Part shown: positions 1 to 64,000 of the stretch, one piece after another
Layout: each line of letters opens with the position of its first letter
How positions within the stretch are numbered: position 1 is the stretch's first letter
Assembly: GCA_949283305.1 (NCBI GenBank)
Contig: CASDRU010000018.1
Coordinates: forward strand, 124,001-188,000
Direction of reading: 5' to 3'
DNA from: an uncultured Spirochaetales bacterium
GTDB lineage: Bacteria; Spirochaetota; Spirochaetia; Sphaerochaetales; Sphaerochaetaceae
Length of the DNA stretch: 64,000 nucleotides
Program-made: the position numbers and the translations under genes
The notes under the pieces: model-generated
The model's database searches: none
Seen by the model: only the letters and a program-made list of their open reading frames with translations
Told to the model about the DNA's origin: nothing

Positions 1-249
1 CTGTCGATGAAGAAATCAAAGCTCCTGTTATCCGTGTATTTTATTTCTTCAATAAATGAGAAAGCATAGGAGAGAATGTTCTGGACATTCTTTTCTTTCC
101 ATGCAATTTCTGTGATTTTCAGTGCATTGAGAGAAAGGGCAAGAGAAAACCTACCGGCATAAAAAACAGGAACCAGAGATATTTCATTATATCCCTCGTT
201 CCCGTCCTGATATGATTTGGTTTTTATCAATAAGTCAAATTTGAATCTG
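1..249 (-). other. Open continuation of the FecR-like surface protein in the -1 frame
   Basis: Reading the minus strand past the A9 tract (plus-strand T run 250-258) in the -1 frame gives over 80 codons with no stop, running off the window edge. The peptide has alternating hydrophobic stretches such as ISLVPVFYAGRFSLALSLN, which look like outer-membrane barrel strands. The annotated frame instead stops 21 bases after the tract. I infer that the true protein continues here, either through slippage on the tract or in a variant with ten A bases. The continuation could also be a sequencing-error artefact. No start codon with a ribosome site precedes it, so it is unlikely to be a separate gene. 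Confidence 0.5.
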
Positions 250-1543
250 TTTTTTTTTCGACATCAACTGTCACAACCGGTGCAAGGAGACCGCCAACAG
301 GTGTGACTGTAACAGATGAGAATTTCACAGGAAGCGGTGAAAGTGAAAGGCCTGGAGCAACTTCGACTGCAAAAAAGAGCGGAGCATCCGGAATATCCTT
401 TCTTCCCTCAAGTGTGCTTGTGTATGTAATCATTGGAGCTGTAGGCACTGCTTCTTTAAGCATTTCTCTCTTCGGCTCAAGGAATGATGGAGCATCCGGT
501 GTGACTATCAGCTCTGATGATACTGCTTCAAGAACAGCAGCAGACGGAACAGGAATCTTCTCCTCCTCCGGCATTTCAACTGTAACTGTCATCTCAGGAG
601 CTGCTGGCACTTCAGGCACCTCAGGCTCTTCAACAGTTGCAGTCATCTCAGGAGCTGCTGGCACTTCAGGCACCTCAGGCTCTTCAACAGTTGCAGTCAT
701 CTCAGGAGCTGTTGGCACTTCAGGCACCTCAGGCTCTTCAACAGTTGCTGTCATTTCAGGAGCTGTTGGCACTTCAGGCACCTCAGGCTCTTCAACAGTT
801 GCAGTCATCTCAGGAGCTGTTGGCACCTCAGGTTCTTCAGCTTCTTCAACAGTTGCTGTCATTTCCGGGCTTGTCGGAACTTCTATCTCTTCTAAAACTG
901 CAGGCTCTTCAGCTTCTTCCTCTGCCGGAGCTTCTGTTGGCTCGGCTTCTACAGGAGCATTCTTCTTTTCGTAATAAGATGAGATGAAGCTGTTGCTGTA
1001 GCGTGCCTCACTTTCATACTGGGAGAAACTGATAACATTATCATGCCCTGTAAGGATATCTGAACTTGAAAGCCAGTCAACCTGCTTCAGCTCTCCAAGA
1101 AGGGAGTCCACATAAAGTGCGCTTCCTGCAGAATAGTTAAAGAAAGCTTCCTCACTTTCTGTTGAGACAATCCTGTATTCTCCTTTTGAGTACATTCCAG
1201 CAAGAGCAACCGGTGTATATATGTTTAAATCAGCCTTGCCAAGCAGGTTTACTCTTGCTTCTCCGTTGACAAGATAGAGCTCTGCCTTGTCCTGTGTCCA
1301 GGAAAGCACTGTAATAAGAGATCCTTCATTTAAAAGGATATCGCCGAATGGACAGTTGAATGTCACATCCTCATCTGCATAGATGATCAGACCTGTGTAA
1401 TCTGTAACAGTGTTTATGTCCACGCTTGTACCATATTCATCAAAGAGGCGGATATTGCTTGTGGAGACAGTTACATATGAGGACGCGAAAAGTCCTGCAA
1501 CTGCCAAAAGCATGATTAGAAATAAACTTAATTTCTTTTTCAT
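227..1543 (-). CDS. Exported FecR-like surface protein with 18-residue Pro/Glu repeats, frame broken at A9
   Basis: A 438-residue exported protein. Residues 1-21 form a clear signal peptide (MKKKLSLFLIMLLAVAGLFAS). Residues about 25-165 resemble a FecR-type beta domain, with a segment of the kind LYLVNGEARVNLLGKADLNIYTP followed by a G-x-Y-R-I-V strand and a second glycine turn. Residues about 215-320 are tandem 18-residue repeats centred on VPTAPEMTATVEE, proline- and glutamate-rich and probably extended. The start has a good AAGAGG site eight bases upstream. The C-terminal 11 codons follow an A9 tract and look random, while the -1 frame stays open to the window edge. The repeats could act as a periplasmic spacer. 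FecR assignment is by pattern only. Confidence 0.7.
   Translation of the reverse strand: MKKKLSLFLIMLLAVAGLFASSYVTVSTSNIRLFDEYGTSVDINTVTDYTGLIIYADEDVTFNCPFGDILLNEGSLITVLSWTQDKAELYLVNGEARVNLLGKADLNIYTPVALAGMYSKGEYRIVSTESEEAFFNYSAGSALYVDSLLGELKQVDWLSSSDILTGHDNVISFSQYESEARYSNSFISSYYEKKNAPVEAEPTEAPAEEEAEEPAVLEEIEVPTSPEMTATVEEAEEPEVPTAPEMTATVEEPEVPEVPTAPEMTATVEEPEVPEVPTAPEMTATVEEPEVPEVPAAPEMTATVEEPEVPEVPAAPEMTVTVEMPEEEKIPVPSAAVLEAVSSELIVTPDAPSFLEPKREMLKEAVPTAPMITYTSTLEGRKDIPDAPLFFAVEVAPGLSLSPLPVKFSSVTVTPVGGLLAPVVTVDVEKKTDSNLTY
590..870. repeat. 54-bp in-frame tandem repeat array, about five to six copies
   Basis: The plus strand shows a 54-base unit whose GGAGCTG start recurs at 597, 651, 705, 759 and 813, exactly 54 bases apart, with a degenerate copy on each side. 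On the coding (minus) strand each unit encodes 18 residues of the type EVPTAPEMTATVEEPEVP. Copies differ at a few silent and T/A sites. Such an array can expand or contract in whole codons, so length variation of the encoded spacer between strains is expected. Confidence 0.93.
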
Positions 1544-1602
1544 AGAAACCTCTTATCTGAGTTTAGCATATATGAAGACAAAGTTACCACTGTTTTTTGA
1601 CT

Positions 1603-2388
1603 TTATTGGTCCTTTTTGCATTCTTTGAAAGGATTTTCCAGCTCAAGAGATGAATATATATGCTCTCTTGTGAGCTTATCAAGATGAGAAAGAGAGCTGA
1701 CAATGGGCTTGAGCCTTGCTCTGACATTGCTCTGGTCATATGGGCATACGGGCTTTACAACAGGCAGATCATAGCATTCTGCCAGTCGCCTGATGGCACT
1801 TTCATGAACCTGTATCATAGGTCTTATGACATACAGCTTTCCATCAAAGAATTCCTGTACCGCCTGCATGGGTGCGAAATTTGCCCTGAAGCACAGGTTC
1901 ATAAGAACTGTCTCCACCAGATCATCAAGATGATGACCCATCGCAATCTTTTTTATTCCCATTCTGTCAGCGTAGGAAAACAGGATTCTTCTTCTGTTCC
2001 TTGCACAGAGATAGCAGTTGAATTCTCCTTTGAAAGAAGAGGGGAACTGCATTTCGTTAAAAACTGTGAAATCTATATCAAGGTCACTGTAATATTCTTT
2101 GAGCTTATCGAGCATTCTCTCTTCAACGGGGTGCTCGTTCCAGTTTATCATAACAGCCTTGAGCTTGTAATTTATGGGAAGCCATTTCCTTCTCAGCGAA
2201 AGGGCAAGCGACAGAGCAAGGGAATCTTTTCCTCCGCTTGCAGATATGAGTATCTGGTCAGATTCCTCAATCATATTGAAGTCGTTTATTCCCTTTCCTG
2301 TCTGCTTGATGAATCTTCTAACCCATGGTGGGATTTCACCTTCAATCAGCTTCTTATAGCTCAGCTTTTCCAAAATCCACCTCGCCAA
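1603..2388 (-). CDS. ttcA: TtcA-family tRNA 2-thiocytidine synthase
   Basis: PP-loop ATPase of 261 residues that thiolates cytidine 32 in tRNA, using ATP and an iron-sulfur cluster. The PP-loop motif SGGKDSLALSLAL lies near residue 50. The two cluster cysteines appear as CYLC near residue 128, and a third as PVCPYDQ near residue 213, the three-Cys arrangement of TtcA rather than TilS. The GHHLDDLVET motif is also present. It is slightly shorter than E. coli TtcA because it lacks an N-terminal extension. The start overlaps the end of the upstream HD-domain gene by about 35 bases, so the two are probably co-transcribed. Confidence 0.85.
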   Translation of the reverse strand: MARWILEKLSYKKLIEGEIPPWVRRFIKQTGKGINDFNMIEESDQILISASGGKDSLALSLALSLRRKWLPINYKLKAVMINWNEHPVEERMLDKLKEYYSDLDIDFTVFNEMQFPSSFKGEFNCYLCARNRRRILFSYADRMGIKKIAMGHHLDDLVETVLMNLCFRANFAPMQAVQEFFDGKLYVIRPMIQVHESAIRRLAECYDLPVVKPVCPYDQSNVRARLKPIVSSLSHLDKLTREHIYSSLELENPFKECKKDQ

Positions 2389-3640
2389 GTGCCTCCATCA
2401 CATCTGCTTCCTTGACATAGGAAGGAGCAAAGACAGAGAGCTTTCTGAGTCTCTTTGAGAATTCAGAGCCAACATTCTCTGTAAAAATCGTCTCATCATC
2501 TCTGACTGGAGAAACCGATCCGTCATGTCTGAGTATTTCAATGTGGCTTTCAAAATTTATCGGCTCCGGAATATCTATGATCACCTCATAATCCTTTAAA
2601 GCAGGGTATTCTGCCTTTATCTGGTTATAGATTTCTCTTTCAGCTTCAGCCCTTGTTCTGATAGAAAGAGCTTTTTCCAAGAGCATATTGAGATCTGAGA
2701 GAGGAATTTCCGCCTTCTTTTCAAAAAGCTGCCCGCTTTCGACCATCTCTATCAGAGAAAAAGCATCAATCTCTTTTCTCTTTTCCCTTGCAAATGATGC
2801 AAACTCATAGTCGTCCTTGAAATAGAGATCATCGTATGAAATCTTATTCTCTTCAAGCGCAGTCACAAGTGCTTTTTTTATCATGCTGGTTGCACATCTT
2901 ACTCCCTTATGCCAGTACACAGTTCTGTACATCATGTATTTTGAGAAAAGTATCTGCTCAACAGAAATGAGTGCATCCTCATCGAGCACAAGGCGTCCAT
3001 TTCTCAAATCAAGACTCTTGAGAATGAACTCAGTATGCTGCATTCCATACGGGACTCCTGAAAAATACGCATCACGGGAAAGGTAATCTAGCTTGTCCGG
3101 ATCCAGTGTCCCTGAAAGTATGTTGCGGTAAATCTCTATTTCTTCATTGCCGCACTTTCTTTCCTTGTTGATTATTAGCCCAACGTATTCAGGAACTCCT
3201 TTTGCTTTCTTTATTTTCTCATACAGCTCGCTGTCATGAAGTATTATATCCTCAGCTATTTCCTCATGCTCCCTTACTGAAAGCTCCTTTAGAGAGTGGG
3301 CGTATGGAAAATGCCCTATGTCGTGAAGAAGACATGCGATGAAAAAGCTCATCACGCCTTCCTTTGAAAACGGTAGGCTTTCATTCTTGCTCAAAAGCGT
3401 GAGGATTATCTTTCTTCCTATTGCATAAACTCCAATTGAATGGTTGAGTCTTGTATGCACATTTGACGGGTATATAAGGTATGCTGGTCCGTTCTGCCTT
3501 ATCCTGTTCAGCTTGTCAACGCTTTTTGCTTTCAGTATGTCCTTCATCTCCTTTGTGAAAGGAACCGATGAATGGATCACATCATTTACCGAATGGTCGA
3601 ATGAGTCAAACAGGAGATTAAGTAATTCTGTCTTCTTCAT
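2354..3640 (-). CDS. HD-domain phosphohydrolase (SAMHD1/dGTPase-like)
   Basis: A 428-residue HD-superfamily metal-dependent phosphohydrolase. The metal ligands appear in order: the His of TRLNHSIGVYAIG, the HD pair in LLHDIGHFPYAHS, and an Asp in DPDKLDYLSRDAYFSGVPYG. This last motif is typical of the SAMHD1-like dNTP triphosphohydrolase branch; the actual substrate cannot be read from sequence. I chose the ATG at 3640 over an in-frame GTG at 3658 because an extended -10 (TGGTATTTT) ends eight bases before it, and the GTG would lie within that promoter. No Shine-Dalgarno is seen, so a leaderless mRNA is likely. It overlaps ttcA downstream and is divergent from the exported protein at 3689. 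Confidence 0.78.
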   Translation of the reverse strand: MKKTELLNLLFDSFDHSVNDVIHSSVPFTKEMKDILKAKSVDKLNRIRQNGPAYLIYPSNVHTRLNHSIGVYAIGRKIILTLLSKNESLPFSKEGVMSFFIACLLHDIGHFPYAHSLKELSVREHEEIAEDIILHDSELYEKIKKAKGVPEYVGLIINKERKCGNEEIEIYRNILSGTLDPDKLDYLSRDAYFSGVPYGMQHTEFILKSLDLRNGRLVLDEDALISVEQILFSKYMMYRTVYWHKGVRCATSMIKKALVTALEENKISYDDLYFKDDYEFASFAREKRKEIDAFSLIEMVESGQLFEKKAEIPLSDLNMLLEKALSIRTRAEAEREIYNQIKAEYPALKDYEVIIDIPEPINFESHIEILRHDGSVSPVRDDETIFTENVGSEFSKRLRKLSVFAPSYVKEADVMEALGEVDFGKAEL

Positions 3641-3674
3641 AGAAGAATAAAATACCACAACTGGGAAAAACTTT

Positions 3675-3688
3675 GTATACTGTTTTTC
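3675..3688 (+). promoter_or_regulatory. -10 element directly upstream of a probable leaderless gene
   Basis: TATACT at 3676-3681, preceded directly by TG, ends seven bases before the ATG at 3689. Transcription would start at or next to the ATG, and the intervening bases are pyrimidines with no ribosome binding site. Confidence 0.55.
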
Positions 3689-4051
3689 ATGAAGAGATTC
3701 CTGTCATTTCTCCTGATTCTGGTTTTATCATCACTTGCGCTCTTTTCTGCATTTGATGCAATAAGCAGAGATGGACTTAAGATTCTGCATGCTGCTGAGG
3801 AAGGAAGTGCAGAAGAATTGGCCATAAAGGCACTTAAAAGCGATGTAAGCCTTTCATGGTATGATGAATACACTACAGCAGAGAAGGTGCTTATTGAGAG
3901 CACATATAAAAGCCTTGCTGAAATACTTCCCCTTGATAATTTCGTGATCAGTGAGAAAAAAAACGATGCCATCCGTGTATATTCATCAGATGGCACCATA
4001 ATTGATATCTCCTTCAAGGAGAACAGGATCTCAAGTATCTCAGTTCTCTGA
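3689..4051 (+). CDS. Small exported protein of unknown function
   Basis: A 120-residue protein with a clear signal peptide (residues 1-20, MKRFLSFLLILVLSSLALFS). The remainder is a small mixed alpha/beta domain: a helical stretch around DGLKILHAAEEGSAEELA, then a basic/hydrophobic C-terminal half rich in short strands (AIRVYSSDGTIIDISFKE). No cysteine follows the signal peptide, so it is not a lipoprotein. I do not recognise the family. It overlaps the 3' end of pepF on the other strand by 12 bases. The start is fixed by the signal peptide; there is no Shine-Dalgarno. Confidence 0.65.
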   Translation: MKRFLSFLLILVLSSLALFSAFDAISRDGLKILHAAEEGSAEELAIKALKSDVSLSWYDEYTTAEKVLIESTYKSLAEILPLDNFVISEKKNDAIRVYSSDGTIIDISFKENRISSISVL

Positions 4052-5818
4052 GGCAAGACGCTCGAATTCAGCAAGATACTCTTTGAACTGCTTTGTTGCT
4101 TCTCTCACCGGATCCGGCTTTGACATATCGACTCCTGCTTCCTTAAGAGATTCAAGAGGATATTTGCTTCCGCCGCTTGAGAGGAATGAAAGATATTCAT
4201 TTCTTTCTTTTTCTCCACCTGAGAGCACTCTTCTTGCAAGTGCGATGCTGGCAGAAAGTCCTGTGGCATATTTATATGTGTAGAATGCCCTGTAGAAATG
4301 CGGGATTCTAAGCCCTTCAAGATCAGAGACATCAAGCATCTCCACCTTCGGTCCGAAATAAAGCTCAAGGAGTTTTCTGTATTCCTGCCTGAAGAACTCA
4401 AATGTGAGAGCCTCTCCGCGCTCTGCCGCCTCATGCACGATAAGCTCGTATTCTGCGAACATCGTCTGGCGGAAGAGGGTAGCAACCATATCATCAAGCT
4501 TCTTGCTTATAAGGTACATCCTCATGTTCTTGTCATCAGTGTTCTTTAAAAGGTAATGCATTAAAAGCTCTTCATTGAATGTTGATGCGACCTCTGCCTC
4601 GAAAATCGTGTAGTTGTAGCTCATGAACGGGTTGTTCTTCACAGAATAATATGAGTGCATGCTGTGTCCGCCCTCATGGATGAGTGTGAATACACTGTCT
4701 AATACCTCTTCCTCGAAATTGGTCAGAATGTATGCATGCCCTGTGTAGGATCCTGATGAGAATGCACCGCTTCTCTTTCCTGTGTTCTCATATTTATCGA
4801 CCCAGTGTTCCTCTGTAAGTCCTCTTATAAGTGTTTTCCTGTAATCCTCTCCAAGGGGCTCTATTGCCTTTGATATCAGTGATACAGCCTCGTCGTATGT
4901 ATGCCTGCTCTCAACTCCTTTTGTCATAGAAAGATACACATCATAGTGCATGAGGTGATCCTTGTTGAGAGCCTTTGCCTTGACCTCGTAAAAATGATTT
5001 AAGGAGGGAAGGGCCTCATGGATTGTGGAAATGAGATTTCTGTAGACGCTCTGGTCTATCTTGTCAGGAAAGAGCGCCTTTTCAAGGGATGATCCGTATC
5101 CTCTTGCCTTTGAAAGGAATATGTCTCCCTTGATGCTGGATGAGTATATTCTTGCAATTGTGTGCCCGTTCCTGAGGTATGCGTTATACATGCCCATATA
5201 TGCATCTTTTCTTGTCTTCTCATCCTCGCTTCTTATGAACCTTGCGAAACTTGAATGAGTCAGCTTTTCTCCCTCAACAGTGCCAAAATCAAGGTCTATG
5301 TTGTTCAGATCCATGAAAATGTCCTGAGCAGATGCTCCGACAGGAGAGTAGAGTGAAAGAAGCCTTTCTTCTTTTTCAGAAAGGATGTGTTCTTTCATCC
5401 TGAGACTTTTCTTTATGAATACAAGGTAGTCCTTGTTCCTCTCTTCTGCCATGTAGGATGAGAGTACCTTCTCATCCATTTTCACAAGCTCTGTGTCAAA
5501 GAAGCTCACTGCTTCACTTACAGATGCCTCGAAAGCATCGAACTCTCCTGCCATTTTTGCAACCTGGGAGTTTGTGCTGTCTGCGCTGTATTTTAAAAAT
5601 GCATAGGAGCCGAGTCTCTCTTCTTCCTTGAAGAACTTTTCAAGAGAAAGAAGGGTCTGATGAAAACTGTCAGAAGAGAGCGCCATCTTACCTTTAAGCT
5701 GTCTTATGTTCTCCACTTCTTTCTTCAGGGCAGCAAAATCCTCGTACCACTTCTCATCAGAAACAGACAATGTGCTCAGATCCCACAAATCTTCTTTTTT
5801 CCTGTCTTTTCTTTCCAT
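4040..5818 (-). CDS. pepF: Oligoendopeptidase F (M3B metallopeptidase)
   Basis: A 592-residue cytoplasmic zinc metallopeptidase of family M3 that cleaves short peptides. The zinc motif HEGGHSMHSYY sits near residue 380, with the downstream glutamate ligand in NYTIFEAEVASTFNEEL. N-terminal helical lobes and length match the PepF family. It begins one base after the rdgB stop, so rdgB and pepF form an operon. Its role is probably recycling imported or degraded peptides, which fits the peptidase at 40829. Confidence is high for the family and moderate for the exact subfamily. Confidence 0.9.
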   Translation of the reverse strand: MERKDRKKEDLWDLSTLSVSDEKWYEDFAALKKEVENIRQLKGKMALSSDSFHQTLLSLEKFFKEEERLGSYAFLKYSADSTNSQVAKMAGEFDAFEASVSEAVSFFDTELVKMDEKVLSSYMAEERNKDYLVFIKKSLRMKEHILSEKEERLLSLYSPVGASAQDIFMDLNNIDLDFGTVEGEKLTHSSFARFIRSEDEKTRKDAYMGMYNAYLRNGHTIARIYSSSIKGDIFLSKARGYGSSLEKALFPDKIDQSVYRNLISTIHEALPSLNHFYEVKAKALNKDHLMHYDVYLSMTKGVESRHTYDEAVSLISKAIEPLGEDYRKTLIRGLTEEHWVDKYENTGKRSGAFSSGSYTGHAYILTNFEEEVLDSVFTLIHEGGHSMHSYYSVKNNPFMSYNYTIFEAEVASTFNEELLMHYLLKNTDDKNMRMYLISKKLDDMVATLFRQTMFAEYELIVHEAAERGEALTFEFFRQEYRKLLELYFGPKVEMLDVSDLEGLRIPHFYRAFYTYKYATGLSASIALARRVLSGGEKERNEYLSFLSSGGSKYPLESLKEAGVDMSKPDPVREATKQFKEYLAEFERLASEN

Positions 5819-5819
5819 A

Positions 5820-6410
5820 TTACAAAACCTCCTTCATAATCAGATTCATCTTTCTTGCGGCCTTTCCCCTGTGGGAGAATCTGTTCTTCTCTTCTTCACT
5901 CAGCAGTGCTGATATCATGCCAGCTTCAGCATTGAAGAATACAGGGTCATAGCCAAAGCCGTTTGTTCCCTCTGCCTTTCTCGCAATCTCTCCCTTGCAT
6001 GACTCCTGAACCACATATTTCTCCCATGGAGAGCAGATCAGGACAAGAGAAGAGACAAAATATGCTTCTCTCTCATCAATTTCTTTCATGTTTGAAAGCA
6101 GGTATTCATATTTTTCCCTGTCAGTAAGCTTCCTTCCCATCTCTTTTTCTCCATAGCGGGCGGTATGTATGCCTGGCTTCCATCCGAGTGCTTTCACACA
6201 CAGTCCTGAATCATCGCTCAAAACAGGCCGTTTAACTATGTCAAAAAGAGCCTGGGCCTTGATAAGCGCGTTCTCTATGAAAGAAGAACCGTCTTCCACA
6301 GGGTCAAAATCAATCCCTATCTCCTTTGGAAGTATAATGCTGACAGAAGGAAACAATGCCTGCATTTCCTTTTTCTTATGTTCGTTTGATGATGCGAAAA
6401 AGATTTCCAT
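5820..6410 (-). CDS. rdgB: XTP/dITP diphosphatase (Ham1/RdgB)
   Basis: A 196-residue nucleotide-pool sanitising enzyme that hydrolyses (d)ITP and XTP to monophosphates. The family signature is complete: the N-terminal FASSNEHKKKEM phosphate loop, SFIENALIKAQ, VLSDDSGLCVKALGWKPGIH, GYDPVF, and the C-terminal SHRGKAARKM. Length is normal. No Shine-Dalgarno is present; instead TGCTATCTT lies with its -10 hexamer at 6417-6422, six bases from the ATG, so the transcript is probably leaderless. It is followed at one base by pepF. Confidence 0.93.
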   Translation of the reverse strand: MEIFFASSNEHKKKEMQALFPSVSIILPKEIGIDFDPVEDGSSFIENALIKAQALFDIVKRPVLSDDSGLCVKALGWKPGIHTARYGEKEMGRKLTDREKYEYLLSNMKEIDEREAYFVSSLVLICSPWEKYVVQESCKGEIARKAEGTNGFGYDPVFFNAEAGMISALLSEEEKNRFSHRGKAARKMNLIMKEVL

Positions 6411-6425
6411 GAGATGAAGATAGCA
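6411..6425 (-). promoter_or_regulatory. Extended -10 promoter abutting rdgB start
   Basis: On the minus strand the extended -10 TGCTATCTT spans 6417-6425 and the hexamer is six bases from the ATG. The six-base spacer is CATCTC, with no ribosome-binding potential. Confidence 0.6.
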
Positions 6426-6430
6426 GAATT

Positions 6431-6805
6431 TCAGGATTTGTTGAATAAAGGAGAGAAGGAGAGGGAATCATAATATTCAGTATTTCCCCAGTAGTGGGAA
6501 TATATGTAAAAGACACGATCAGCATATATTCTGATTGTTATGTTGTTCTTTGTCTCCTGGAGTATTATAGACTCTCCTGAGCCATAGCTGTTCATTTTTA
6601 GCCTGTTTATTCCGTCATCTGGAACAGACAGATAGAAATCCTCCCCGGTTTTTTCTATGAATGAGAAAAACGGACCCATCAGAAAATACAGATTCATTCC
6701 GTTTTTCTCTTCTTTCTCCTCTTTTGTCATGAATACGCTTTCGCTCTGTGCACAGGAAGAGATAAGGAGCATGGCCATGAGAAGGAAAGCCAGAAGTTTT
6801 CTCAT
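6431..6805 (-). CDS. Small lipoprotein of unknown function
   Basis: A 124-residue predicted lipoprotein. The signal peptide ends in a lipobox LISSC with the acylated cysteine at residue 18. The mature part is short and beta-rich with several tyrosines (RVFYIYSHYWGNTEYY). No family recognised. It has its own extended -10, TGCTAGAAT at 6812-6820, ending six bases before the ATG, and no Shine-Dalgarno. It lies 20 bases upstream of rdgB, whose own promoter occupies that gap. Confidence 0.7.
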   Translation of the reverse strand: MRKLLAFLLMAMLLISSCAQSESVFMTKEEKEEKNGMNLYFLMGPFFSFIEKTGEDFYLSVPDDGINRLKMNSYGSGESIILQETKNNITIRIYADRVFYIYSHYWGNTEYYDSLSFSPLFNKS

Positions 6806-6846
6806 AGCCGAATTCTAGCAGATTTTCTTCTTTTGTGCTCACATAT

Positions 6847-7824
6847 TCACATAATCTGGTTGTTTTCCAGCACCTTTTCAAGGTATGCCTTTGCTTTCTT
6901 TATATTAAGTGACACAAGAGAGCGCGATACGTCCATGATCTGGGCAATCTCTCTGTGGCTGAGGCCTCTTTTGAGGTTTGACAGCTCCTTTCTCCTTTTC
7001 ATTTCAGCAGACAGGAGTTTCTGGGCGTTCTCGCTCAGTTTCTCAATCCTTTTCTCATCTCCTTCCTTTTCTTTTGCAAGAAGCAGATTGAGCCTTATCC
7101 TGTAATGTCTGAATATTATTGCCCTGAGGTTGTCGATCTTCTTCTCATCATATGAGCAGAGCTCATCCTTTTTCTTGAAGAATGCAAAAAGCAGCTCCTG
7201 ATTGACAGAAAGGAAATCTGAAAGCTTTGCTATGAGCTCCGGATTCTCAATCCGTGGCACAGAAAGCAGGAACATCAGAATCCTGTATCTCTGCTTTCTC
7301 TCCTTATCCGTGTTGCTGTTCTTTTTCTGTTCACTCATGCTGTTGATGATGCTCTTCATGCTTATGTTGTCATAAAGATGAAGGCGCTCGGGATTGACTG
7401 TCACAAGAGCGTTTTTATCATAATCATATTCGGCTGTGCTGTCGCTTATCATGTTCTCGGCGTTGACTTTGCCGATTTCATATAAAAGGTTGCCGTTCTT
7501 CTCCTCTTTTTCCTTTTCCTTGATAAGGAATGTCATTGCTCTTTTCCTGAGTATGACAGCAAGATAGTCTATGTAAGAAAGCCTTGTCAGCACATATGCT
7601 GAGACCATTTCCCTAACATATGCCCTCTGCTGGAAAAAGAATTCTGCCAGATATTCCTCCTCCAGATATCCTTTTGCTTTTGGAATCAGGTAAATCAGCA
7701 GCTCTGTACGCGCAAACACCAGTTTCTCAAGACTTTCCTTTTTTCTCTCATCCTTTGTACAGTTGTAGCTCAAGACAAGACTGGTGAGTATCTCGTCTTC
7801 CTCCTTTGAAAAATACCTCTTCAT
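6847..7824 (-). CDS. Helix-turn-helix protein resembling sigma region 4 at its C terminus
   Basis: A 325-residue, highly charged helical protein. The last ~35 residues form a helix-turn-helix of the region-4/LuxR type (HREIAQIMDVSRSLVSLNIK AKAY region). The N-terminal 100 residues are helical and carry Lys/Glu-rich runs; residues 110-160 may be linker. The arrangement loosely recalls a sigma factor, with an N-terminal helical core and a C-terminal HTH, but I cannot identify a convincing region 2 with core-binding motifs. A strong AGGAGG-type site precedes the ATG. It stands alone between a lipoprotein and the nrnA-like gene. It may be a lineage-specific transcription regulator. Confidence 0.6.
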   Translation of the reverse strand: MKRYFSKEEDEILTSLVLSYNCTKDERKKESLEKLVFARTELLIYLIPKAKGYLEEEYLAEFFFQQRAYVREMVSAYVLTRLSYIDYLAVILRKRAMTFLIKEKEKEEKNGNLLYEIGKVNAENMISDSTAEYDYDKNALVTVNPERLHLYDNISMKSIINSMSEQKKNSNTDKERKQRYRILMFLLSVPRIENPELIAKLSDFLSVNQELLFAFFKKKDELCSYDEKKIDNLRAIIFRHYRIRLNLLLAKEKEGDEKRIEKLSENAQKLLSAEMKRRKELSNLKRGLSHREIAQIMDVSRSLVSLNIKKAKAYLEKVLENNQIM

Positions 7825-7929
7825 TCTTACCTCCTATTTTCCTAAGAAACATCAGGCAAGAATCATGCCAGCTTTTTTTTGAAAAAAGCGAGATTTTAAT
7901 TTGTTCTGTTTAAAGACGATAACGGTCTG

Positions 7930-8874
7930 TCAGATCATTTTTTCGAATTTTCTTTCACACTCGTCGGCTGCTTTCGAAAAATCTTCAGTTTCAAATCTTG
8001 CTCCCGAAGCAAGTGCATGCCCGCCGCCGGAGAAGAGTGATGCAATTTGCGCACAGTCGACATTCTTTCCCTTGACTGCTCTCAGACCAAGTTCAATCGT
8101 GTTTCCTCTTTTCTTGAAAAGGCATACAAGACGTACATTCTCTATGGAAAGCAGAATTGGGTAGAGCAGATATGATATATTCACATCCGACTCATCCCGT
8201 GCTGTTATTATCTCTCCTCCCTTTATCATCCTGATGCTTGAAAGTGCCTTTGCAAGGCTTTCTGCTTCAGCAATTGTGATGCTTGTTTTCAATCGGTCGT
8301 AAAGAGAGTAGATTTCAGCTCCAGCTCTTGTCATTTCAATGGCAAATGCCAAGCTTTCCTCTGCCTGCTCATCTGATATGAAATGAAAGAAGCCTGTATC
8401 TGTCATGAATCCTGAAAGCAGGAATTCTGCTGTTTCTTTATCAAGAGGAATATTCAGGGCTGAGCGTACCTTGTTCACAAGAAGAGTGCAGGACGGGCTT
8501 TCGGGCACAATGTATGAAGAAAGGGAGCCTTTTGGCCTAGCACAGCTCTTATGATGATCTATGACAATATAATCATGATTAGAGAAAAGGGTGGAAAATG
8601 CTGTTCTTTCCATCTCGCCAGCATCAAGAAGGATTATAAGTGCATCGCAACTGCACTCGCAGGTTTCTTCAATTCCCTCTGCCATCCATTTTATATTTCT
8701 CTCAAGCGGAAAATCAGCAAGCATGCTGACCTTCTTGCCGCTCTTTTTGAGAATATTTCCCATTGCCCTGATTGAAGAAAGAGCATCCCCATCACATTTT
8801 CTGTGTGCAATGAGGATGAATTCATCTCTTTTCCTGATTATGTTCAGAAAGTCTTCATCTGGTCTGGGGAACAT
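7930..8874 (-). CDS. nrnA: DHH/DHHA1 phosphoesterase, NrnA-like
   Basis: A 314-residue DHH-family phosphoesterase, likely degrading nanoRNA and/or pAp or cyclic-dinucleotide linear products. Motifs: [12 protein letters not shown] (motif I), [10 protein letters not shown] (motif II), VIDHHKS (the DHH motif), and the DHHA1-domain signature [14 protein letters not shown] near the C terminus. The exact substrate is not decidable. The ATG at 8874 gives 15 residues before the first strand, as in NrnA proteins; ATG codons at 8880 and 8886 are alternatives. All overlap the 3' end of clpX, so the gene is probably translationally coupled to the clp operon. Confidence 0.82.
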
Positions 8875-10108
8875 ATTCATTTCCATCTGCAAGCAGCACT
8901 TTGGGTTCCTTGTCTGATTCCACATTCTCCCTGTCGATTATGACTTCGCGAGCCTCTTTGATTGATGGAAGATCGTAGGAAATACCGAGCATGAGATTTT
9001 CGACTATGCTTCTGAGTCCCCGCGCTCCTGTTTTCTGTGTGTAAGCCTTCTCCGCAATTGCTGAAATCGCATCATCAGTGAAGATCAGGGAAATGCCATC
9101 AAGCTTCATTGATGCCTGATACTGCTTTATGATCGAGTTCTTTGGCTCTGTTATGATTCTCTTCAGGTCTTCAAGGCGAAGATCATCAAGGGTTACATGA
9201 ATAGGGAGTCTTCCGATGAACTCAGGAATAAGGCCGAATTTCACAAGATCGTCAGGATGAAGGGCTTTGTATATCTCCCTTATCTCTTTATTGCTCTTTT
9301 TGGCAACAGAAGAGCCAAAGCCGTAATTGCTCTCTCTCGTGCGCCTTTCTATGACTTTCTCTAGTCCGACAAAAGCACCTCCGCAGATGAAGAGGATGTC
9401 CTTCGTGTCGATCTTCAGCATTTCCTGGTTAGGATGCTTTCTTCCTCCCTGAGGAGGAACAGAAGCAACTGTTCCCTCTATTATCTTCAGCAGTGCCTGC
9501 TGCACTCCTTCTCCGGATACATCCCTTGTTATTGAGACGTTCTCGCTCTTTTTTGCAATCTTGTCTATCTCGTCAATGAAGATTATTCCCTTCTGGGCTT
9601 TTGCTATGTCATAGTCAGCAGCATCGATGAGCTTCAAAAGTATGTTCTCAACATCCTCTCCGACATATCCTGCTTCAGTAAGTGTGGTCGCATCAGCAAT
9701 TGCAAACGGAACCTGGAGCTTCTTTGCAAGTGTTCTTGCAAGCAGTGTTTTTCCTGTTCCTGTCGGACCTATCATTAGGATGTTCGACTTGTCGAGTTCA
9801 ACTCCTTCAGAGAGAATCTTCTCCTTGTTGATTACTCTCTTGTAATGGTTGTATACAGCAACAGAGAGCACACGCTTTGCCTCATCCTGCCCAATTACAT
9901 ATTCATCAAGATATTCCTTTATCTCCCTGGGGGTCGGAACAGGACCTGTGAGAATTTCTCCGTCGTTAACTGCCGGCACGGTGTTTTTGAACATGTCATG
10001 GCAAGTCTCGACACAGTCGCGGCAAATGGCGACACCTCCGGATGTGATCAGCTGTCCAGCCTCTTCAGCACTTCTTCCGCAAAATGAGCAGTATTTACCT
10101 CTTGCCAT
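8855..10108 (-). CDS. clpX: ClpX, ATPase and unfoldase subunit of ClpXP
   Basis: A 417-residue AAA+ unfoldase that selects and feeds substrates to ClpP. The N-terminal zinc-binding domain has four cysteines ([12 protein letters not shown] and CRDCVETC). Walker A is [12 protein letters not shown], Walker [12 protein letters not shown], and the ClpP-contact loop contains an IGF-like triplet as FGL in [15 protein letters not shown]. The start shares a TAATG overlap with the clpP stop, so the two are co-translated. Length is typical. Confidence 0.97.
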
Positions 10109-10713
10109 TATTTTCTACTCCTCACAACACTGTCCACAATACCGTAGTCCCTTGCTTCCTCAGCAGAGAAATACATGTCCCTTTCAATATCCTTCTCAAT
10201 TTCCTCTGCACTTTTTCCTGTGTGTAGCGCAAGGATATCTGTTGTGACTTTCTTAATTCTCTGAAGCTCCCTGTTTGCAACTATGATGTCGCTTGCCTGG
10301 CCCTCAGCTCCTCCGTAGGGCTGATGGATCATGACACGCGCAGAGGGGAGTATGCTTCTCATTCCCTTTGTTCCAGATGCAAGGAGCAGGGCAGCCATGC
10401 TACATGCCTGTCCCATGCATATGGTCCTGACAGGGCAGGAGATATACATCATCGTGTCATAGATTGCAAGCCCTGCAGTGACACTTCCTCCGGGGCTGTT
10501 TATGTAGACGCTCACTTCTTTCTCAGGATTCTCTCCCTCAAGGAAAAGGAGCTGGGCCACCACGAGGTCTGCAGTGCTGTCATTTATCTCACCGTCAATG
10601 AATATTATTCTGTCGCGCAGGAGGCGTGAGAATATGTCATACTGTCTTTCGCCGTTTCCCGACTGCTCCAGGACATATGGAACCAGTGAATGCATTCTTT
10701 CTTCTTTTTTCAT
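10108..10713 (-). CDS. clpP: ClpP, ATP-dependent serine protease subunit
   Basis: A 201-residue ClpP peptidase. The catalytic triad is visible: Ser in [14 protein letters not shown], His in [15 protein letters not shown], and Asp in [18 protein letters not shown]. The N-terminal [18 protein letters not shown] is the standard processed start. A ribosome site AAGGATAA precedes the ATG. It follows tig with a 75-base gap that holds a strong hairpin, and overlaps clpX. Confidence 0.97.
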
Positions 10714-10743
10714 AAAAATATTATCCTTGTTAGAAAATAGTAT

Positions 10744-10766
10744 GGCCTTGCCACAAAAGCAAGGCC
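10744..10766 (-). terminator. Intercistronic hairpin between tig and clpP
   Basis: A perfect 8-bp stem (GGCCTTGC/GCAAGGCC) with a 7-base loop lies between tig and clpP. On the minus strand it is followed by ATACTATTTTCT, only weakly T-rich, so it is more likely a partial terminator or RNA-stability element than a full stop. It would allow clpPX to be expressed below or independently of tig. Confidence 0.55.
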
Positions 10767-10788
10767 TGAAGGACTTAAACAGGATTAA

Positions 10789-12120
10789 TCATCTGCCCAT
10801 GTATTCTTTGAAGGAGACTTTCTTTCCTGTCTTGAAGCTGTTGTTCTCAAGCAGGAATGATGGAACCATGTTGTACTGCATCTCATCCTTTATAAGCTCT
10901 TTGTAATAGCCCTTTGTCTCCTCGTCTGTAATATCCTTAAGCTGCTCAGAACACTTCTTCTCGTACTCTTCCTCATCAAGCTTGAAGTCTTCCTTCTTCT
11001 GGATTGCTTCCATGATGAGCTGAGCCTTTATGTTCTTTTCTGCAGAAGGCTTCCAGTCCTCCATGATCTGCTCTTTTGTGTTGTTCTGCATCTTGAGGAA
11101 CATATCGAGAGTCTTGTCATCAAGTCCTGACTGCTTTACGAAATTCCTCCAGCTGTTGTCAAGCTCAACTCTAAGCATGCTTGAAGGAATGTCGATTTTG
11201 ACGCTCTCTACAAGCTTGTCTACAAGAGCATTCATCTTGTCATTCTTTGCCTTTTCCTCAGCTTCTTTCTCAAGCTTCTCTCTTGTGCCTTTCTTAAGGT
11301 CCTCAACTGTCTTGTATTCGCTCTTCACATCCTGAGCAAAGTCATCATCGACTTCAGGAAGGTCACGGAACTTGACTTCATCGATCTTGACGCTGAGCTT
11401 TACGCTCTTGCCCTTGAATGTGGCATCATCATCCTCATATTTTTTCTCGATTACTTTCTCTTCACCCTTCTTCATTCCTACAATGTCATCATCGATTCTG
11501 TAGTAGTTGTATGTTGTTCCGCAGGTGAATGTGAAATCCTTTCTTTCTGTTTCTGCAACAGGCTTTCCTTCCTCATCAAGCTCAACATAGCTGAGTGTGA
11601 CGATATCTCCCTTTGCAATCTCTCCGTCCTTCTTCCTGACAATTGCATTCTGGTCTCTGAGACGCTCGATTTCCTCATTAACATCATCATCTGTCACTTC
11701 AGCTTCATCCACTTCGATTTCAAGGCCCTTGTACTGAGGAAGCTCAAAAACAGGGTAGGATTCATACTTAACTGTGAAGGTTACATCCTCGTCCTTCTTG
11801 AAAGGAATGAGCTTTTCCTCATCCTGAAGCTCCGGAGTTGAGTAAGGCAGCGGGCGCTCTGTCATCTCAAGATCCTTTGTTGCCTCTCCGACAGCATTTT
11901 CAAGTGTGCTGAATGTTGCCTCTTCTCTGATGGCATCTCCCCACTTTCTCTCGATTACTGAAAGAGGTGCCATGCCTTTTCTGAAGCCAGGAATCTGGAG
12001 ATCCTTTCTGTATTTGTTAATTCTCTCACTGTAAGCCTTCTCGATGCTTTCTTTATCAACAGTGATTGTGAGCTCGCACATTGAGTTCTCAAGTCTCTTT
12101 ACGCTCTTATTTAGAACCAT
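10789..12120 (-). CDS. tig: Trigger factor, ribosome-associated chaperone
   Basis: A 443-residue ribosome-docking chaperone and peptidyl-prolyl isomerase. The ribosome-binding signature GFRKGMAPLSVIERKWG is near residue 43. The central FKBP-like domain begins around GDIVTLSYVELDEEG, followed by the long helical C-terminal arm domain. I chose the ATG at 12120 (MVLNKSVKRLENSMCEL) because a strong AAGGAAGG site lies just upstream; an in-frame codon 36 bases earlier has no such site. Gene order tig-clpP-clpX is the usual bacterial one. Confidence 0.95.
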   Translation of the reverse strand: MVLNKSVKRLENSMCELTITVDKESIEKAYSERINKYRKDLQIPGFRKGMAPLSVIERKWGDAIREEATFSTLENAVGEATKDLEMTERPLPYSTPELQDEEKLIPFKKDEDVTFTVKYESYPVFELPQYKGLEIEVDEAEVTDDDVNEEIERLRDQNAIVRKKDGEIAKGDIVTLSYVELDEEGKPVAETERKDFTFTCGTTYNYYRIDDDIVGMKKGEEKVIEKKYEDDDATFKGKSVKLSVKIDEVKFRDLPEVDDDFAQDVKSEYKTVEDLKKGTREKLEKEAEEKAKNDKMNALVDKLVESVKIDIPSSMLRVELDNSWRNFVKQSGLDDKTLDMFLKMQNNTKEQIMEDWKPSAEKNIKAQLIMEAIQKKEDFKLDEEEYEKKCSEQLKDITDEETKGYYKELIKDEMQYNMVPSFLLENNSFKTGKKVSFKEYMGR

Positions 12121-12175
12121 GATGTCCTTCCTTGTATTTCGAAAATTTCTTTGCAACTAAAACATTAGCTTCCAT

Positions 12176-12204
12176 AATATAATAGATTATTCAAGCTTTG
12201 TCAT
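12176..12204 (-). promoter_or_regulatory. Promoter for tig
   Basis: On the minus strand a -35 ATGACA (12199-12204) is separated by 17 bases from a -10 TATATT (12176-12181), giving a leader of about 50 bases before tig. The nearest copy of the 38-bp direct repeat lies only 11 bases upstream of the -35. Confidence 0.5.
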
Positions 12205-12215
12205 GACCTTTTTGA

Positions 12216-12253
12216 AAAAAGGAATCAAGTGGGCAAGAGAACGCCAAAAGGGA
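12216..12253. repeat. 38-bp direct repeat, left copy flanking the BrnTA island
   Basis: These 38 bases are identical to 13175-13212. The right copy contains the last nine codons and the stop of the gene ending at 13184; this copy lacks the rest of that gene. The 921 bases between the copies hold the toxin-antitoxin pair. The structure matches an attachment-site duplication or a recombination scar. Confidence 0.9.
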
Positions 12254-12476
12254 TTTATGATTATACGATGCTTATCTGGAAGTTGAAAATCTTCAGTACA
12301 GAATTCGTGAAAAGGTCTTAAAGTAGTTGAGTATTCCTACTGATCTGATTGACAGACTCTCAGCAAATGGCTAGGTTTCCTTTGCATTACGGTTTTCTGA
12401 CCTGCTTTCCCTCTTCATCTGTTTCGAATTCTATAGAACAAAAGAAGACATGATAGTAGTTATATTGCAAAATTTA
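12254..12476 (+). pseudogene. Non-coding left part of the BrnTA island, with a possible ORF remnant
   Basis: No intact gene is present between the left repeat and the brnT promoter. One plus-strand frame starting near 12268 reads as protein-like sequence (DAYLEVENLQYRIREKVLK, then after a TAG, LSIPTDLIDRLSANG) but is broken by two TAG codons. It could be the decayed tail of a gene carried by the island. The family is not recognised. Confidence 0.3.
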
Positions 12477-12496
12477 TACATATAATTTAATATGTA
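12477..12496 (+). promoter_or_regulatory. Palindromic operator overlapping the brnTA -10
   Basis: TACATAT (12477-12483) and ATATGTA (12490-12496) form a perfect 7-bp inverted repeat around a 6-base centre. A consensus -10 TATAAT (12481-12486) lies within it. BrnA-type ribbon-helix-helix antitoxins repress their own operons, so this is the likely autoregulatory operator. Confidence 0.65.
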
Positions 12497-12514
12497 AATA
12501 CAAAGGATTGACTG

Positions 12515-12796
12515 ATGCAATTTGAATGGGATGAAGAAAAGAATATTGCAAATATCAAGAAACATGATGGAATCAGTTTCCACATGGCTGTCCGTGTCTT
12601 TCTTGATGGAAACAGAATTGAGAGATATGATTGCAAACATTCCATCGATGAAGACCGGTATAATGTGATTGGAATGGTTGAGAGATTGCTTTTTGTTGTG
12701 TACACAGAGCGTGATGCTGATACCATCAGAATTATTTCTGCAAGAAAAGCAACTAAGGAGGAATGCAATGAGTACTATAAAAAGAATGACAATTGA
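12515..12796 (+). CDS. brnT: BrnT family toxin
   Basis: A 93-residue ribonuclease toxin of the BrnT/RelE-like superfamily. It has the family opening FEWDEEKNIANIKKHDGISF and the closing pattern IRIISARKATKEECNEYY. Its fold and catalytic residues are known from the Brucella protein; here the Arg and Glu positions in this C-terminal motif are kept. Length is typical. It is preceded by AAAGGA and followed by an overlapping antitoxin gene, the usual toxin-first order for this family. Confidence 0.9.
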   Translation: MQFEWDEEKNIANIKKHDGISFHMAVRVFLDGNRIERYDCKHSIDEDRYNVIGMVERLLFVVYTERDADTIRIISARKATKEECNEYYKKNDN

Positions 12797-13070
12797 AGAA
12801 GTGAAAGCCATGCCTCCTCTTTCCGATGAAGAGAAGAAGGTGATAAGAGAGGCAAAACCTGTTGAAAGCGATGATTGTCCTTTTATGACAGAGGATGAGC
12901 TCGAAGGTTTCAAGCATTGGAGTAAAGTTCATCCTGGATGTTATAAGCCCACTAAAAGCAAGATTACAATCATGATTGACAATGATTTGCTTTCGGCTCT
13001 CAAGGCTCAGGGCAAAGGATATCAGACGAGAATCAATGCAATCCTTAGAAAAGAGATAATGGGCGCGTGA
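12768..13070 (+). CDS. brnA: BrnA family antitoxin (ribbon-helix-helix)
   Basis: A 100-residue antitoxin that should bind BrnT and repress the operon. The C terminus carries the ribbon-helix-helix pattern KITIMIDNDLLSALKAQGKG followed by YQTRINAILRKEI. The N-terminal half is acidic, as expected for toxin binding. I place the start at 12768 because AAGGAGG lies eight bases upstream; a longer frame from 12669 would run through brnT. It overlaps brnT by 29 bases, indicating translational coupling. Confidence 0.9.
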   Translation: MSTIKRMTIEEVKAMPPLSDEEKKVIREAKPVESDDCPFMTEDELEGFKHWSKVHPGCYKPTKSKITIMIDNDLLSALKAQGKGYQTRINAILRKEIMGA

Positions 13071-13174
13071 AGCGGGAAAATTTCGGGAATACAGAAAAAT
13101 TGCTTCGGTATCCACGCAAATGCGCCGGTAGGTTTATTAATTTCTGAGTGATTCAGATGTATGCGAAGATGAGG

Positions 13175-13212
13175 AAAAAGGAATCAAGTGGGCAAGAGAA
13201 CGCCAAAAGGGA
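13175..13212. repeat. 38-bp direct repeat, right copy, overlapping a gene 3' end
   Basis: Identical to 12216-12253. It spans the final codons and stop of the minus-strand gene 13184-13927, so that gene remains intact. This is the arrangement expected when an element integrates at the 3' end of a gene and restores it. Confidence 0.9.
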
Positions 13213-13927
13213 CCTTGTAATTCCAGTTAACTCTTCTCCTTTCAGCGTCCTCCCTGATTCTGAAAGGCTCAAATGAAAGAAGAAGGTTCTGCTCATCGAC
13301 GACCCGCTTTTCAATGCTTTCGCAGTAGTAGGGGAATGTTTTTATATTGATCTTCTTATGAAATGAGGAGAGGTCAGAAACAAGCATGTCAATATATTTG
13401 TTGCTGGAACTTTGAGGAACATATAAAACCCTTCCATACAGATCCTCGATTTCAAGATTTTCCAGATTTTTCAGCTCATCCTTAGAGCTCATCTCAATTT
13501 CAGGACAGAAATACTTCTTCTCTTCTGCCTTGAGCATATTTGCTTTGAGAAATTTTTCATCAAAATAGAAATAGAATGCGTCAATCTCGCTGCTGAGCAA
13601 TGCGGCCATCTCATCAGGCGGGAGGGAAAAGGGGAGTGTTTTCTTTTCGCCTTTGATGAATGACTCATTGTAGAAAGCAGATGAGGCGGTAAAGAGACAG
13701 CTTTCAGCACTCATGCATTCCTTTCTTATCTGTTCAAGAAGAGCATCTGAATACTTTATATATTCTTCAAGCGCTCTTTTTGCTATGATCCCGCTTTTAG
13801 TAAGGCGTTTTGAATCAGAAACCTTGATTGAGCATTCTCTCTCAATCTCGGCAACTGTGCTCCTGCTTAAATCCCCGTCAAGAAATTTTCTGATGCTATC
13901 TAGATAGAGTGCCATGTTTTTTATCAA
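13184..13927 (-). CDS. Conserved-looking protein of unknown function
   Basis: A 247-residue soluble protein, predicted mixed alpha/beta, with no signal peptide or membrane segment. The first 70 residues are helical and might include a helix-turn-helix (SRSTVAEIERECSIKVSDSK), but the match is weak. The middle and C-terminal parts have several aromatic-rich segments (AFYFYFDEKF, GRVLYVPQ). No family recognised. The start (13927 or ATG at 13915) overlaps the end of the MATE gene, so it is probably in that operon. Its 3' end lies within the 38-bp repeat. Confidence 0.6.
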   Translation of the reverse strand: MIKNMALYLDSIRKFLDGDLSRSTVAEIERECSIKVSDSKRLTKSGIIAKRALEEYIKYSDALLEQIRKECMSAESCLFTASSAFYNESFIKGEKKTLPFSLPPDEMAALLSSEIDAFYFYFDEKFLKANMLKAEEKKYFCPEIEMSSKDELKNLENLEIEDLYGRVLYVPQSSSNKYIDMLVSDLSSFHKKINIKTFPYYCESIEKRVVDEQNLLLSFEPFRIREDAERRRVNWNYKVPFGVLLPT

Positions 13928-15257
13928 AGCCAGTCAGCCAGTTGCTGTATTTGAGATATACAAGGAAAAGTATCGAAGACACTGACCATGTAAGAGGATA
14001 TGCAGAGTACACGACTTCAATATTATGGACAAAGAGCAGTGTGACTGTGATGTATACAACTCTCAGAAGACACCATGAACCGAACATTATGAACATAGGA
14101 ACACTTGCTCGTCCTGCGCCTCTTAAAATTCCCGCAATGCAGTGGCTTAAGGCCAGGAAGAGATAAAAAAGGCCTTCAATTCTCGCCTGATTCGTGCCAT
14201 AGCGTACAACAGCCGGATCTGAGTTGAAGAGGGATACGAGAAGGGGAGAGAAAATGAACACGCATATCCCGATCAGCTCTGCAAGCGTGATTGAGCAGAG
14301 GATTCCAAAACGTGCTCCTTTTTTTGCCCTCTCAAGATCCTTGGCTCCGAGATTCTGCCCAATGAATGTTGTGAGAGCCATCGAGAAGCTTGTAATCGGC
14401 AGGAAGGCAAAGCCTTCAATCTTGCTGTATGCGCCGCTGCCGGCAACAGCAGAGGATGAGAAGGTGTTTATGTTTGTCTGCACGATTGTATTTGCAAAGC
14501 CTATGACTGAGTTCTGTATTCCTGAAGGAAGGCCGTAGCGGATTATCTCCTTGAGGGTTCTTCTGTCGATTCTGAGACTTCTGATTTCAAAGCGGTGTGC
14601 GCCATTCACCCTTGAGAGCTTTATGAGGCAGAGTATGCTGCTTGTTGCCTGGCTTATTATGGTTGCAAGGGCTGCCGATCCGACTCCCCAGCCGAAGACT
14701 CCTACAAAGAGAATATCCAGAACGACGTTGATCATTGAAGAGAGAATCAGGTAATAAAGGGGATGACGGCTGTCTCCCACTGCGTTCATTATTCCCATCA
14801 GTATGTTGTACATGATGTTGAACACGAGTCCATATGAGTAGATCCTGAAGTAAGCTATGCTGTTCGGCATTATATCTTCAGGCGTCTGCATCAGGCGCAG
14901 GATTGATGGAGTGAAAATGACTGCAAAAACTGTGAGCACTATTGAGGATATCAGGCCGAATGCGATATCTGTATGCACCGCCTTTTTAAGTTTCTCCGGG
15001 TCCCGCGCGCCGAAATAGCGGCTTATGACAACACCGGCTCCCACCGCAACTCCATTGAAGAAGCCAACCATCATGAAGATGAGGGATGAGGAGGAGGAGA
15101 CGGATGCAAGGGCAAGAGGGCCTAAAAAGTTTCCTACAATCAGGCTGTCTGCCGCATTATAAAGCTGCTGGAAGAGGTTTCCTAAAAACAGCGGGATTGC
15201 AAAGCGTACTATCCCTTTTTCTATGCTGCCCGTGGTGAAGTCGATATTTGCGCTCAT
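13896..15257 (-). CDS. MATE family multidrug/sodium antiporter
   Basis: A 453-residue integral membrane exporter with about 12 transmembrane helices in two MatE repeats. The opening KGIVRFAIPLFLGNLFQQLYN and ADSLIVGNFLGPLALASV are typical of the family; the second repeat begins near YGLPSGIQNSVIGFANTIVQ. It exports cationic compounds or toxic metabolites using an ion gradient; the substrate is unknown. I chose the ATG at 15257 over a TTG at 15293. The ATG has TGCTATATC seven bases upstream and no Shine-Dalgarno, suggesting a leaderless mRNA. Confidence 0.9.
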   Translation of the reverse strand: MSANIDFTTGSIEKGIVRFAIPLFLGNLFQQLYNAADSLIVGNFLGPLALASVSSSSSLIFMMVGFFNGVAVGAGVVISRYFGARDPEKLKKAVHTDIAFGLISSIVLTVFAVIFTPSILRLMQTPEDIMPNSIAYFRIYSYGLVFNIMYNILMGIMNAVGDSRHPLYYLILSSMINVVLDILFVGVFGWGVGSAALATIISQATSSILCLIKLSRVNGAHRFEIRSLRIDRRTLKEIIRYGLPSGIQNSVIGFANTIVQTNINTFSSSAVAGSGAYSKIEGFAFLPITSFSMALTTFIGQNLGAKDLERAKKGARFGILCSITLAELIGICVFIFSPLLVSLFNSDPAVVRYGTNQARIEGLFYLFLALSHCIAGILRGAGRASVPMFIMFGSWCLLRVVYITVTLLFVHNIEVVYSAYPLTWSVSSILFLVYLKYSNWLTGFDKKHGTLSR

Positions 15258-15344
15258 GAGTGAAGATATAGCACTAAAAGGGTGGAGAAACAATATTTCT
15301 TTCAGCCTTTGGCAATATTATGTTAAAATAATTTGGAGGCATAT

Positions 15345-16607
15345 ATGAAAAGAATTCTTATAAAAGGGAATTTTGTATATCCCCTTGGCAAGGAACGCCT
15401 CGAAGAGAAGAGGAATGCTTTCCTTATTATTGAAAACGGACGATTTGTTTCATTTTCCGATCATGCTGTACCATCTGACGAGGAATATGACTTTTCAGAC
15501 GATATAATAATTCCAGGACTTTCGGACACACATCTGCATGCTCCTCAGTATCAGTTTTCAGGGCTGTATATGGACAAGAGCCTGCTTGAGTGGCTGAATG
15601 AGCATACTTTCCCTGAAGAAGCAAAATACAAGGATATGGAATATGCTGAGAAAGCTTATTCGATTTTCTTGTCCGCTCTCAACAAAAGTCCTACAACAAG
15701 GCTTTCCTGCTTTGCATCAATTCATGAGCAATCAAGCTTTCTTCTTGCATCCATGCTTGATGATGCAGGATATTCAGGCTATGTAGGGAAGGTCAATATG
15801 GACAGGAACAGTCCCCCCGACCTTACTGAGGATACTGAAGAGAGCATAAAGAGCACGCTTTCCTTTATCAGACGGACAGAAAAGCTCAAGAACATAAGGG
15901 CTGCTGTCACTCCACGCTTTGTCCCATCCTGCACAGACAGCCTGATGGAGGCACTGAGTGAAATCCTCCTTGATGATCCTAGCCTTGTCGTCCAGAGCCA
16001 CCTGTGTGAGAACAAGGATGAGATAGAGTGGGTCAGATCCCTTCATCCTGAGGCAGAAAACTATGCATCTGTATATGATCGCTACGGCATGCTTGGAAGG
16101 GGAAACAGGAGCATAATGGCTCATGTATGCTGGCCTGAAGATGCTGAGCTAGATCTTCTTGAAAGCAGGAATGTGTTTGTTGCCCACAGTCCATCAAGCA
16201 ATGAGAATCTCTCATCCGGCATCGCACCTGTCAAAAGAATGCTCGAGCGCGGGATAAATGTCACGCTCTCATCCGATGTGGCCGGCGGAAGCAGCATTTC
16301 AATGTTCTCTGTCATTGCAAGGGCACTTTCGCACAGCAGGATAAGAAACGCTTTCTTTTCTGACAAGGCTCTGACCTTCCCTGAGGCTTTCTATCTTTCG
16401 TGTCTCTCTTCATCCCCGCTGTTCTCTTCTCAATCGGGCTCAATCTTCCCATCCTGGGATGCAGATCTTGTTGTGATTTCTGACAGCAGCATCAAGAGCA
16501 CGCTGGATGATGAGCTTTCTCTTGCTGAGCGCCTTGAGCGCTATGTGTATAAATGTTCAGAGCTTCCAGTTGTCGCAAAATTCATAAAGGGAAGGAAAGT
16601 GCTCTGA
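15345..16607 (+). CDS. guaD: Guanine deaminase
   Basis: A 420-residue zinc amidohydrolase converting guanine to xanthine. Signature motifs: PGLSDTHLHAPQYQFSGLYM with the HxH metal pair, the substrate-arginine segment VTPRFVPSCTD, the metal His in QSHLCENKDEI, a later His in MAHVCW, and the metal Asp in LSSDVAGGSS. The ATG at 15345 has a TTGGAGG site six bases upstream, so an upstream in-frame TTG is rejected. It suggests purine salvage or use of guanine as nitrogen source. Confidence 0.92.
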   Translation: MKRILIKGNFVYPLGKERLEEKRNAFLIIENGRFVSFSDHAVPSDEEYDFSDDIIIPGLSDTHLHAPQYQFSGLYMDKSLLEWLNEHTFPEEAKYKDMEYAEKAYSIFLSALNKSPTTRLSCFASIHEQSSFLLASMLDDAGYSGYVGKVNMDRNSPPDLTEDTEESIKSTLSFIRRTEKLKNIRAAVTPRFVPSCTDSLMEALSEILLDDPSLVVQSHLCENKDEIEWVRSLHPEAENYASVYDRYGMLGRGNRSIMAHVCWPEDAELDLLESRNVFVAHSPSSNENLSSGIAPVKRMLERGINVTLSSDVAGGSSISMFSVIARALSHSRIRNAFFSDKALTFPEAFYLSCLSSSPLFSSQSGSIFPSWDADLVVISDSSIKSTLDDELSLAERLERYVYKCSELPVVAKFIKGRKVL

Positions 16608-16636
16608 GCAATATGGTAATTTTCCTTTCTTTTCCT

Positions 16637-16650
16637 TATCATTCTGCTTT
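16637..16650 (+). promoter_or_regulatory. -10 element directly upstream of the SDR gene
   Basis: TATCAT at 16637-16642 ends eight bases before a GTG start at 16651, with no ribosome site between. A weak -35 (TGGTAA) sits 17 bases farther upstream. Confidence 0.4.
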
Positions 16651-17460
16651 GTGAAAGAAAGAGCTCTGTATAAAAAGGATGTTCTGGTAACCGGTGCCTC
16701 GAGCGGAATAGGCAAGGCCATATCTGTTTATCTTGCAGAAGATGGATGGAATGTCTATGCAGCAAGCAGGAATATCTGTGAGGAAGTGAGAACAGTCGGG
16801 AAGGGAAGAATCACGGGAATCAGGATGGATGTGACTGACGAGGAATCTGTCAGAAAGGCCGCAAAGAGAATCGAGGATCTTTCGGTGATCATTCATTCTG
16901 CTGGGTTCGGAATTGCATCCCCTGCTGAATGTGCTGATCTTGATCTGGTTAGAAAACAGTTTGACACGAATTATTTCGGCGTTCTTTCAGTCAATTCAGT
17001 TTTTCTGGAGAAACTCAGAAAGAACAGGAGGAGCATTGTAATTGCAATCTCTTCATTCGCATCCTCTGTGCCTCTTCCTTTCCAAAGTCATTACAGTTCC
17101 TCAAAATATGCTCTCAAGGCCTATATGGAAGCCCTGAGAATAGAGGCTTCTCCTTTTGGCGTTCAGAGTGTGCTTGTCGAGCCGGGAGACACCAGGACTT
17201 CTTTCACATCATCCCGCATTGAAAGCAATATAGAGAATACTGTTTATGAAAAGAGTGCAAGAAGAGCAATAGACAGGATGAAAAATGATGAGATGAACGG
17301 AAAGAGCCCGGAGTCTGTCGCACGCTGTGTTTCAAGAATCCTCAGAAGGAGGAATCCTCCGGTCAGAGTAACTGTCGGTCTTGAGTATAAAATCCTGATG
17401 TTCCTTGTGAAAATCCTTCCTGAGCGTATGATCCTTTATATCCTTGGGAGGATGTACTGA
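16651..17460 (+). CDS. Short-chain dehydrogenase/reductase
   Basis: A 269-residue classical SDR oxidoreductase. The nucleotide motif TGASSGIGKAI is near residue 14, and the catalytic Ser and YxxxK appear in ISSFASSVPLPFQSHYSSSK. The start is a GTG; the Rossmann motif allows little extension either way. The C-terminal 30 residues carry a hydrophobic helix (YKILMFLVKILPERMILYIL), suggesting membrane association, as in some lipid-acting SDRs. The substrate is unknown. The stop overlaps the start of the AEC transporter (TGATG). Confidence 0.85.
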   Translation: MKERALYKKDVLVTGASSGIGKAISVYLAEDGWNVYAASRNICEEVRTVGKGRITGIRMDVTDEESVRKAAKRIEDLSVIIHSAGFGIASPAECADLDLVRKQFDTNYFGVLSVNSVFLEKLRKNRRSIVIAISSFASSVPLPFQSHYSSSKYALKAYMEALRIEASPFGVQSVLVEPGDTRTSFTSSRIESNIENTVYEKSARRAIDRMKNDEMNGKSPESVARCVSRILRRRNPPVRVTVGLEYKILMFLVKILPERMILYILGRMY

Positions 17461-18371
17461 TGGCTGCAATACTTACCCGTGCTCTCTTTTTTTTCCTTCT
17501 CATAGTTCTTGCCTATGTTCTGAAAAAAGCCGGATTTCTGAAATCTGATGATTCCAAGGCCCTTGGAAAGCTAATTTTATATATAACTCTTCCTTCTGCT
17601 GTTATTTCAGGCTTCTCATCTTTTTCCTTTACCGCACTGCTTCTTCTCATTCCCTTGATTTCTTTTGCTGCAAACATTGCTCTGGAGGCCATCGGATACA
17701 TTCTGGCAAAGGGCAAAAGAGACAGCGAGAAGATTTTCTATCTTCTTAACACACCTACATACAATATCGGGAACTTCACGCTTCCCTTCTCATCTGGCTT
17801 TTTAGGACCTGAGGGTGTGATCGGCACATGCCTTTTTGACATGGGAGCATCTTTTCTCACACTTTCAGGATGCTATGCATTTGCTTCTGCAGTATTGAAA
17901 AGAGAAGGAGAGAGAAGCCTGCTCAAGGACGCGCTGAAGATATTCACAAAACCGGCATTTGATGCCTACATAATCATGATAATCCTCTCTCTGCTTGGTT
18001 TGAAAATGCCATCATTCATAATTGACTTTGCATCGTTCATCTCCCCGGCAAACGGGGTGCTAGCCATGCTCATGATTGGTCTAATGCTGGATTTCAGATT
18101 AAAAAAGAACGATCTTTTTCCTGTGTTCAAGGTAATCTTCATAAGACTTGTATTCACATCAGTGCTGGCTTTGCTTGTCTATAATTCCCTTCCCCTTGCC
18201 CTTGAGATGAAAAGGGCTGTTGTAATCACGCTCTTTTCCCCGATCAGCAGCTCAAGTGCCGCATTTGTCACAGAGCTTAATGGGAACAACGAGCAGGCCG
18301 GATTTGCAGGAAGCCTGTCAATTATCATATCTCTTTCAATATATGTGACTCTTTTCATGCTTTGGCTCTGA
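17460..18371 (+). CDS. AEC (auxin efflux carrier) family transporter
   Basis: A 303-residue integral membrane carrier with about ten transmembrane helices. The N-terminal ALFFFLLIVLAYVLKKAGFL and the ITLPSAVISGF segment are characteristic of the AEC family, which in bacteria often moves organic acids such as malate. The middle motif TPTYNIGNFTLPFS is a conserved substrate-region signature. It is translationally coupled to the upstream SDR gene. Confidence 0.88.
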   Translation: MAAILTRALFFFLLIVLAYVLKKAGFLKSDDSKALGKLILYITLPSAVISGFSSFSFTALLLLIPLISFAANIALEAIGYILAKGKRDSEKIFYLLNTPTYNIGNFTLPFSSGFLGPEGVIGTCLFDMGASFLTLSGCYAFASAVLKREGERSLLKDALKIFTKPAFDAYIIMIILSLLGLKMPSFIIDFASFISPANGVLAMLMIGLMLDFRLKKNDLFPVFKVIFIRLVFTSVLALLVYNSLPLALEMKRAVVITLFSPISSSSAAFVTELNGNNEQAGFAGSLSIIISLSIYVTLFMLWL

Positions 18372-18549
18372 TATTCAGAAAATCCCATCCTGATTTTTGA
18401 CAGCTCCTCATGAAAAAGCAGCAGAGCAGATTAAAAAGTAAAATCAATTTATCTGAATTTCTGGCTTAATATATTAGTCAATTCAAACAATACATTCTAA
18501 AAATAAAGAAAAAAATCAATAAAATAATTGTTTTTCATTCAAAAAGAGG

Positions 18550-18608
18550 TTGACAGCAAGATTTAGTTTGAATATTCTAACTTACGATAAGAGTTAGTGT
18601 ATTCTAAC
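18550..18608 (+). promoter_or_regulatory. Promoter and candidate metal-responsive operator of the feo operon
   Basis: A consensus -35 TTGACA (18550-18555), a 17-base spacer and a -10 TATTCT (18573-18578). Overlapping and following the -10 are alternating arms CTAAC (18577-18581), GTTAG (18593-18597) and CTAAC (18604-18608), which make two possible inverted repeats. Position over the transcription start suggests repression, plausibly by a DtxR- or Fur-like iron regulator. The regulator is not in the window. Confidence 0.65.
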
Positions 18609-18620
18609 AAAAGGAGCTTT

Positions 18621-18836
18621 ATGATGCCTCTTACATTTTTATCTGCAGGAGAAAGCAGGCTAATAAGAAAGATAGGCGGGTCTGAGGAGACTAGGAGATT
18701 CCTAATGAATCTCGGCTTTGTCTCTGACTGTGAAATCAAGGTTATAAACAAGCTTCAAGGCAATGTGATTGTCCTGATAAAAGATGCAAGGATTGCTCTC
18801 AATGCCGACATGGCAAAACACATAATGGTCAGTTAA
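18621..18836 (+). CDS. feoA: FeoA domain protein, first copy
   Basis: A 71-residue SH3-like FeoA protein that supports FeoB-mediated ferrous iron uptake. It shows the family pattern LSAGESRLIRKIGGS, then LMNLGFVSDCEIKVINK and an ending with a conserved basic stretch. An AAGGAG site precedes the ATG; an adjacent ATG three bases downstream is also possible. It is the first gene of the feo operon. Confidence 0.9.
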   Translation: MMPLTFLSAGESRLIRKIGGSEETRRFLMNLGFVSDCEIKVINKLQGNVIVLIKDARIALNADMAKHIMVS

Positions 18837-18849
18837 TAGGAGAAAATAT

Positions 18850-19077
18850 ATGAGACTTGGAGAAGCACAGGTTGGCAGCACCGTTAGGGTTCTGTCGATT
18901 GACGGGGATGCTGCCTACAAGAGGCGGATAATGGACATGGGACTTACAAAGGGAACAAAGCTTTTTATCAGGAAAGTTGCTCCCCTTGGTGATCCTGTTG
19001 AGATAACTGTTCGTGGCTATGAGCTTTCTGTAAGGAAACAGGATGCTCACTGTGTTGAGGTAAAGGAGGAGGTATGA
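18850..19077 (+). CDS. feoA: FeoA domain protein, second copy
   Basis: A 75-residue FeoA protein, better matching the canonical family than the first copy: GSTVRVLSIDGDAAYKRRIMDMGLTKG and DPVEITVRGYELSVRK. It overlaps feoB by four bases (ATGA). Two separate FeoA proteins before one FeoB is common in anaerobes. Confidence 0.93.
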   Translation: MRLGEAQVGSTVRVLSIDGDAAYKRRIMDMGLTKGTKLFIRKVAPLGDPVEITVRGYELSVRKQDAHCVEVKEEV

Positions 19078-21269
19078 GTCTTAAATTTGCACTTGCAGGA
19101 AATCCGAACTGCGGAAAGACGACTCTTTTCAATGCTCTGACAGGCGCAAACCAGTATGTTGGAAACTGGCCGGGAGTAACAGTTGAGAAGAAGGAAGGAA
19201 AGCTCAGGGACAAGAAGAGGGGGGAAGAGATCATCATAACAGACCTTCCGGGAATCTATTCCCTTTCCCCGTATACACTTGAGGAGGTTGTTTCAAGGAA
19301 CTATCTCTTGTCTGAGAATCCTGATGTGATCATTGACCTTGTTGATGCTACAAACATTGAGAGGAACCTTTATCTGACAACTCAGCTCATCGAGACAGGA
19401 ATTCCTGTCGTGATAGCGCTCAATATGTCAGATCTGATTGAAAAGAGAGGGCTTAAAATCGACATAAAGCGTCTTGAGATGCTTTTAGAGTGCACAGTTG
19501 TTGAAATCAGTGCACTTAAGAAGACTGGCCTTGACAGCCTTATTGATGCAGCTGTGAAGACTGCAAAAAGAAGGGAAATCAAAGAAAGAAGAAGCATTTT
19601 CTCTTCCGATGTTGAAGAGGCCGTAAATCGCGTCAGTTCCTCTCTTGGCGCTGTTGATGAGTCAAAGCGGCTCTGGTATGCAGTCAAGGCACTTGAGGGA
19701 GATGAGAAGATACTTCCGACACTGAATCTGACATATGATGAAAAAAGAAGCATCATGGAAGAAAGAAAGATGCTTGAAGAAAAGAAGGATGATGATATTG
19801 AATCCATCATAACGGATGAAAGGTATTCATTCATCCAGAAAGTTGTGTCATCCTGTGTGAAGAAGACAAAAGAACATGTATCTGTCTCTGACAGGATTGA
19901 CAGCATAGTCACAAACAGAATCTTAGGTATCCCGATTTTCATAGCCGTGATGTTTGTTGTCTATTATGTTTCCGTAACGACTGTAGGTACATGGGTGACG
20001 GACTGGACAAATGATACATTCGGAGGCTGGGTTGCAGGACTCTTTTCATCCCTTCTTGCAACAATCGGAGCAGGGGAGGTTGTTACAAGCCTCGTCGTTG
20101 ACGGTATTGTCGGAGGTCTTGTTGCTGTTCTTGGCTTCGTTCCTCAGATGGCGATTCTGTTCCTTTTTCTGTCAATACTTGAGGACTGTGGATACATGGT
20201 CAGAATTGCCTTCGTCATGGACAGGGTGTTCAGGCATTTCGGGCTCTCTGGAAAGAGCTTTATTCCTCTTTTGATCTCATCTGGATGCGGTATTCCCGGA
20301 ATCATGGCAAGCAGAACGATAGAGCAGGAAAACGACAGAAAGCTCACAATCATGACAGCTACATTCATTCCATGCGGAGCAAAGCTTCCTGTCATCTCCC
20401 TTATTGCAGGAGTAATCGGAGGAGCGGCGCTGGGGTACAGCGAATCTGCGTGGGTTGCGCCTGTTACATACTTTATGGGAATAGCTGCAGTGCTCATAAG
20501 TGCAGTTATTTTAAAGAAGACAAAGCCGTTTTCAGGAAAGCCAGCTCCATTTGTCATGGAACTTCCTTCATATCATATCCCGTCAGCCAGGACTGTTCTC
20601 CTTCATGTATGGGAGCGCCTGAAAGGCTTTATAATCAAGGCCGGAACCATTTTGTTCCTTGCCTGTGTTGTAATGTGGTTCCTTTCTGGATTCGGCTTTG
20701 CTGACGGCTCTTTTGGCATGGTGGACTCAGACTCATCCTTGCTTGCATCAATCGGTGGAGTCCTTTCCCCGATATTTGCACCTCTCGGATTTGGTCAGTG
20801 GCAGCCTGTTGCAGCATCCCTTTCAGGCTTTACTGCAAAAGAAGCGATAGTATCAACTATGGGAGTGCTTGCAAATGTGGCAGGAGATGTCGAGGAGGCA
20901 GGAAATGTCGCGCCTCATGTTGCTTCCTGGTTTGCTCAAGCCGGCGGCAGCGGTGCCCTTGCAGCATTCTGCTTCCTGATGTTCAACATGCTTGACTCTC
21001 CTTGTCTTGCTGCAATTGCTACAATGGCCCAGCAGATGCAGAGCAGGAAGTGGTTCTGGTTTGCAATACTTTTCCAGAATCTGTTTGCATACATATCTAC
21101 AATGATAGTGTTCCAGATAGGATCTCTTGTCCTCTATGGTACATTCGGCTTCTTTACAGCAGTTGCTTTAGCTCTTCTGGTGCTTATGCTCTATATGCTT
21201 TTCAGAAAGGATCCGTATAAGGAGATGAGAAGAGCAGGAAAGAGAAGTGTTGAGGCAGCAAAAGCATAA
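19074..21269 (+). CDS. feoB: FeoB ferrous iron transporter
   Basis: A 731-residue inner-membrane iron(II) transporter. The N-terminal G domain has G1 GNPNCGKTT (residues 9-17), G3 DLPGIYSLSPYT and G4 NMSD. A helical GDI-like spacer covers about residues 170-280. The membrane part contains the two Gate motifs (LISSGCGIPGIMASRTIE and the later SGFTAKEAIVSTMG). The C terminus ends with a basic tail. Start is coupled to feoA2. Its regulation should follow the operator at 18577-18608. Confidence 0.97.
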   Translation: MSLKFALAGNPNCGKTTLFNALTGANQYVGNWPGVTVEKKEGKLRDKKRGEEIIITDLPGIYSLSPYTLEEVVSRNYLLSENPDVIIDLVDATNIERNLYLTTQLIETGIPVVIALNMSDLIEKRGLKIDIKRLEMLLECTVVEISALKKTGLDSLIDAAVKTAKRREIKERRSIFSSDVEEAVNRVSSSLGAVDESKRLWYAVKALEGDEKILPTLNLTYDEKRSIMEERKMLEEKKDDDIESIITDERYSFIQKVVSSCVKKTKEHVSVSDRIDSIVTNRILGIPIFIAVMFVVYYVSVTTVGTWVTDWTNDTFGGWVAGLFSSLLATIGAGEVVTSLVVDGIVGGLVAVLGFVPQMAILFLFLSILEDCGYMVRIAFVMDRVFRHFGLSGKSFIPLLISSGCGIPGIMASRTIEQENDRKLTIMTATFIPCGAKLPVISLIAGVIGGAALGYSESAWVAPVTYFMGIAAVLISAVILKKTKPFSGKPAPFVMELPSYHIPSARTVLLHVWERLKGFIIKAGTILFLACVVMWFLSGFGFADGSFGMVDSDSSLLASIGGVLSPIFAPLGFGQWQPVAASLSGFTAKEAIVSTMGVLANVAGDVEEAGNVAPHVASWFAQAGGSGALAAFCFLMFNMLDSPCLAAIATMAQQMQSRKWFWFAILFQNLFAYISTMIVFQIGSLVLYGTFGFFTAVALALLVLMLYMLFRKDPYKEMRRAGKRSVEAAKA

Positions 21270-21278
21270 GGAAAGACT

Positions 21279-21467
21279 ATGGCAGATCTCTTCATTCTAT
21301 CCATCATCGTCCTCTGGGCGGTGGTGGTCGTAAAAAAACTTTTGAAGGATAAGAAGAGCGGGAGATGCACAGGATGCACTTCATCATCATGCTCATCCTG
21401 CTCTAAATGCAGCTCAGCATATTTTGATGAGCTGATAAAAAAAGCAAAGGAGAATGCAAATGGGTGA
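21279..21467 (+). CDS. FeoB-associated Cys-rich membrane protein
   Basis: A 62-residue protein with one N-terminal transmembrane helix (ADLFILSIIVLWAVVVV) and a cysteine/serine cluster (CTGCTSSSCSSCSKCSS) on the cytoplasmic side. This fits the FeoB-associated Cys-rich membrane protein family, found next to feoB in anaerobes. Its role may be metal handling or redox sensing at the transporter; that is inference. It begins nine bases after feoB. Confidence 0.85.
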   Translation: MADLFILSIIVLWAVVVVKKLLKDKKSGRCTGCTSSSCSSCSKCSSAYFDELIKKAKENANG

Positions 21468-21588
21468 CTCAACATCATCAATGCTTGTTTTCTTTCTTAT
21501 CGTCATTGTCCTTTATATAGCAGGTGCAGCCATTTACACCATCTATGAGAAAGTCAGGGGAAAAAGGAGAAATAAGAAATATGAGTGA
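21460..21588 (+). CDS. 42-residue single-pass membrane protein in the feo operon
   Basis: The ATG at 21460 is preceded by an AAAGGAG site and overlaps the end of the Cys-rich gene by eight bases. It encodes 42 residues: a short Ser/Thr N terminus, one transmembrane helix (MLVFFLIVIVLYIAGAAIY), and a basic tail (EKVRGKRRNKKYE). The stop overlaps the start of the HMA gene. Such position and signals support a real gene. No family recognised; the shape recalls small transporter subunits. Confidence 0.6.
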   Translation: MGDSTSSMLVFFLIVIVLYIAGAAIYTIYEKVRGKRRNKKYE

Positions 21589-21940
21589 TGTGATCATACT
21601 TATAATAGTGTTCTTTCTGATGGTGCTTGCATCAGCCGGAGCTAGAAAGCATTTCAAAGGTGAAGGATCATGCTGTTCTCAAGGCAGTGCATCAAATACT
21701 GTGAAGAAGATAGACAATCCTTCATTTCATATGAGACTCACAGTTTCTGGAATGCACTGTGCCTCATGTGAGGAAAGAGTCAGAAAGGCGCTTGATTCAA
21801 TAAGCGGTGCAGCTGTCTCCTATATCTCAGCAAAAAGGAATCTTGTAATTCTTGATGCAAACAGAGAGATAAGCAGCACTCTTGTTGAAAAAGTAATAGA
21901 AAAGGAGGGATACAGGCTCGATAAAATTGAAAACCGATAA
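21581..21940 (+). CDS. Membrane-anchored heavy-metal-associated (HMA) domain protein
   Basis: A 119-residue protein: an N-terminal transmembrane helix (VIILIIVFFLMVLASAG), a linker with a CC pair (GEGSCCSQGS), and an HMA ferredoxin-like domain from about residue 50 with the metal motif GMHCASCEERVRKAL. HMA domains bind copper or similar soft metals in chaperones and P-type ATPases. Here it ends an iron operon. I chose the ATG at 21581, which has an AAAAAGGAG site, over an earlier in-frame start that would overlap the preceding small gene. Confidence 0.8.
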   Translation: MSDVIILIIVFFLMVLASAGARKHFKGEGSCCSQGSASNTVKKIDNPSFHMRLTVSGMHCASCEERVRKALDSISGAAVSYISAKRNLVILDANREISSTLVEKVIEKEGYRLDKIENR

Positions 21941-21967
21941 TCTTGAAGACATTTTATGACTCCCTTT

Positions 21968-21996
21968 GATTGCCCCTTTCTGGGGCAATCTCTTTA
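21968..21996 (+). terminator. Rho-independent terminator of the feo operon
   Basis: A perfect 9-bp stem GATTGCCCC (21968-21976) and GGGGCAATC (21982-21990) with a 5-base loop, followed by TCTTTAT. It lies 27 bases after the HMA stop codon. Confidence 0.8.
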
Positions 21997-22058
21997 TCAA
22001 AAACAGAAAATCAAAGAACTTGTATCTCTGGTAAAAAGGGCGTATAAATAAACACAAA

Positions 22059-22131
22059 GGGGTCTTAGCTCATCTGGTAGAGCATCAGGTTCGCAATCTG
22101 AGGGTGGCGAGTTCGAGTCTCGTAGGCTCCA
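22059..22131 (+). tRNA. tRNA-Ala(CGC)
   Basis: A full cloverleaf: acceptor stem GGGGTCT with AGGCTCC, D arm GCTC/GAGC, anticodon stem TCAGG/TCTGA and loop TTCGCAA giving anticodon CGC, and T arm GCGAG/CTCGT around TTCGAGT. The discriminator base is A; CCA is not encoded. A T7 run follows directly. Confidence 0.95.
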
Positions 22132-22345
22132 TTTTTTTATTCTCTCTCGTAAGTATAATACACATTCAATTTCTGCATATGATGGACATTTTATCAGCTG
22201 CAGCATCTACGTCAATCAGAGAGAGCAGAAAAGCAAGATTCATAATCCCTTATTTTATTTAGTGATAAATTAAAATTGATATATATATATGTTGTATACT
22301 ACAAGTGTAGATTTAGTGAGCAACAGTATATAAAAGGAGTTCGTT

Positions 22346-22993
22346 ATGCGTGTTGAAAAAGGAAGTCATTTTACTCGTAAATTCTTTATTTTCCTAATTA
22401 TGATTTTATTTGCAGGCAATATCCTGTTTGCAGATAATTTCACCTCGCTGAATTTGGGTGACAAGAATAGAGATATACTGGAGGCTAAGGAAATAATAGA
22501 AGAGTATTTAGCTACAGATTCCTATATAGATTTCTCTTCTGATGATAATCCTACATGGCAGGTTGTTGGAGTTCAGGTGATGATAGAATTCTGGCAAATG
22601 TTTTATCAGGAATTAACGGATTTCAGAAATATGACTGCTGATGAGATTTGTGCGTTAAGTGACAGACGACTGGAAACATTGTTTGGTGATTTCCGTGTAA
22701 GACAAATGACGCTGCAGGAAGATTTTTCATTGTTACCTGCTAATTTCCAAAACTATCTTATTGAAGATATCAGAAAAGATGATGAATTTATAATTGCCAT
22801 TTATTATGCTTCCTTGCTAACAGGAGTTGTGGCTGAATCTTTAAATTTGGGTTCATATATCTCTTCCGACCTGAATTCTACTCTGGAGGATTGCAGAATA
22901 GCTTATCCAGATGGGTGTAACTTAAGATCCAGTTCATATGACCTGTTCAGGGAATATGTCATGAATATCAGCGCAGCATTGAGGCTGCACTAA
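22346..22993 (+). CDS. Exported protein of unknown function
   Basis: A 215-residue protein with an N-terminal hydrophobic signal (residues 12-30, KFFIFLIMILFAGNILFAD). The rest is soluble, acidic and mostly helical, with several aromatic residues and two cysteines. No family recognised. AAAAGGAG lies just upstream of the ATG. Its AT-richer codon use and its position between a tRNA and toxin-antitoxin genes suggest accessory DNA. The upstream 200 bases hold no gene, only AT-rich sequence with a TATACT element near 22295. Confidence 0.6.
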   Translation: MRVEKGSHFTRKFFIFLIMILFAGNILFADNFTSLNLGDKNRDILEAKEIIEEYLATDSYIDFSSDDNPTWQVVGVQVMIEFWQMFYQELTDFRNMTADEICALSDRRLETLFGDFRVRQMTLQEDFSLLPANFQNYLIEDIRKDDEFIIAIYYASLLTGVVAESLNLGSYISSDLNSTLEDCRIAYPDGCNLRSSSYDLFREYVMNISAALRLH

Positions 22994-23294
22994 TGTAAGT
23001 TATTAGCTATTCGCTGGAAATTCCTGTAGCTTTATTGTCAATATTTCTCTGAGAGTACTGTTTTCTAGTGCGTACATCTATACCTCTTTCCTTGTTTTAG
23101 GTCCAAGTTTTTGTCCGCACCTCATTTTTCCGTTTTGCTTGGAAAACCACAAAATGTCTTGCAGGCAGCTATCCAGCAAGAAGTTTTCCGTCGATTCCTA
23201 TCAAAGCATTGTATTCTCCATATGCCTATGTATTCCTGTATCATAGAATTGCATACTGATAATACTCATTATTCGAGCCACTTACGGCATGTTT
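22994..23294. other. Gap without recognisable gene
   Basis: About 300 bases between the exported protein and the truncated antitoxin. Frames in both directions carry frequent stops and no ribosome site. It may contain decayed accessory DNA, including the lost C-terminal end of the BrnA-like gene. I see no repeat or RNA structure I can defend. Confidence 0.5.
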
Positions 23295-23498
23295 TCATCC
23301 TGTCCTGCTTCTTTCATGAGAAGTGGTATCCGTATCAAGATCGATTTTGACAGTAATTGATTTCTTCGCCGGCTTCCAGTTCCTGAGATGCCCTGTTTTC
23401 CACATCTCCTCAGTAATTTCAGGAATGTCCGAAAGATCAATCGAACTCGCTTTCAGCTCTTCGATTCGCTCATCCGAGATTTTTCTTTTGTTCGCCAT
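23295..23498 (-). pseudogene. Truncated or frameshifted BrnA-like antitoxin
   Basis: The N-terminal 50 residues match BrnA-like antitoxins (DLSDIPEITEEMWKTGHLRN and then KPAKKSITVKIDLD). At the start of the ribbon-helix-helix the frame diverges into DTTSHERSRTG and stops. A +1 frame just there reads LLMKEAGQDENMP before a stop, which resembles the lost helix (compare LLSALKAQGKG in the intact BrnA at 12768). The gene is therefore frameshifted and probably lacks its DNA-binding half. It starts five bases after hicB, at an ATG without a strong ribosome site. No BrnT partner is seen here. Confidence 0.6.
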
Positions 23499-23502
23499 AA
23501 TT

Positions 23503-23877
23503 TTATTTGACAGCAACTGAATGATGAGTAGCATTCATGCTTAGCAGCATCACGCAGTACTGGTTCATGCTGACACCTTCCTCCCGAGCCTTCTCCATAA
23601 GAAGTCTATGGAGGGATTTCGGCATCCTCAACTTGAATTCGCCGCTGTATTCCTTCATGATATCAGGTTCAGGAATCGGGTCTCCATCTTCCAGTGCGGA
23701 TGAGAGCCATACAGCCTTTGCATCCTTGAGACTCTTAAGTGCATCCTCCTCCGTGATTCCTGTGGTGATACAGCCTTTCAATTCCGGTATGAATGCGGCA
23801 TATCCATCCTCATCCGTGTCCTTGATGATCTCTACCCTGTAAGGAAGAGACATGTAGTAAGCAAGATCCTTCTTCAT
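23503..23877 (-). CDS. hicB: HicB family antitoxin
   Basis: A 124-residue antitoxin. The N-terminal domain has the HicB pattern DGYAAFIPELKGCITTGITE and DALKSLKDA, a degenerate RNase H fold that covers the toxin. The C-terminal domain is a ribbon-helix-helix (GEFKLRMPKSLHRLLMEKA, then EGVSMNQYCVMLLS), which should repress the operon. It overlaps hicA by four bases. Confidence 0.92.
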   Translation of the reverse strand: MKKDLAYYMSLPYRVEIIKDTDEDGYAAFIPELKGCITTGITEEDALKSLKDAKAVWLSSALEDGDPIPEPDIMKEYSGEFKLRMPKSLHRLLMEKAREEGVSMNQYCVMLLSMNATHHSVAVK

Positions 23878-24110
23878 TTTCCTTCCTCCTCTACGGCATC
23901 CCTTACGAGAGCGATATACACTTTCAGTATCGGCTTGTGCTTCGGAATTACGATCTTTGACCGGCCTTTCTTGAATATATGATGACTGCTTCCGCCTTTC
24001 GGCTGCGTCTCCATGTATCCAAGACGAAGCAGGATCTTCTCCAGTTCCTCGAATCTTAGATCAGGATCCAAAGCCTTCAGCCGAGCCAACAGCTTATCCC
24101 ATTGAGACAT
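23874..24110 (-). CDS. hicA: HicA family mRNA interferase toxin
   Basis: A 78-residue double-stranded-RNA-binding-fold toxin that cleaves mRNA when free. The catalytic histidine lies in GGSSHHIFKKG, with the preceding LEKILLRLGYMETQPKG typical of HicA. AGGAG lies just upstream of the ATG. It is longer than minimal HicA proteins because of an N-terminal helix. The hicAB order is the usual one. Confidence 0.92.
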   Translation of the reverse strand: MSQWDKLLARLKALDPDLRFEELEKILLRLGYMETQPKGGSSHHIFKKGRSKIVIPKHKPILKVYIALVRDAVEEEGK

Positions 24111-24128
24111 CCTATCTCTCCTGCAATA

Positions 24129-24158
24129 AGCATATTATGATATCACATACGATGTCAA
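24129..24158 (-). promoter_or_regulatory. Promoter and palindromic operator of hicAB
   Basis: On the minus strand a perfect -35 TTGACA (24153-24158) is followed after 18 bases by TATGCT (24129-24134). Between them lies an imperfect palindrome around TGATATCA (24138-24145), with outer arms reading TAT/ATA. This is a likely HicB operator. Confidence 0.55.
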
Positions 24159-24159
24159 T

Positions 24160-24630
24160 TATGGATTTCATCAAAGATTAATGCTACACGAAGCACCTGA
24201 TACAGTGAGGATGATCAGAGGAGATTTCATTACCTCCTTTGAAATAGGATTCGATTTATAAAAGAAAGGACCGTCATTACACAACTTCCATAAAGAGCTT
24301 TCCTCTCCTTCCACATGCCTCTGTGTCTGATACTGATGGATTTTGTCACTCCAGCTGCGTCCAAAACTTCGGAGATTAATCTTTTTCAAATCTCAACCGG
24401 AAAAATGGGACCATGAAAGAAATGGATATCAAAAAAGATAAAGATTTTTTAGAAGAGTTGACAAACATCTATTTCGACAGGCTTTTAGGGTATCTTTCAA
24501 GTGTGATAATGAGTCCATACTCTTCATATTCATATCACAAAAGTAAGATCAATTTAACTTTATAAAAGCCAAAAAACCACTTGAAAATCTTGATTTTGCA
24601 ATTTTTTTGACTTTTTAAGGGGTGACCAAA
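24160..24630. other. Gap of about 500 bases without a confident gene
   Basis: A minus-strand frame of 72 codons (24171-24389) lacks a ribosome site and family features. A plus-strand frame at 24413-24565 would encode 50 residues including DFLEELTNIYFDRLLGYLSS and looks protein-like, but it too lacks a ribosome site and could be a fragment. AT-rich, probably decayed accessory DNA. Confidence 0.45.
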
Positions 24631-24658
24631 ATAAAAAAGTCCTTACAATGTAAGGACT
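24631..24658 (-). terminator. Terminator of the five-tRNA operon
   Basis: On the minus strand a perfect 9-bp stem AGTCCTTAC/GTAAGGACT (24638-24658) with a 3-base loop, followed by TTTTTATT. It lies ten bases after the last tRNA. Confidence 0.88.
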
Positions 24659-24667
24659 AACAAGAAG

Positions 24668-24739
24668 AGCGAAAGACGGGACTTGAACCCGCGACATCCA
24701 CCTTGGCAAGGTGGAGCTCTACCACTGAGCTACTTTCGC
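24668..24739 (-). tRNA. tRNA-Gly(GCC)
   Basis: Cloverleaf with acceptor GCGAAAG/CTTTCGC, anticodon stem CCACC/GGTGG and loop TTGCCAA giving anticodon GCC, T loop TTCAAGT and discriminator T, as usual for glycine tRNAs. Last gene of the tRNA operon. Confidence 0.95.
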
Positions 24740-24752
24740 ATTGCCGTAGTGT

Positions 24753-24832
24753 TGCGAGAGGAGGGACTCGAACCCTCACGCGGAGGCACTAGTTCCTAAG
24801 ACTAGCGTGTATACCAATTTCACCACTCTCGC
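24753..24832 (-). tRNA. tRNA-Leu(TAG)
   Basis: Class II tRNA with acceptor GCGAGAG/CTCTCGC, anticodon loop CTTAGGA giving anticodon TAG, a long variable arm, and T loop TTCGAGT. Discriminator A. Confidence 0.93.
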
Positions 24833-24834
24833 GA

Positions 24835-24907
24835 TGAGCCGCAAAGGGATCGAACCTTTGACCCACAGATTAAGAGTCTGTTGCTCTACCAGCTGAGCTA
24901 GCGGCCC
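24835..24907 (-). tRNA. tRNA-Lys(CTT)
   Basis: Acceptor GGGCCGC/GCGGCTC, D arm GCTC/GAGC, anticodon stem ACAGA/TCTGT and loop CTCTTAA giving anticodon CTT, T loop TTCGATC, discriminator A. Only two bases separate it from tRNA-Leu. Confidence 0.95.
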
Positions 24908-24924
24908 TGATTAAATGTTGTTAT

Positions 24925-24998
24925 CGCGCCCTGTAGGATTCGAACCTACGACCTGCGGATTCGAAGTCCGTCACTCTATCCAGCTGAGCTAAGAGCGC
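24925..24998 (-). tRNA. tRNA-Arg(TCG)
   Basis: Acceptor GCGCTCT/AGGGCGC, anticodon stem ACGGA/TCCGC and loop CTTCGAA giving anticodon TCG, T loop TTCGAAT, discriminator G as common in arginine tRNAs. Confidence 0.93.
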
Positions 24999-25005
24999 AA
25001 TATAG

Positions 25006-25078
25006 GGTGGAAGAAGGGATTCGAACCCTCGACAACCAGATCCACAATCTGGCGCTCTACCACTGAACTACTTCCACC
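25006..25078 (-). tRNA. tRNA-His(GTG)
   Basis: Acceptor GTGGAAG/CTTCCAC, extended by a genome-encoded G at position -1 facing C73, the histidine identity pair. Anticodon stem CCAGA/TCTGG with loop TTGTGGA gives anticodon GTG. First gene of the tRNA operon. Confidence 0.95.
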
Positions 25079-25126
25079 ATTTTGTGGAAACTCCATGGCG
25101 TTGCCGGTGCAATTTCAACGTACGAT

Positions 25127-25156
25127 ACTATGCCAAAAATCATGGCAGCTTGTCAA
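25127..25156 (-). promoter_or_regulatory. Promoter of the tRNA operon
   Basis: On the minus strand a perfect -35 TTGACA (25151-25156), an 18-base spacer and a -10 CATAGT (25127-25132) with a TG one base upstream. The leader to tRNA-His is about 40 bases. Confidence 0.6.
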
Positions 25157-25300
25157 TAGCTTTTGGAAAAATATTTTCAATTATCATGGATGCGGGGCTT
25201 AACATGTTTTTGCATAAGAAGATAGATTCTAATTTAATTCTTTTATTTTTTTTTCTTGTTCTGATTAATATTTATGCTTATATTAATCCTGGAGCAGATG

Positions 25301-26137
25301 ATGAGAGTAATAAGAGATTGTTCTTTTGATGAAGAGAGGGCTCTCTATGGAGAGCATGATATAAAACTTGTCAATGTCAGCTTTTCAGGAAAGGCAGACG
25401 GGGAAAGTGCCTTGAAAGAGGCATCAGATATTGAATGCGACAATGTGTTTTTCAATCTGCGTTATCCTTTATGGCATGACAGAAATGTTGTCATAAAGAA
25501 CTCCACAATGACCGAAAACTGCCGTGCTGCCCTCTGGTACACAGATAAGGTAGAGATAACAGAGAGTCATCTGAACGGCATAAAGGCCCTCAGAGAATGC
25601 AGTGATGTGAGAATCAAGGATACAGACATAGTCTCACCTGAATTCGGATGGAGATCTTCCTCCATTTTTGCAGATAATGTGAAAGCAGAAGGCGAGTACT
25701 TCATGTTCGAGAGCAGAAAGCTTGACTTGAGGAACATTGATTTCAAAGGCAAATACTCATTCCAGTACATTGAGGATGCCCGTTTTGAAAACTGCCGTTT
25801 TGATACAAAGGATGCCTTCTGGCACAGCAAGAACACGACTGTAATAAACTCTGTGATAAAAGGTGAATATCTTGCATGGTATTCGGAGAATCTCACTCTA
25901 ATTGATTGCAAGATCATAGGCACACAGCCCCTATGCTATGCAAGGAATCTGAAGATGGTCAACTGCACCATGACAGACACGGATCTCTCCTTTGAGAAAT
26001 CAGATGTGGATGCAAGCATAATCGGAGATATTTTGAGCATCAAGAATCCTAAGAGCGGAAAAATCACAGTAAAAGGAAAGATAGGCTCTGTAATCCTGGA
26101 TGATGATAGAAGCAGGGCCGAGATCATAGAAATCTGA
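25301..26137 (+). CDS. DUF3737 family protein, predicted right-handed beta-helix
   Basis: A 278-residue protein of the DUF3737 family, whose members read as right-handed beta-helix (pentapeptide-like) proteins of unknown role. Repeated short strands with N/D-C and N-T turns recur about every 20 residues (VEITESHLNG, VRIKDTDIVS, ARFENCRFDTKDAFWHSKN, LTLIDCKIIG, LKMVNCTMTD). The family hallmark segments with aromatic residues (PLWHDRN, AFWHSKN, AWYSEN) are present. GGAG lies six bases before the ATG at 25301; an adjacent ATG at 25298 is possible. No signal peptide. Confidence 0.85.
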   Translation: MRVIRDCSFDEERALYGEHDIKLVNVSFSGKADGESALKEASDIECDNVFFNLRYPLWHDRNVVIKNSTMTENCRAALWYTDKVEITESHLNGIKALRECSDVRIKDTDIVSPEFGWRSSSIFADNVKAEGEYFMFESRKLDLRNIDFKGKYSFQYIEDARFENCRFDTKDAFWHSKNTTVINSVIKGEYLAWYSENLTLIDCKIIGTQPLCYARNLKMVNCTMTDTDLSFEKSDVDASIIGDILSIKNPKSGKITVKGKIGSVILDDDRSRAEIIEI

Positions 26138-26166
26138 TTGTCAACTTTTTCTGGATAAGCTATAGT
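26138..26166 (+). promoter_or_regulatory. Promoter of nrdAB
   Basis: -35 TTGTCA (26138-26143), a 17-base spacer and -10 TATAGT (26161-26166), 31 bases before the nrdA ATG. I see no NrdR-type box here, unlike upstream of nrdD. Confidence 0.65.
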
Positions 26167-26197
26167 CTTACTGATAACAGTTACTAAGTAGGAATAT

Positions 26198-28714
26198 ATG
26201 GCAATAATCAAGAGAAACGGGACAAAAGAAGTATTTGACAGCAACAAGATCAGAAATGCTGTAGAAAAGGCTTTCCTTGCAACAGGGGAGAAGAGAGAAG
26301 ACAGTGCTTTAGATGACATTGTTTCATCAGCACTCTCTTCACTCAACCTTGATGATGATATCTCAGTTGAGGATGTTCAGGACTCAGTTGAAGAGAGCCT
26401 GATGAAGTTCGGGTATTATCAGACGGCAAAGGCATACATCATATACAGGAACAACAGAAGCGGCATCAGAAATGTGAGAAATGAAATCATCGCGCTTCTG
26501 TCAGATGATAAGATTGAGCCTGTTTTGAAAGAAATCCAGGAGGAGTTTCCTGATGCTGTCTATTCTCTTGAGATACTCAAAGAGAAGTTTGCATCCTTTT
26601 CCAAGCCTGATATGAAGAAAAGTGAGAAGATGGAAAGCCTGATCAAGGCAGCAGTCGAGCTAATAAAGCCAGAGTGTGCCAAGTGGGACATGATCGCATC
26701 CCGTCTTCTTTATTATTCCTTTTCTTCAAAGCTGAAAAAAGAGGAAGAAGAGCGGCTTCTTTCATCTTTCTATGAAAAGATAAAATATCTTTCAGATGAG
26801 GGGCTTTATGGAAGATATATTCTTTCCGCATATTCAAAATCTGAGATAGAGGAAGCTTCCGCATTCATTGATGAGAAGAGAAACAAGCTTTTCACTTACT
26901 CAGCGCTTGATCTTCTTTTAAAGCGCTATGTGATAAAAACTCATAATCACACAGCACTGGAATCTCCGCAGGAGATGTTCCTCTCAATCGCGCTTCATCT
27001 TGCCATGAATGAGAAAAATAACCGCATTGTCTGGGTGAGAAGATTCTATGACATGCTCTCATATCTTCGAGTGACTATGGCAACTCCTACGCTCAGCAAT
27101 GCAAGAAAGCCGTTCCATCAGCTTTCAAGCTGTTTTATCGACACAGTGCCTGACAGCCTCAATGGAATATACAGAAGCATTGACAACTTTGCAAAAGTAA
27201 GCAAGTTCGGCGGAGGCATGGGGCTGTATTTTGGCAAGGTCAGGGCAAATGGAAGCGCCATCAGAGGATTTGAAGGGGCAGCCGGAGGAGTAATCCGGTG
27301 GATCCGCCTTGTAAATGATACTGCCGTTGCAGTTGACCAGCTAGGAGTAAGAAGCGGTGCTGTCGCAGTCTATCTTGATGTCTGGCATAAGGATCTGCCC
27401 GAGTTTTTGAACCTGAGGACAAATAACGGTGATGACAGGATGAAGGCTCACGATGTATTTCCTGCAATATGCTACCCGGATCTCTTCTGGCGCCTTGCAG
27501 AGGAGAATATAGACAGTCCATGGTACATGATGTGCCCTCATGAGATATATACTGTAAAGGGTTATCATCTGGAGGATTATTTTGGTCCAGAATGGGAGAA
27601 AAGATATCTTGAGTGTGTAAGCGATGTCCGCATTTCAAAGCGGGAGATGAGCATCAAGAACATAATCAGGCTTATACTCAAGTCCGCAGTCGAGACCGGA
27701 ACACCTTTTGCCTTCAACCGCGATACTGTAAACAGGATGAATCCCAATTCTCATAAGGGCATAATATACTGCTCAAATCTATGTACTGAGATTGCTCAGA
27801 ACATGAGTGAAATAGAAGAAGTGAGCATAGAGACAAAGACAGAAGAGGGAGATACTGTTGTCGTCACAACAACAAAGCCAGGAGATTTTGTGGTATGCAA
27901 TCTTGCCTCCCTTTCTCTTGGAAACTTTGATGTGGAAGATGAGAAGCTTCTTAAAGAGACAGTCGAGAGCGCTGTGCGTGCCCTTGACAATGTAATTGAT
28001 CTGAATTTCTATCCCCTTGAGTATGCACGGCATACAAACAGAAAATACAGGGCAATAGGACTAGGTGTATCAGGCTATCATCATATGCTTGCAAAGAAGG
28101 GCATCAGGTGGGAGAGCGATGAGCATCTTTCCTTTGTCGACAGAGTTTTTGAGAACATCGCATACCATGCAATTTCATCATCTGCAAGAAATGCAGAGGA
28201 GAAGGGAAGCTATGAGTATTTTTCCGGTTCAGACTGGGAGAGTGGAGAATATTTCAGGAAGAGGAATTACACTTCAGAGCGCTGGCTTGAGCTAGAAAGA
28301 TATATCAGGTCCCATGGAATGAGAAACAGCTACATCATGGCAGTTGCTCCTACAAGCAGCACAAGCATAATTGCAGGAACAAGTGCAGGTGTCGACCCTG
28401 TCATGAAGAGATTCTTCTATGAAGAGAAGAAGGGCTCGATGCTTGCCCGCATTGCTCCCGAGCTGTCTGTTGACACATGGTGGTATTACAAGAACGCGCA
28501 TGAGATTGATCAGAGCTGGTCTGTGAGAGCGGCTGCAGTCAGGCAGCGTCATATTGACCAGGCCCAGTCAGTCAATCTCTACATAACAAATGATTATACA
28601 CTTCGCCAGGTGCTCTCGCTTTATATCCTTGCTCATAAGACAGGAGTCAAGACACTTTATTATGTCAGAAGCAAGTCGCTTGAAGTTGAAGAGTGCGAAA
28701 GCTGCTCATCGTAA
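26198..28714 (+). CDS. nrdA: Class I ribonucleoside-diphosphate reductase, alpha subunit
   Basis: An 838-residue catalytic subunit that makes deoxynucleotides aerobically. An ATP-cone domain occupies residues 1-95 (AIIKRNGTKEVFDSNKIRNA). Active-site elements: the reactive cysteine in FHQLSSCFIDTV, the N-x-C-x-E segment NLCTEI carrying the radical cysteine and glutamate, the second cysteine in VVCNLASLSLGNF, and the paired tyrosines near the C terminus (KTLYYVRSK). The C-terminal redox pair is CESC, in the last six residues. Ten bases separate it from nrdB. Confidence 0.95.
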   Translation: MAIIKRNGTKEVFDSNKIRNAVEKAFLATGEKREDSALDDIVSSALSSLNLDDDISVEDVQDSVEESLMKFGYYQTAKAYIIYRNNRSGIRNVRNEIIALLSDDKIEPVLKEIQEEFPDAVYSLEILKEKFASFSKPDMKKSEKMESLIKAAVELIKPECAKWDMIASRLLYYSFSSKLKKEEEERLLSSFYEKIKYLSDEGLYGRYILSAYSKSEIEEASAFIDEKRNKLFTYSALDLLLKRYVIKTHNHTALESPQEMFLSIALHLAMNEKNNRIVWVRRFYDMLSYLRVTMATPTLSNARKPFHQLSSCFIDTVPDSLNGIYRSIDNFAKVSKFGGGMGLYFGKVRANGSAIRGFEGAAGGVIRWIRLVNDTAVAVDQLGVRSGAVAVYLDVWHKDLPEFLNLRTNNGDDRMKAHDVFPAICYPDLFWRLAEENIDSPWYMMCPHEIYTVKGYHLEDYFGPEWEKRYLECVSDVRISKREMSIKNIIRLILKSAVETGTPFAFNRDTVNRMNPNSHKGIIYCSNLCTEIAQNMSEIEEVSIETKTEEGDTVVVTTTKPGDFVVCNLASLSLGNFDVEDEKLLKETVESAVRALDNVIDLNFYPLEYARHTNRKYRAIGLGVSGYHHMLAKKGIRWESDEHLSFVDRVFENIAYHAISSSARNAEEKGSYEYFSGSDWESGEYFRKRNYTSERWLELERYIRSHGMRNSYIMAVAPTSSTSIIAGTSAGVDPVMKRFFYEEKKGSMLARIAPELSVDTWWYYKNAHEIDQSWSVRAAAVRQRHIDQAQSVNLYITNDYTLRQVLSLYILAHKTGVKTLYYVRSKSLEVEECESCSS

Positions 28715-28723
28715 GGAGGAAAA

Positions 28724-29767
28724 ATGGAAGAGCTCAAGACAAAACCCCTTTTCAATCCGAATGGGGACACGGATGTGAAGAAAAGAAGGATGATTGGCGG
28801 CAACACCACGAATCTGAATGACTTCAACAATCTCAAATACCAGTGGACAAGTTCATGGTATCGTCAGGCAATGAACAATTTCTGGATCCCGGAGGAGATA
28901 AACCTTAATCAGGATCTCAAGGATTATCATAATCTGCTTCCTTCTGAGAGAAAGGCCTATGACAAGATATTGTCCTTCCTTGTCTTCCTTGATTCTCTGC
29001 AGACAGCGAACCTTCCGAATGTCGGGGAATATATTACAGCAAATGAAGTGAATCTCTGCCTTCATATCCAGACGTTCCAGGAATGCATACACTCTCAGAG
29101 TTATTCGTACATGCTTGATACAATCTGTTCGCCTGAAGAAAGGGATGATATCCTCTTTCAGTGGAAGACAGATGAGCATCTTCTAAGGAGAAATACATTC
29201 ATAGGAGAATGCTATAACGATTTTCTTAAAAACAGGGATCTCTTCCATTTTGCAAAGGTGCTTTTCGCAAACTACATTCTCGAAGGAGTGTATTTCTATT
29301 CCGGATTCATGTTCTTCTACAATCTTTCCAGAAACGGCAAGATGCCGGGATCTGCACAGGAGATCAGATACATCAACAGGGATGAGAACACGCATCTATG
29401 GCTTTTCAGGAACATAATACTTGAGCTGAAGAAGGAAGTGCCAGAGCTTTTCGAGAGTGAAAAAGTCGAAGTCTACCGTCAGATGATCAAAGAGGGAGTA
29501 AGGCAGGAAATTGCATGGGGAGAGTACGTCATCGGTGATGATATTCCTGGCCTGAATTCAACCATGGTGAGGGACTACATAACATATCTTGGCAATGCAA
29601 GATGGACAAGCCTTGGCTTTGAAACTCTATATCCCGGATATGAGAAGGAGCCGGACAACATGATGTGGGTCAGCCAGTATTCGAATGCCAACATGGTCAA
29701 GACAGATTTCTTTGAAGCAAGAAGCACCGCATATGCAAAGAGCACCGCTCTTGTTGACGATCTTTAA
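28724..29767 (+). CDS. nrdB: Class I ribonucleoside-diphosphate reductase, beta subunit
   Basis: A 347-residue ferritin-like radical subunit. Metal ligands are visible: Asp in FLVFLDSLQT, Glu/His in QECIHSQSYSYML, Glu in ILEGVYFYSGF, and Glu/His in RDENTHLW. The tyrosine four residues after the first ligand histidine corresponds to the radical tyrosine, so this is a tyrosyl-radical type and not a tyrosine-less chlamydial type. A GGAGG site precedes the ATG. It ends next to the convergent yesN-like gene. Confidence 0.94.
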   Translation: MEELKTKPLFNPNGDTDVKKRRMIGGNTTNLNDFNNLKYQWTSSWYRQAMNNFWIPEEINLNQDLKDYHNLLPSERKAYDKILSFLVFLDSLQTANLPNVGEYITANEVNLCLHIQTFQECIHSQSYSYMLDTICSPEERDDILFQWKTDEHLLRRNTFIGECYNDFLKNRDLFHFAKVLFANYILEGVYFYSGFMFFYNLSRNGKMPGSAQEIRYINRDENTHLWLFRNIILELKKEVPELFESEKVEVYRQMIKEGVRQEIAWGEYVIGDDIPGLNSTMVRDYITYLGNARWTSLGFETLYPGYEKEPDNMMWVSQYSNANMVKTDFFEARSTAYAKSTALVDDL

Positions 29768-31324
29768 TCACATGTTGTCCAGTTTCTTCAGATACTGGCT
29801 CGGAGTTTCTCCAGTCACTTTTTTGAAGACTTTGGAAAAATAATATATGTTCTCATAGCCGAGGCTTTCGGCTATTGAGAATATCTTTCTTTCACCTTCA
29901 TTCATCATCGCCTTGGCTCTCTTTACCTTCATTATGTTTATGTAATCAACAAGGCTCACTTTCGTGACCTTTTTGAACAGGCTTGACAGATAGGAGGGAG
30001 AGATGAATGCATTCTTCGCAACCTCATCCAGGCTTATCGGCCTGCTGATGTTGTCAATTATGTACTGCTGGGCACGCACTATTGTCTCGTTTCTGTTCTC
30101 TTGTGGCAGCAGAATATTCTCTATTTCCTTTTCAACGCTCTCAAGAAGGGCAACAACATCATCTCTGAAGGCAAGATAGCGGTCAGCCTTAAGGATTTCC
30201 ATGATGCAGGAGTAGTCATATTTTGTTTTGGAAAATCCTGCTTCTATTGCATTTTCAAGAGCAGAGAGCATCATTGCCGCACTCGATTTCCTGTGGTCAA
30301 TTGAGGAAATTCTGCCTTTCATCACAGAGAAAATCATTTTGACAGACTCAGTGTCCGAATGGGAGATGTCGATTTCAAGGCGCGAAAACAGATGTGCAAC
30401 CTCTAGATCTGAAAAATCTGCACTGTCCTTTTTCAGATAAAAAAGGTCTGCGCTCCTTTCTATCTCTAAGCGTGCATCAAGCATTTCTTTTCTTGTGTGG
30501 TGCACTGCTGTTGACTTTACAGTGATATCCAGGTTCGTGACTATTTTTGATGCGCTTTTTATCTTGTCGGTAAATCGTGATAGCACTGCAGTGTAAGTTG
30601 CCTCATCATTTATGCTTATAAGGTATGTGAATGAGTTCTTGCGCGCATCAGGATTTATGATCTGGAAGTATCTGTCAAAGTAGGATGGAAGCACTTTCTG
30701 GGCAATGTCTGCCTGCCATTCATGAAACAGATCATAGTCTTCAAGAGTGTATGTTTTCTCCTCAGTGCTTTCAGGAAAAGAGAAGAGCAGTGAGATTATT
30801 GTATATCTGTCAAGAAAGCCGTCATTTTCAAGAGTGCACAGCAGATTATCATCAGCACTGCGGTTGATCATGAAAAGGAGTATTCCTTCCTTTATCTGCT
30901 GCATCTTGCTCTTTAATGGGGAGTAGATATAATGGCTTCTTCTTTTCTCAATCTCCTTCTTTGCTCTTTCAAGCTCCTTTTTCAGGCTCTCTTCGTCAAT
31001 CTCGGTCTTTAAAAGGTAATCAAGAGCATTGAACTTGATGGCCTCTTTTGCAAGCTTGAACTCCTCAAAGCTTGAAAGGATTATGAACACAATCTCCGGA
31101 TGTTTTTCCCTTGTGAGCTCCAGAAGCTCAAGCCCGTCCATGAGAGGCATCTTGATATCAGAGATAATCAGATCCGGATGCTCGCTGTCTATTATCTTCA
31201 GAGCCTCTGAACCGTTTCTTGCTGTAAGCGGTTCAGAAAAATCATACTCTCTCCACTTTATCATGTTCTTTATTCCCGAAAGGATTATCGGCTCATCATC
31301 GACAAGAAGCACACTGTAGCTCAT
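29768..31324 (-). CDS. YesN-like response regulator with AraC-type DNA-binding domain
   Basis: A 518-residue response regulator. Receiver domain residues 1-125 with the acidic pair Asp9-Asp10 and the phospho-acceptor Asp56 in ISDIKMPL, plus conserved Ser and Lys (LSSFEEF, LLKTE). A 270-residue middle region is helical and variable, as in YesN proteins. The C-terminal 100 residues are an AraC HTH (ISLDEVAKNAFISPSYLSS, then KAMMNEGERKIFSIAESLGY and YFSKVFKKVTGETPSQY). It overlaps the kinase gene by four bases and probably controls the adjacent sugar importer. Confidence 0.92.
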   Translation of the reverse strand: MSYSVLLVDDEPIILSGIKNMIKWREYDFSEPLTARNGSEALKIIDSEHPDLIISDIKMPLMDGLELLELTREKHPEIVFIILSSFEEFKLAKEAIKFNALDYLLKTEIDEESLKKELERAKKEIEKRRSHYIYSPLKSKMQQIKEGILLFMINRSADDNLLCTLENDGFLDRYTIISLLFSFPESTEEKTYTLEDYDLFHEWQADIAQKVLPSYFDRYFQIINPDARKNSFTYLISINDEATYTAVLSRFTDKIKSASKIVTNLDITVKSTAVHHTRKEMLDARLEIERSADLFYLKKDSADFSDLEVAHLFSRLEIDISHSDTESVKMIFSVMKGRISSIDHRKSSAAMMLSALENAIEAGFSKTKYDYSCIMEILKADRYLAFRDDVVALLESVEKEIENILLPQENRNETIVRAQQYIIDNISRPISLDEVAKNAFISPSYLSSLFKKVTKVSLVDYINIMKVKRAKAMMNEGERKIFSIAESLGYENIYYFSKVFKKVTGETPSQYLKKLDNM

Positions 31325-32928
31325 TTCTTCCTCACTTTTACCCTTATTCTTGTATACAGGTTTTCCTCAGAGTATATCTCAAGTCCGCAACCATTGCCGT
31401 AAAACAGCCTTAAGCGCTCATCAACATTTCTTATTCCGACTCCGGTGAGAGTGCCTTTTCCTCTCTCGCCCTGGATTTTCTCCATGCTATGCTGACTCAT
31501 TCCAATTCCATTGTCGATTATGTCTATGAAAAGATATGAGCCGTTCTCGCTTGCCTTTATTATTATCTTCCCGTCATGGCCTGATGGCTCAATGCCATGG
31601 AAGATTGCATTCTCAATTAGGGGCTGAAGCGTGAACTTGAGAATGCTGTATGAGAGAAATCGGGAGGGTATGGAATATATGATCTCATACATTCCCATAT
31701 ATCTTACCTGCTGTATGTCATCGTAGTTCTTTACAATCTCCAGTTCTTCAGAAAGAGATATTTCTCTGTCGTTTCCCTTTGCTATGCTTCTGAGCAGGTT
31801 TGTAAGCCCACGTGCCATATGGCTTATTCCGGGAGCCTTCTGGATTGTTGCAAGATAGTTTATTGATTCAAGGGTGTTATACAGAAAATGAGGATTTACC
31901 TGCATCTGTAGCATCTCAAGCTCTGCCTTCTTCTGCATCTCATAGAGATTCTTATTGTTTTCAAGGAGATTCCTGATTGAGAGACTCATCTCATTCACGC
32001 TTTTCCCGATTTCAGATATCTCATCATCTCCTTTCTCAATCTGGGAGGATGTCATGCCATACTCGTCATTGTCGCTGAGCTGCCTGATAAACGATATCAG
32101 GCGGTTTACAGGTCTTGTTATCGTCCTTGTAAGGACAAGAGCAAGGATATAGCAGAGAATTACGGCAATAAATATAAGTATTATGAAAAGAGTGAAGCCA
32201 TAGAAAGAGAAAATTGAGAACGGGGTTTTATCCATGTAAAGACGGTAATATATTTTAATTGGGGAGGATGACGGGATTTCTGTCTCATAATAGTCCTTGC
32301 CATCAATGAATGAAGAGCTCTTGACTGACCATCCTTTTTTGTCCGTTATCTCAACGGCGCTTTCAGATGACAGGATGTCAGAGAACATGTTCTCATTTAT
32401 CTCTGCATAGATATAGCCGTAGTTCATGTCGATTATGGAAAAAGCGGCTATTGAATTCTCTTTTGGCTCATTGAGAGTAGTTGATGCTATCAGGCGCACC
32501 TTTACTCCGTTTTCAAAGGAAAGATTCTGAAACTCTTCTTTGAGCATTATGAGCTCCGCATCATTTAAATTGCCGCTTCTTATTGCAGGCATCTCGAACA
32601 TTGTCCCGCTGTCGTTGAAGAACACAAGCTTGTTCAGGTATTTGGTCACAGGCGATGCGCTCATATATGTCGAGATAACTTTCTGAGCGGCAATTAAATC
32701 TGCCCAGTCACTGTTTGTCATCTCATCTCTTTCATGGCTCATTGCTCTCATCACGCTTTCATTCTGGCTCATCCAGGCTGCATCGCTTATAAGGGAAGTG
32801 AAGAGTGAGTCGATGCTGCTGATCTGGCGCTCGATGTTTTTCTGCTCAATTTCGTAGTTTCTTTTGACTATCTCGTTGTTGAGAGTATAGAAGCAGATAA
32901 AAAGGGCAGGAATGCCTGCCCAGGACAA
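31321..32928 (-). CDS. YesM-like sensor histidine kinase, 5' end frameshifted
   Basis: A 535-residue kinase: N-terminal transmembrane helix, extracytoplasmic sensor region to about residue 235, second transmembrane helix (FYGFTLFIILIFIAVILCYI), HAMP segment, phospho-acceptor His in VNPHFLYNTLESI, and HATPase_c with N box and GIGL-type glycine turns (IDNGIGMSQHSM, GVGIRNVDERL). This frame can start only at a TTG (32928) in the first helix. A start at ATG 32971 in another frame encodes MRIKVRLILITIICFVL, a normal N terminus that would join perfectly if one G were absent from the run at 32919-32921 (CCC on plus). It has an excellent TGATATAAT promoter seven bases from that ATG. A real frameshift or sequence error is likely. 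Confidence 0.85.
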   Translation of the reverse strand: MSWAGIPALFICFYTLNNEIVKRNYEIEQKNIERQISSIDSLFTSLISDAAWMSQNESVMRAMSHERDEMTNSDWADLIAAQKVISTYMSASPVTKYLNKLVFFNDSGTMFEMPAIRSGNLNDAELIMLKEEFQNLSFENGVKVRLIASTTLNEPKENSIAAFSIIDMNYGYIYAEINENMFSDILSSESAVEITDKKGWSVKSSSFIDGKDYYETEIPSSSPIKIYYRLYMDKTPFSIFSFYGFTLFIILIFIAVILCYILALVLTRTITRPVNRLISFIRQLSDNDEYGMTSSQIEKGDDEISEIGKSVNEMSLSIRNLLENNKNLYEMQKKAELEMLQMQVNPHFLYNTLESINYLATIQKAPGISHMARGLTNLLRSIAKGNDREISLSEELEIVKNYDDIQQVRYMGMYEIIYSIPSRFLSYSILKFTLQPLIENAIFHGIEPSGHDGKIIIKASENGSYLFIDIIDNGIGMSQHSMEKIQGERGKGTLTGVGIRNVDERLRLFYGNGCGLEIYSEENLYTRIRVKVRKK

Positions 32929-32971
32929 AGCATATTATCGTGATGAGGATGAGACGTACCTTTATGCGCAT

Positions 32972-32987
32972 ATCCAGAATTATATCA
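32972..32987 (-). promoter_or_regulatory. Consensus extended -10 promoter abutting the kinase start
   Basis: TGATATAAT on the minus strand (hexamer 32979-32984) ends seven bases before the ATG at 32971. No ribosome-binding sequence lies between them. Confidence 0.6.
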
Positions 32988-33112
32988 AAAAAAGAATGAA
33001 ATGTTAAAAATATTGCTGAATTTATCGGATATTTTGTAAATTTTTCAAATATTTTGCTAAATTTCTGTTAAAAATTTCATGTTGCTCTGAAAAAAAGCGC
33101 TAAACAATTTAA

Positions 33113-33129
33113 TTGTCCGGTATGGACAA
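33113..33129 (+). promoter_or_regulatory. Palindromic site upstream of the sugar ABC operon
   Basis: TTGTCC and GGACAA form a perfect 6-bp inverted repeat with a 5-base centre, ending one base before the AAAGGAG ribosome site region of the binding-protein gene. It could be an operator or an mRNA 5' hairpin. The 110 bases upstream are very AT-rich with phased A/T tracts. Confidence 0.45.
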
Positions 33130-33141
33130 AAGGAGTACGCA

Positions 33142-34404
33142 ATGAAAAAACTATTAGTAGTATTGCTCGTTCTCATAATGTCTTTCTCCGTTTTTGCTGG
33201 CGGAGCAGATGAAAAGACTGAGGATGGAGTTACAACACTTACATTCGCAACATGGGATTATGCATCCAATGTTTATATCTCAAAGGCAATTGAGGCATTT
33301 GAGGCTGCTAACCCGGATATCAAGATTGAAGTTCAGGATACACCTGCTGCTGACTATGTGACAAAGCTCACAACACAGCTCAACGGTGGATCTGATGTAG
33401 ATATCTTCATGGTCAAGGAAGCTGACAAGATCAAGCCTTTCTATGACCGCGGACAGCTTGCAAATCTTTCTGATTACATTGAAAGAGACGGAATCGACAT
33501 GTCAAGATACAACGGCGCAGATGCAAACTTCATCTTTGATGGAGACACATACGGCATGCCGCTGAGAACTGACCAGTATGTTCTCTTCTACAACAAGGAC
33601 ATCTTTGATGCAGCTGGCGTTGACTATCCTACAAACGACATGACATGGGCAGAGTTTGAAGAGCTTGCTGCTAAAGTCACAATGGGAAGCGGTGCTACAA
33701 AGCAGTACGGTGCTTATTTCCACTCATGGAACGCATGTGTCCAGAACTGGGCAGTGCAGGATGGAAAGCGCACAATCATGAACGGCGAGTACTCATTCTT
33801 CAAGCCATACTATGAGATGGTTCTCAGAATGCAGGAAGCTGGAACATGCATGGCATTTTCTCAGATTCAGGCTTCAGGACTTTCATACACAGATGTATTC
33901 GAACAGGGACTTGCCGCTATGGTTCCAATGGGTTCATGGCTCATCAACACTCTCGTAAATGATGTCAAGAGCGGAAAGACAGATGTCAACTGGGGCGTTG
34001 CAGTAGTTCCGCATGCAGAGGATGTACCTGCTGGCTACACAGTCGGAGCAACAACTCCTGTATGCATCAACAATGCAAGCGACAACAAGGACGCTGCATG
34101 GAGATTCGTATCTTTCTTCTGCGGTGAGGAAGGCGCTCAGATCATGGCTGAGAACGGACAGATTCCAGCCCTCTCAGGCGATGAGTATCTTGAGACATTC
34201 ACATCAATTGACGGAATGCCAGAAGGAGTCAAGGAAGGACTTTATGTTGCACACCTTTCTCCGGACCGCCCGGCAATGGACAACGTAACACAGATTGACC
34301 AGATGCTTCTTGCAGAACATCAGCTCATTCTCCTTGGAGAGCAGACAGTTGATGAAGGTATTGCAAACATGAATGCAAGATATGCAGAGATCATGGGCAA
34401 CTGA
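33142..34404 (+). CDS. Sugar ABC transporter substrate-binding protein
   Basis: A 420-residue family 1 extracellular solute-binding protein. Signal peptide residues 1-19 (MKKLLVVLLVLIMSFSVFA). The body follows the family: TLTFATWDYASN at the start, SDVDIFMVKEADKIKPFYDRG, YGMPLRTDQYVLFYNKDIFDAAGVDYP, AAMVPMGSWLI, and AAWRFVSFFCGEEGAQI. The ligand is probably a sugar or oligosaccharide; identity is not decidable. A good AAAGGAG site precedes the ATG. It heads an operon with two permeases; no ATPase gene is present, so a shared MsiK-like ATPase elsewhere is implied. Confidence 0.92.
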   Translation: MKKLLVVLLVLIMSFSVFAGGADEKTEDGVTTLTFATWDYASNVYISKAIEAFEAANPDIKIEVQDTPAADYVTKLTTQLNGGSDVDIFMVKEADKIKPFYDRGQLANLSDYIERDGIDMSRYNGADANFIFDGDTYGMPLRTDQYVLFYNKDIFDAAGVDYPTNDMTWAEFEELAAKVTMGSGATKQYGAYFHSWNACVQNWAVQDGKRTIMNGEYSFFKPYYEMVLRMQEAGTCMAFSQIQASGLSYTDVFEQGLAAMVPMGSWLINTLVNDVKSGKTDVNWGVAVVPHAEDVPAGYTVGATTPVCINNASDNKDAAWRFVSFFCGEEGAQIMAENGQIPALSGDEYLETFTSIDGMPEGVKEGLYVAHLSPDRPAMDNVTQIDQMLLAEHQLILLGEQTVDEGIANMNARYAEIMGN

Positions 34405-34421
34405 TAAAGACCAAACAGAAA

Positions 34422-34446
34422 GGGGCTGCTCAGGCAGCCTCTTTTT
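34422..34446 (+). terminator. Intercistronic hairpin/attenuator after the sugar-binding protein
   Basis: GGGGCTGC (34422-34429) pairs with GCAGCCTC (34434-34441), loop of four, followed by TTTTT. It should lower permease expression relative to the binding protein, as is usual for ABC import operons. Confidence 0.8.
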
Positions 34447-34470
34447 CATCTTAAAACAAGGAGGGACTCT

Positions 34471-35382
34471 ATGGCAGAAAAGACAGTATCTGAAAGAAAG
34501 AAAGGCTCATTGAAAGCAAAGAGAGCCCTTATCGGATACTCTTTCATCGCACCGAATTTTCTGGGTTTTGCCATCTTCATTCTTGTTCCTGTCCTTTTCA
34601 CCCTGATTCTTGGTGTCATGGACTGGGATGGATTCAATGCAATGACATTTGCAGGCCTGGACAACTTCAGGGCGATTTTCAAGGACAGAGTGTTCAAGAG
34701 TGCATTCTGGCTTACTCTTTTGTATGTAGTATGCGCTGTTCTCTTTACTCTTGTCGCATCTCTCGGCCTTGCCTGCGCGCTTAACAAGAAGATAAAGGGC
34801 AGGGATGCTTTCAGAAGTGCTATTTTCTTTCCGTATGTTGCTTCAATGATTGCAATCGGAGCTGTGTGGAAGCAGCTTTTTGAGGCAAACTACGGACCGA
34901 TCAATCATCTGTTGAGATCAATCGGGATTTCCAATCCCCCCGGATGGTTTGCGTCAACAGATGCCGCAATCTGGGGTGTGATAATCGTATCTGTATGGAA
35001 ATTCATGGGATACTACATGCTTATATATCTTGCAGGTCTTCAGGATATTCCTAACCAGCTTTACGAGGCAGCCACGCTTGACGGCGCATCCGGATGGCAG
35101 AGGTTCACAAAGATCACATTCCCGATGCTCACGCCAAGCACGTTCTTTGTCTTCATGATGCTTACAATCAACAGCTTCAAGAGCTTTGACCTGATATATG
35201 CTCTAACTCAGGGCGGTCCTGGAACAAGCACGACGCTTTTAGCCAATTACATCTATAACCAGACATTCATCTACTGGGACTATGGAAAGAGTGCCGCAGC
35301 GTCAATCATTCTGTTCCTGATGGTTCTCATGGTGACAATCATACAGTTCCGCGGTGAGAAGAAATTCACCGATTATCTATGA
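34471..35382 (+). CDS. Sugar ABC transporter permease (MalF-like)
   Basis: A 303-residue inner-membrane permease with six predicted transmembrane helices. The ATPase-contact EAA loop is YEAATLDGASGWQRFTKITFP near residue 205. The opening ALIGYSFIAPNFLGFAIFIL is typical of the sugar-type family. A strong AAGGAGG site precedes the ATG. Partner of the next permease. Confidence 0.93.
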   Translation: MAEKTVSERKKGSLKAKRALIGYSFIAPNFLGFAIFILVPVLFTLILGVMDWDGFNAMTFAGLDNFRAIFKDRVFKSAFWLTLLYVVCAVLFTLVASLGLACALNKKIKGRDAFRSAIFFPYVASMIAIGAVWKQLFEANYGPINHLLRSIGISNPPGWFASTDAAIWGVIIVSVWKFMGYYMLIYLAGLQDIPNQLYEAATLDGASGWQRFTKITFPMLTPSTFFVFMMLTINSFKSFDLIYALTQGGPGTSTTLLANYIYNQTFIYWDYGKSAAASIILFLMVLMVTIIQFRGEKKFTDYL

Positions 35383-35398
35383 TGAGGAGGCAGATATC

Positions 35399-36232
35399 AT
35401 GATGGTAGAAAAAAGAAGTTTGTGGAAAACCATACTCATTTATATTATGCTTGCTGTCCTCACAATCGTGACCCTTCTTCCGCTTGTATGGATGCTCTCA
35501 TCCTCATTCAAGCTTTCCAGTGAGGTATTCTCGTTCCCAATCAAGTGGATTCCGGAGAAGTTCCATTGGGAGAACTATGTTCTCATCTGGGAGAAAATAG
35601 ATCTTGCAAGGTATACATTCAACTCCTTCAAGCTCTCTATCATAATCACTGCAATCCAGCTGCTCACATCAAGCTTTGCAGCATATGGATTCAGCAAGTG
35701 CCATTTCCCGGGACGTGACAAGCTCTTCTTGGCATATATTGCTACAATCGCAATCCCATGGCAGGTGTACATGCTTCCGCAGTACATAATGATGCAGAAG
35801 TTCTCATTAATTGACACGCATCTGTCAATCATACTTCTGCAGAGCTTCACAGCATTCGGAGTATTCCTTTTAAGACAGTTCTATATTACAATTCCAGATG
35901 AACTGCTTGAGGCGGCCCGAATCGACGGACTTACAGAGTATGGAACCTTTGCAAGGATAGTCCTTCCTCTTACAAAGCCTGCTATGGCAACTCTGACCAT
36001 AATGAGCTTTGTCACAGTATGGAATGACTACATGGGACCGATGATCTACTTCAACAGCAACAAAAACAAGACAATCCAGCTTGGTATCCAGCTGTTTGTC
36101 GGTCAGTATTCTGCTGAATATGGTCTTATCATGGCAACCAGTGTTCTTGCAGTTGTTCCTGTATTCATAGTCTTCCTAGCTTTCCAGCGTTTCTTCGTAG
36201 AGGGAATCGCATCAAGCGGACTGAAAGGCTGA
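35399..36232 (+). CDS. Sugar ABC transporter permease (MalG-like)
   Basis: A 277-residue permease with six transmembrane helices. The EAA loop is LLEAARIDGLTEYGTFARIVL. I placed the start at ATG 35399, behind GAGGAGG, in place of an in-frame upstream start that overlaps the first permease. The stop overlaps the following mmcQ start (TGATG). Confidence 0.92.
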   Translation: MMVEKRSLWKTILIYIMLAVLTIVTLLPLVWMLSSSFKLSSEVFSFPIKWIPEKFHWENYVLIWEKIDLARYTFNSFKLSIIITAIQLLTSSFAAYGFSKCHFPGRDKLFLAYIATIAIPWQVYMLPQYIMMQKFSLIDTHLSIILLQSFTAFGVFLLRQFYITIPDELLEAARIDGLTEYGTFARIVLPLTKPAMATLTIMSFVTVWNDYMGPMIYFNSNKNKTIQLGIQLFVGQYSAEYGLIMATSVLAVVPVFIVFLAFQRFFVEGIASSGLKG

Positions 36233-36708
36233 TGAAGGAAATAAAGGAATTATACAAAATATTTACAGATGAGGCTCTCCATTCTCCTCTTTTCAAGGAG
36301 GATGGAGATTCTTTTGTCCTTGAAAGGAATCTTTCCGCTTCCTTTACTCTCTGTCTTTTTGTCAGAAAAGACAAAAGAGTGTTTTCTGAAGTCTATGATG
36401 AGGATGGGGAGACTTTCCTTCCTTATTCGATTGCAGGGTACTCGGGCACACTTTTATCTAGGATTCAAGAGGAAATAGACCAGATAGTCTCGTCTTTGAG
36501 AAACATACATAGCAATTCCTCCTTAGAAAAAGAAATACTTGCATATGTCAGAGAAATATACTCAACATCTGCAGAATCCCTCTTTGGCGATGATACACTG
36601 GTTCTCCGCAGAAACGATACCAGGAAATGGTATGGCATAATAATGAGCGTGAGAAAGAGCAAGATAACTGGAGACAGCCAGAGCATTGTACGCATTGTCA
36701 ACATGAGA
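36232..36708 (+). pseudogene. MmcQ/YjbR family gene, 5' part, interrupted by an insertion sequence
   Basis: N-terminal 159 residues of a MmcQ/YjbR (CyaY-like fold) protein, ending in RKWYGIIMSVRKSK and SIVRIVNMR. The open frame then runs into the element for 17 foreign codons (ending in VTARQY) and stops at 36762. The missing C terminus lies beyond the element at 38140-38298, in register: NMR joins VKREDVKDLV. The family function is uncertain, with a possible DNA-binding role. It was the last gene of the sugar ABC operon. Confidence 0.88.
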
Positions 36709-36871
36709 GTCAACTACCGCTGCCCTGAAGGGCACCAGCTTGTAACTGCCCGGCAGTACTGACGGCTTCAAGCCTCCTGCCTTTGATTCCTGCAGTTTCC
36801 TCATCAGACTTGCAGGTGGCGTTACATCGTGGGATGATTGACTGCACCCCATGACTGAAAGAATATATCCA
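36709..36871 (-). ncRNA. Candidate omega/reRNA scaffold of the TnpB element
   Basis: TnpB nucleases use a guide RNA transcribed from the 3' end of tnpB and the right end, with the guide extending into flanking DNA. Here that is the minus-strand stretch from the tnpB stop to 36709, which has several perfect short hairpins. The guide would be roughly 36708-36693, within mmcQ. Inferred from known TnpB elements; no transcription evidence. Confidence 0.5.
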
Positions 36872-37978
36872 TCAGTCAGTTTGTCTTATCTTATCCACTC
36901 CTCTCTTGTAGATATTCATCGCCGCTATTCTGTCATCATTTCCCTTATACCCACATACAGGACAGCAATAGAGCCTCTTTCTTCTGTCTCTTGCCTTCTT
37001 ATCCACATTAGAGCAATGAGGACATGTCTGTGATGTATGTCTCGCATCTACATATATCACACTGCATCCAGCAAGAGAGGCTTTGTATTCCAGTTTCTGC
37101 TGCAAGTCATAATAAGGCCATGACACACTTATATACCGGTCTTTCCTTTTTACCCTGCAACTCGCATTCCTCACTCCTGAGAGGTCCTCCAGAACGAAGG
37201 TCGTTCCCCTTTCATTCTCGGCGACGAGTGTCTTTGCCAGCTGATGGTTGACATCGTTGACGTAGCGGTTTTCTCTCTTTCCGATTGCCTTAAGCCTTCT
37301 TCTGGATGATGGTGTGTTACGCTTCTGCAGGGATTGTCGCACTGCCTTGAACTTCGCTCTCTTCTGTTTTACTTCTGCTCCCTTATAAAATCTTGTCTTT
37401 CTTCCGTCATAAGTCACTGCCGTGTTTATTATCCCCCTGTCAATTCCTACAACCTTTCTCTCATCCACAATGAAATCAGGACTGCTGAATGTGACGGAAA
37501 CATGGAAAAAAGCTTTGCCTTTCTTAAGGACAAGCTTTGCTCCTCCAAACACTGCATCCTTATTGATATACTTCTCAAATCCCTTTGAAGAAAAAGGAAC
37601 CTTTATTCTCTTCTCCAGTGTATTGAGAGAGACAATTCCTTTATCAATATCAATAGACCAGTCTCTTCCTCTTACCTGATCACACTGTGGTAAAGAGAAG
37701 AAAACAGGCTTATCAAGCTTTATACGGTTTTCCTTTGTATATCTTGCCGCAACTGTCCTTGTAACTGAGATTGCCATCTGGGCTTTAAGAGCGAACCTGT
37801 CTCTTAAAACTGCATAGCTCATTTTCTGAAGATTGACGGCATTGTACTCTTTTTCATAGAAGGCAATGGAGGAGACATGATTGCAAGCATCCCTGTAAGC
37901 ACAAGAGACAGCTTCAAGGAGTTTCAATTCCTCTGCATTCACGTTTAAAGAAAGCTTTGCTGTAATCACTGTTTCCAT
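36872..37978 (-). CDS. tnpB: TnpB RNA-guided nuclease
   Basis: A 368-residue TnpB. RuvC motif I is VVGIDRGIINTAV (Asp), motif II FVLEDLSGVRN (Glu), motif III DRIAAMNIYKRG (Asp), so all three catalytic acids are present. The zinc finger between II and III has CPHC and CPVC. Length is typical, so the protein is probably active. I chose the ATG at 37978 (METVITAKLSL) over one 36 bases upstream: TATAAT ends seven bases before it, suggesting a leaderless mRNA. Confidence 0.9.
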   Translation of the reverse strand: METVITAKLSLNVNAEELKLLEAVSCAYRDACNHVSSIAFYEKEYNAVNLQKMSYAVLRDRFALKAQMAISVTRTVAARYTKENRIKLDKPVFFSLPQCDQVRGRDWSIDIDKGIVSLNTLEKRIKVPFSSKGFEKYINKDAVFGGAKLVLKKGKAFFHVSVTFSSPDFIVDERKVVGIDRGIINTAVTYDGRKTRFYKGAEVKQKRAKFKAVRQSLQKRNTPSSRRRLKAIGKRENRYVNDVNHQLAKTLVAENERGTTFVLEDLSGVRNASCRVKRKDRYISVSWPYYDLQQKLEYKASLAGCSVIYVDARHTSQTCPHCSNVDKKARDRRKRLYCCPVCGYKGNDDRIAAMNIYKRGVDKIRQTD

Positions 37979-38139
37979 ACTTAAGATTATATTACAAAAC
38001 GATTTATTTAACAATAATATATCACATAGGAAAATTTAAGATTTCTGCTTGTTTTAGCTCTTTTCTTTCCTTTACAGAAATCGCAAAAACGCAATTCCTC
38101 TGCCGCCTTGAAAGACAGCAGCTTCCTTGCTGGTAAATT

Positions 38140-38298
38140 GTGAAAAGAGAGGATGTGAAGGACCTTGTTGACATGAGCAGAATATTTCCCGCATGGCATA
38201 TGTGCAAAAGAACATGGTGCACGGTAATCCTGGATGGCTCTCTTTCTCAAAAGGAGATACTCTCCATGCTCGATACAAGCTATACTCTTGCTCTCTAG
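38140..38298 (+). pseudogene. MmcQ/YjbR family gene, 3' part beyond the insertion
   Basis: Fifty-two codons that complete the interrupted gene: VKREDVKDLVDMSRIFPAWH and then MCKRTWCTVILDG, the conserved YjbR end, stopping at TAG 38296-38298. Its stop shares the palindrome CTAG with the TAG of the convergent flavodoxin-like gene. There is no own start signal, so it is not expressed as a separate protein. Confidence 0.85.
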
Positions 38299-38801
38299 CT
38301 TAATGCAAAGCGCTTGATCTCCTCGCTCTTTTTCAAATATGAATCATCTTCAGGGCATGAGATATGCATGAAGGAATAGTCCATCTTGATATATGCACTC
38401 ATTTCCTTGAACTGAGAGTCAAGAAGAGAGTACTCGACATCGTTTTCATCTGCCATGGCATTTAAAATCACTTTCAGCTTCTTTCCTTCAAGCTTATCGC
38501 TGAATGCATAGACTCTGTCTATAATCAGCTTGAGCTGGGCCGTGATGCTCCACCAGTAGATTGGAGATGAGATTATTATCTCGTCAGCTTCTGTCATCAG
38601 AGCCCTAATCTTCTCCATGTCATCATTGATTGCACATTTTCCGTTCCCGTTTTTATGGCAGTACTCGCATGCAATACATGGGCTTATCTTATAATCCCTT
38701 GCAAAAATGACAGTGCTGTCTTTTTTGCAGGAAGAGATTATCCTTGCAATTCCGTCAGAATTCTTTCCCTTTCTCGGGCTGGATGCGATTATTAGTGTCA
38801 C
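38295..38801 (-). CDS. Flavodoxin-like NAD(P)H-dependent FMN reductase
   Basis: A 168-residue flavodoxin-fold protein. Phosphate-binding loop ASSPRKGKNSDGIAR at the N terminus; the segment ACEYCHKNGNGKCAINDDM and SSPIYWWSITAQLKLIIDR is typical of iron-sulfur flavoprotein/NADPH-dependent FMN reductase relatives. It starts with GTG, behind AGGAGG. Possible roles are quinone or flavin reduction; the electron partner is unknown. Confidence 0.85.
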   Translation of the reverse strand: MTLIIASSPRKGKNSDGIARIISSCKKDSTVIFARDYKISPCIACEYCHKNGNGKCAINDDMEKIRALMTEADEIIISSPIYWWSITAQLKLIIDRVYAFSDKLEGKKLKVILNAMADENDVEYSLLDSQFKEMSAYIKMDYSFMHISCPEDDSYLKKSEEIKRFALS

Positions 38802-38871
38802 TGCTGATCCTCCTGAATTAATAATAGCACTTCTTGAAGGAAAAATATTAAGAATGTAGAATAAATCTGTT

Positions 38872-40158
38872 ATGCAAAAAAAGGCAAGACATCAATCACC
38901 GTCGCTGAAGCTGGCTCTCGGCTTCCTTGTTTTCATATTAATTGGAACATTTCTTCTTTTCCTTCCAATCTCGCATCAGGAAGGAAAGAGTCTCAGCTTT
39001 ATTGACTCCCTTGTTCTTGCAACAAGCGCTGTATGCGTGACAGGACTGACTCCTGTCGATTTAAGTCAGACACTTTCTTATTTCGGCTCAACTGTGATGA
39101 TGGTTCTCTTTCAGATCGGAGGACTTGGATACTCTGTCATAGCTGTAACTCTTATAGCCCTCTCATCAAGGAAGGTTGACCTCCTCAACCGGGGCATACT
39201 CCGTGACAGTCTTATAAGCGACAACAGAATGGACATAATGTTCCTGCTCAAGTTCACGCTTGCAACCACATTTTTAATTGAGGCAATAGGAGCTCTTCTT
39301 CTTTTCATGGGCTTTTACGGGGATATGAGCACCCCAAGAGCCATCTATGTGGCAATCTTCACATCCCTTGCCGCATTCAACAACGCAGGCTTCGATCTCT
39401 TCTCGACAAGCCTTGTCTCGTATTATGACTCTCCGCTTGTCATCCTCACTGTTGCCGGCCTTATAATTTGCGGAGGACTGGGCTTTGTAATCTATCTTGA
39501 GGCTATGAACCACAGAAAAGGCAAGAAATTCTCTCTTCATTTCAAGGTCGTGCTCATGATGACTGCAATACTTCTTCTTGTCGGGACAGTTTTATTCCGC
39601 CTCACAATGCCGGTCAACATGCTCAATGCGTTCTTCCAGTCTGTGACTACAAGGACAGCAGGATTCTTCTCATATGACCAGAGCATGCTTTCCAATGCGG
39701 CAATCGTGCTGACAATAATACTCATGTATATCGGGGCAAGCCCCGGATCCACTGGCGGTGGAATAAAGACAACGACTTTCTTTGTCTCATTCAAGGCAGG
39801 ATTTTCGATAATCACAGGAAGAAATCCTTCCTCATTCAAAAGAAGCCTCGGCTATGATGTCATCTTGAAGGCCCTCATTCTCATTGTGCTTTCGATAATG
39901 CTCTGCACTTTAGGCTTTCTGATAATGACAATCACCGATCCTGATATCGCACCGATAAAACTGCTTTATGAGACAGTGTCCGCCTTCGGAACAGTCGGGC
40001 TTTCAATGGCTGTTACTCCTGAGCTTTCTATTGGCGGAAAACTTGTTATAATTATACTGATGTATGCCGGTCGAGTTGGAATACTCACGCTTATAAGCGT
40101 GTTCTCCAGAAAAGCAAGGCAGGCAAAATATGTTGAGGAAAAGGTGGCTATAGGCTGA
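38872..40158 (+). CDS. ktrB: KtrB/TrkH family potassium channel subunit
   Basis: A 428-residue membrane protein with four M1-P-M2 repeats. The four selectivity-filter glycines are visible: AVCVTGLTPVDL, FNNAGFDLF, VTTRTAGFFS and SAFGTVGLSM. The short length is KtrB-like rather than TrkH-like. The start has no Shine-Dalgarno; a TAGAAT element lies nine bases upstream. The stop overlaps the ktrA start. Confidence 0.93.
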   Translation: MQKKARHQSPSLKLALGFLVFILIGTFLLFLPISHQEGKSLSFIDSLVLATSAVCVTGLTPVDLSQTLSYFGSTVMMVLFQIGGLGYSVIAVTLIALSSRKVDLLNRGILRDSLISDNRMDIMFLLKFTLATTFLIEAIGALLLFMGFYGDMSTPRAIYVAIFTSLAAFNNAGFDLFSTSLVSYYDSPLVILTVAGLIICGGLGFVIYLEAMNHRKGKKFSLHFKVVLMMTAILLLVGTVLFRLTMPVNMLNAFFQSVTTRTAGFFSYDQSMLSNAAIVLTIILMYIGASPGSTGGGIKTTTFFVSFKAGFSIITGRNPSSFKRSLGYDVILKALILIVLSIMLCTLGFLIMTITDPDIAPIKLLYETVSAFGTVGLSMAVTPELSIGGKLVIIILMYAGRVGILTLISVFSRKARQAKYVEEKVAIG

Positions 40159-40829
40159 TGAAAAAGAACAATCAGATTTTCGGAATAATAGGAGTGGGCC
40201 GGTTCGGGCTTGCTGTTGCTGAGGAGCTTCTTCAGCGGGATAAAAGCGTTATTGCAATTGACAAGGACCCTGCAAGGCTCAAGCCTCTTCAGGATACTTC
40301 AGCTGAGCTCTTCATCGTAGAGCAGATGAGCAAGGAGGCGCTTGAGGAAACAGGAATCCAGGATGCGGATGTCATAGTAATCGGAATAGGAAAGGATATA
40401 GAAAGCAGTATCCTTGCAGCTCTCAATGCCAAGGAATTCGGAATTGAGAGAGTAATATGCAAGGCCCTTTCTCGCGATCATGCGAAAATCCTCGAGAAAA
40501 TAGGAGCTGAATACATATTTCCTGAAACAGATATCGGAAAGAGACTTGCAATAAGGCTTTCATCCAGAGTCACTCTAGATGTGCTTCCTCTTTCAGATGA
40601 GTTCTCGATTGTGCAGATAAAAGTCCCGGAATATTATGACGGGATGACAGTCCTTGAGACAAATTTCAGAAAGAAATTCAATGTCAACATCATTGCCGTG
40701 ATATCTGACGGAAGGGCAAGCGGTGTGGTTGGCCCTGATACTGTGCTGAAAAAAGATGATTTCATTGTGGTCTGCGGGTCAAATGAATCTCTTGAGAAGC
40801 TTCAGGAAGAGTTTGAAAGGAGAGTCTGA
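40158..40829 (+). CDS. ktrA: KtrA/TrkA potassium uptake regulatory subunit
   Basis: A 223-residue RCK-domain regulator that binds NAD(H)/ATP/ADP and gates KtrB. The Rossmann motif is GIIGVGRFGLAVAEELL, with the acidic strand end VIAIDKDPARL. The C-terminal RCK_C domain begins near residue 135. It overlaps ktrB and the next gene by one base each. Confidence 0.94.
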   Translation: MKKNNQIFGIIGVGRFGLAVAEELLQRDKSVIAIDKDPARLKPLQDTSAELFIVEQMSKEALEETGIQDADVIVIGIGKDIESSILAALNAKEFGIERVICKALSRDHAKILEKIGAEYIFPETDIGKRLAIRLSSRVTLDVLPLSDEFSIVQIKVPEYYDGMTVLETNFRKKFNVNIIAVISDGRASGVVGPDTVLKKDDFIVVCGSNESLEKLQEEFERRV

Positions 40830-42088
40830 TGCTCAAGTCTGATCTTTATTCCTTTCTTGACAGTGCGATCAGTGTTTATCATACAAGCAGCAGAATAAGG
40901 GAATATCTTCTTTCAAAGGGCTTTTATGAGCTGAGAGAGGATGAGGTTTTTTCCATCAACCGCGGAGGAAAGTATTTCGTCATAAGGAACTCATGTGCTG
41001 TAATTGCTTTCACTGTTCCAGAGAACTTTGATTCATTTTCCATAATCTCGAGCCATATAGACAGCCCTACATTCAAGGTCAAAGTGAATCCCATGATAAA
41101 GAAGGTGACAGGAAATACTTTGAATGTAGAGCCATACGGCGGCATGCTTGTCTATTCTTTCTTTGACAGACCTTCAGACATAGCAGGAAGGTTTTTTGTG
41201 CTTGAAGATGGCAAGGTATGTGAGCGCCTGTTCTCTTTTTCCCGCCCTGTATGCTCACTTGTGTCCCTGGCAATCCACCAGAACAGGAAAGCAAATGAAG
41301 GTCTTTCATTCTCGATGCAGAATGAGGTTCAGCCCCTTCTTTCCCTGCCTGGAGGAAAAGACGATCTTCTTGAGGTAGCTGCTGACATCCTAAAAGTCAA
41401 GAAGGACCAGATTCTCTCATATGATCTTTTTCTTGCAAATACTGAAAAGGCAGAGGAGTGGGGACTCAACAGAGAATTCTTTTCTTCTGCCCGCATAGAT
41501 GATCTCAGCTCTGCATATCTTTCAATCAGAGCCCTCTCTGAGTGTGAAAGCGGCAGGAGAATCAACATAGCGGCTCTCTTCAATAATGAGGAAGTCGGTT
41601 CTTCAAGCAACGAAGGAGCGCTTTCCACATTCCTTTCTGATACAATCTCAAGAATCTCTTCAGCACTTGACATAAGTGATGAGGAGCGCCTTGTAATGTA
41701 TTCAAAATCCCTTATCATCTCTTCTGACAACGCTCATGCAAAGCATCCGTGTTTTGAGTCAAAGAGCGATGTGACGAACACTGTCAGATTGAACGGGGGA
41801 GTTGTTATAAAGTACTCTGCCAATTTGAAATACACAACGGATGCTTATTCTGCAGCGTGTGTCAAAGCTCTCATGATTGAGAACAAAATAAAATACCAGG
41901 AATTTGTAAACAACTCAGATGTTCCTGGCGGATCGACACTGGGAAATCTTTCTCTTCACAGGGCAGGCATACCAACCTGCGATGTAGGAATGCCTCAGCT
42001 TGCCATGCATTCGAGCTATGAGACAGCGGGTGTCGATGATATTGAGAGCATGTACAGGCTATTCTGTGCTTTCTACAAGAAAAGATGA
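40829..42088 (+). CDS. M18 family aminopeptidase
   Basis: A 419-residue zinc aminopeptidase of the aspartyl aminopeptidase family (ApeB type). Metal and catalytic motifs in order: SSHIDSPTFKVK, FNNEEVGSSSNEGA, SSDNAHAKHP, and the C-terminal TCDVGMPQLAMHSSYE. Coupled to ktrA and to the following methyltransferase by overlapping start/stop, so it sits in a four-gene operon. Confidence 0.92.
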   Translation: MLKSDLYSFLDSAISVYHTSSRIREYLLSKGFYELREDEVFSINRGGKYFVIRNSCAVIAFTVPENFDSFSIISSHIDSPTFKVKVNPMIKKVTGNTLNVEPYGGMLVYSFFDRPSDIAGRFFVLEDGKVCERLFSFSRPVCSLVSLAIHQNRKANEGLSFSMQNEVQPLLSLPGGKDDLLEVAADILKVKKDQILSYDLFLANTEKAEEWGLNREFFSSARIDDLSSAYLSIRALSECESGRRINIAALFNNEEVGSSSNEGALSTFLSDTISRISSALDISDEERLVMYSKSLIISSDNAHAKHPCFESKSDVTNTVRLNGGVVIKYSANLKYTTDAYSAACVKALMIENKIKYQEFVNNSDVPGGSTLGNLSLHRAGIPTCDVGMPQLAMHSSYETAGVDDIESMYRLFCAFYKKR

Positions 42089-42801
42089 GTCAGAATATTT
42101 TCGATAACCCGGCATTCTTTTCCGGATACATGGAGCTCCGTGCAGGGCTCAATTACAATGATCTTCTTGAGCTTCCTGAAATGAAAAAGCTTCTTCCACC
42201 CCTTTCAGGAAAGAGAATTCTGGATCTTGGATGCGGATTTGGAAAGATGGAAGATTATTTTGTGAAAAACGGTGCTTTTGACGTCACGGCAGTCGACATT
42301 TCCGAGAAGATGATAGGAGAGGCAGTTGAAAAACACAGCTACAGCAATGTGAGATATGTCAGGAAAGATATATCCAATCTGGATCTGGAGGGAGAGTATG
42401 ACATAGTCTATTCATCCCTTGTCTTTCACTATATCAAGGATTTCGAGAAGCTTATGAAACAGATAGACTTGTTGATGAAAAAAGACGGAATACTTCTTTT
42501 TTCCCAGGAGCATCCTCTTACCACGGCAACACTTGACTATCGCGGGCATTTTGATGACTACAATCATTTTGTTTTCGGAGATTACCAGATGGAGGGAAAG
42601 AGAAAGGGCACCTGGTTTGTGGAGAATGTCGAGAATTATCACAGAACTCTCAGTCATATCATCAGCACAGTCTCGTCATTTTTCCGTATCGAGAAGGTTG
42701 TTGAGCCTGTCCCCTCTGAGGATGCTCTCCGTCTGATGCCGAGAATGGAGCGGGACTTCATCCGTCCTACTTTTTTAATAGTAAAAGCATCGAAATCATA
42801 A
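42085..42801 (+). CDS. SAM-dependent class I methyltransferase
   Basis: A 238-residue methyltransferase. Motif I ILDLGCGFGKMEDYFVKNG, motif II acidic TAVDISEKMIG, and the motif for a small-molecule methyltransferase YSSLVFHYIKDFEKL. The substrate is unknown. It overlaps the aminopeptidase by four bases. Confidence 0.85.
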   Translation: MSQNIFDNPAFFSGYMELRAGLNYNDLLELPEMKKLLPPLSGKRILDLGCGFGKMEDYFVKNGAFDVTAVDISEKMIGEAVEKHSYSNVRYVRKDISNLDLEGEYDIVYSSLVFHYIKDFEKLMKQIDLLMKKDGILLFSQEHPLTTATLDYRGHFDDYNHFVFGDYQMEGKRKGTWFVENVENYHRTLSHIISTVSSFFRIEKVVEPVPSEDALRLMPRMERDFIRPTFLIVKASKS

Positions 42802-43043
42802 TAATACGATATTTATTTAATAATAAAATTATATTTAAACAATATATAAATATATATAACAGCCTTCAGCAATAGCATTTCATGATCTTCATATTTGTCT
42901 CCATTTTTTCTTCTGGTATAAAGATTTACAGAGATGATGTGAAAAAATATGGAAAATTTTTGAGTTTTGATGCGAATATCTATTGCATAAATATTCTGGT
43001 TTGTGAATATAATCAATTCATAATAATAAGGGAGGAATTATAT

Positions 43044-44216
43044 ATGAAAAAGACACTTATTGCACTTTTTGTAATTCTTTTGGCAGTATCAACTCTTTTT
43101 GTAAGCTGCTCAAAGAGTGAAGGCTCTGAAGAGGCAGATACATATAAAATAGGTTTTATCGGACCTCTTACAGGTGATAACGCCAATTACGGCATCAGAT
43201 GCCGAAATGCATCAATTCTCGCTATCAATGAAATCAATGCCAACGGTGGAGTCGGAGGAAAGACTCTTGAGCTCATAAGCGAAGACAGTGAAGGAAGCGT
43301 AGAGAAGGCACTTGCCAGCTACGAGAAGCTTGCATATACAGACAATGTATGCGCAATCATCGGACCAGTATTCACAAGCCCGGCTCTTGCTGTAGCTCAG
43401 AGAGCACAGGAGGACGGTATCCTCATGATTACACCGAGTGCTACACATAAGGATATTACAAATGTCGGAGACTATATCTTCCGCACAGTTCCATCTGATT
43501 CACTTCAGGCAGAGGTAGCAGCTCACTATTTCTATGAGGTGCTTGGTTATAGAAACCTTGCAATTCTCTATGCAGTAAACGATTATTCACAGGGCCTTGC
43601 TGATGGAGTTGAAGAGATCTTCACTTCTCTTGGCGGAACAATCAGCGCAAAGGAAACATGCATGGTCGGAGATAAGGACTTCAGGACACAGCTTACTGAA
43701 ATCAGAGATGTAAACCCTGAAGCAATCTATATTCCTAACTATACAGTTGAGGATGCACAGATTCTTGAGCAGGCTGCACAGCTTGGAATAACAGCTCCGT
43801 TCCTCTCAAGCGACGGATTCTCAGATCCTGAGATCTACAATCTTGCAGGAGATTATACAGACGGTGTCGTATACATCGGCCCTGCACAGGCTGAAGCATC
43901 AACTGCTCTTCTTGATTTCCAGCAGGCATACCGCGATGCATACAACGGGGATGAGGCTGACAGCTTTGCCACAAACAGCTATGATGCAGTGAACATCCTT
44001 GCAGCTGCTATTGAGAGAGCAGGAAGTGCAGACCGCACAGCAATCCGTGATGAGTTTGCCGCAACAAAGGACTATCAGGGTGCCAACGGTACAATCAACT
44101 TTGCAGAAAACGGTGACCTCGTCGCAAGCCAGGGAGTTTATGATGTTGATGGAACAACTCCGGTTTATGTTGGTGCTTTCCAGGTACAGAGCGGTTCGAT
44201 CGTACAGGTCGACTGA
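43044..44216 (+). CDS. livK: Branched-chain amino acid ABC transporter substrate-binding lipoprotein
   Basis: A 390-residue periplasmic-type binding lipoprotein. Lipobox LFVSC places the acylated Cys near residue 20. Typical start IGFIGPLTGDNANYGI, then INEINANGGVGGKTLELISED and the ANGTINFAENGDLVASQGVYD end region. I place the start at 43044 behind GGGAGG; a longer frame from 42882 crosses AT-rich non-coding sequence. The 240 bases upstream contain only AT-rich promoter-like sequence. Confidence 0.94.
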   Translation: MKKTLIALFVILLAVSTLFVSCSKSEGSEEADTYKIGFIGPLTGDNANYGIRCRNASILAINEINANGGVGGKTLELISEDSEGSVEKALASYEKLAYTDNVCAIIGPVFTSPALAVAQRAQEDGILMITPSATHKDITNVGDYIFRTVPSDSLQAEVAAHYFYEVLGYRNLAILYAVNDYSQGLADGVEEIFTSLGGTISAKETCMVGDKDFRTQLTEIRDVNPEAIYIPNYTVEDAQILEQAAQLGITAPFLSSDGFSDPEIYNLAGDYTDGVVYIGPAQAEASTALLDFQQAYRDAYNGDEADSFATNSYDAVNILAAAIERAGSADRTAIRDEFAATKDYQGANGTINFAENGDLVASQGVYDVDGTTPVYVGAFQVQSGSIVQVD

Positions 44217-44239
44217 GATAATAAAAAGTTTTAATCTGT

Positions 44240-44263
44240 CTGCCAGGAGACATCTCCCGGCAG
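44240..44263 (+). terminator. Intercistronic hairpin after livK
   Basis: CTGCC (44240-44244) pairs with GGCAG (44259-44263), with an inner GAG/CTC pairing, followed by ATTTTAG. A likely attenuator that keeps the membrane subunits below the binding protein. Confidence 0.65.
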
Positions 44264-44289
44264 ATTTTAGTTTATGATGGAGGCTGGTT

Positions 44290-45210
44290 TTGAATACAGT
44301 AATCTTATATGCCCAGTATATAGTCAATGGCCTTACTCTTGGAGCCATATACTCTCTTATCGCCCTGGGCTACACAATGGTTTATGGAATCCTGAAGTTC
44401 ATCAACTTCGCTCATGGTGATATCCTGATGGTAGGTGCTTTCATAGGACTTTTCGTATATCAGGCTCTGATGAGCATTTCAAGTAATCCTGCATTCATCA
44501 TGCTTTCATTCTTCATTGCAATGGTCGTATCGATGGCTTTCTGTGCTCTATTGGGCATGTTCATAGAGCGCGTTGCCTATAAGCCTCTGAGAAATGCAAG
44601 CAGGCTTGCTCCGCTTCTTTCTGCCATCGGTGTATCATTCATACTTTCAAACCTTGCGGCATGGATGTGGGGAACAACATCCAGAAGATTCCCTTATCCT
44701 TTTGACAACACTCCGATTGTTCTTGGTGGTGTAAGCATCACGCCGCATCAGATCCTTGTGCTCATTGTTTCAGTTGTGATGATGATTCTCCTTGCATTCT
44801 TTGTCAACAAGACAAGGATGGGCAAGGCAATGAGAGCTACAAGCCTTGATCAGAGCACAAGCGAGCTTATGGGAATCAATGTAAACAGAGTGATCTCAAT
44901 CACATTTGCAGTAGGGTCAGCACTTGCAGCTGTCGGAGGAATCCTTGCTTCATTTGACTTCCGTGTTTATCCGTCAATGGGTACGATGACGGGCCTAAAG
45001 GCATTTGTTGCAGCAGTAATCGGCGGAATCGGAAACATACAGGGGGCAATGATTGGAGGAGTGCTTCTGGGACTCCTTGAATCTGTTGGAGCTCCTCTTT
45101 TACATATTCCGACAGGACTTAAGGACACAATTGCCTTTGCTGTTCTCATCATAATCCTGCTTGTAAAGCCGGATGGAATACTTGGCAAGAACGAGAGGGA
45201 GAAGGTCTGA
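44290..45210 (+). CDS. livH: Branched-chain amino acid ABC permease LivH
   Basis: A 306-residue permease with about eight transmembrane helices. Opening LTLGAIYSLIALGYTMVYGIL and KFINFAHGDILMVGAF are diagnostic of LivH; the C-terminal AVIGGIGNIQGAMIGGVLLG is the ATPase-contact region. The start is a TTG with GGAGG seven bases upstream. Confidence 0.95.
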   Translation: MNTVILYAQYIVNGLTLGAIYSLIALGYTMVYGILKFINFAHGDILMVGAFIGLFVYQALMSISSNPAFIMLSFFIAMVVSMAFCALLGMFIERVAYKPLRNASRLAPLLSAIGVSFILSNLAAWMWGTTSRRFPYPFDNTPIVLGGVSITPHQILVLIVSVVMMILLAFFVNKTRMGKAMRATSLDQSTSELMGINVNRVISITFAVGSALAAVGGILASFDFRVYPSMGTMTGLKAFVAAVIGGIGNIQGAMIGGVLLGLLESVGAPLLHIPTGLKDTIAFAVLIIILLVKPDGILGKNEREKV

Positions 45211-45211
45211 T

Positions 45212-46159
45212 ATGTGGAATTTCTTTTTACTCATTTTAATATATTCAGGAATCTATGCCATGATGGCAATCGGACAGAACACGATTACAGGAAGCACAGG
45301 CATGCTTTCTCTCTGTCATGCCGGATTCTTCTGTCTCGGCTCATACACTACAGCAATCATGTGCAAGACATTCGGTCTTTCTTTCTGGCTTTCCCTTCCA
45401 GTTGCTGCAGTCGTTGCCGGCATAGTAGGATTCTTAATCGGTGTTCCGACACTGAGGCTTAAAGGAGACTACCTCTGTATCGCAACTCTTGGCCTTGGTG
45501 AGATAATAAGGAACGTTGCTACAAACCTTAACCCGGTAGGTTATCAGGGTATTCCAAGGGCAAGTATTTTCTCTTATGAATTTGCCTCGCGCAACAAATG
45601 GGCTTTCATAATCCTCATCTGGGCATTCGTTCTTGTCTTCTACATCCTTTTCCAGCAGCTTTCCCATTCAAGACTTGGCAGGGCGATGGCTGCAATCAGG
45701 GAAGATGAGGTTGCAGCTCAGTCAAACGGAATAAACGTGACAAAATACAAAATCGGAGCATTCATCCTCGGTGCTGCAATAGGGGGTGTTGCCGGATGCT
45801 TCATGACTGCATACACTCTCACAGTCAATCCATCCAGCTTCACATTCATGGTGTCTGTAATGGTGCTTTGCATGGTAGTTCTCGGAGGTATGGGAAATTA
45901 CAAGGCTGTGATCCTTGGTGCGATAATCATCCAGTTCATCTCATATTTCCCGCAGCTTTTCTCTCTTACAAACATCATTCCAGCCCATGCTAAACAGATA
46001 ATCTTCGGCCTTATCCTGGTAATCATGATGATTGCACGTCCTCAGGGACTTCTTGGACGTGATAAATACCGCTATGGAGACCCCAGGAGCATGAAGGAGA
46101 AGCTGATAAGCTATGTCAAGAAGATAAAGCTTCCATCCAGAAAAGGAGAGAAAGCATGA
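45212..46159 (+). CDS. livM: Branched-chain amino acid ABC permease LivM
   Basis: A 315-residue permease with about nine transmembrane helices. Segment GSTGMLSLCHAGFFCLGSYT and LRLKGDYLCIATLGLGEIIRN are LivM signatures. ATG at 45212 overlaps the end of livH closely; an in-frame start at 45173 would overlap livH by nearly 40 bases. Confidence 0.95.
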   Translation: MWNFFLLILIYSGIYAMMAIGQNTITGSTGMLSLCHAGFFCLGSYTTAIMCKTFGLSFWLSLPVAAVVAGIVGFLIGVPTLRLKGDYLCIATLGLGEIIRNVATNLNPVGYQGIPRASIFSYEFASRNKWAFIILIWAFVLVFYILFQQLSHSRLGRAMAAIREDEVAAQSNGINVTKYKIGAFILGAAIGGVAGCFMTAYTLTVNPSSFTFMVSVMVLCMVVLGGMGNYKAVILGAIIIQFISYFPQLFSLTNIIPAHAKQIIFGLILVIMMIARPQGLLGRDKYRYGDPRSMKEKLISYVKKIKLPSRKGEKA

Positions 46160-46941
46160 GAATACTTGAAACTGAACATCTTACAAGAGAATTCGGAGGA
46201 GTTGTTGCTGTCTTTGATGTAAACTTCAAGGTTGAAGAGGGCATGGTAAACGGACTTATTGGTCCTAACGGTGCCGGAAAGACAACTCTTTTCAACCAGA
46301 TAACGGGTGTTGATAAACCGACAAAGGGAAAAATCATCTTTGATGGAAAGGATATTACTGGCTTTCCTGCATGGAAGATAAGCCGTCTCGGCATTGCCAG
46401 AACATTCCAGAACATAAGGCTGTATAAAGAGCTGACTGTTGTTGAGAATGTCATGATGGGACTTCATTTCAAAGTCGGAAAGGATCCTTTCAAAGGCAGG
46501 TTTGCACAGGCTGTGAAAAGCTATTTCACAGCACGGAAGGAGAACAGGAAAGTCTATCAGATGGCTATGGATGAGCTTCGCTTCTTTGATCTTGAGGACG
46601 TTGCCAACGAGTTTGCAGGATCCCTTCCGTACGGAAGGCAGAGAGAGCTGGAGATAGCGCGTGCAATCGCGTCCCGCCCGAGGATCCTCTTTTTAGATGA
46701 GCCGGCTGCGGGAATGAACCCAAGCGAGACAGCTCATCTGATGAACATCATCAACAGGATAAGAGAAAGCGGAATCACGGTTGTTTTGATTGAGCATGAC
46801 ATGAAGCTTGTCATGAATGTTTGCGACCAGATTACCGTGCTTTCCTTTGGACAGAAGATTGCAGAGGGTACTCCGGAGGAAATAAGAAACAACCAGCAGG
46901 TTATTGAGGCATACCTTGGAAGGGAGGAAGACTATGAGTGA
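46156..46941 (+). CDS. livG: Branched-chain amino acid ABC ATPase LivG
   Basis: A 261-residue ATPase. Walker A GPNGAGKTTLFNQITG, signature SLPYGRQRELEIARAIA, Walker B ILFLDEPAAGMNPSE, and switch His in LIEHDMKLVM. The signature SLPYGRQRE is the LivG variant of LSGGQ. Overlaps livM by four bases. Confidence 0.96.
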   Translation: MRILETEHLTREFGGVVAVFDVNFKVEEGMVNGLIGPNGAGKTTLFNQITGVDKPTKGKIIFDGKDITGFPAWKISRLGIARTFQNIRLYKELTVVENVMMGLHFKVGKDPFKGRFAQAVKSYFTARKENRKVYQMAMDELRFFDLEDVANEFAGSLPYGRQRELEIARAIASRPRILFLDEPAAGMNPSETAHLMNIINRIRESGITVVLIEHDMKLVMNVCDQITVLSFGQKIAEGTPEEIRNNQQVIEAYLGREEDYE

Positions 46942-47692
46942 GATTCTCAGAATTGACAGCATAAGTGTAAGCTACGGAAGCATTGAAGCCCTCCATAAAG
47001 TCTCCATTTCCGTAAATGAAGGAGATATAGTTTCACTCATCGGCGCAAACGGAGCGGGAAAGAGCACTCTTTTAAAGGCCATCCTTGCCCAGGTTCCTCT
47101 TACAAGCGGATCTATAAGCTATAACGGAGAAGAGATAGCCAGTGCAAAAACCCACAGCAGGAAAGAGAAGAAGGATCATAAGAATCTTTCAACTCATCAG
47201 ATTTCTGCACTCGGTATTGCCCTCGTTCCTGAAGGACGCCATGTCTTTGCAGACATGGCTGTTGAGGAGAACCTCGATATGGGAGCATTTCTGGTAAAGG
47301 ATGCCAAGATTATTGAGAGAAAGAAAGAGGAGATGTACGAATTCTTCCCGATTCTCCGTGACAGGAGAAAGCAGAAGACAAGAAGCCTCTCAGGAGGTGA
47401 GCAGCAGATGCTCGCAATATCCAGAGCTCTGATGAGCAGTCCAAGAATACTTCTGCTTGATGAGCCGGGACTCGGACTTGCTCCCCTCATTGTACAGGAG
47501 ATTTTCCAGAAAATCAGGAAGATAAACGCTGAAGATAAGGTTACGGTTTTCCTTGTCGAGCAGAATGCCAACCTTGCACTGAAGAATTCCACGGCAGGAT
47601 ATGTCATGGAAAACGGTGTTATTGTGCTTTCAGGCTCTTCAAGAGACCTGCTTGAGAATGAGGATGTGAAGAAAGCATATCTTGGTGCATGA
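46934..47692 (+). CDS. livF: Branched-chain amino acid ABC ATPase LivF
   Basis: A 252-residue ATPase. Walker A GANGAGKSTLLKAIL, signature LSGGEQQMLAISRALM, Walker B ILLLDEPGLGLAP. Longer than usual LivF by about 15 residues between the A-loop region and the Q loop (ASAKTHSRKEKKDHKNLS), a basic insertion. Start is coupled to livG. Confidence 0.96.
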   Translation: MSEILRIDSISVSYGSIEALHKVSISVNEGDIVSLIGANGAGKSTLLKAILAQVPLTSGSISYNGEEIASAKTHSRKEKKDHKNLSTHQISALGIALVPEGRHVFADMAVEENLDMGAFLVKDAKIIERKKEEMYEFFPILRDRRKQKTRSLSGGEQQMLAISRALMSSPRILLLDEPGLGLAPLIVQEIFQKIRKINAEDKVTVFLVEQNANLALKNSTAGYVMENGVIVLSGSSRDLLENEDVKKAYLGA

Positions 47693-47744
47693 TTTTTCTT
47701 CATTTTTCGCTATTTTGATTTAAAATTGATGTTAGGAGTTAAGA

Positions 47745-48389
47745 ATGACCGTTGAATCAAGAATGACAAGAAACCCTGTCACAATAGGACCGGACCAGAA
47801 TGTTACAGAAGCTTCCGAGCTGATGAAGAAAGAGAAAGTTCATCGCCTTCCTGTTCTCGACAAGGACAGAAACCTTATTGGAATCATAACCGAGAAGGAT
47901 ATTCTACATGCAACTCCTTCTCCTGCATCCAGTCTTTCAATCCATGAGATGGCATACCTTTTAAGCAAGCTCACTGTTAGAAAGCTCATGAGCAAGAATC
48001 CGGTTACAATCTCAAAGGATGTACCTGTTGAGGAAGCCGCACGATTCATGGTTGACCAGGATCTTTCATGCCTCCCTGTCATTGAGGATGGAAAGCTGAT
48101 TGGAATCGTGTCAAAAAGCGATCTGTTCAAGATTCTCATAGAGCTCTTTGGTGCAAGAAACAGGGGAGTGAGGGTCACATTCCTTGTGGATGACAGGCCT
48201 GGACTTATTTCAAATGTGTCAAAGGCATTAAGCGACCATGGCCTTGATATAATAGCATTTGGAACGTTCATGGGAACAGATGTCACTAACCGTGTATGCA
48301 CGCTTAAAGTTGCAACAGAAAATACAGCGGAGGTCCTCAATCTCCTTAAGCCTTATGTCAAGGAGATACAGGATATAAGGGTAATTTAA
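47745..48389 (+). CDS. CBS-domain pair with C-terminal ACT domain (AcuB-like)
   Basis: A 214-residue regulator. Two CBS domains (residues 1-65 and 75-135), typical phrase KVHRLPVLDKDRNLIGIITEKDIL and a second LSCLPVIEDGKLIGIVSKSDLF. An ACT-type ligand domain follows (RVTFLVDDRPGLISNVSKALS). Such proteins sense adenylates and amino acids. Its position after the liv operon suggests a link to branched-chain amino acid status. Preceded by AGGAG. Confidence 0.88.
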   Translation: MTVESRMTRNPVTIGPDQNVTEASELMKKEKVHRLPVLDKDRNLIGIITEKDILHATPSPASSLSIHEMAYLLSKLTVRKLMSKNPVTISKDVPVEEAARFMVDQDLSCLPVIEDGKLIGIVSKSDLFKILIELFGARNRGVRVTFLVDDRPGLISNVSKALSDHGLDIIAFGTFMGTDVTNRVCTLKVATENTAEVLNLLKPYVKEIQDIRVI

Positions 48390-48399
48390 GATAACACGC

Positions 48400-48424
48400 G
48401 GCACTCTGAGCAGAGTGCCATTTT
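48400..48424 (+). terminator. Rho-independent terminator after the CBS-ACT gene
   Basis: GGCACTCT (48400-48407) and AGAGTGCC (48412-48419) form a perfect 8-bp stem with a 4-base loop, followed by ATTTTAAA. Confidence 0.78.
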
Positions 48425-48618
48425 AAATTCTCTTTGCAGAAAAAACATTTGTAGGTCTTCAAGAGAAAACACAGGCGGAAAAAGCAGGAGAGAATCCACC
48501 TTTTTGAGAAAAGTCAGTAGTGTTTTTTCTTTATCATGTCCATTGCATCGGCATATTCTCTCATCAGATCAGGTTCTCTTATATCAGGCTGCCTGTTTCT
48601 GCATTTGCAAGAAAATAG

Positions 48619-50820
48619 TTACTTGACTATTTCTAAAACGTTCAGCCAGGCACCATCTGTTTCTCTGCTCTGCTTTTCTGAATTAGTTCTTACAAGCAAT
48701 GTGCTGGTTTTGTAGTCAACAAGCTTTTCTGAGAGATTCCTCATATAGCTTTCTCTTTTATCTATGCCAAGATATCTTGAATATGATTTATCCCACCATG
48801 ATGATAGCATGGCTTCTGTGAGCTTCCTTTTTTCAGTGCTTTCCTTTTTCATGTATTCAGATGACGGGAAATATGCTGAAACAAGATTTTCAAGATCTTT
48901 TTCGTCCCAGCATGTGAGTTCTGATGATGAATAGATCTTTTCCTCTGCTTTCATCATTTCTTCTTTCAATTGAGGATCATCTGTAAAATCGGAAAGACGG
49001 GAGGATCTGGAGGGCAGGGCCTGCATTAGAAGAAAAATTCCATCAGCTTCCAGTCTTTTCTTTATTTCCTTCAGTATGTTTTCTCCATCTTTGAGGCGTA
49101 AAAGGATGTTTCTTGAAGCGACAAGAGCGAATTTAAGACCTTCTTCGAGCATCGAAAACACATTCTCTGTCTTTGGCGAGACCAGGATCTCAGGTCTTGT
49201 AAGCTCTTCAAGTTCTGAGCAGAAATGGGAAATAATGTCCCTCTCGTCATTTTTTCTCACATGGCATACTGTCAGCCCTTCAGGGTTCATCTTCATCACG
49301 GGATAGAGCATCAGTCCGCTTGATGCATTTAAAATTAGAGCATTGTCATGACGTTTTATCTTCACGGAGGAAAAAAGTGCTTCTGTGCAGCTCTTAAGCT
49401 CGGCGCTTCTTCCTGCCATTGCACGCTCAAGAAAGAGATTCCTCTTCTTGTCTCCGGGGCTCCATGTGAGAACTTCCTCACCTTCATCTGCACTGATGCT
49501 CTCAAGCTGTGCCTGACGGCGGAATACTACAGAATCCCTTATTTCTCCCTCATATCCTATGCCTGTAGGCTTATAATATATTTTCCCCATAAGGGAGGAT
49601 GGAAGATACTGCTGAGCAACCCAGTGATCCCTGTATGAGTGAGGATAGAGATACCCCTCTCCATGATTGAATCCTTCCTTGTCCCTGGAGGGATCTTTCA
49701 AATGATTTGGAACATCATCGTCCCTTTCGTTCTCGACATCACTAAGAGCATCGAAAAATCCCAGCGTTGTATTGCTCTTCTTTGTGGTTGCAAGATAGAT
49801 TGCTGCATGTGCAAGATGAAATCTTCCTTCCGGCAGTCCTATTCTGTCAAAGGCTTCTGCGCATGATGTTACAAAGGTAAGCGCAAAAGGATCTGCCATG
49901 CCTACATCCTCGCTTGCAAGAATCATCATGCGTCGGAAAATAAAGCGTGGATCCTCTCCTGCGTTGACCATCTTCGCAAGCCAGTATAAAGCTGCATCTG
50001 CATCGCTTCCCCTGAGGGATTTGATGAATGCGCTTATGACATCAAAATGATAATCGCCTTCCTTATCATAAAGCACTGCCTTTTTCTGGATGGATTCTTC
50101 AGCAGTCTCTTTAGTTATATATATCCTTGCTCCCTCTTTTGGCGGGAAGTCGCCTGTTGTCTCTATTGCAAGCTCCATGGCATTAAGGAGGCTTCTGGCA
50201 TCTCCGTTGCTCACTTTCACAAGGTGCTCAAGCGCTCCTTCTTCAAAGCAGACATCATATTTTCCGTACCCACGACTCTCATCTTTTATAGTTGCTTCTG
50301 CTATGTCAAAAAGATCCTTGTCTGTAAGCTTTTTCAGCTGGAAGATCCTGCTTCTGGAAACCAGTGCAGCATTTACTTCAAAGTAAGGATTTTCTGTTGT
50401 TGCTCCAATTAAAATCACTGTGCCGTTTTCAACCCAAGGAAGAAGCGCATCCTGCTGCCTTTTGTTCCAGCGGTGGACCTCGTCAACAAAGAGTATTGTC
50501 CTTATTCCGTAGAGGTCTTTCCTTTCCTTTGCCTGATTTATCTCAGCCTCGAGCTCCTTTACGCCGGCAAGGACTGCATTGAGGGTCGCAAAACAGCTTT
50601 TTGTTGTATTTGCAATGACCCGGGCAAGAGTTGTCTTTCCTGTTCCCGGGGGTCCATAGAAGATTACAGAAGAAAGCTGGTCTTTCTGGATTGCACGGCG
50701 AAGAAGACGTCCTTTTCCCAGAATGTGCTCTTGACCAACGTACTCATCGAGAGTCCTTGGTCTCATACGGGAGGCAAGGGGTTCGTTTTTAACGCTTTCA
50801 GAATTAGAAAATAGGTCCAT
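48619..50820 (-). CDS. rarA: RarA/MgsA replication-recombination ATPase fused to a methyltransferase-like domain
   Basis: A 733-residue fusion. Residues 1-440 are Rar[20 protein letters not shown], Walker [16 protein letters not shown], Walker [21 protein letters not shown], sensor [15 protein letters not shown], and the C-terminal tetramer region ending near [13 protein letters not shown]. Residues about 455-733 form an extra domain with a Rossmann-like opening ([20 protein letters not shown]) that resembles a degenerate class I methyltransferase. RarA fused to an uncharacterised C-terminal domain is known in other phyla. Starts directly after the upstream lipoprotein stop. Confidence 0.9.
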
Positions 50821-51563
50821 CAGTAGCTCCAGAAAACACGGTAAAGAGGATCAGTATCCTCATCAAGAGGCCTGTTCTTGAGAATCATCTCATTTTCCTC
50901 AAGTCTGTCAAACAGGATATTGAAAACCATGTCTGCAAAGGATGAGTAGCTTATGAATTCGAAGCGGGGCAGATATAAATCAGCTCCGACTTTCCTTAGA
51001 TTTTCCATATTCACATTTATTATATCGCACTCAGTCTTTATAGCATCATAAATTGCTCTTGCCTCGCTACTGTTGCTCCTTAAATAGGATACAATGTGCA
51101 TTCTAACATTCTCCTTGATCGATGATCTCAGAAATGATGAGAGTGTCCTGTCGTTTATGAAGCTCCTGCTGTTGGATGAAATCACGATATTGAGGCTCTC
51201 CAGATAGTCAATTGCATCCCTGGCAGCATTTTCTGCAAGATCAGAAAGAGATGAGAGATAGCTTTCTTTAAGCTCATCAAAGCGAGGAAGATAGTTTTCA
51301 TACTGATCAAGATTTCCAGCTGCATCAGCAATCTCTTCTTTTGCTATGCTTATGTTTTCCTTTGTCAGCGAAAATGTGTCTGATAAAAGAAGCGTGAGGG
51401 CGGAGACAATCTCATCATCTGATGAAGATGAGGTATTCCCGTCTATGCTTATTGATGAGCATGAGAATAAAAACACAAGAAATACAAGCAGAATAGAAAG
51501 ACGTTTCACTCTTTTTAGTTTATATTTATTCTTGAAGCAGGGCAAGTTTTGCTTTTCTTGCAT
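50820..51563 (-). CDS. Predicted lipoprotein, helical, unknown function
   Basis: A 247-residue protein, with a lipobox (VFLFSCSS) at residues 28-37 after a basic, 20-residue N-terminal extension. A GTG at 51509 giving VKRLSILLV would be a more ordinary start. The rest is helical and charged, with no recognised family. Its ATG at 51563 has TATTTT ending eight bases upstream and no Shine-Dalgarno. It is co-directional with rarA (stop/start overlap). Confidence 0.62.
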   Translation of the reverse strand: MQEKQNLPCFKNKYKLKRVKRLSILLVFLVFLFSCSSISIDGNTSSSSDDEIVSALTLLLSDTFSLTKENISIAKEEIADAAGNLDQYENYLPRFDELKESYLSSLSDLAENAARDAIDYLESLNIVISSNSRSFINDRTLSSFLRSSIKENVRMHIVSYLRSNSSEARAIYDAIKTECDIINVNMENLRKVGADLYLPRFEFISYSSFADMVFNILFDRLEENEMILKNRPLDEDTDPLYRVFWSY

Positions 51564-51592
51564 ATTATGATAAAATACAAATGGAGTTAAGT

Positions 51593-52291
51593 ATGAACGA
51601 TGTGAAAATTTATCAGGATATAAAGGCCAGGGAGAACGGCATCCTCAAGGGTGTCTATCTCTATCTGATTCTTGGTCTTGTTGTGACAGCAGCTGTGTCT
51701 GTTCTTGTCTCAATGACTAGAATTGCGCTAGTTGTTGCGACAAACATGTTCGCCCTCATTTTAGTTGCGGTTGCACAGATAGCACTTGTAATCTATCTTT
51801 CATCAAGAATCGAAAGAATGAGCAGGAACTCTGCAATCCTTGCGTTTTTAGGATACTCAGCATTAACAGGTCTGACATTCAGCTCAATTCTTCTTTTCTT
51901 CAGCGAAACAGCCCTTCTAAAGGCTCTTGTTTCTGCTGTTGCAACCTTTGCAGCCGCATCTGTTTACGGTGCATTTTCAAAGAAGGATGTAAGGGGTTGG
52001 GGAAGATATCTTACAATGGCACTTTTCGGGCTTCTTGCTGCCTCACTTATCAACATGTTCTTCTTCTCAAGCACTCTTGATCTTCTGATCTCCTGTGCCG
52101 GTGTCATCCTTTTTACAGGCATCACGGTCTGGGATACAAACAAGATCTGTGCGATGAATCAGGCATTCGGCACTTCAGTAAGTGCTGATGACATGCATAA
52201 GCTCTCGATTCTCGGAGCTCTGGATCTTTATCTGGATTTCATCAACATATTCCTCTATCTTCTGAGGCTGTTTGCACGCAGTGACAATTGA
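51593..52291 (+). CDS. Bax inhibitor-1 family membrane protein (YccA/YetJ-like)
   Basis: A 232-residue membrane protein with seven predicted transmembrane helices. The sequence ALTGLTFSSILLFFSE and the C-terminal ALDLYLDFINIFLYLLRLFA are typical of the BI-1/YetJ calcium-leak family. Start at 51593 is supported by GGAG six bases upstream; an ATG at 51581 overlaps that site. Divergent from the lipoprotein. Confidence 0.9.
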   Translation: MNDVKIYQDIKARENGILKGVYLYLILGLVVTAAVSVLVSMTRIALVVATNMFALILVAVAQIALVIYLSSRIERMSRNSAILAFLGYSALTGLTFSSILLFFSETALLKALVSAVATFAAASVYGAFSKKDVRGWGRYLTMALFGLLAASLINMFFFSSTLDLLISCAGVILFTGITVWDTNKICAMNQAFGTSVSADDMHKLSILGALDLYLDFINIFLYLLRLFARSDN

Positions 52292-52934
52292 TGTCATAAA
52301 AGAGGAAAAGGATTACCTGGCTGTATATAAGAGCGGGAATGTCAAGACTGTCCCGCTGAAGAGCCAGGATGATGAGGAATCCCTGCTTTTCCTTCTGTCC
52401 CAGCGCTATCCTGAAATTCTGTCTGTGAATGGCAAAAATTCATGGGAGGGTGGTGTAATTCACCGCCTTGACACAGCAACAAGCGGTCTTGTTCTGGTCG
52501 CACGCAATGACTCGTTTTACAAAAAGATTATAGAAGAGCAGAAGAAAGGGTGTTTTATAAAGCGCTATGTGGCCAAGCTGTCGGAAAGCTCTGAAACAGA
52601 AGGCTTCGAGAGTTTCCCGTACACACTCAGAAAAGGCGAGATAATATCATCATATTTCCGTGCATACGGCAAGGGAAGAAAGGCAGTAAGGCCTGTCTTG
52701 ATAAAGAAAAACAGGGATACTGATGTTCTTTATGAGACAGAAATCCTCTCACTTGCTGGTGATGAAATCAGGGTTGAAATAAAAAGAGGCTTCCGTCATC
52801 AGATCAGAAGCCATCTTGCATGGAGCGGCAGGGCTATAGCCGGGGATGCTCTTTATGGAGGAGATGAGTGCGATCATCTTCATCTCTGCTGCTCTGAGAT
52901 CTCATTTTTAGGAGAGACTATTTCTCTTCCGTAG
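52281..52934 (+). CDS. RluA-family pseudouridine synthase
   Basis: About 217 residues, shorter than multi-domain RluA proteins and lacking an S4 domain. Catalytic Asp in HRLDTATSGLVLVA, plus YLAVYKSGNVKTVP and GFRHQIRSHLAWSG. The modified RNA is unknown. The start is uncertain: GTG 52281 or TTG 52272, both overlapping the preceding gene, so translational coupling is likely. Confidence 0.85.
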   Translation: MTIDVIKEEKDYLAVYKSGNVKTVPLKSQDDEESLLFLLSQRYPEILSVNGKNSWEGGVIHRLDTATSGLVLVARNDSFYKKIIEEQKKGCFIKRYVAKLSESSETEGFESFPYTLRKGEIISSYFRAYGKGRKAVRPVLIKKNRDTDVLYETEILSLAGDEIRVEIKRGFRHQIRSHLAWSGRAIAGDALYGGDECDHLHLCCSEISFLGETISLP

Positions 52935-53142
52935 GTGCGTAGCTCTCGCTTTCAAGCTCATCCTCGCTTTCGCTTGTTATTATCTCTATCTTCCTTTCAA
53001 TAGATGAAAGCTTTTTATTCAGGCTCTTTGTGAGCTTTCCTGCCTCCTCATAAAGGCTTACAGCTTCCTCAAGCGGAGTCTTCTCATCCTTAAGCTTTTC
53101 TGTAATCTCTTCTAGTCTTTTCAGTTCTTCTTCAAAACTCAT
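52918..53142 (-). CDS. xseB: Exodeoxyribonuclease VII small subunit
   Basis: A 74-residue helical protein matching XseB: SFEEELKRLEEITEKLKD, then TPLEEAVSLYEEAGKLTKSL. Acidic C terminus. Overlaps the xseA end by four bases and the convergent pseudouridine synthase 3' end by 17. Confidence 0.92.
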   Translation of the reverse strand: MSFEEELKRLEEITEKLKDEKTPLEEAVSLYEEAGKLTKSLNKKLSSIERKIEIITSESEDELESESYAPTEEK

Positions 53143-54458
53143 GTCTTTTTCCTCACTTCAATATTTCCATCAGCAAACTGGATTATCATATCATCTGATG
53201 CATTCTTGCTGCTTCTTATGATTTTCCCGTCCCTGTCTCTTGCAATTGTATAGCCGCGCTTTAGAATCTCATAGGGCGAAAGAGCGTCAGTCAGCTCGCA
53301 GAGCTTTTCAAGCTTTCTTTTCTTTGCCGTCAGCAGATTTTCAATCATCAGAGAAATTCCGCCAGAGAGCCTTTCTTTTTCTCTCTTGCTCTCATCTAAT
53401 ATCCTGAGCATGGATTTTACAAGGTTCTCAGATGAGAAATTAAGACTCATCCGTGCACTGTAGATTCTTGCCTCCAGAGATCTCTCTGCTGTCTTGAATG
53501 ATAAAAGCGCAAGCTTTGCTCTCTCTGCTTTTTTCTTTATTCTCAGGCTGTCGTATTTGAGATCGTTTACTCTGCGCTCTGCTTCTCTTAGCCTTCTGTT
53601 CATCAAAAGAGCAATCTGTGAAAGGATGCTCTTATGTCTTTCCCTGGCGTTGAACACGCTTTGAGTGACAAGCTCTGCTGCAACAGAGGGAGTTGATGCC
53701 CTGATGTCGGAGACAAAGTCAGAAAGAGGGAAGTCTGAGTCATGACCGACTGCGCTCACAACAGGAATTGCAGAACTGTGGATTGCCTCAATGACAGCGC
53801 TTTCTGAATATGGCGCAAGGTCCTCCTTGGATCCTCCTCCTCTTGCCAGAATGATCACATCTGCAAGCATGAAGTTGTTTGCCTGCCTTATACGAGAGGA
53901 AATGATTGAAGCAGCATTTTCTCCCTGAACCGGGGAGGGAAGGATTACAATGTCCACTCCCGGTGCACGGCGCAGCGTAACGCGGAGTATGTCGTTTATA
54001 ACAGCACCTGCTGGGCTTGTGATTACAGCGATCCTGTTTATCAATGCAGGCAGACTTTTTTTGTTTTCCTGATCAAAGTATCCAAGTTCCTGATAATACT
54101 GTCTTCTTTTCTCTATCTCAGCCTGGAGGTCACCCTCTCCCTTTTTCTTCATGCTCCTGATTATAAAGGTGAGGCTTCCTCCCTTATCCCAGAAGTTGAA
54201 GGATCCCTGTACTGTGACATAATCCCCGTTTTCTGGCTTTCTCATCCTGTAGTTCATGCTTTTGAAGACAGCACAGTTTATCATGCTGCCGTCCTTGTCC
54301 TTGAGACTCAGATACCAGTGCCCTGATGAGTTTGTCTTGAAGTTTGAGATTTCTCCTTCTATCCTGATATCCGAAAGGGACTCTCTGATGAAAGAGGAGA
54401 GGATGGTGCAGACTTCACTGACTGAGAATATCTTGTCTTCAAAAAAAGAAGGATTCAT
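53139..54458 (-). CDS. xseA: Exodeoxyribonuclease VII large subunit
   Basis: A 439-residue nuclease that degrades single-stranded DNA with XseB. N-terminal OB fold (IRIEGEISNFKTNSSGHWYL) and the catalytic domain with ARGGGSKEDLAPYSE and VSAVGHDSDFPLSDFVSDIRASTPS. I chose the ATG at 54458 over an upstream in-frame ATG at 54497: the extended -10 TGTTATCAT ends six bases before 54458, and the upstream start falls close to the ferredoxin terminator. No Shine-Dalgarno, so leaderless. Confidence 0.93.
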   Translation of the reverse strand: MNPSFFEDKIFSVSEVCTILSSFIRESLSDIRIEGEISNFKTNSSGHWYLSLKDKDGSMINCAVFKSMNYRMRKPENGDYVTVQGSFNFWDKGGSLTFIIRSMKKKGEGDLQAEIEKRRQYYQELGYFDQENKKSLPALINRIAVITSPAGAVINDILRVTLRRAPGVDIVILPSPVQGENAASIISSRIRQANNFMLADVIILARGGGSKEDLAPYSESAVIEAIHSSAIPVVSAVGHDSDFPLSDFVSDIRASTPSVAAELVTQSVFNARERHKSILSQIALLMNRRLREAERRVNDLKYDSLRIKKKAERAKLALLSFKTAERSLEARIYSARMSLNFSSENLVKSMLRILDESKREKERLSGGISLMIENLLTAKKRKLEKLCELTDALSPYEILKRGYTIARDRDGKIIRSSKNASDDMIIQFADGNIEVRKKT

Positions 54459-54473
54459 ACGAGAATGATAACA
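54459..54473 (-). promoter_or_regulatory. Extended -10 promoter abutting xseA
   Basis: TGTTATCAT on the minus strand, hexamer at 54465-54470, six bases from the ATG. No ribosome binding site in the spacer TCTCGT. Confidence 0.6.
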
Positions 54474-54482
54474 GAAAGACAG

Positions 54483-54508
54483 AAAAAAAGCTCTCATTTC
54501 TGAGAGCT
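54483..54508 (-). terminator. Terminator of the ferredoxin gene
   Basis: On the minus strand a perfect 8-bp stem AGCTCTCA/TGAGAGCT with a GAAA loop, followed by TTTTTTTCT. It separates ferredoxin from xseA, so xseA needs its own promoter. Confidence 0.9.
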
Positions 54509-54527
54509 CATGAAAGACAAGTAAATC

Positions 54528-54695
54528 TTACTCCTCTTCAATAGCACCTGTCGGGCATACGCTTGCGCATGTTCCGCAGGAAATACAAGTATCCGGATCA
54601 ATCTTGTAGATGTCACCTTCGCTGATTGCTCCAACCGGGCACTCACCCTGGCATGTTCCACATGCTACGCATGTATCTGTAATCCTGTAAGCCAT
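54528..54695 (-). CDS. 2[4Fe-4S] ferredoxin
   Basis: A 55-residue bacterial ferredoxin carrying low-potential electrons. Two CxxCxxCxxxCP motifs: CVACGTCQGECP (from residue 9) and CISCGTCASVCP (from residue 37), each giving one [4Fe-4S] cluster. CAGGAG lies eight bases before the ATG. Monocistronic with its own terminator, consistent with high expression in an anaerobe with pyruvate:ferredoxin metabolism. Confidence 0.97.
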   Translation of the reverse strand: MAYRITDTCVACGTCQGECPVGAISEGDIYKIDPDTCISCGTCASVCPTGAIEEE

Positions 54696-54778
54696 AGTAT
54701 AACTCCTGTTTTTTAGTTTACTACCTTATGATAAGCCATGAAAAATCTAGCGTCAATTGCATTTGCCGCCCTTTTCAA

Positions 54779-55204
54779 TCATAAAAGCTTCTCTCCGCGT
54801 GCATTTGGAATGCATGAGCAGAAAATAAGGATTGCCTCAATAAATGTCCAGATCCAGATTCCGAACTGAGCAAGAGCAGTAAGAGCAAGCACAAAAAACC
54901 AGCGCACAATATGCATGTCATAGCGGTAGTAATAAGAAAAGAGGAAAGATGCGAAAGAAAAAAAGAAGGCTGCCCAGATTATCATGCTCAAGGCTGTCAC
55001 TGCAAGCTGGATTGCTGCTTTCTTTCTGTATCCCAGATAGAAATTATGAGCTCCGAAAACACCAAGGAATAGCCCCAGGAGTCCTGCTGCGACAAGGCTT
55101 CTTCCTTTTGTACTTACGCTTGTCTCAGCCTTCAGTCTTCTGCCGCATTCTGAACAGAAAATGGCAGTATCATCAATCAATTTTCCGCAGTTTGGACAAT
55201 ACAT
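54779..55204 (-). CDS. Zinc-ribbon and TM2 domain membrane protein
   Basis: A 141-residue protein. An N-terminal zinc ribbon (CPNCGKLIDD and CSECGRRL) is followed by a TM2-type pair of helices (AAGLLGLFLGVFGAHNFYLG with the GxxGxHxFYLG signature) and two more hydrophobic helices. Function unknown. A GAGGTG site precedes the ATG. Confidence 0.85.
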   Translation of the reverse strand: MYCPNCGKLIDDTAIFCSECGRRLKAETSVSTKGRSLVAAGLLGLFLGVFGAHNFYLGYRKKAAIQLAVTALSMIIWAAFFFSFASFLFSYYYRYDMHIVRWFFVLALTALAQFGIWIWTFIEAILIFCSCIPNARGEKLL

Positions 55205-55251
55205 GTTTCACCTCTTTTTTCATTATAGTTCAAAAACTGTGTTTTTTCAGC

Positions 55252-55267
55252 TATACTCGCACATGTT
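55252..55267 (+). promoter_or_regulatory. Promoter of topB with a very short leader
   Basis: -35 TTCAAA (55229-55234), a 17-base spacer and -10 TATACT (55252-55257), ending ten bases before the ATG. The leader would be about three to four bases, without a ribosome site. Confidence 0.5.
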
Positions 55268-57484
55268 ATGAAAAAACTGGTTATAGCTGAAAAACCTTCA
55301 GTAGGAAAGGAAATTGCAAGGACACTCGGATCCCGTATCCGGGAAGAAGGATATATGGAAGGACCTCTTTATGTGGTCACATGGGCACTTGGCCATCTTG
55401 TTGAGCTTGCAGAGCCGGCAAGGTATTCAGAGCGTTATAAAAGATGGAGTCTTAAGGATCTTCCGATGCTTCCTGAAGTGCTTGAAGAGGAAGTAATCGA
55501 GGAGACAAAGCCTCAGTTTGAGACAATAAAGAAACTTCTTGAGCGCAGTGATATCTCCTCTGTTGTCATCGCAACAGATGCAGGACGCGAAGGGGAGCTT
55601 GTTGCCCGCTGGATTTTAAAGCTTGCTTCTTCATCCAAGCCATGCGAGAGGCTCTGGATTTCAAGCCAGACTGAAAAAGCCATCCTTGAAGGCTTTTCCT
55701 CTCTGCGCCCCTCTTCTGATTATGACAACCTTTACCGCGCGGCAGAGTGCAGGGCCGCTGCTGACTGGTATGTCGGCATGAATGTCACTAGAGCTCTCAC
55801 ATGTTTTTATGACGCAAAGCTTTCTGCTGGAAGAGTGCAAACCCCGACGCTGGCTCTCATGACAAAGAGAGAGGATGAGATTGACGAATTCCTCGGCTCA
55901 TTTTATTACACAGCACACGGAGATTTCGGACTTTTTGCAGCAAGCTACTATCCAGAAGAGAACACGATAAGATTCACAAGCGAAGAGAAAAAAGCCGAGC
56001 TTGAGAATTTAGCAGATGCAAAAGGAAGGGTAATAAGCCTTGTCACAGAGGAAAAGGAGGATCCTGTTCCTCAAGCTTATGATCTGACTGAGCTTCAGAG
56101 AGATGCCAACATGGCACTTGGATTTTCAGCAAAGGAGACACTCGATACGCTTCAGAGACTTTATGAGGTTCATAAGATTGTCACTTATCCGAGAACTGAC
56201 AGCCGCTATATAACAGCAGATATAGTACCGACATTGCGTGAGAGAATCGAAGCAGTAAGAGAAAGCGTGTTCTCATACCAGGTGGATGAATATCTTACTA
56301 GCGGCTTTATCTCAGACAATCCGCGCTTTGTAAATGACGCGCTTGTCTCTGACCATCATGCAATAATCCCCACCGAGACAAAGGTGGATCTTTCCAAACT
56401 CTCATCAGATGAGGAGAAGCTTTGGCGTTTGATTGCACTCCGCTTTCTGGAGGTCCTTGGAGAAAGCTATAAATATAAAAGCACGAATGCAAAGATTGAG
56501 GTCAATGGCAATATATTCAAAACAAGGCTTACTGTTCCTGTCAGAAAAGGCTACAGAAGCGTAAGTGAATCAGCAGGTCTCAAATCAAGTGCGCCGGCTC
56601 TGGATGAAGGGGATAGCGCATTTGCCCTCAGAATGCTCAAAGAAGGCGATGAGGTTGAGCTCAAGGGCGTGAAGATAAGAAAGAGCAGCACAATCCCGCC
56701 AGAGCGCTATACTGATGCAACACTCCTTTCTGCCATGGAGAATGCAGGACGCTTTGTAGATGACAAGGAAATAAAGGGAAATCTGCAGAACGGACTTGGA
56801 ACTCCTGCAACAAGAGCTGACATGATAGAAAAGCTTGTTCAGAACCATTATGTTGAAAGGGACGGCAAATACCTTGTTCCTACAGCCAAGGGAAGGGAAG
56901 TTGTGCGTCTTTCTCCTCTTGTCCTTCAGTCTGCAGAACTCACGGGCATCTGGGAGGGGAGGCTTGAGCAGATAAGCAAGGGCAAAGAGGATCCAGAGAT
57001 CTTCATAAGGGACATAAAGAAGATGGCAGGGGAGCTTGTCAGTGAAGTTGAAAAGAGCACTCTCACATTCTCCCCCTCTTTCAAGGATACAAAGAAATGC
57101 CCGTACTGCGGCAGGGACATGATGAAGAGCTCAGAAAGCGACGGAACAGTGCATTATATATGTCAGAGCCTGTCCTGCCAGTATGAGGAGAAAATAGTCA
57201 GAATCAAGGTAGATACTGCTCCTCAGGTGAAGCGTGTGACAAGCACGGACGGCAAGGCTAAGATAGTCATAAAGAAAAGTGCAGTAATACCTAAGGCTGT
57301 ATACGAGACAAAGACTGTTGTAGTGAACCAGTCAAAGAGAAACTACAGAAGGGACACAAGCGGCAGTGAACCGATGAGAAAGACCAGCTACAATACATTC
57401 TCCTCAAGCGGCGGGACAATGGCAGATTTCTTCTTAAAGAGCCAGAAAAAAGCAGAGGAGAGAAAAAACAGGAAAAAGAAATGA
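55268..57484 (+). CDS. topB: DNA topoisomerase III (type IA)
   Basis: A 738-residue type IA topoisomerase that decatenates DNA and relaxes negative supercoils. TOPRIM motifs LVIAEKPSVGKEIARTLG and ATDAGREGELVARWI. Active-site Tyr in VTYPRTDSRYIT. Near the C terminus is a C4 zinc-binding motif (CPYCGRDMM and CQSLSCQYEE), followed by a basic, lysine-rich tail. RarA, XseAB and TopB near each other suggest a DNA maintenance neighbourhood. Confidence 0.94.
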   Translation: MKKLVIAEKPSVGKEIARTLGSRIREEGYMEGPLYVVTWALGHLVELAEPARYSERYKRWSLKDLPMLPEVLEEEVIEETKPQFETIKKLLERSDISSVVIATDAGREGELVARWILKLASSSKPCERLWISSQTEKAILEGFSSLRPSSDYDNLYRAAECRAAADWYVGMNVTRALTCFYDAKLSAGRVQTPTLALMTKREDEIDEFLGSFYYTAHGDFGLFAASYYPEENTIRFTSEEKKAELENLADAKGRVISLVTEEKEDPVPQAYDLTELQRDANMALGFSAKETLDTLQRLYEVHKIVTYPRTDSRYITADIVPTLRERIEAVRESVFSYQVDEYLTSGFISDNPRFVNDALVSDHHAIIPTETKVDLSKLSSDEEKLWRLIALRFLEVLGESYKYKSTNAKIEVNGNIFKTRLTVPVRKGYRSVSESAGLKSSAPALDEGDSAFALRMLKEGDEVELKGVKIRKSSTIPPERYTDATLLSAMENAGRFVDDKEIKGNLQNGLGTPATRADMIEKLVQNHYVERDGKYLVPTAKGREVVRLSPLVLQSAELTGIWEGRLEQISKGKEDPEIFIRDIKKMAGELVSEVEKSTLTFSPSFKDTKKCPYCGRDMMKSSESDGTVHYICQSLSCQYEEKIVRIKVDTAPQVKRVTSTDGKAKIVIKKSAVIPKAVYETKTVVVNQSKRNYRRDTSGSEPMRKTSYNTFSSSGGTMADFFLKSQKKAEERKNRKKK

Positions 57485-57490
57485 GAGGCT

Positions 57491-57513
57491 CCTGCACAGT
57501 GTGTGCAGGTTTT
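57491..57513 (+). terminator. Terminator of topB
   Basis: CCTGCACA and TGTGCAGG form a perfect 8-bp stem with a 3-base loop, followed by TTTTCTC. It lies six bases after the topB stop. Confidence 0.85.
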
Positions 57514-57514
57514 C

Positions 57515-57883
57515 TCATACAGCGCTTTTAATAATTTCTTCTTCTGCCTGCTTCGTGGCTTCAAGAAAATGTGCATAGAACATTATGATTCTCTCAAATG
57601 ATGATGCCAGGGAAAAGGCAGATTCTCTCTTGCTGTTTTTCCCTGCAATTTCATGTCCTGTATATTTCTGGTACAGCGCAAGGAGCATCTTCAGTTCTTT
57701 CTCGATTTTTTCTGTTGCAATAACAAAATCATTTTTCTCAAAGAACATGGTATCTTCTTTGAAGAATTTCTTCAAATAAAGCTCGTACTTCAGCTCATCA
57801 ACAGAAAACACATCTCCCCTTGTTCCAAGTCTTCTTATTTCTCCATCTTCATCTCTTCTTGTCATTATCCTTATCATTTCCAT
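57515..57883 (-). CDS. Small helical protein of unknown function
   Basis: About 122 residues, soluble and helical, no recognised family. It opens with a basic strand-rich part (MIRIMTRRDEDGEIRRLG) and continues with charged helices and an amphipathic C terminus. ATG 57883 has AGAGGT seven bases upstream; ATG 57889 is too close. A palindrome lies upstream at 57918-57938, possibly an operator for this gene. Confidence 0.55.
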   Translation of the reverse strand: MEMIRIMTRRDEDGEIRRLGTRGDVFSVDELKYELYLKKFFKEDTMFFEKNDFVIATEKIEKELKMLLALYQKYTGHEIAGKNSKRESAFSLASSFERIIMFYAHFLEATKQAEEEIIKSAV

Positions 57884-57917
57884 ATTCATCACCTCTGTCC
57901 TTAGGATATGCAAGAGT

Positions 57918-57938
57918 GTTGGACGTATGATGTCCAAC
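57918..57938. promoter_or_regulatory. Palindromic site between two divergent genes
   Basis: GTTGGAC (57918-57924) and GTCCAAC (57932-57938) form a perfect 7-bp inverted repeat around a 7-base centre. There is no T tract, so it is not a terminator. Its position in the space between the small helical protein and the ABC remnant fits an operator. Confidence 0.5.
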
Positions 57939-57979
57939 ATAAAAAGATTCAGATAATTTGCAATTATTGAAATATATCT

Positions 57980-58282
57980 GTGGATAAATTCATAAAGAAC
58001 TATGATGAAATCGTTGAGGACAACGGATCAAAGCTATCAGGAGGACAGAGACAGCGCATTGCACTTGCCAGGGCTCTTTATTCTTCTTGTCCTCTGATTA
58101 TTTTAGATGAGCCGTTTTCTGCGCTGGATGGAGAAACTGTTGACTTCATACTTTCTGCTCTCAAGAGTCCATGCTATATGAGCAGAACATTCATATTCAT
58201 ACTTCATCAGGAGGAGCTTACATCATATTTTGACAGAGTATATCGCATGAGGGATGGAAGGCTTGAGGAGGTGAAAAGATGA
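57980..58282 (+). pseudogene. 5'-truncated ABC exporter ATPase
   Basis: Only the last 100 residues of an ABC exporter half survive: signature [15 protein letters not shown], Walker [15 protein letters not shown], and switch His in [10 protein letters not shown]. The membrane domain and Walker A are missing, and an in-frame TGA lies just upstream (57968-57970). A deletion has removed about 80 percent of the gene. The end overlaps the next ABC gene (ATGA), showing that the two once formed a heterodimeric exporter operon. Confidence 0.85.
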
Positions 58283-59952
58283 CAAGAGCTGAGATAAAGT
58301 CATTCAATTCTGTATTTTCCCTCCTGGGCAGAAAGCGTATTCTCTATGTGCTGTTTTCTCTAATTAGCGGAATCTCTGTCTTTGTTCTGTTCTCATCTGT
58401 TGGAATACTCATGAGAGAGCTTCTTGATATGATTGACTCTTAGTCTTCTGTAAGTCTTCTTAACATACTGCTTTACATAGCCATTATATTCCTGATGGCG
58501 CTTCTTGGAGGCCTGACTGAGTCCGGGTTCTGCTCTCTAGAGATGGATGTGCAGGCAAAAGTAAGGAGAAAAATGCTGGAAAGCATATATAATGCGGATT
58601 TGAACAAAAACATAAAGATGGATTTGGGAGAACTTTTTGCCCGCATCACCGATGATGCATCCCGCTGTGCAAAGGCTGTATCTGTCAGACTCTCCGGCTA
58701 TGTGTTCATTCCAATGGTCTCCGGGCTTGTTTCCTTTATATTCCTGTTTTTCGTGAACATATTCCTTGCATTTTTCTGCCTTGCTGTCGCACTTTTGAAT
58801 CTTGTTCTCCTTTCAGTTTTCAGAAAGCGGATAGATTCTCTCAACTCATCTATTGCAGCGCTTCGCGGAAATGTGAATTCCTCTGCTAGAGAGATATTGA
58901 ACGGAAGTGCTGAAATTAGGATATTCGGCCTCAATAATCTCTTTTTGAAAAGAGTGGAGGAGAAAGCAGATGAGATATATTCTCTTACTGTCAAAAAAGA
59001 GAAATACGCTAATTTAAGATATTCTATATACAACATATCGGCGGACGGTCTTACCAGTGTGGCTGCAGTCATTCTTGCTTATTTCCTTTCCAAAGCCGGC
59101 TACATGGATTTTGCAGATGTGTTTCTTGCCCGTCCTCTTGCAGACCAGATTTCCCAGATGCTCGTGGCATTTTCCAATTTCTCTGTCTTGATGTCTCAGA
59201 TTGCTCCCAGCATCCGCCGAACTGAAGAGGTCATGGACATGAGAAAAGAAAGAAAAGGAGGCATTGTGCTGAAAGGTGCAGATAGAATATCTTTTGAAAA
59301 TGTATCCTTTTCCTATCCCGATGGAAATAGTGTCCTTCACGGCATCTCGTTTACTCTTGAAAAAGGGAAAAAATATGCCTTTGTAGGAGAAAGCGGTAGC
59401 GGCAAGTCAACAATACTGAAACTTCTTATGGGCTTTTATATGCCGACTGAGGGAAAAGTCATCTTGAACGGAGTCAGCAGCGAGGAAGCTGACCTTTTAT
59501 CATGGCGCGGCAATTTCTCTTATCTCAATCAGTCTTACAGCATGCTTAATACATCAATTGCAAAGAACATAGCTTTCTCTTCTTCTCCTGATGATGGAAA
59601 GGTTCTAAAAACTCTTGAGAGCGTAAATGCCCTTTCGTTTATCAGGAAAAGGAATCTGGATATTCATGAGAAAAGAAATGTAAGCACTCTGCAACTTTCA
59701 GGCGGCGAGAGACAGAGGATTTCCGTTGCAAGGGTGCTTTATCAGGATAATCCTGTGCTTGTTCTTGATGAGGCGACAAGTGCTCTTGATAAAGAAAACA
59801 GGGATAATCTTTCATCCATTTTATCATCCATTGGGGACAAGATTATTGTATCTGTCACTCACCAGATGGATTTCCTTTCTGGATTTGATCAGGTCTTTGC
59901 AGTATCTGAAGGAAAGATAGAAAGACTTGAGCATTTGGAAAGCAGGCAGTAG
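58279..59952 (+). pseudogene. ABC exporter (membrane-ATPase fusion) with an in-frame TAG
   Basis: A 557-codon half-transporter. Codons 1-54 encode an N-terminal region with the first transmembrane helix, then TAG at 58441-58443, then the same frame continues with further helices, Walker A GESGSGKSTILKLLMG, signature LQLSGGERQRISVAR and Walker B VLVLDEATSALDKE. All motifs after the stop are intact. The first in-frame ATG after it, 58495, would give a protein that lacks the first helix. CydC/CydD-like or MsbA-like exporters are the nearest type. Together with the truncated partner it suggests a decaying locus. Confidence 0.82.
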
Positions 59953-60044
59953 CCTTCTGTCAAGTTTTCTTTTCGGATTCAGCTTCTCATCTCTTCCAAA
60001 ATCAAGAGAAAAGACATTAATATAGCTTTTACAAGGAGAGTGGA

Positions 60045-60437
60045 ATGAGAGAATTCAGCTATGAATTGAGAGTATATTTTTCCGATACCGATGCAGAAGG
60101 GATCGTCTATCATGCAAGATACCTGGACTTTGCAGAGCATGCGAGAACAGAAATGCTCAGAGCAATAGGATACAATCAGAGCCAGATGAAAGAAAATGGT
60201 GTCATTTTCGTTGTGAAGAGCATGGAAATTGAATACAAAAAGCCAGCCTTCCTGGACGATGTCCTGACTGTTGTTACAGCGGCAGAGGAGATCAAGAAGT
60301 TTTCAGCTGTTTTCTCCCAGACAATCAGAAGAGGGGAGGATGAAATCTGTTTTATAAAGCTGAAGGTCGCATCTCTTTCATCAGATGCAAAGCGCATTGT
60401 TCCTGTTCCTGAGCACATTGTGGAGGTTTTAAAATGA
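60045..60437 (+). CDS. YbgC-type acyl-CoA thioesterase
   Basis: A 130-residue hotdog-fold thioesterase. The catalytic Asp and neighbours lie in SDTDAEGIVYHARYLDFAEH. Length is normal. A GGAG-rich site precedes the ATG. The stop overlaps the nrdG start, so the two are co-transcribed, though their functions seem unrelated. Confidence 0.9.
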   Translation: MREFSYELRVYFSDTDAEGIVYHARYLDFAEHARTEMLRAIGYNQSQMKENGVIFVVKSMEIEYKKPAFLDDVLTVVTAAEEIKKFSAVFSQTIRRGEDEICFIKLKVASLSSDAKRIVPVPEHIVEVLK

Positions 60438-61126
60438 AAATCCATGGCTTTAACAAACTTACCGCAGTTGACTTTCCCTCCCTTCTTGCATGCCTTGTAT
60501 TTACAGGAGGATGCAATTTCCGCTGTCCTTTCTGCCATAATGGAACGCTTGTACTGAATCCTGATGACTACCCGCTTATAGATAATGAAGAGATATTCTC
60601 ATATCTGGAGAAAAGAAAAGGGATTTTGGATGGAATAGTCATCTCCGGCGGTGAGCCGACAATAAACAATGATCTTATTCCCTTTCTGGAAAGAGTCAGA
60701 AAAACAGGCATGCAGATCAAGCTTGATACAAATGGTTACAGGTTTGACGTGCTGAAAGAATGCATTGAAAACAAGCTTGTTGACTATGTTGCAATGGATA
60801 TAAAAAACAGTTTGGATTTATATGGTATTACTATAGGAATAGATAATATCAATACAGAAACGATAGAGAAATCGATTGAATATCTGCTGTCAGACCCTGT
60901 AAATTACGAATTCCGAACAACTGTCACAAAAGAGCTCCATAGCAGAGAAAGTTTTGAGAAAATAGCGCTGCTGTGCAGAAATGCTGAAAATTATTATCTG
61001 CAAAACTTTACAGCAAATGAAAATACAATTGAAAAAGGATTTTCACCTGCATCCAGATATGAGCTGGAAAGTTATATGGAAATACTTAGTAAAACAATAA
61101 AAAACGTACGAATACGAAATTATTAA
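60434..61126 (+). CDS. nrdG: Anaerobic ribonucleotide reductase activating protein
   Basis: A 230-residue radical SAM enzyme that installs the glycyl radical on NrdD. Cluster motif CNFRCPFCHN at about residue 27, glycine-rich SAM motif GIVISGGEPT. It is longer than the 155-residue E. coli NrdG but typical of the NrdG2 group. The AT content rises in the second half. It lies 121 bases upstream of nrdD, with nrdD's own promoter in the gap. Confidence 0.92.
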   Translation: MKIHGFNKLTAVDFPSLLACLVFTGGCNFRCPFCHNGTLVLNPDDYPLIDNEEIFSYLEKRKGILDGIVISGGEPTINNDLIPFLERVRKTGMQIKLDTNGYRFDVLKECIENKLVDYVAMDIKNSLDLYGITIGIDNINTETIEKSIEYLLSDPVNYEFRTTVTKELHSRESFEKIALLCRNAENYYLQNFTANENTIEKGFSPASRYELESYMEILSKTIKNVRIRNY

Positions 61127-61139
61127 TGTTTCTTACTAA

Positions 61140-61221
61140 ACACTATATATAGTGCATTAAAAAATATAGTGCGCTTTATGTTGAGTTTTTACTTGCGTCT
61201 CTTCTTTTGCTGTGCTATAGT
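61140..61221 (+). promoter_or_regulatory. NrdR-like box and promoter of nrdD
   Basis: A near-perfect NrdR-type palindrome ACACTATATATAGTGC at 61140-61155, with a half-conserved second copy at 61157-61172. Downstream are -35 TTGCGT (61193-61198), a 17-base spacer and extended -10 TGCTATAGT (hexamer 61216-61221). Paired NrdR boxes usually lie about 31 bases apart; these are 17 apart, so cooperative binding is uncertain. Confidence 0.6.
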
Positions 61222-61247
61222 AGCAGGTACGACTAAGGAGAGTAATT

Positions 61248-63602
61248 ATGTATCAGGTTCTTAAAAGAGATGGACAGATTGTTGATTTCAACATCGCAAA
61301 AATCAGCACAGCCATAAAGAAAGCTTTTGAGGCAACAGGAACTAACTACAATGATGATGTAATTGATTTCATCGCGCTTAAGGTCACAAGTGCCTTTGAG
61401 AAGAAGATCAAGGACAACAAGATTGCTGTTGAAGATATCCAGGATTCTGTTGAAGAGGTGCTCGGACTTGCCGGCTACGGTGACGTCGCCAAGACATATA
61501 TCCTTTACAGAAAGCAGAGAGAGAAGATGCGCAACATGCGCTCAACAATTCTTGACTATAAGAATGTTGTCAACAACTATCTCAAGCTCAACGACTGGAG
61601 AGTAAAGGAAAACAGCACAGTCACATATTCTGTCGGAGGCCTGATCCTTTCCAACAGCGGCGCGATTACAGCAAATTACTGGCTCAGCGAGATTTATGAT
61701 GAGGAGATTGCTAACGCACACAGAAACTGCGATATCCATATCCATGACCTTTCAATGCTCACAGGATACTGTGCTGGATGGTCAATCAAGCAGCTTATCC
61801 AGGAAGGACTTGGCGGAATTCCAGGCAAGATCACAAGCGCTCCTGCAAGCCACCTCTCAACACTTTGCAACCAGATGGTCAATTTCCTCGGAATTTTGCA
61901 GAACGAGTGGGCCGGTGCTCAGGCATTCAGCAGCTTTGATACATATCTTGCTCCTTTTGTTAAGAAGGACAATCTCGATTACAAGGAAGTCAAGCAGTGC
62001 ATCCAGAGCTTTGTCTACGGTGTGAACACACCAAGCCGCTGGGGAACACAGGCACCATTTTCAAATATAACACTTGACTGGGTATGCCCGGAGGATCTCA
62101 AGAATGTTCCTGCAATAGTTGGCGGCAAGGATCAGGATTTCACATATGGCGACTGCCAGAGGGAAATGGACATGGTCAACAAGGCTTTCATCGAAATCAT
62201 GATTGAAGGAGATGCAAACGGAAGGGGATTCCAGTATCCGATTCCTACATATTCAATCACAAAGAACTTTGACTGGTCAGAGACAGAGAACAACAAGCTT
62301 CTGTTCACAATGACTGCAAAATACGGCACTCCGTATTTCTCAAACTATGTCAATTCTGACATGCAGCCAAGTGATGTAAGAAGCATGTGCTGCCGCCTGC
62401 GCCTCGATCTCAGAGAGCTCAGAAAGAAGACTGGCGGGTATTTTGGATCAGGAGAGTCAACAGGAAGCATCGGTGTTGTTACAATCAATATGCCGCGCCT
62501 TGCTTATCTTGCAAAGGACAAGGAAGACTTCTTCAATCGTCTTAACAAGATAATGGATCTCTCTGCAAGAAGCCTTAAAGTCAAGAGAACAGTCATCACA
62601 AAGCTTCTTGAGGAAGGACTCTATCCGTATACAAAGAGATATCTCGGAACATTCAACAACCATTTCTCTACAATAGGTCTTGTCGGAATGAATGAGTGCT
62701 GTCTCAATGCCAACTGGATCAGAAAGGACCTTACGGACAAGGAAGCACAGGACTTCACTGCAGATGTCCTCAATTACATGAGAGAGCGTCTTTCTGATTA
62801 TCAGGAGCAGTACGGGGATCTTTACAACCTTGAGGCAACTCCTGCAGAAAGCACATCATACCGCTTTGCAAAACATGATGTGGAGCAGTATCCGAATATC
62901 ATAACAGCAAGCATGAATGATGATGCACCGTATTATACAAACTCATCTCATCTTCCTGTAGGATACACTGAGGATATCTTCACAGCTCTCGATATCCAGG
63001 ACCGCTTCCAGACTCTCTATACATCAGGAACAGTCTTCCATGCATTCCTTGGAGAGCGCCTTCCTGACTGGCAGAGTGCCGCACGCCTGGTTAAGAAGAT
63101 TGCAGATAACTATGAGCTTCCTTACTATACGCTTTCTCCTACATATTCTGTCTGTGCAGATCATGGATATATCTCAGGAGAGGAGTATAAGTGCCCTGTA
63201 TGCGGAAAGACAACTGAGGTCTATTCAAGAATCACAGGCTATTACCGCCCGGTTCAGAACTGGAACGTCGGTAAGACTGAGGAATTCAAGGAGAGAAAGA
63301 CTTATAACATCGGTACAAGCGTGCTGACACATGAAGGAGTGCAGAAGAAGGCAGAAGAGAAAGTATCTGTTCATCCAGAATGCTCAGAGGTCCTTCTATT
63401 TACAACAAAGACATGCCCGAACTGCAAGGCAGCAAAGGCCGCCCTCGATAAGGCAGGAGTAGTGTATAAGGTAATCGATGCTGAGGAGAATCCTGATATG
63501 GCTAGAAAGTATTCTGTAATGCAGGCTCCGACCCTTGTTGCAGGAAATGAAGTCTGCACAGGACTTGGTAGTATCAGAAGCTATATCACAAAAGCTGTCT
63601 GA
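61248..63602 (+). CDS. nrdD: Class III anaerobic ribonucleotide reductase with fused glutaredoxin-like domain
   Basis: A 784-residue glycyl-radical reductase. ATP cone at residues 1-95 (MYQVLKRDGQIVDFNIAKIS), catalytic barrel with GYCAGWSIKQLIQEG and NMPRLAYLA, zinc site CADHG and CPVC, and radical Gly in RITGYYRPVQNWN near residue 665. After a linker, residues about 705-784 form a glutaredoxin/thioredoxin-like domain with active site TCPNCKAAKAAL and a VMQAPTLV cis-proline region. The fusion implies a redoxin-dependent enzyme rather than a formate-dependent one. AAGGAG precedes the ATG. Confidence 0.94.
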   Translation: MYQVLKRDGQIVDFNIAKISTAIKKAFEATGTNYNDDVIDFIALKVTSAFEKKIKDNKIAVEDIQDSVEEVLGLAGYGDVAKTYILYRKQREKMRNMRSTILDYKNVVNNYLKLNDWRVKENSTVTYSVGGLILSNSGAITANYWLSEIYDEEIANAHRNCDIHIHDLSMLTGYCAGWSIKQLIQEGLGGIPGKITSAPASHLSTLCNQMVNFLGILQNEWAGAQAFSSFDTYLAPFVKKDNLDYKEVKQCIQSFVYGVNTPSRWGTQAPFSNITLDWVCPEDLKNVPAIVGGKDQDFTYGDCQREMDMVNKAFIEIMIEGDANGRGFQYPIPTYSITKNFDWSETENNKLLFTMTAKYGTPYFSNYVNSDMQPSDVRSMCCRLRLDLRELRKKTGGYFGSGESTGSIGVVTINMPRLAYLAKDKEDFFNRLNKIMDLSARSLKVKRTVITKLLEEGLYPYTKRYLGTFNNHFSTIGLVGMNECCLNANWIRKDLTDKEAQDFTADVLNYMRERLSDYQEQYGDLYNLEATPAESTSYRFAKHDVEQYPNIITASMNDDAPYYTNSSHLPVGYTEDIFTALDIQDRFQTLYTSGTVFHAFLGERLPDWQSAARLVKKIADNYELPYYTLSPTYSVCADHGYISGEEYKCPVCGKTTEVYSRITGYYRPVQNWNVGKTEEFKERKTYNIGTSVLTHEGVQKKAEEKVSVHPECSEVLLFTTKTCPNCKAAKAALDKAGVVYKVIDAEENPDMARKYSVMQAPTLVAGNEVCTGLGSIRSYITKAV

Positions 63603-63626
63603 TTAATATAGAGTATGCCAATTTCA

Positions 63627-63657
63627 CCCTCAGGGCTTCTTGTCCTGAGGGCTTTTT
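63627..63657 (+). terminator. Terminator of nrdD
   Basis: CCCTCAGG (63627-63634) and CCTGAGGG (63644-63651) form a perfect 8-bp stem with a 9-base loop, followed by CTTTTTC. It lies 25 bases after the nrdD stop. Confidence 0.88.
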
Positions 63658-63659
63658 CA

Positions 63660-63914
63660 TCAGTAAGAGTAGGCAATTCCGATTCTTCCGGACAGTGCAA
63701 AGCCCAGGGACGCTGTCTCAATATTCTGTATCTGTTTTAAGGCATCTTCTACACTGTCTTTTTCCTCATCAGGTATAAGATTGGTTGTAATGTCAAGGCC
63801 GACATAGTTCTTGAGCAATAGAGATGCGTCAAATGTGAGTCTCAAGCTCCAGCTCTTGTCCAGCTTTATCGATGAAGAAATACTTGCTTCAAGTGCTATG
63901 AATGAAATATCCAT
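63660..63914 (-). CDS. C-terminal part of a barrel-like outer-membrane protein, possibly broken
   Basis: About 85 residues at the C terminus of a beta-strand-rich protein ending in GFALSGRIGIAYSY, a terminal aromatic typical of outer-membrane barrels. Alternating strands (LRLTFDASLLL) support this. The frame is open upstream for about 14 codons (LKLDEGEYLYIF) before a TAG near 63956; past the TAG it stays open to the window edge. There is no ribosome site at the ATG 63914. It may be the 3' end of a longer gene interrupted by a stop or frameshift. Confidence 0.5.
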   Translation of the reverse strand: MDISFIALEASISSSIKLDKSWSLRLTFDASLLLKNYVGLDITTNLIPDEEKDSVEDALKQIQNIETASLGFALSGRIGIAYSY

Positions 63915-64000
63915 AAATATGTATAAATATTCTCCTTCATCCAGCTTGAGTTGCTGCTACTCTAAAAGTAGACAGAAAAGGATAGAAAAATAATCCTTTA

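What the first reader, a model, noticed from the sequence alone, without database searches (positions are those of the whole stretch)
36232..38298. mmcQ/yjbR split by a TnpB-only element with base-level boundaries
The two gene halves join in frame as NMR-VKRED when 36709-38139 is removed, which sets the element ends. On the minus strand the left end follows TTTTCAC (candidate target-adjacent motif) and the right end finishes with TTGAC. TnpB retains all three catalytic acids, so the element is probably a working RNA-guided nuclease, with its guide reading from the disrupted gene.
Basis: partly seen in the sequence, partly recalled or inferred. Interest (0 to 1): 0.6.

Follow-up and report, generated by a model that had tools for sequence, protein, structure and literature searches.

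The report
Mobile RNA-guided nuclease element splits mmcQ
A small "jumping" DNA element that carries only an RNA-guided DNA-cutting enzyme (TnpB) has landed inside a mmcQ/yjbR gene; comparison with relatives fixes both of its ends and its insertion motif, and shows a well-kept nuclease and guide RNA of a known kind.

Summary
Removing 36709-38139 rejoins a 211-codon YjbR/MmcQ frame. A sister species (G020, 93% identical) carries that frame uninterrupted, with no gap or target duplication at the junction. Other copies in related Spirochaetales genomes have exactly the same ends: left end after a motif, right end GGTAGTTGAC. Four of these copies also have empty sites elsewhere. Thirteen insertion sites of the family narrow the motif from TTTTCAC to TTYAC (usually TTCAC, preceded by a pyrimidine).

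TnpB is intact: D180, E264 and D349, four zinc-finger cysteines, dN/dS 0.11-0.17 between the main lineages, TnpB/Cas12f fold. The 142 nt before the right end form a conserved omegaRNA-like structure (14 of 29 pairs with double-sided changes, no shuffle as good). The guide would be the antisense strand of mmcQ.

This is a TnpB-only (IS1341-type) member of the IS200/IS605 group, with intact sequence hallmarks of an RNA-guided nuclease; activity is untested. No tnpA with matching ends was found. The genus's autonomous IS605-like elements use a different motif (TTTAT), so the mobilising enzyme is unknown. Side findings: two 106-nt derivatives made of left tip plus partial omegaRNA, and motif loss in three of five empty alleles. 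New member of a known kind.

The parts
36232..36708 (+). 5' part of mmcQ/yjbR (codons 1-159), ATG start overlapping the stop of the upstream ABC permease gene
   Evidence: ORF; Pfam YjbR on the joined frame; uninterrupted ortholog in G020
38140..38298 (+). 3' part of mmcQ/yjbR (52 codons and stop)
36709..38139 (-). TnpB-only IS200/IS605-group element, 1431 nt; left end at 38139, right end at 36709 (alternative placement 36711-38141 because of a shared 2-nt GT)
   Evidence: same ends in related copies; empty site in G020
38140..38144 (-). target-adjacent motif TTCAC (consensus TTYAC; position -6, at 38145, is a pyrimidine at all sites)
   Evidence: 13 insertion sites of this family plus one related left end
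38091..38130 (-). left-end subterminal hairpin
   Evidence: predicted fold; sequence conserved in other copies
36872..37978 (-). tnpB, 368 aa, complete
   Evidence: PF07282 and PF01385 above cut-off; NCBIfam guided_TnpB 173 bits vs cut-off 100; AsCas12f/TnpB fold
37439..37441 (-). RuvC catalytic D180 (GIDRG)
37187..37189 (-). RuvC catalytic E264 (LEDLSG)
36932..36934 (-). RuvC catalytic D349 (NDDRIAA)
36709..36850 (-). omegaRNA (reRNA) scaffold, 142 nt, ending in the right-end hairpin and GGTAGTTGAC
   Evidence: covariation; model search of whole genomes
36689..36708 (-). predicted guide (first 20 nt outside the right end: TCTCATGTTGACAATGCGTA), antisense strand of mmcQ
   Evidence: position relative to right end; guide length by analogy with ISDra2 (PMC8612924), not measured here

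Best explanation
A TnpB-only (IS1341-type) member of the IS200/IS605 group inserted as a single strand 3' of TTCAC in the antisense strand of a mmcQ/yjbR-family gene, without target duplication, and inactivated that gene. Its TnpB is kept as a functional RNA-guided nuclease: the 3' part of the tnpB transcript is processed to a 142-nt omegaRNA scaffold followed by a guide read from the flanking mmcQ sequence. The RNP would recognise TTYAC plus that sequence, which exists only in an allele without the element (an excision product or another cell's allele), cut it, and so favour copying the element back in. The resident site is spared because the right end reads GTTGAC rather than YTTYAC before the guide sequence. 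Movement needs a Y1 transposase supplied in trans, not identified. Shown: ends, motif, empty sites, gene disruption, intact catalytic residues, purifying selection, omegaRNA structure. Inferred: transcription, processing, cleavage, homing, identity of the transposase.
For: Empty mmcQ site in G020 with no gap. Base-exact shared ends in other copies with unrelated flanks. Exact empty sites for four further insertions: a UvrD/PcrA-like gene copy L039 empty in G061; L040 empty in G060; L042 empty in G063 and G064; the mini-copy of G020 empty in G000. TTYAC at 13/13 sites against 0.17% of positions in the window. TnpB families and fold. D/E/D invariant among ten homologs. dN/dS 0.11-0.17 between the main lineages. 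omegaRNA covariation 14 of 29 pairs, 0/500 shuffles as good. A TAM of the same kind, TCAC, is known for AmaTnpB, and TAMs were at most 5 nt (PMC10278001).
Against: No RNA, protein or cleavage data. In one in vitro screen only 27 of 59 TnpB orthologs were active (PMC10278001). No matching transposase was found in seven genomes. The G020 empty allele has TTTAT instead of TTYAC and one mismatch in the guide region, so it is not itself a good target.
Confidence: 0.85

Rival explanations
1. The element is a relic: inserted by an ancestral transposase, now immobile, TnpB intact only because the insertion is recent.
For: No tnpA in the element and none with matching ends in the seven genomes; decayed copies exist (G063:C25 and C46 with internal deletions, G000:C6 5'-truncated, G000:C22 remnant).
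Against: The intact copies are not one recent burst: dS up to 0.50 between lineages with dN/dS 0.11-0.17. Near-identical pairs (L041/L042, dS 0.05) at different sites in one genome show movement after those lineages separated. This speaks for continued activity of the family, not necessarily of this copy.
Confidence: 0.2
2. TnpB has been domesticated as a guided repressor or regulator (TldR-like) and is no longer a nuclease.
For: TnpB relatives without nuclease activity are known from the literature (own knowledge).
Against: All three catalytic acids and the zinc-finger cysteines are present and invariant; the locus still has transposon ends and no fixed genomic position.
Confidence: 0.03
3. 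The apparent split gene is an assembly artefact.
For: The window is from a fragmented assembly of 22 contigs; contigs of G020 break in this repeat.
Against: The window copy lies inside a 188-kb contig, with TTCAC, ends and frame exactly as at independent insertions in other assemblies.
Confidence: 0.02

Closest known systems
IS1341-type (TnpB-only) elements of the IS200/IS605 group
   Same: one tnpB gene between left and right ends, no tnpA; length 1431 nt and TnpB 368 aa lie in the published ranges (1252-2382 bp, 362-489 aa; PMC9956272)
   Different: none that sets it apart; here ends, motif and empty sites are documented at base level, which that paper says is still needed to judge whether IS1341 elements move
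ISDra2 TnpB and AmaTnpB (OMEGA nucleases)
   Same: RuvC D/E/D, zinc finger, omegaRNA overlapping the right end, motif immediately 5' of the target; AmaTnpB motif TCAC is contained in TTCAC (PMC8612924, PMC10278001)
   Different: ISDra2 motif is TTGAT; sequence similarity to ISDra2 TnpB is low (phmmer E about 1e-7), closer to Cas12f1 of the AsCas12f/OsCas12f kind
Autonomous tnpA+tnpB IS605-like family of the same genus (L012, L014, L024 and others)
   Same: right end ...GTTGAC, hairpins at both ends, same genus
   Different: carries a divergent tnpA; motif TTTAT, other left end and omegaRNA, TnpB only 35-38% identical
PATE-like derivative of Halanaerobium IS605
   Same: left-end piece fused to the right-end region including the omegaRNA part, as in the two 106-nt derivatives here (PMC7290912)
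   Different: here only about 13 nt of left end and 93 nt of the right end remain

Membership tests
IS200/IS605 group, TnpB-only (IS1341-type) | tnpB flanked by left and right ends with subterminal hairpins; no tnpA | tested here: met
   no tnpA ORF in 36709-38139
IS200/IS605 group, TnpB-only (IS1341-type) | insertion 3' of a short fixed motif without target duplication | tested here: met
IS200/IS605 group, TnpB-only (IS1341-type) | mobilised by a Y1 (HUH) transposase | tested here: inconclusive
   no Y1 gene with matching ends found in G000, G020, G060-G064; movement itself is shown by empty sites
TnpB / OMEGA RNA-guided nuclease | RuvC catalytic D, E, D and a zinc finger | tested here: met
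TnpB / OMEGA RNA-guided nuclease | TnpB fold | tested here: met
   AlphaFold2 model (pLDDT 75.7) against PDB: AsCas12f E 4.5e-19, ISDra2 TnpB-omegaRNA complex 8h1j E 6.2e-13
TnpB / OMEGA RNA-guided nuclease | structured omegaRNA at the right end, guide from flank | tested here: met
   structure by covariation; transcription not tested
TnpB / OMEGA RNA-guided nuclease | RNA-guided double-strand DNA cleavage next to the motif | not testable with these tools
   needs biochemistry
CRISPR-Cas12f | effector next to a CRISPR array | tested here: not met
   no direct-repeat array in 33000-42000; gene lies inside a transposon
YjbR/MmcQ (PF04237) | YjbR domain in the rejoined frame | tested here: met

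The most novel reading that the evidence does not exclude
The family spreads its guide RNA apart from its nuclease: 106-nt elements made of the left tip and a partial omegaRNA (G020:C13, G063:C51) and 5'-truncated copies with an intact omegaRNA (G000:C6) supply extra guides in trans to one TnpB, and the missing TTYAC in three of five empty alleles is escape from its cutting.
Probability: 0.08. Interest if true: 0.6.

Novelty: new member of a known kind. Interest (0 to 1): 0.33.

Why it matters
It gives a clean natural data set for a TnpB-only element: ends, motif, five empty sites, a covarying omegaRNA model and natural guides, in a lineage (gut-type Spirochaetales MAGs) where I found no characterised TnpB. 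Whether IS1341-type elements move at all was described as unclear (PMC9956272); the exact empty sites and the near-identical copies at different places show that this family has moved recently, and the absence of a matching tnpA makes the source of the transposase a concrete question. It does not change the general picture of TnpB.

Tried and rejected
Rfam: no match in 36500-38400, so the omegaRNA was modelled from homologs. The autonomous IS605-like elements of the genus were tested as donors of the transposase: their left ends and motif (TTTAT) differ, so they were rejected as an obvious match. TnpA loci of G060-G064 were compared with the element: no end similarity. mmcQ was not found in G060-G064, so only G020 gives a close empty allele. 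A TTYAC+guide target for this copy was not present in any fetched locus. G030 repeats that weakly match the RNA model belong to another repeat family with an end in GGTAGTTCAC. TnpB relatives in viral contigs are distant for the window protein; L151-L153 (66-74% identical to L044) are relatives of the L044 protein and were used only as extra rows in the protein alignment. Single-sequence folding of the 106-nt pieces is not better than shuffles (z -0.4 to -0.9), whereas the 147-nt piece is (z -2.5).

Full report
Observation. The window lies at G000:C18:124001-188000 of a 1.49-Mb assembly. Reading 36232-36708 and 38140-38298 together gives a 211-aa frame with a YjbR domain (PF04237, E 1.4e-13, residues 111-209), so the insertion point (after residue 159) is inside the domain. 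The first stretch alone, 36232-36708, has no Pfam match.

Uninterrupted allele. A genus-mate, G020, has the same gene order with the gene uninterrupted (211 aa, 90% identical). The window with 36709-38139 left out aligns to it over 1038 nt, 93% identical, with no gap. There is no target duplication. Because GT occurs at both ends, the element could also be written 36711-38141; the placement after TTCAC follows the usual convention.

Other copies. Searches of GTDB genomes and of the related genomes gave more copies at 82-92% identity, complete, truncated or broken by contig ends. Where a left end is present, similarity begins at TTYAC and the element starts AATTTA(A/C)CAAGCAAGGAAGCTG with small variants; where a right end is present it stops at GGTAGTTGAC, and the flanks are unrelated. 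Over 14 left ends (13 of this family, one, L032, of another TnpB lineage) positions -5 to -1 are T, T, C/T, A, C; position -6 is always C or T; position -7 is not conserved. The motif is therefore TTYAC, not TTTTCAC. TTYAC occurs at 0.17% of positions on the two strands of the window.

More empty sites. Joined flanks of seven insertions were searched in nine genomes. L039, inserted in a gene whose joined frame reads like UvrD/PcrA helicase, is empty in G061 at 97% identity with TTCAC kept; L040 is empty in G060 (TTTAC); L042 is empty in G063 and G064 (TT-CAT); the mini-copy of G020 is empty in G000 (TTCTC). Together with mmcQ (TTTAT in G020) that is five empty sites. In three of them the motif is not intact. 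At 6-10% divergence that may be chance; it is recorded, not explained.

Protein. TnpB (36872-37978, minus, 368 aa) passes the Pfam cut-offs for PF07282 and PF01385 and NCBIfam guided_TnpB (173 bits, cut-off 100). By alignment to Cas12f structures the catalytic acids are D180, E264 and D349; they and the zinc-finger cysteines are invariant in ten homologs down to 48% identity. dN/dS between the window copy and four intact copies is 0.11-0.13, and 0.11-0.17 among the main lineages (two very close pairs give 0.27 and 0.32 on few changes). An AlphaFold2 model (mean pLDDT 75.7) matches AsCas12f (E 4.5e-19) and the ISDra2 TnpB-omegaRNA-DNA complex (E 6e-13). There is no CRISPR-like array nearby.

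Guide RNA. The 142 nt up to the right end are 94-97% identical between the window copy and intact copies, against 87-91% for the coding region. With homologs from G030, a Eubacteriaceae and an Oscillospiraceae MAG, RNAalifold gives 38 pairs, 16 with changes on both sides. For a 29-pair core, 96.9% of cells pair, 14 pairs have double-sided changes, none of 500 shuffles reaches these values, and sliding the partner by 1-3 columns collapses the pairing. Caveat: most rows are close relatives, so the double-sided changes come from three divergent rows. The guide would start at 36708 and run down into mmcQ antisense. The resident locus reads GTTGAC before the guide sequence and an empty site YTTYAC, which would explain self-sparing (inference).

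Genome-wide guides. The RNA model finds in G000 the window copy, a 5'-truncated copy at C6:348064-348355 (98% identical, complete omegaRNA, another flank), a remnant at C22 and a poor one at C1. G020 and G063 each have a 106-nt derivative in which the left tip is fused to the last 93 nt.

Transposase. The element has no tnpA. The genus carries another, autonomous family with divergent tnpA and tnpB, motif TTTAT and right end GGTCGTTGAC. No Y1 gene in G000, G020 or G060-G064 is bounded by ends like those of the window element, and G020 has no Y1 gene at all. A distant relative, L044 (48% identical TnpB), does have a divergent tnpA directly upstream of its tnpB, so loss of tnpA is plausible but not shown.

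How it most likely works. By analogy with ISDra2 and AmaTnpB (PMC8612924, PMC10278001): TnpB trims its own transcript to the omegaRNA, takes flanking sequence as guide, and cuts the motif-flanked empty site, promoting repair from the occupied copy. Shown here: ends, motif, empty sites, conserved protein and RNA. Not shown: expression, processing, cutting, homing.

Verdict. Confirmed, with the motif shortened to TTYAC. A new member of a known kind, unusually well delimited. Interest is moderate to low; the unexplained parts are the missing transposase, the stand-alone omegaRNA derivatives and motif loss at empty sites.

Noticed in passing
G020:C13:19866-19971 (L076 1488-1593) and G063:C51:37386-37491 (L082): Two 106-nt derivatives: about 13 nt of left end fused to the last 93 nt (partial omegaRNA, right end); G020's copy has an exact empty site in G000:C10. 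A 46-nt one sits in G063:C42 (L085).
   Followed up: partly
G000:C6:348064-348355 (L005/L059): 5'-truncated copy, 98.3% identical, complete omegaRNA with a different flank; the upstream ThiI-like ORF reads into the remnant, and a downstream ATPase ORF on the opposite strand ends inside the right end.
   Followed up: partly
L049, L107/L101, L099 at the junctions: Three of five empty alleles lack the TTYAC motif (TTTAT, TT-CAT, TTCTC); possibly chance, possibly escape from cutting.
   Followed up: no
L012, L014, L024, L022, L025, L017 and others; own genome C21 and C11: Autonomous tnpA/tnpB IS605-like family of the genus with motif TTTAT and right end GGTCGTTGAC; own genome has copies at contig ends, one with an internal deletion.
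   Followed up: partly
L032 (G035:C43) 650-2601: A left end like that of the window element precedes the N-terminal part of a different protein (735-1190), followed closely by a second TnpB gene on the opposite strand (1357-2601); looks like a nested insertion.
   Followed up: no
G000:C22:23166-23322 and G020:C8:21442-21473: The same flanking (guide) sequence follows a decayed right end in both species: an old shared insertion remnant.
   Followed up: no
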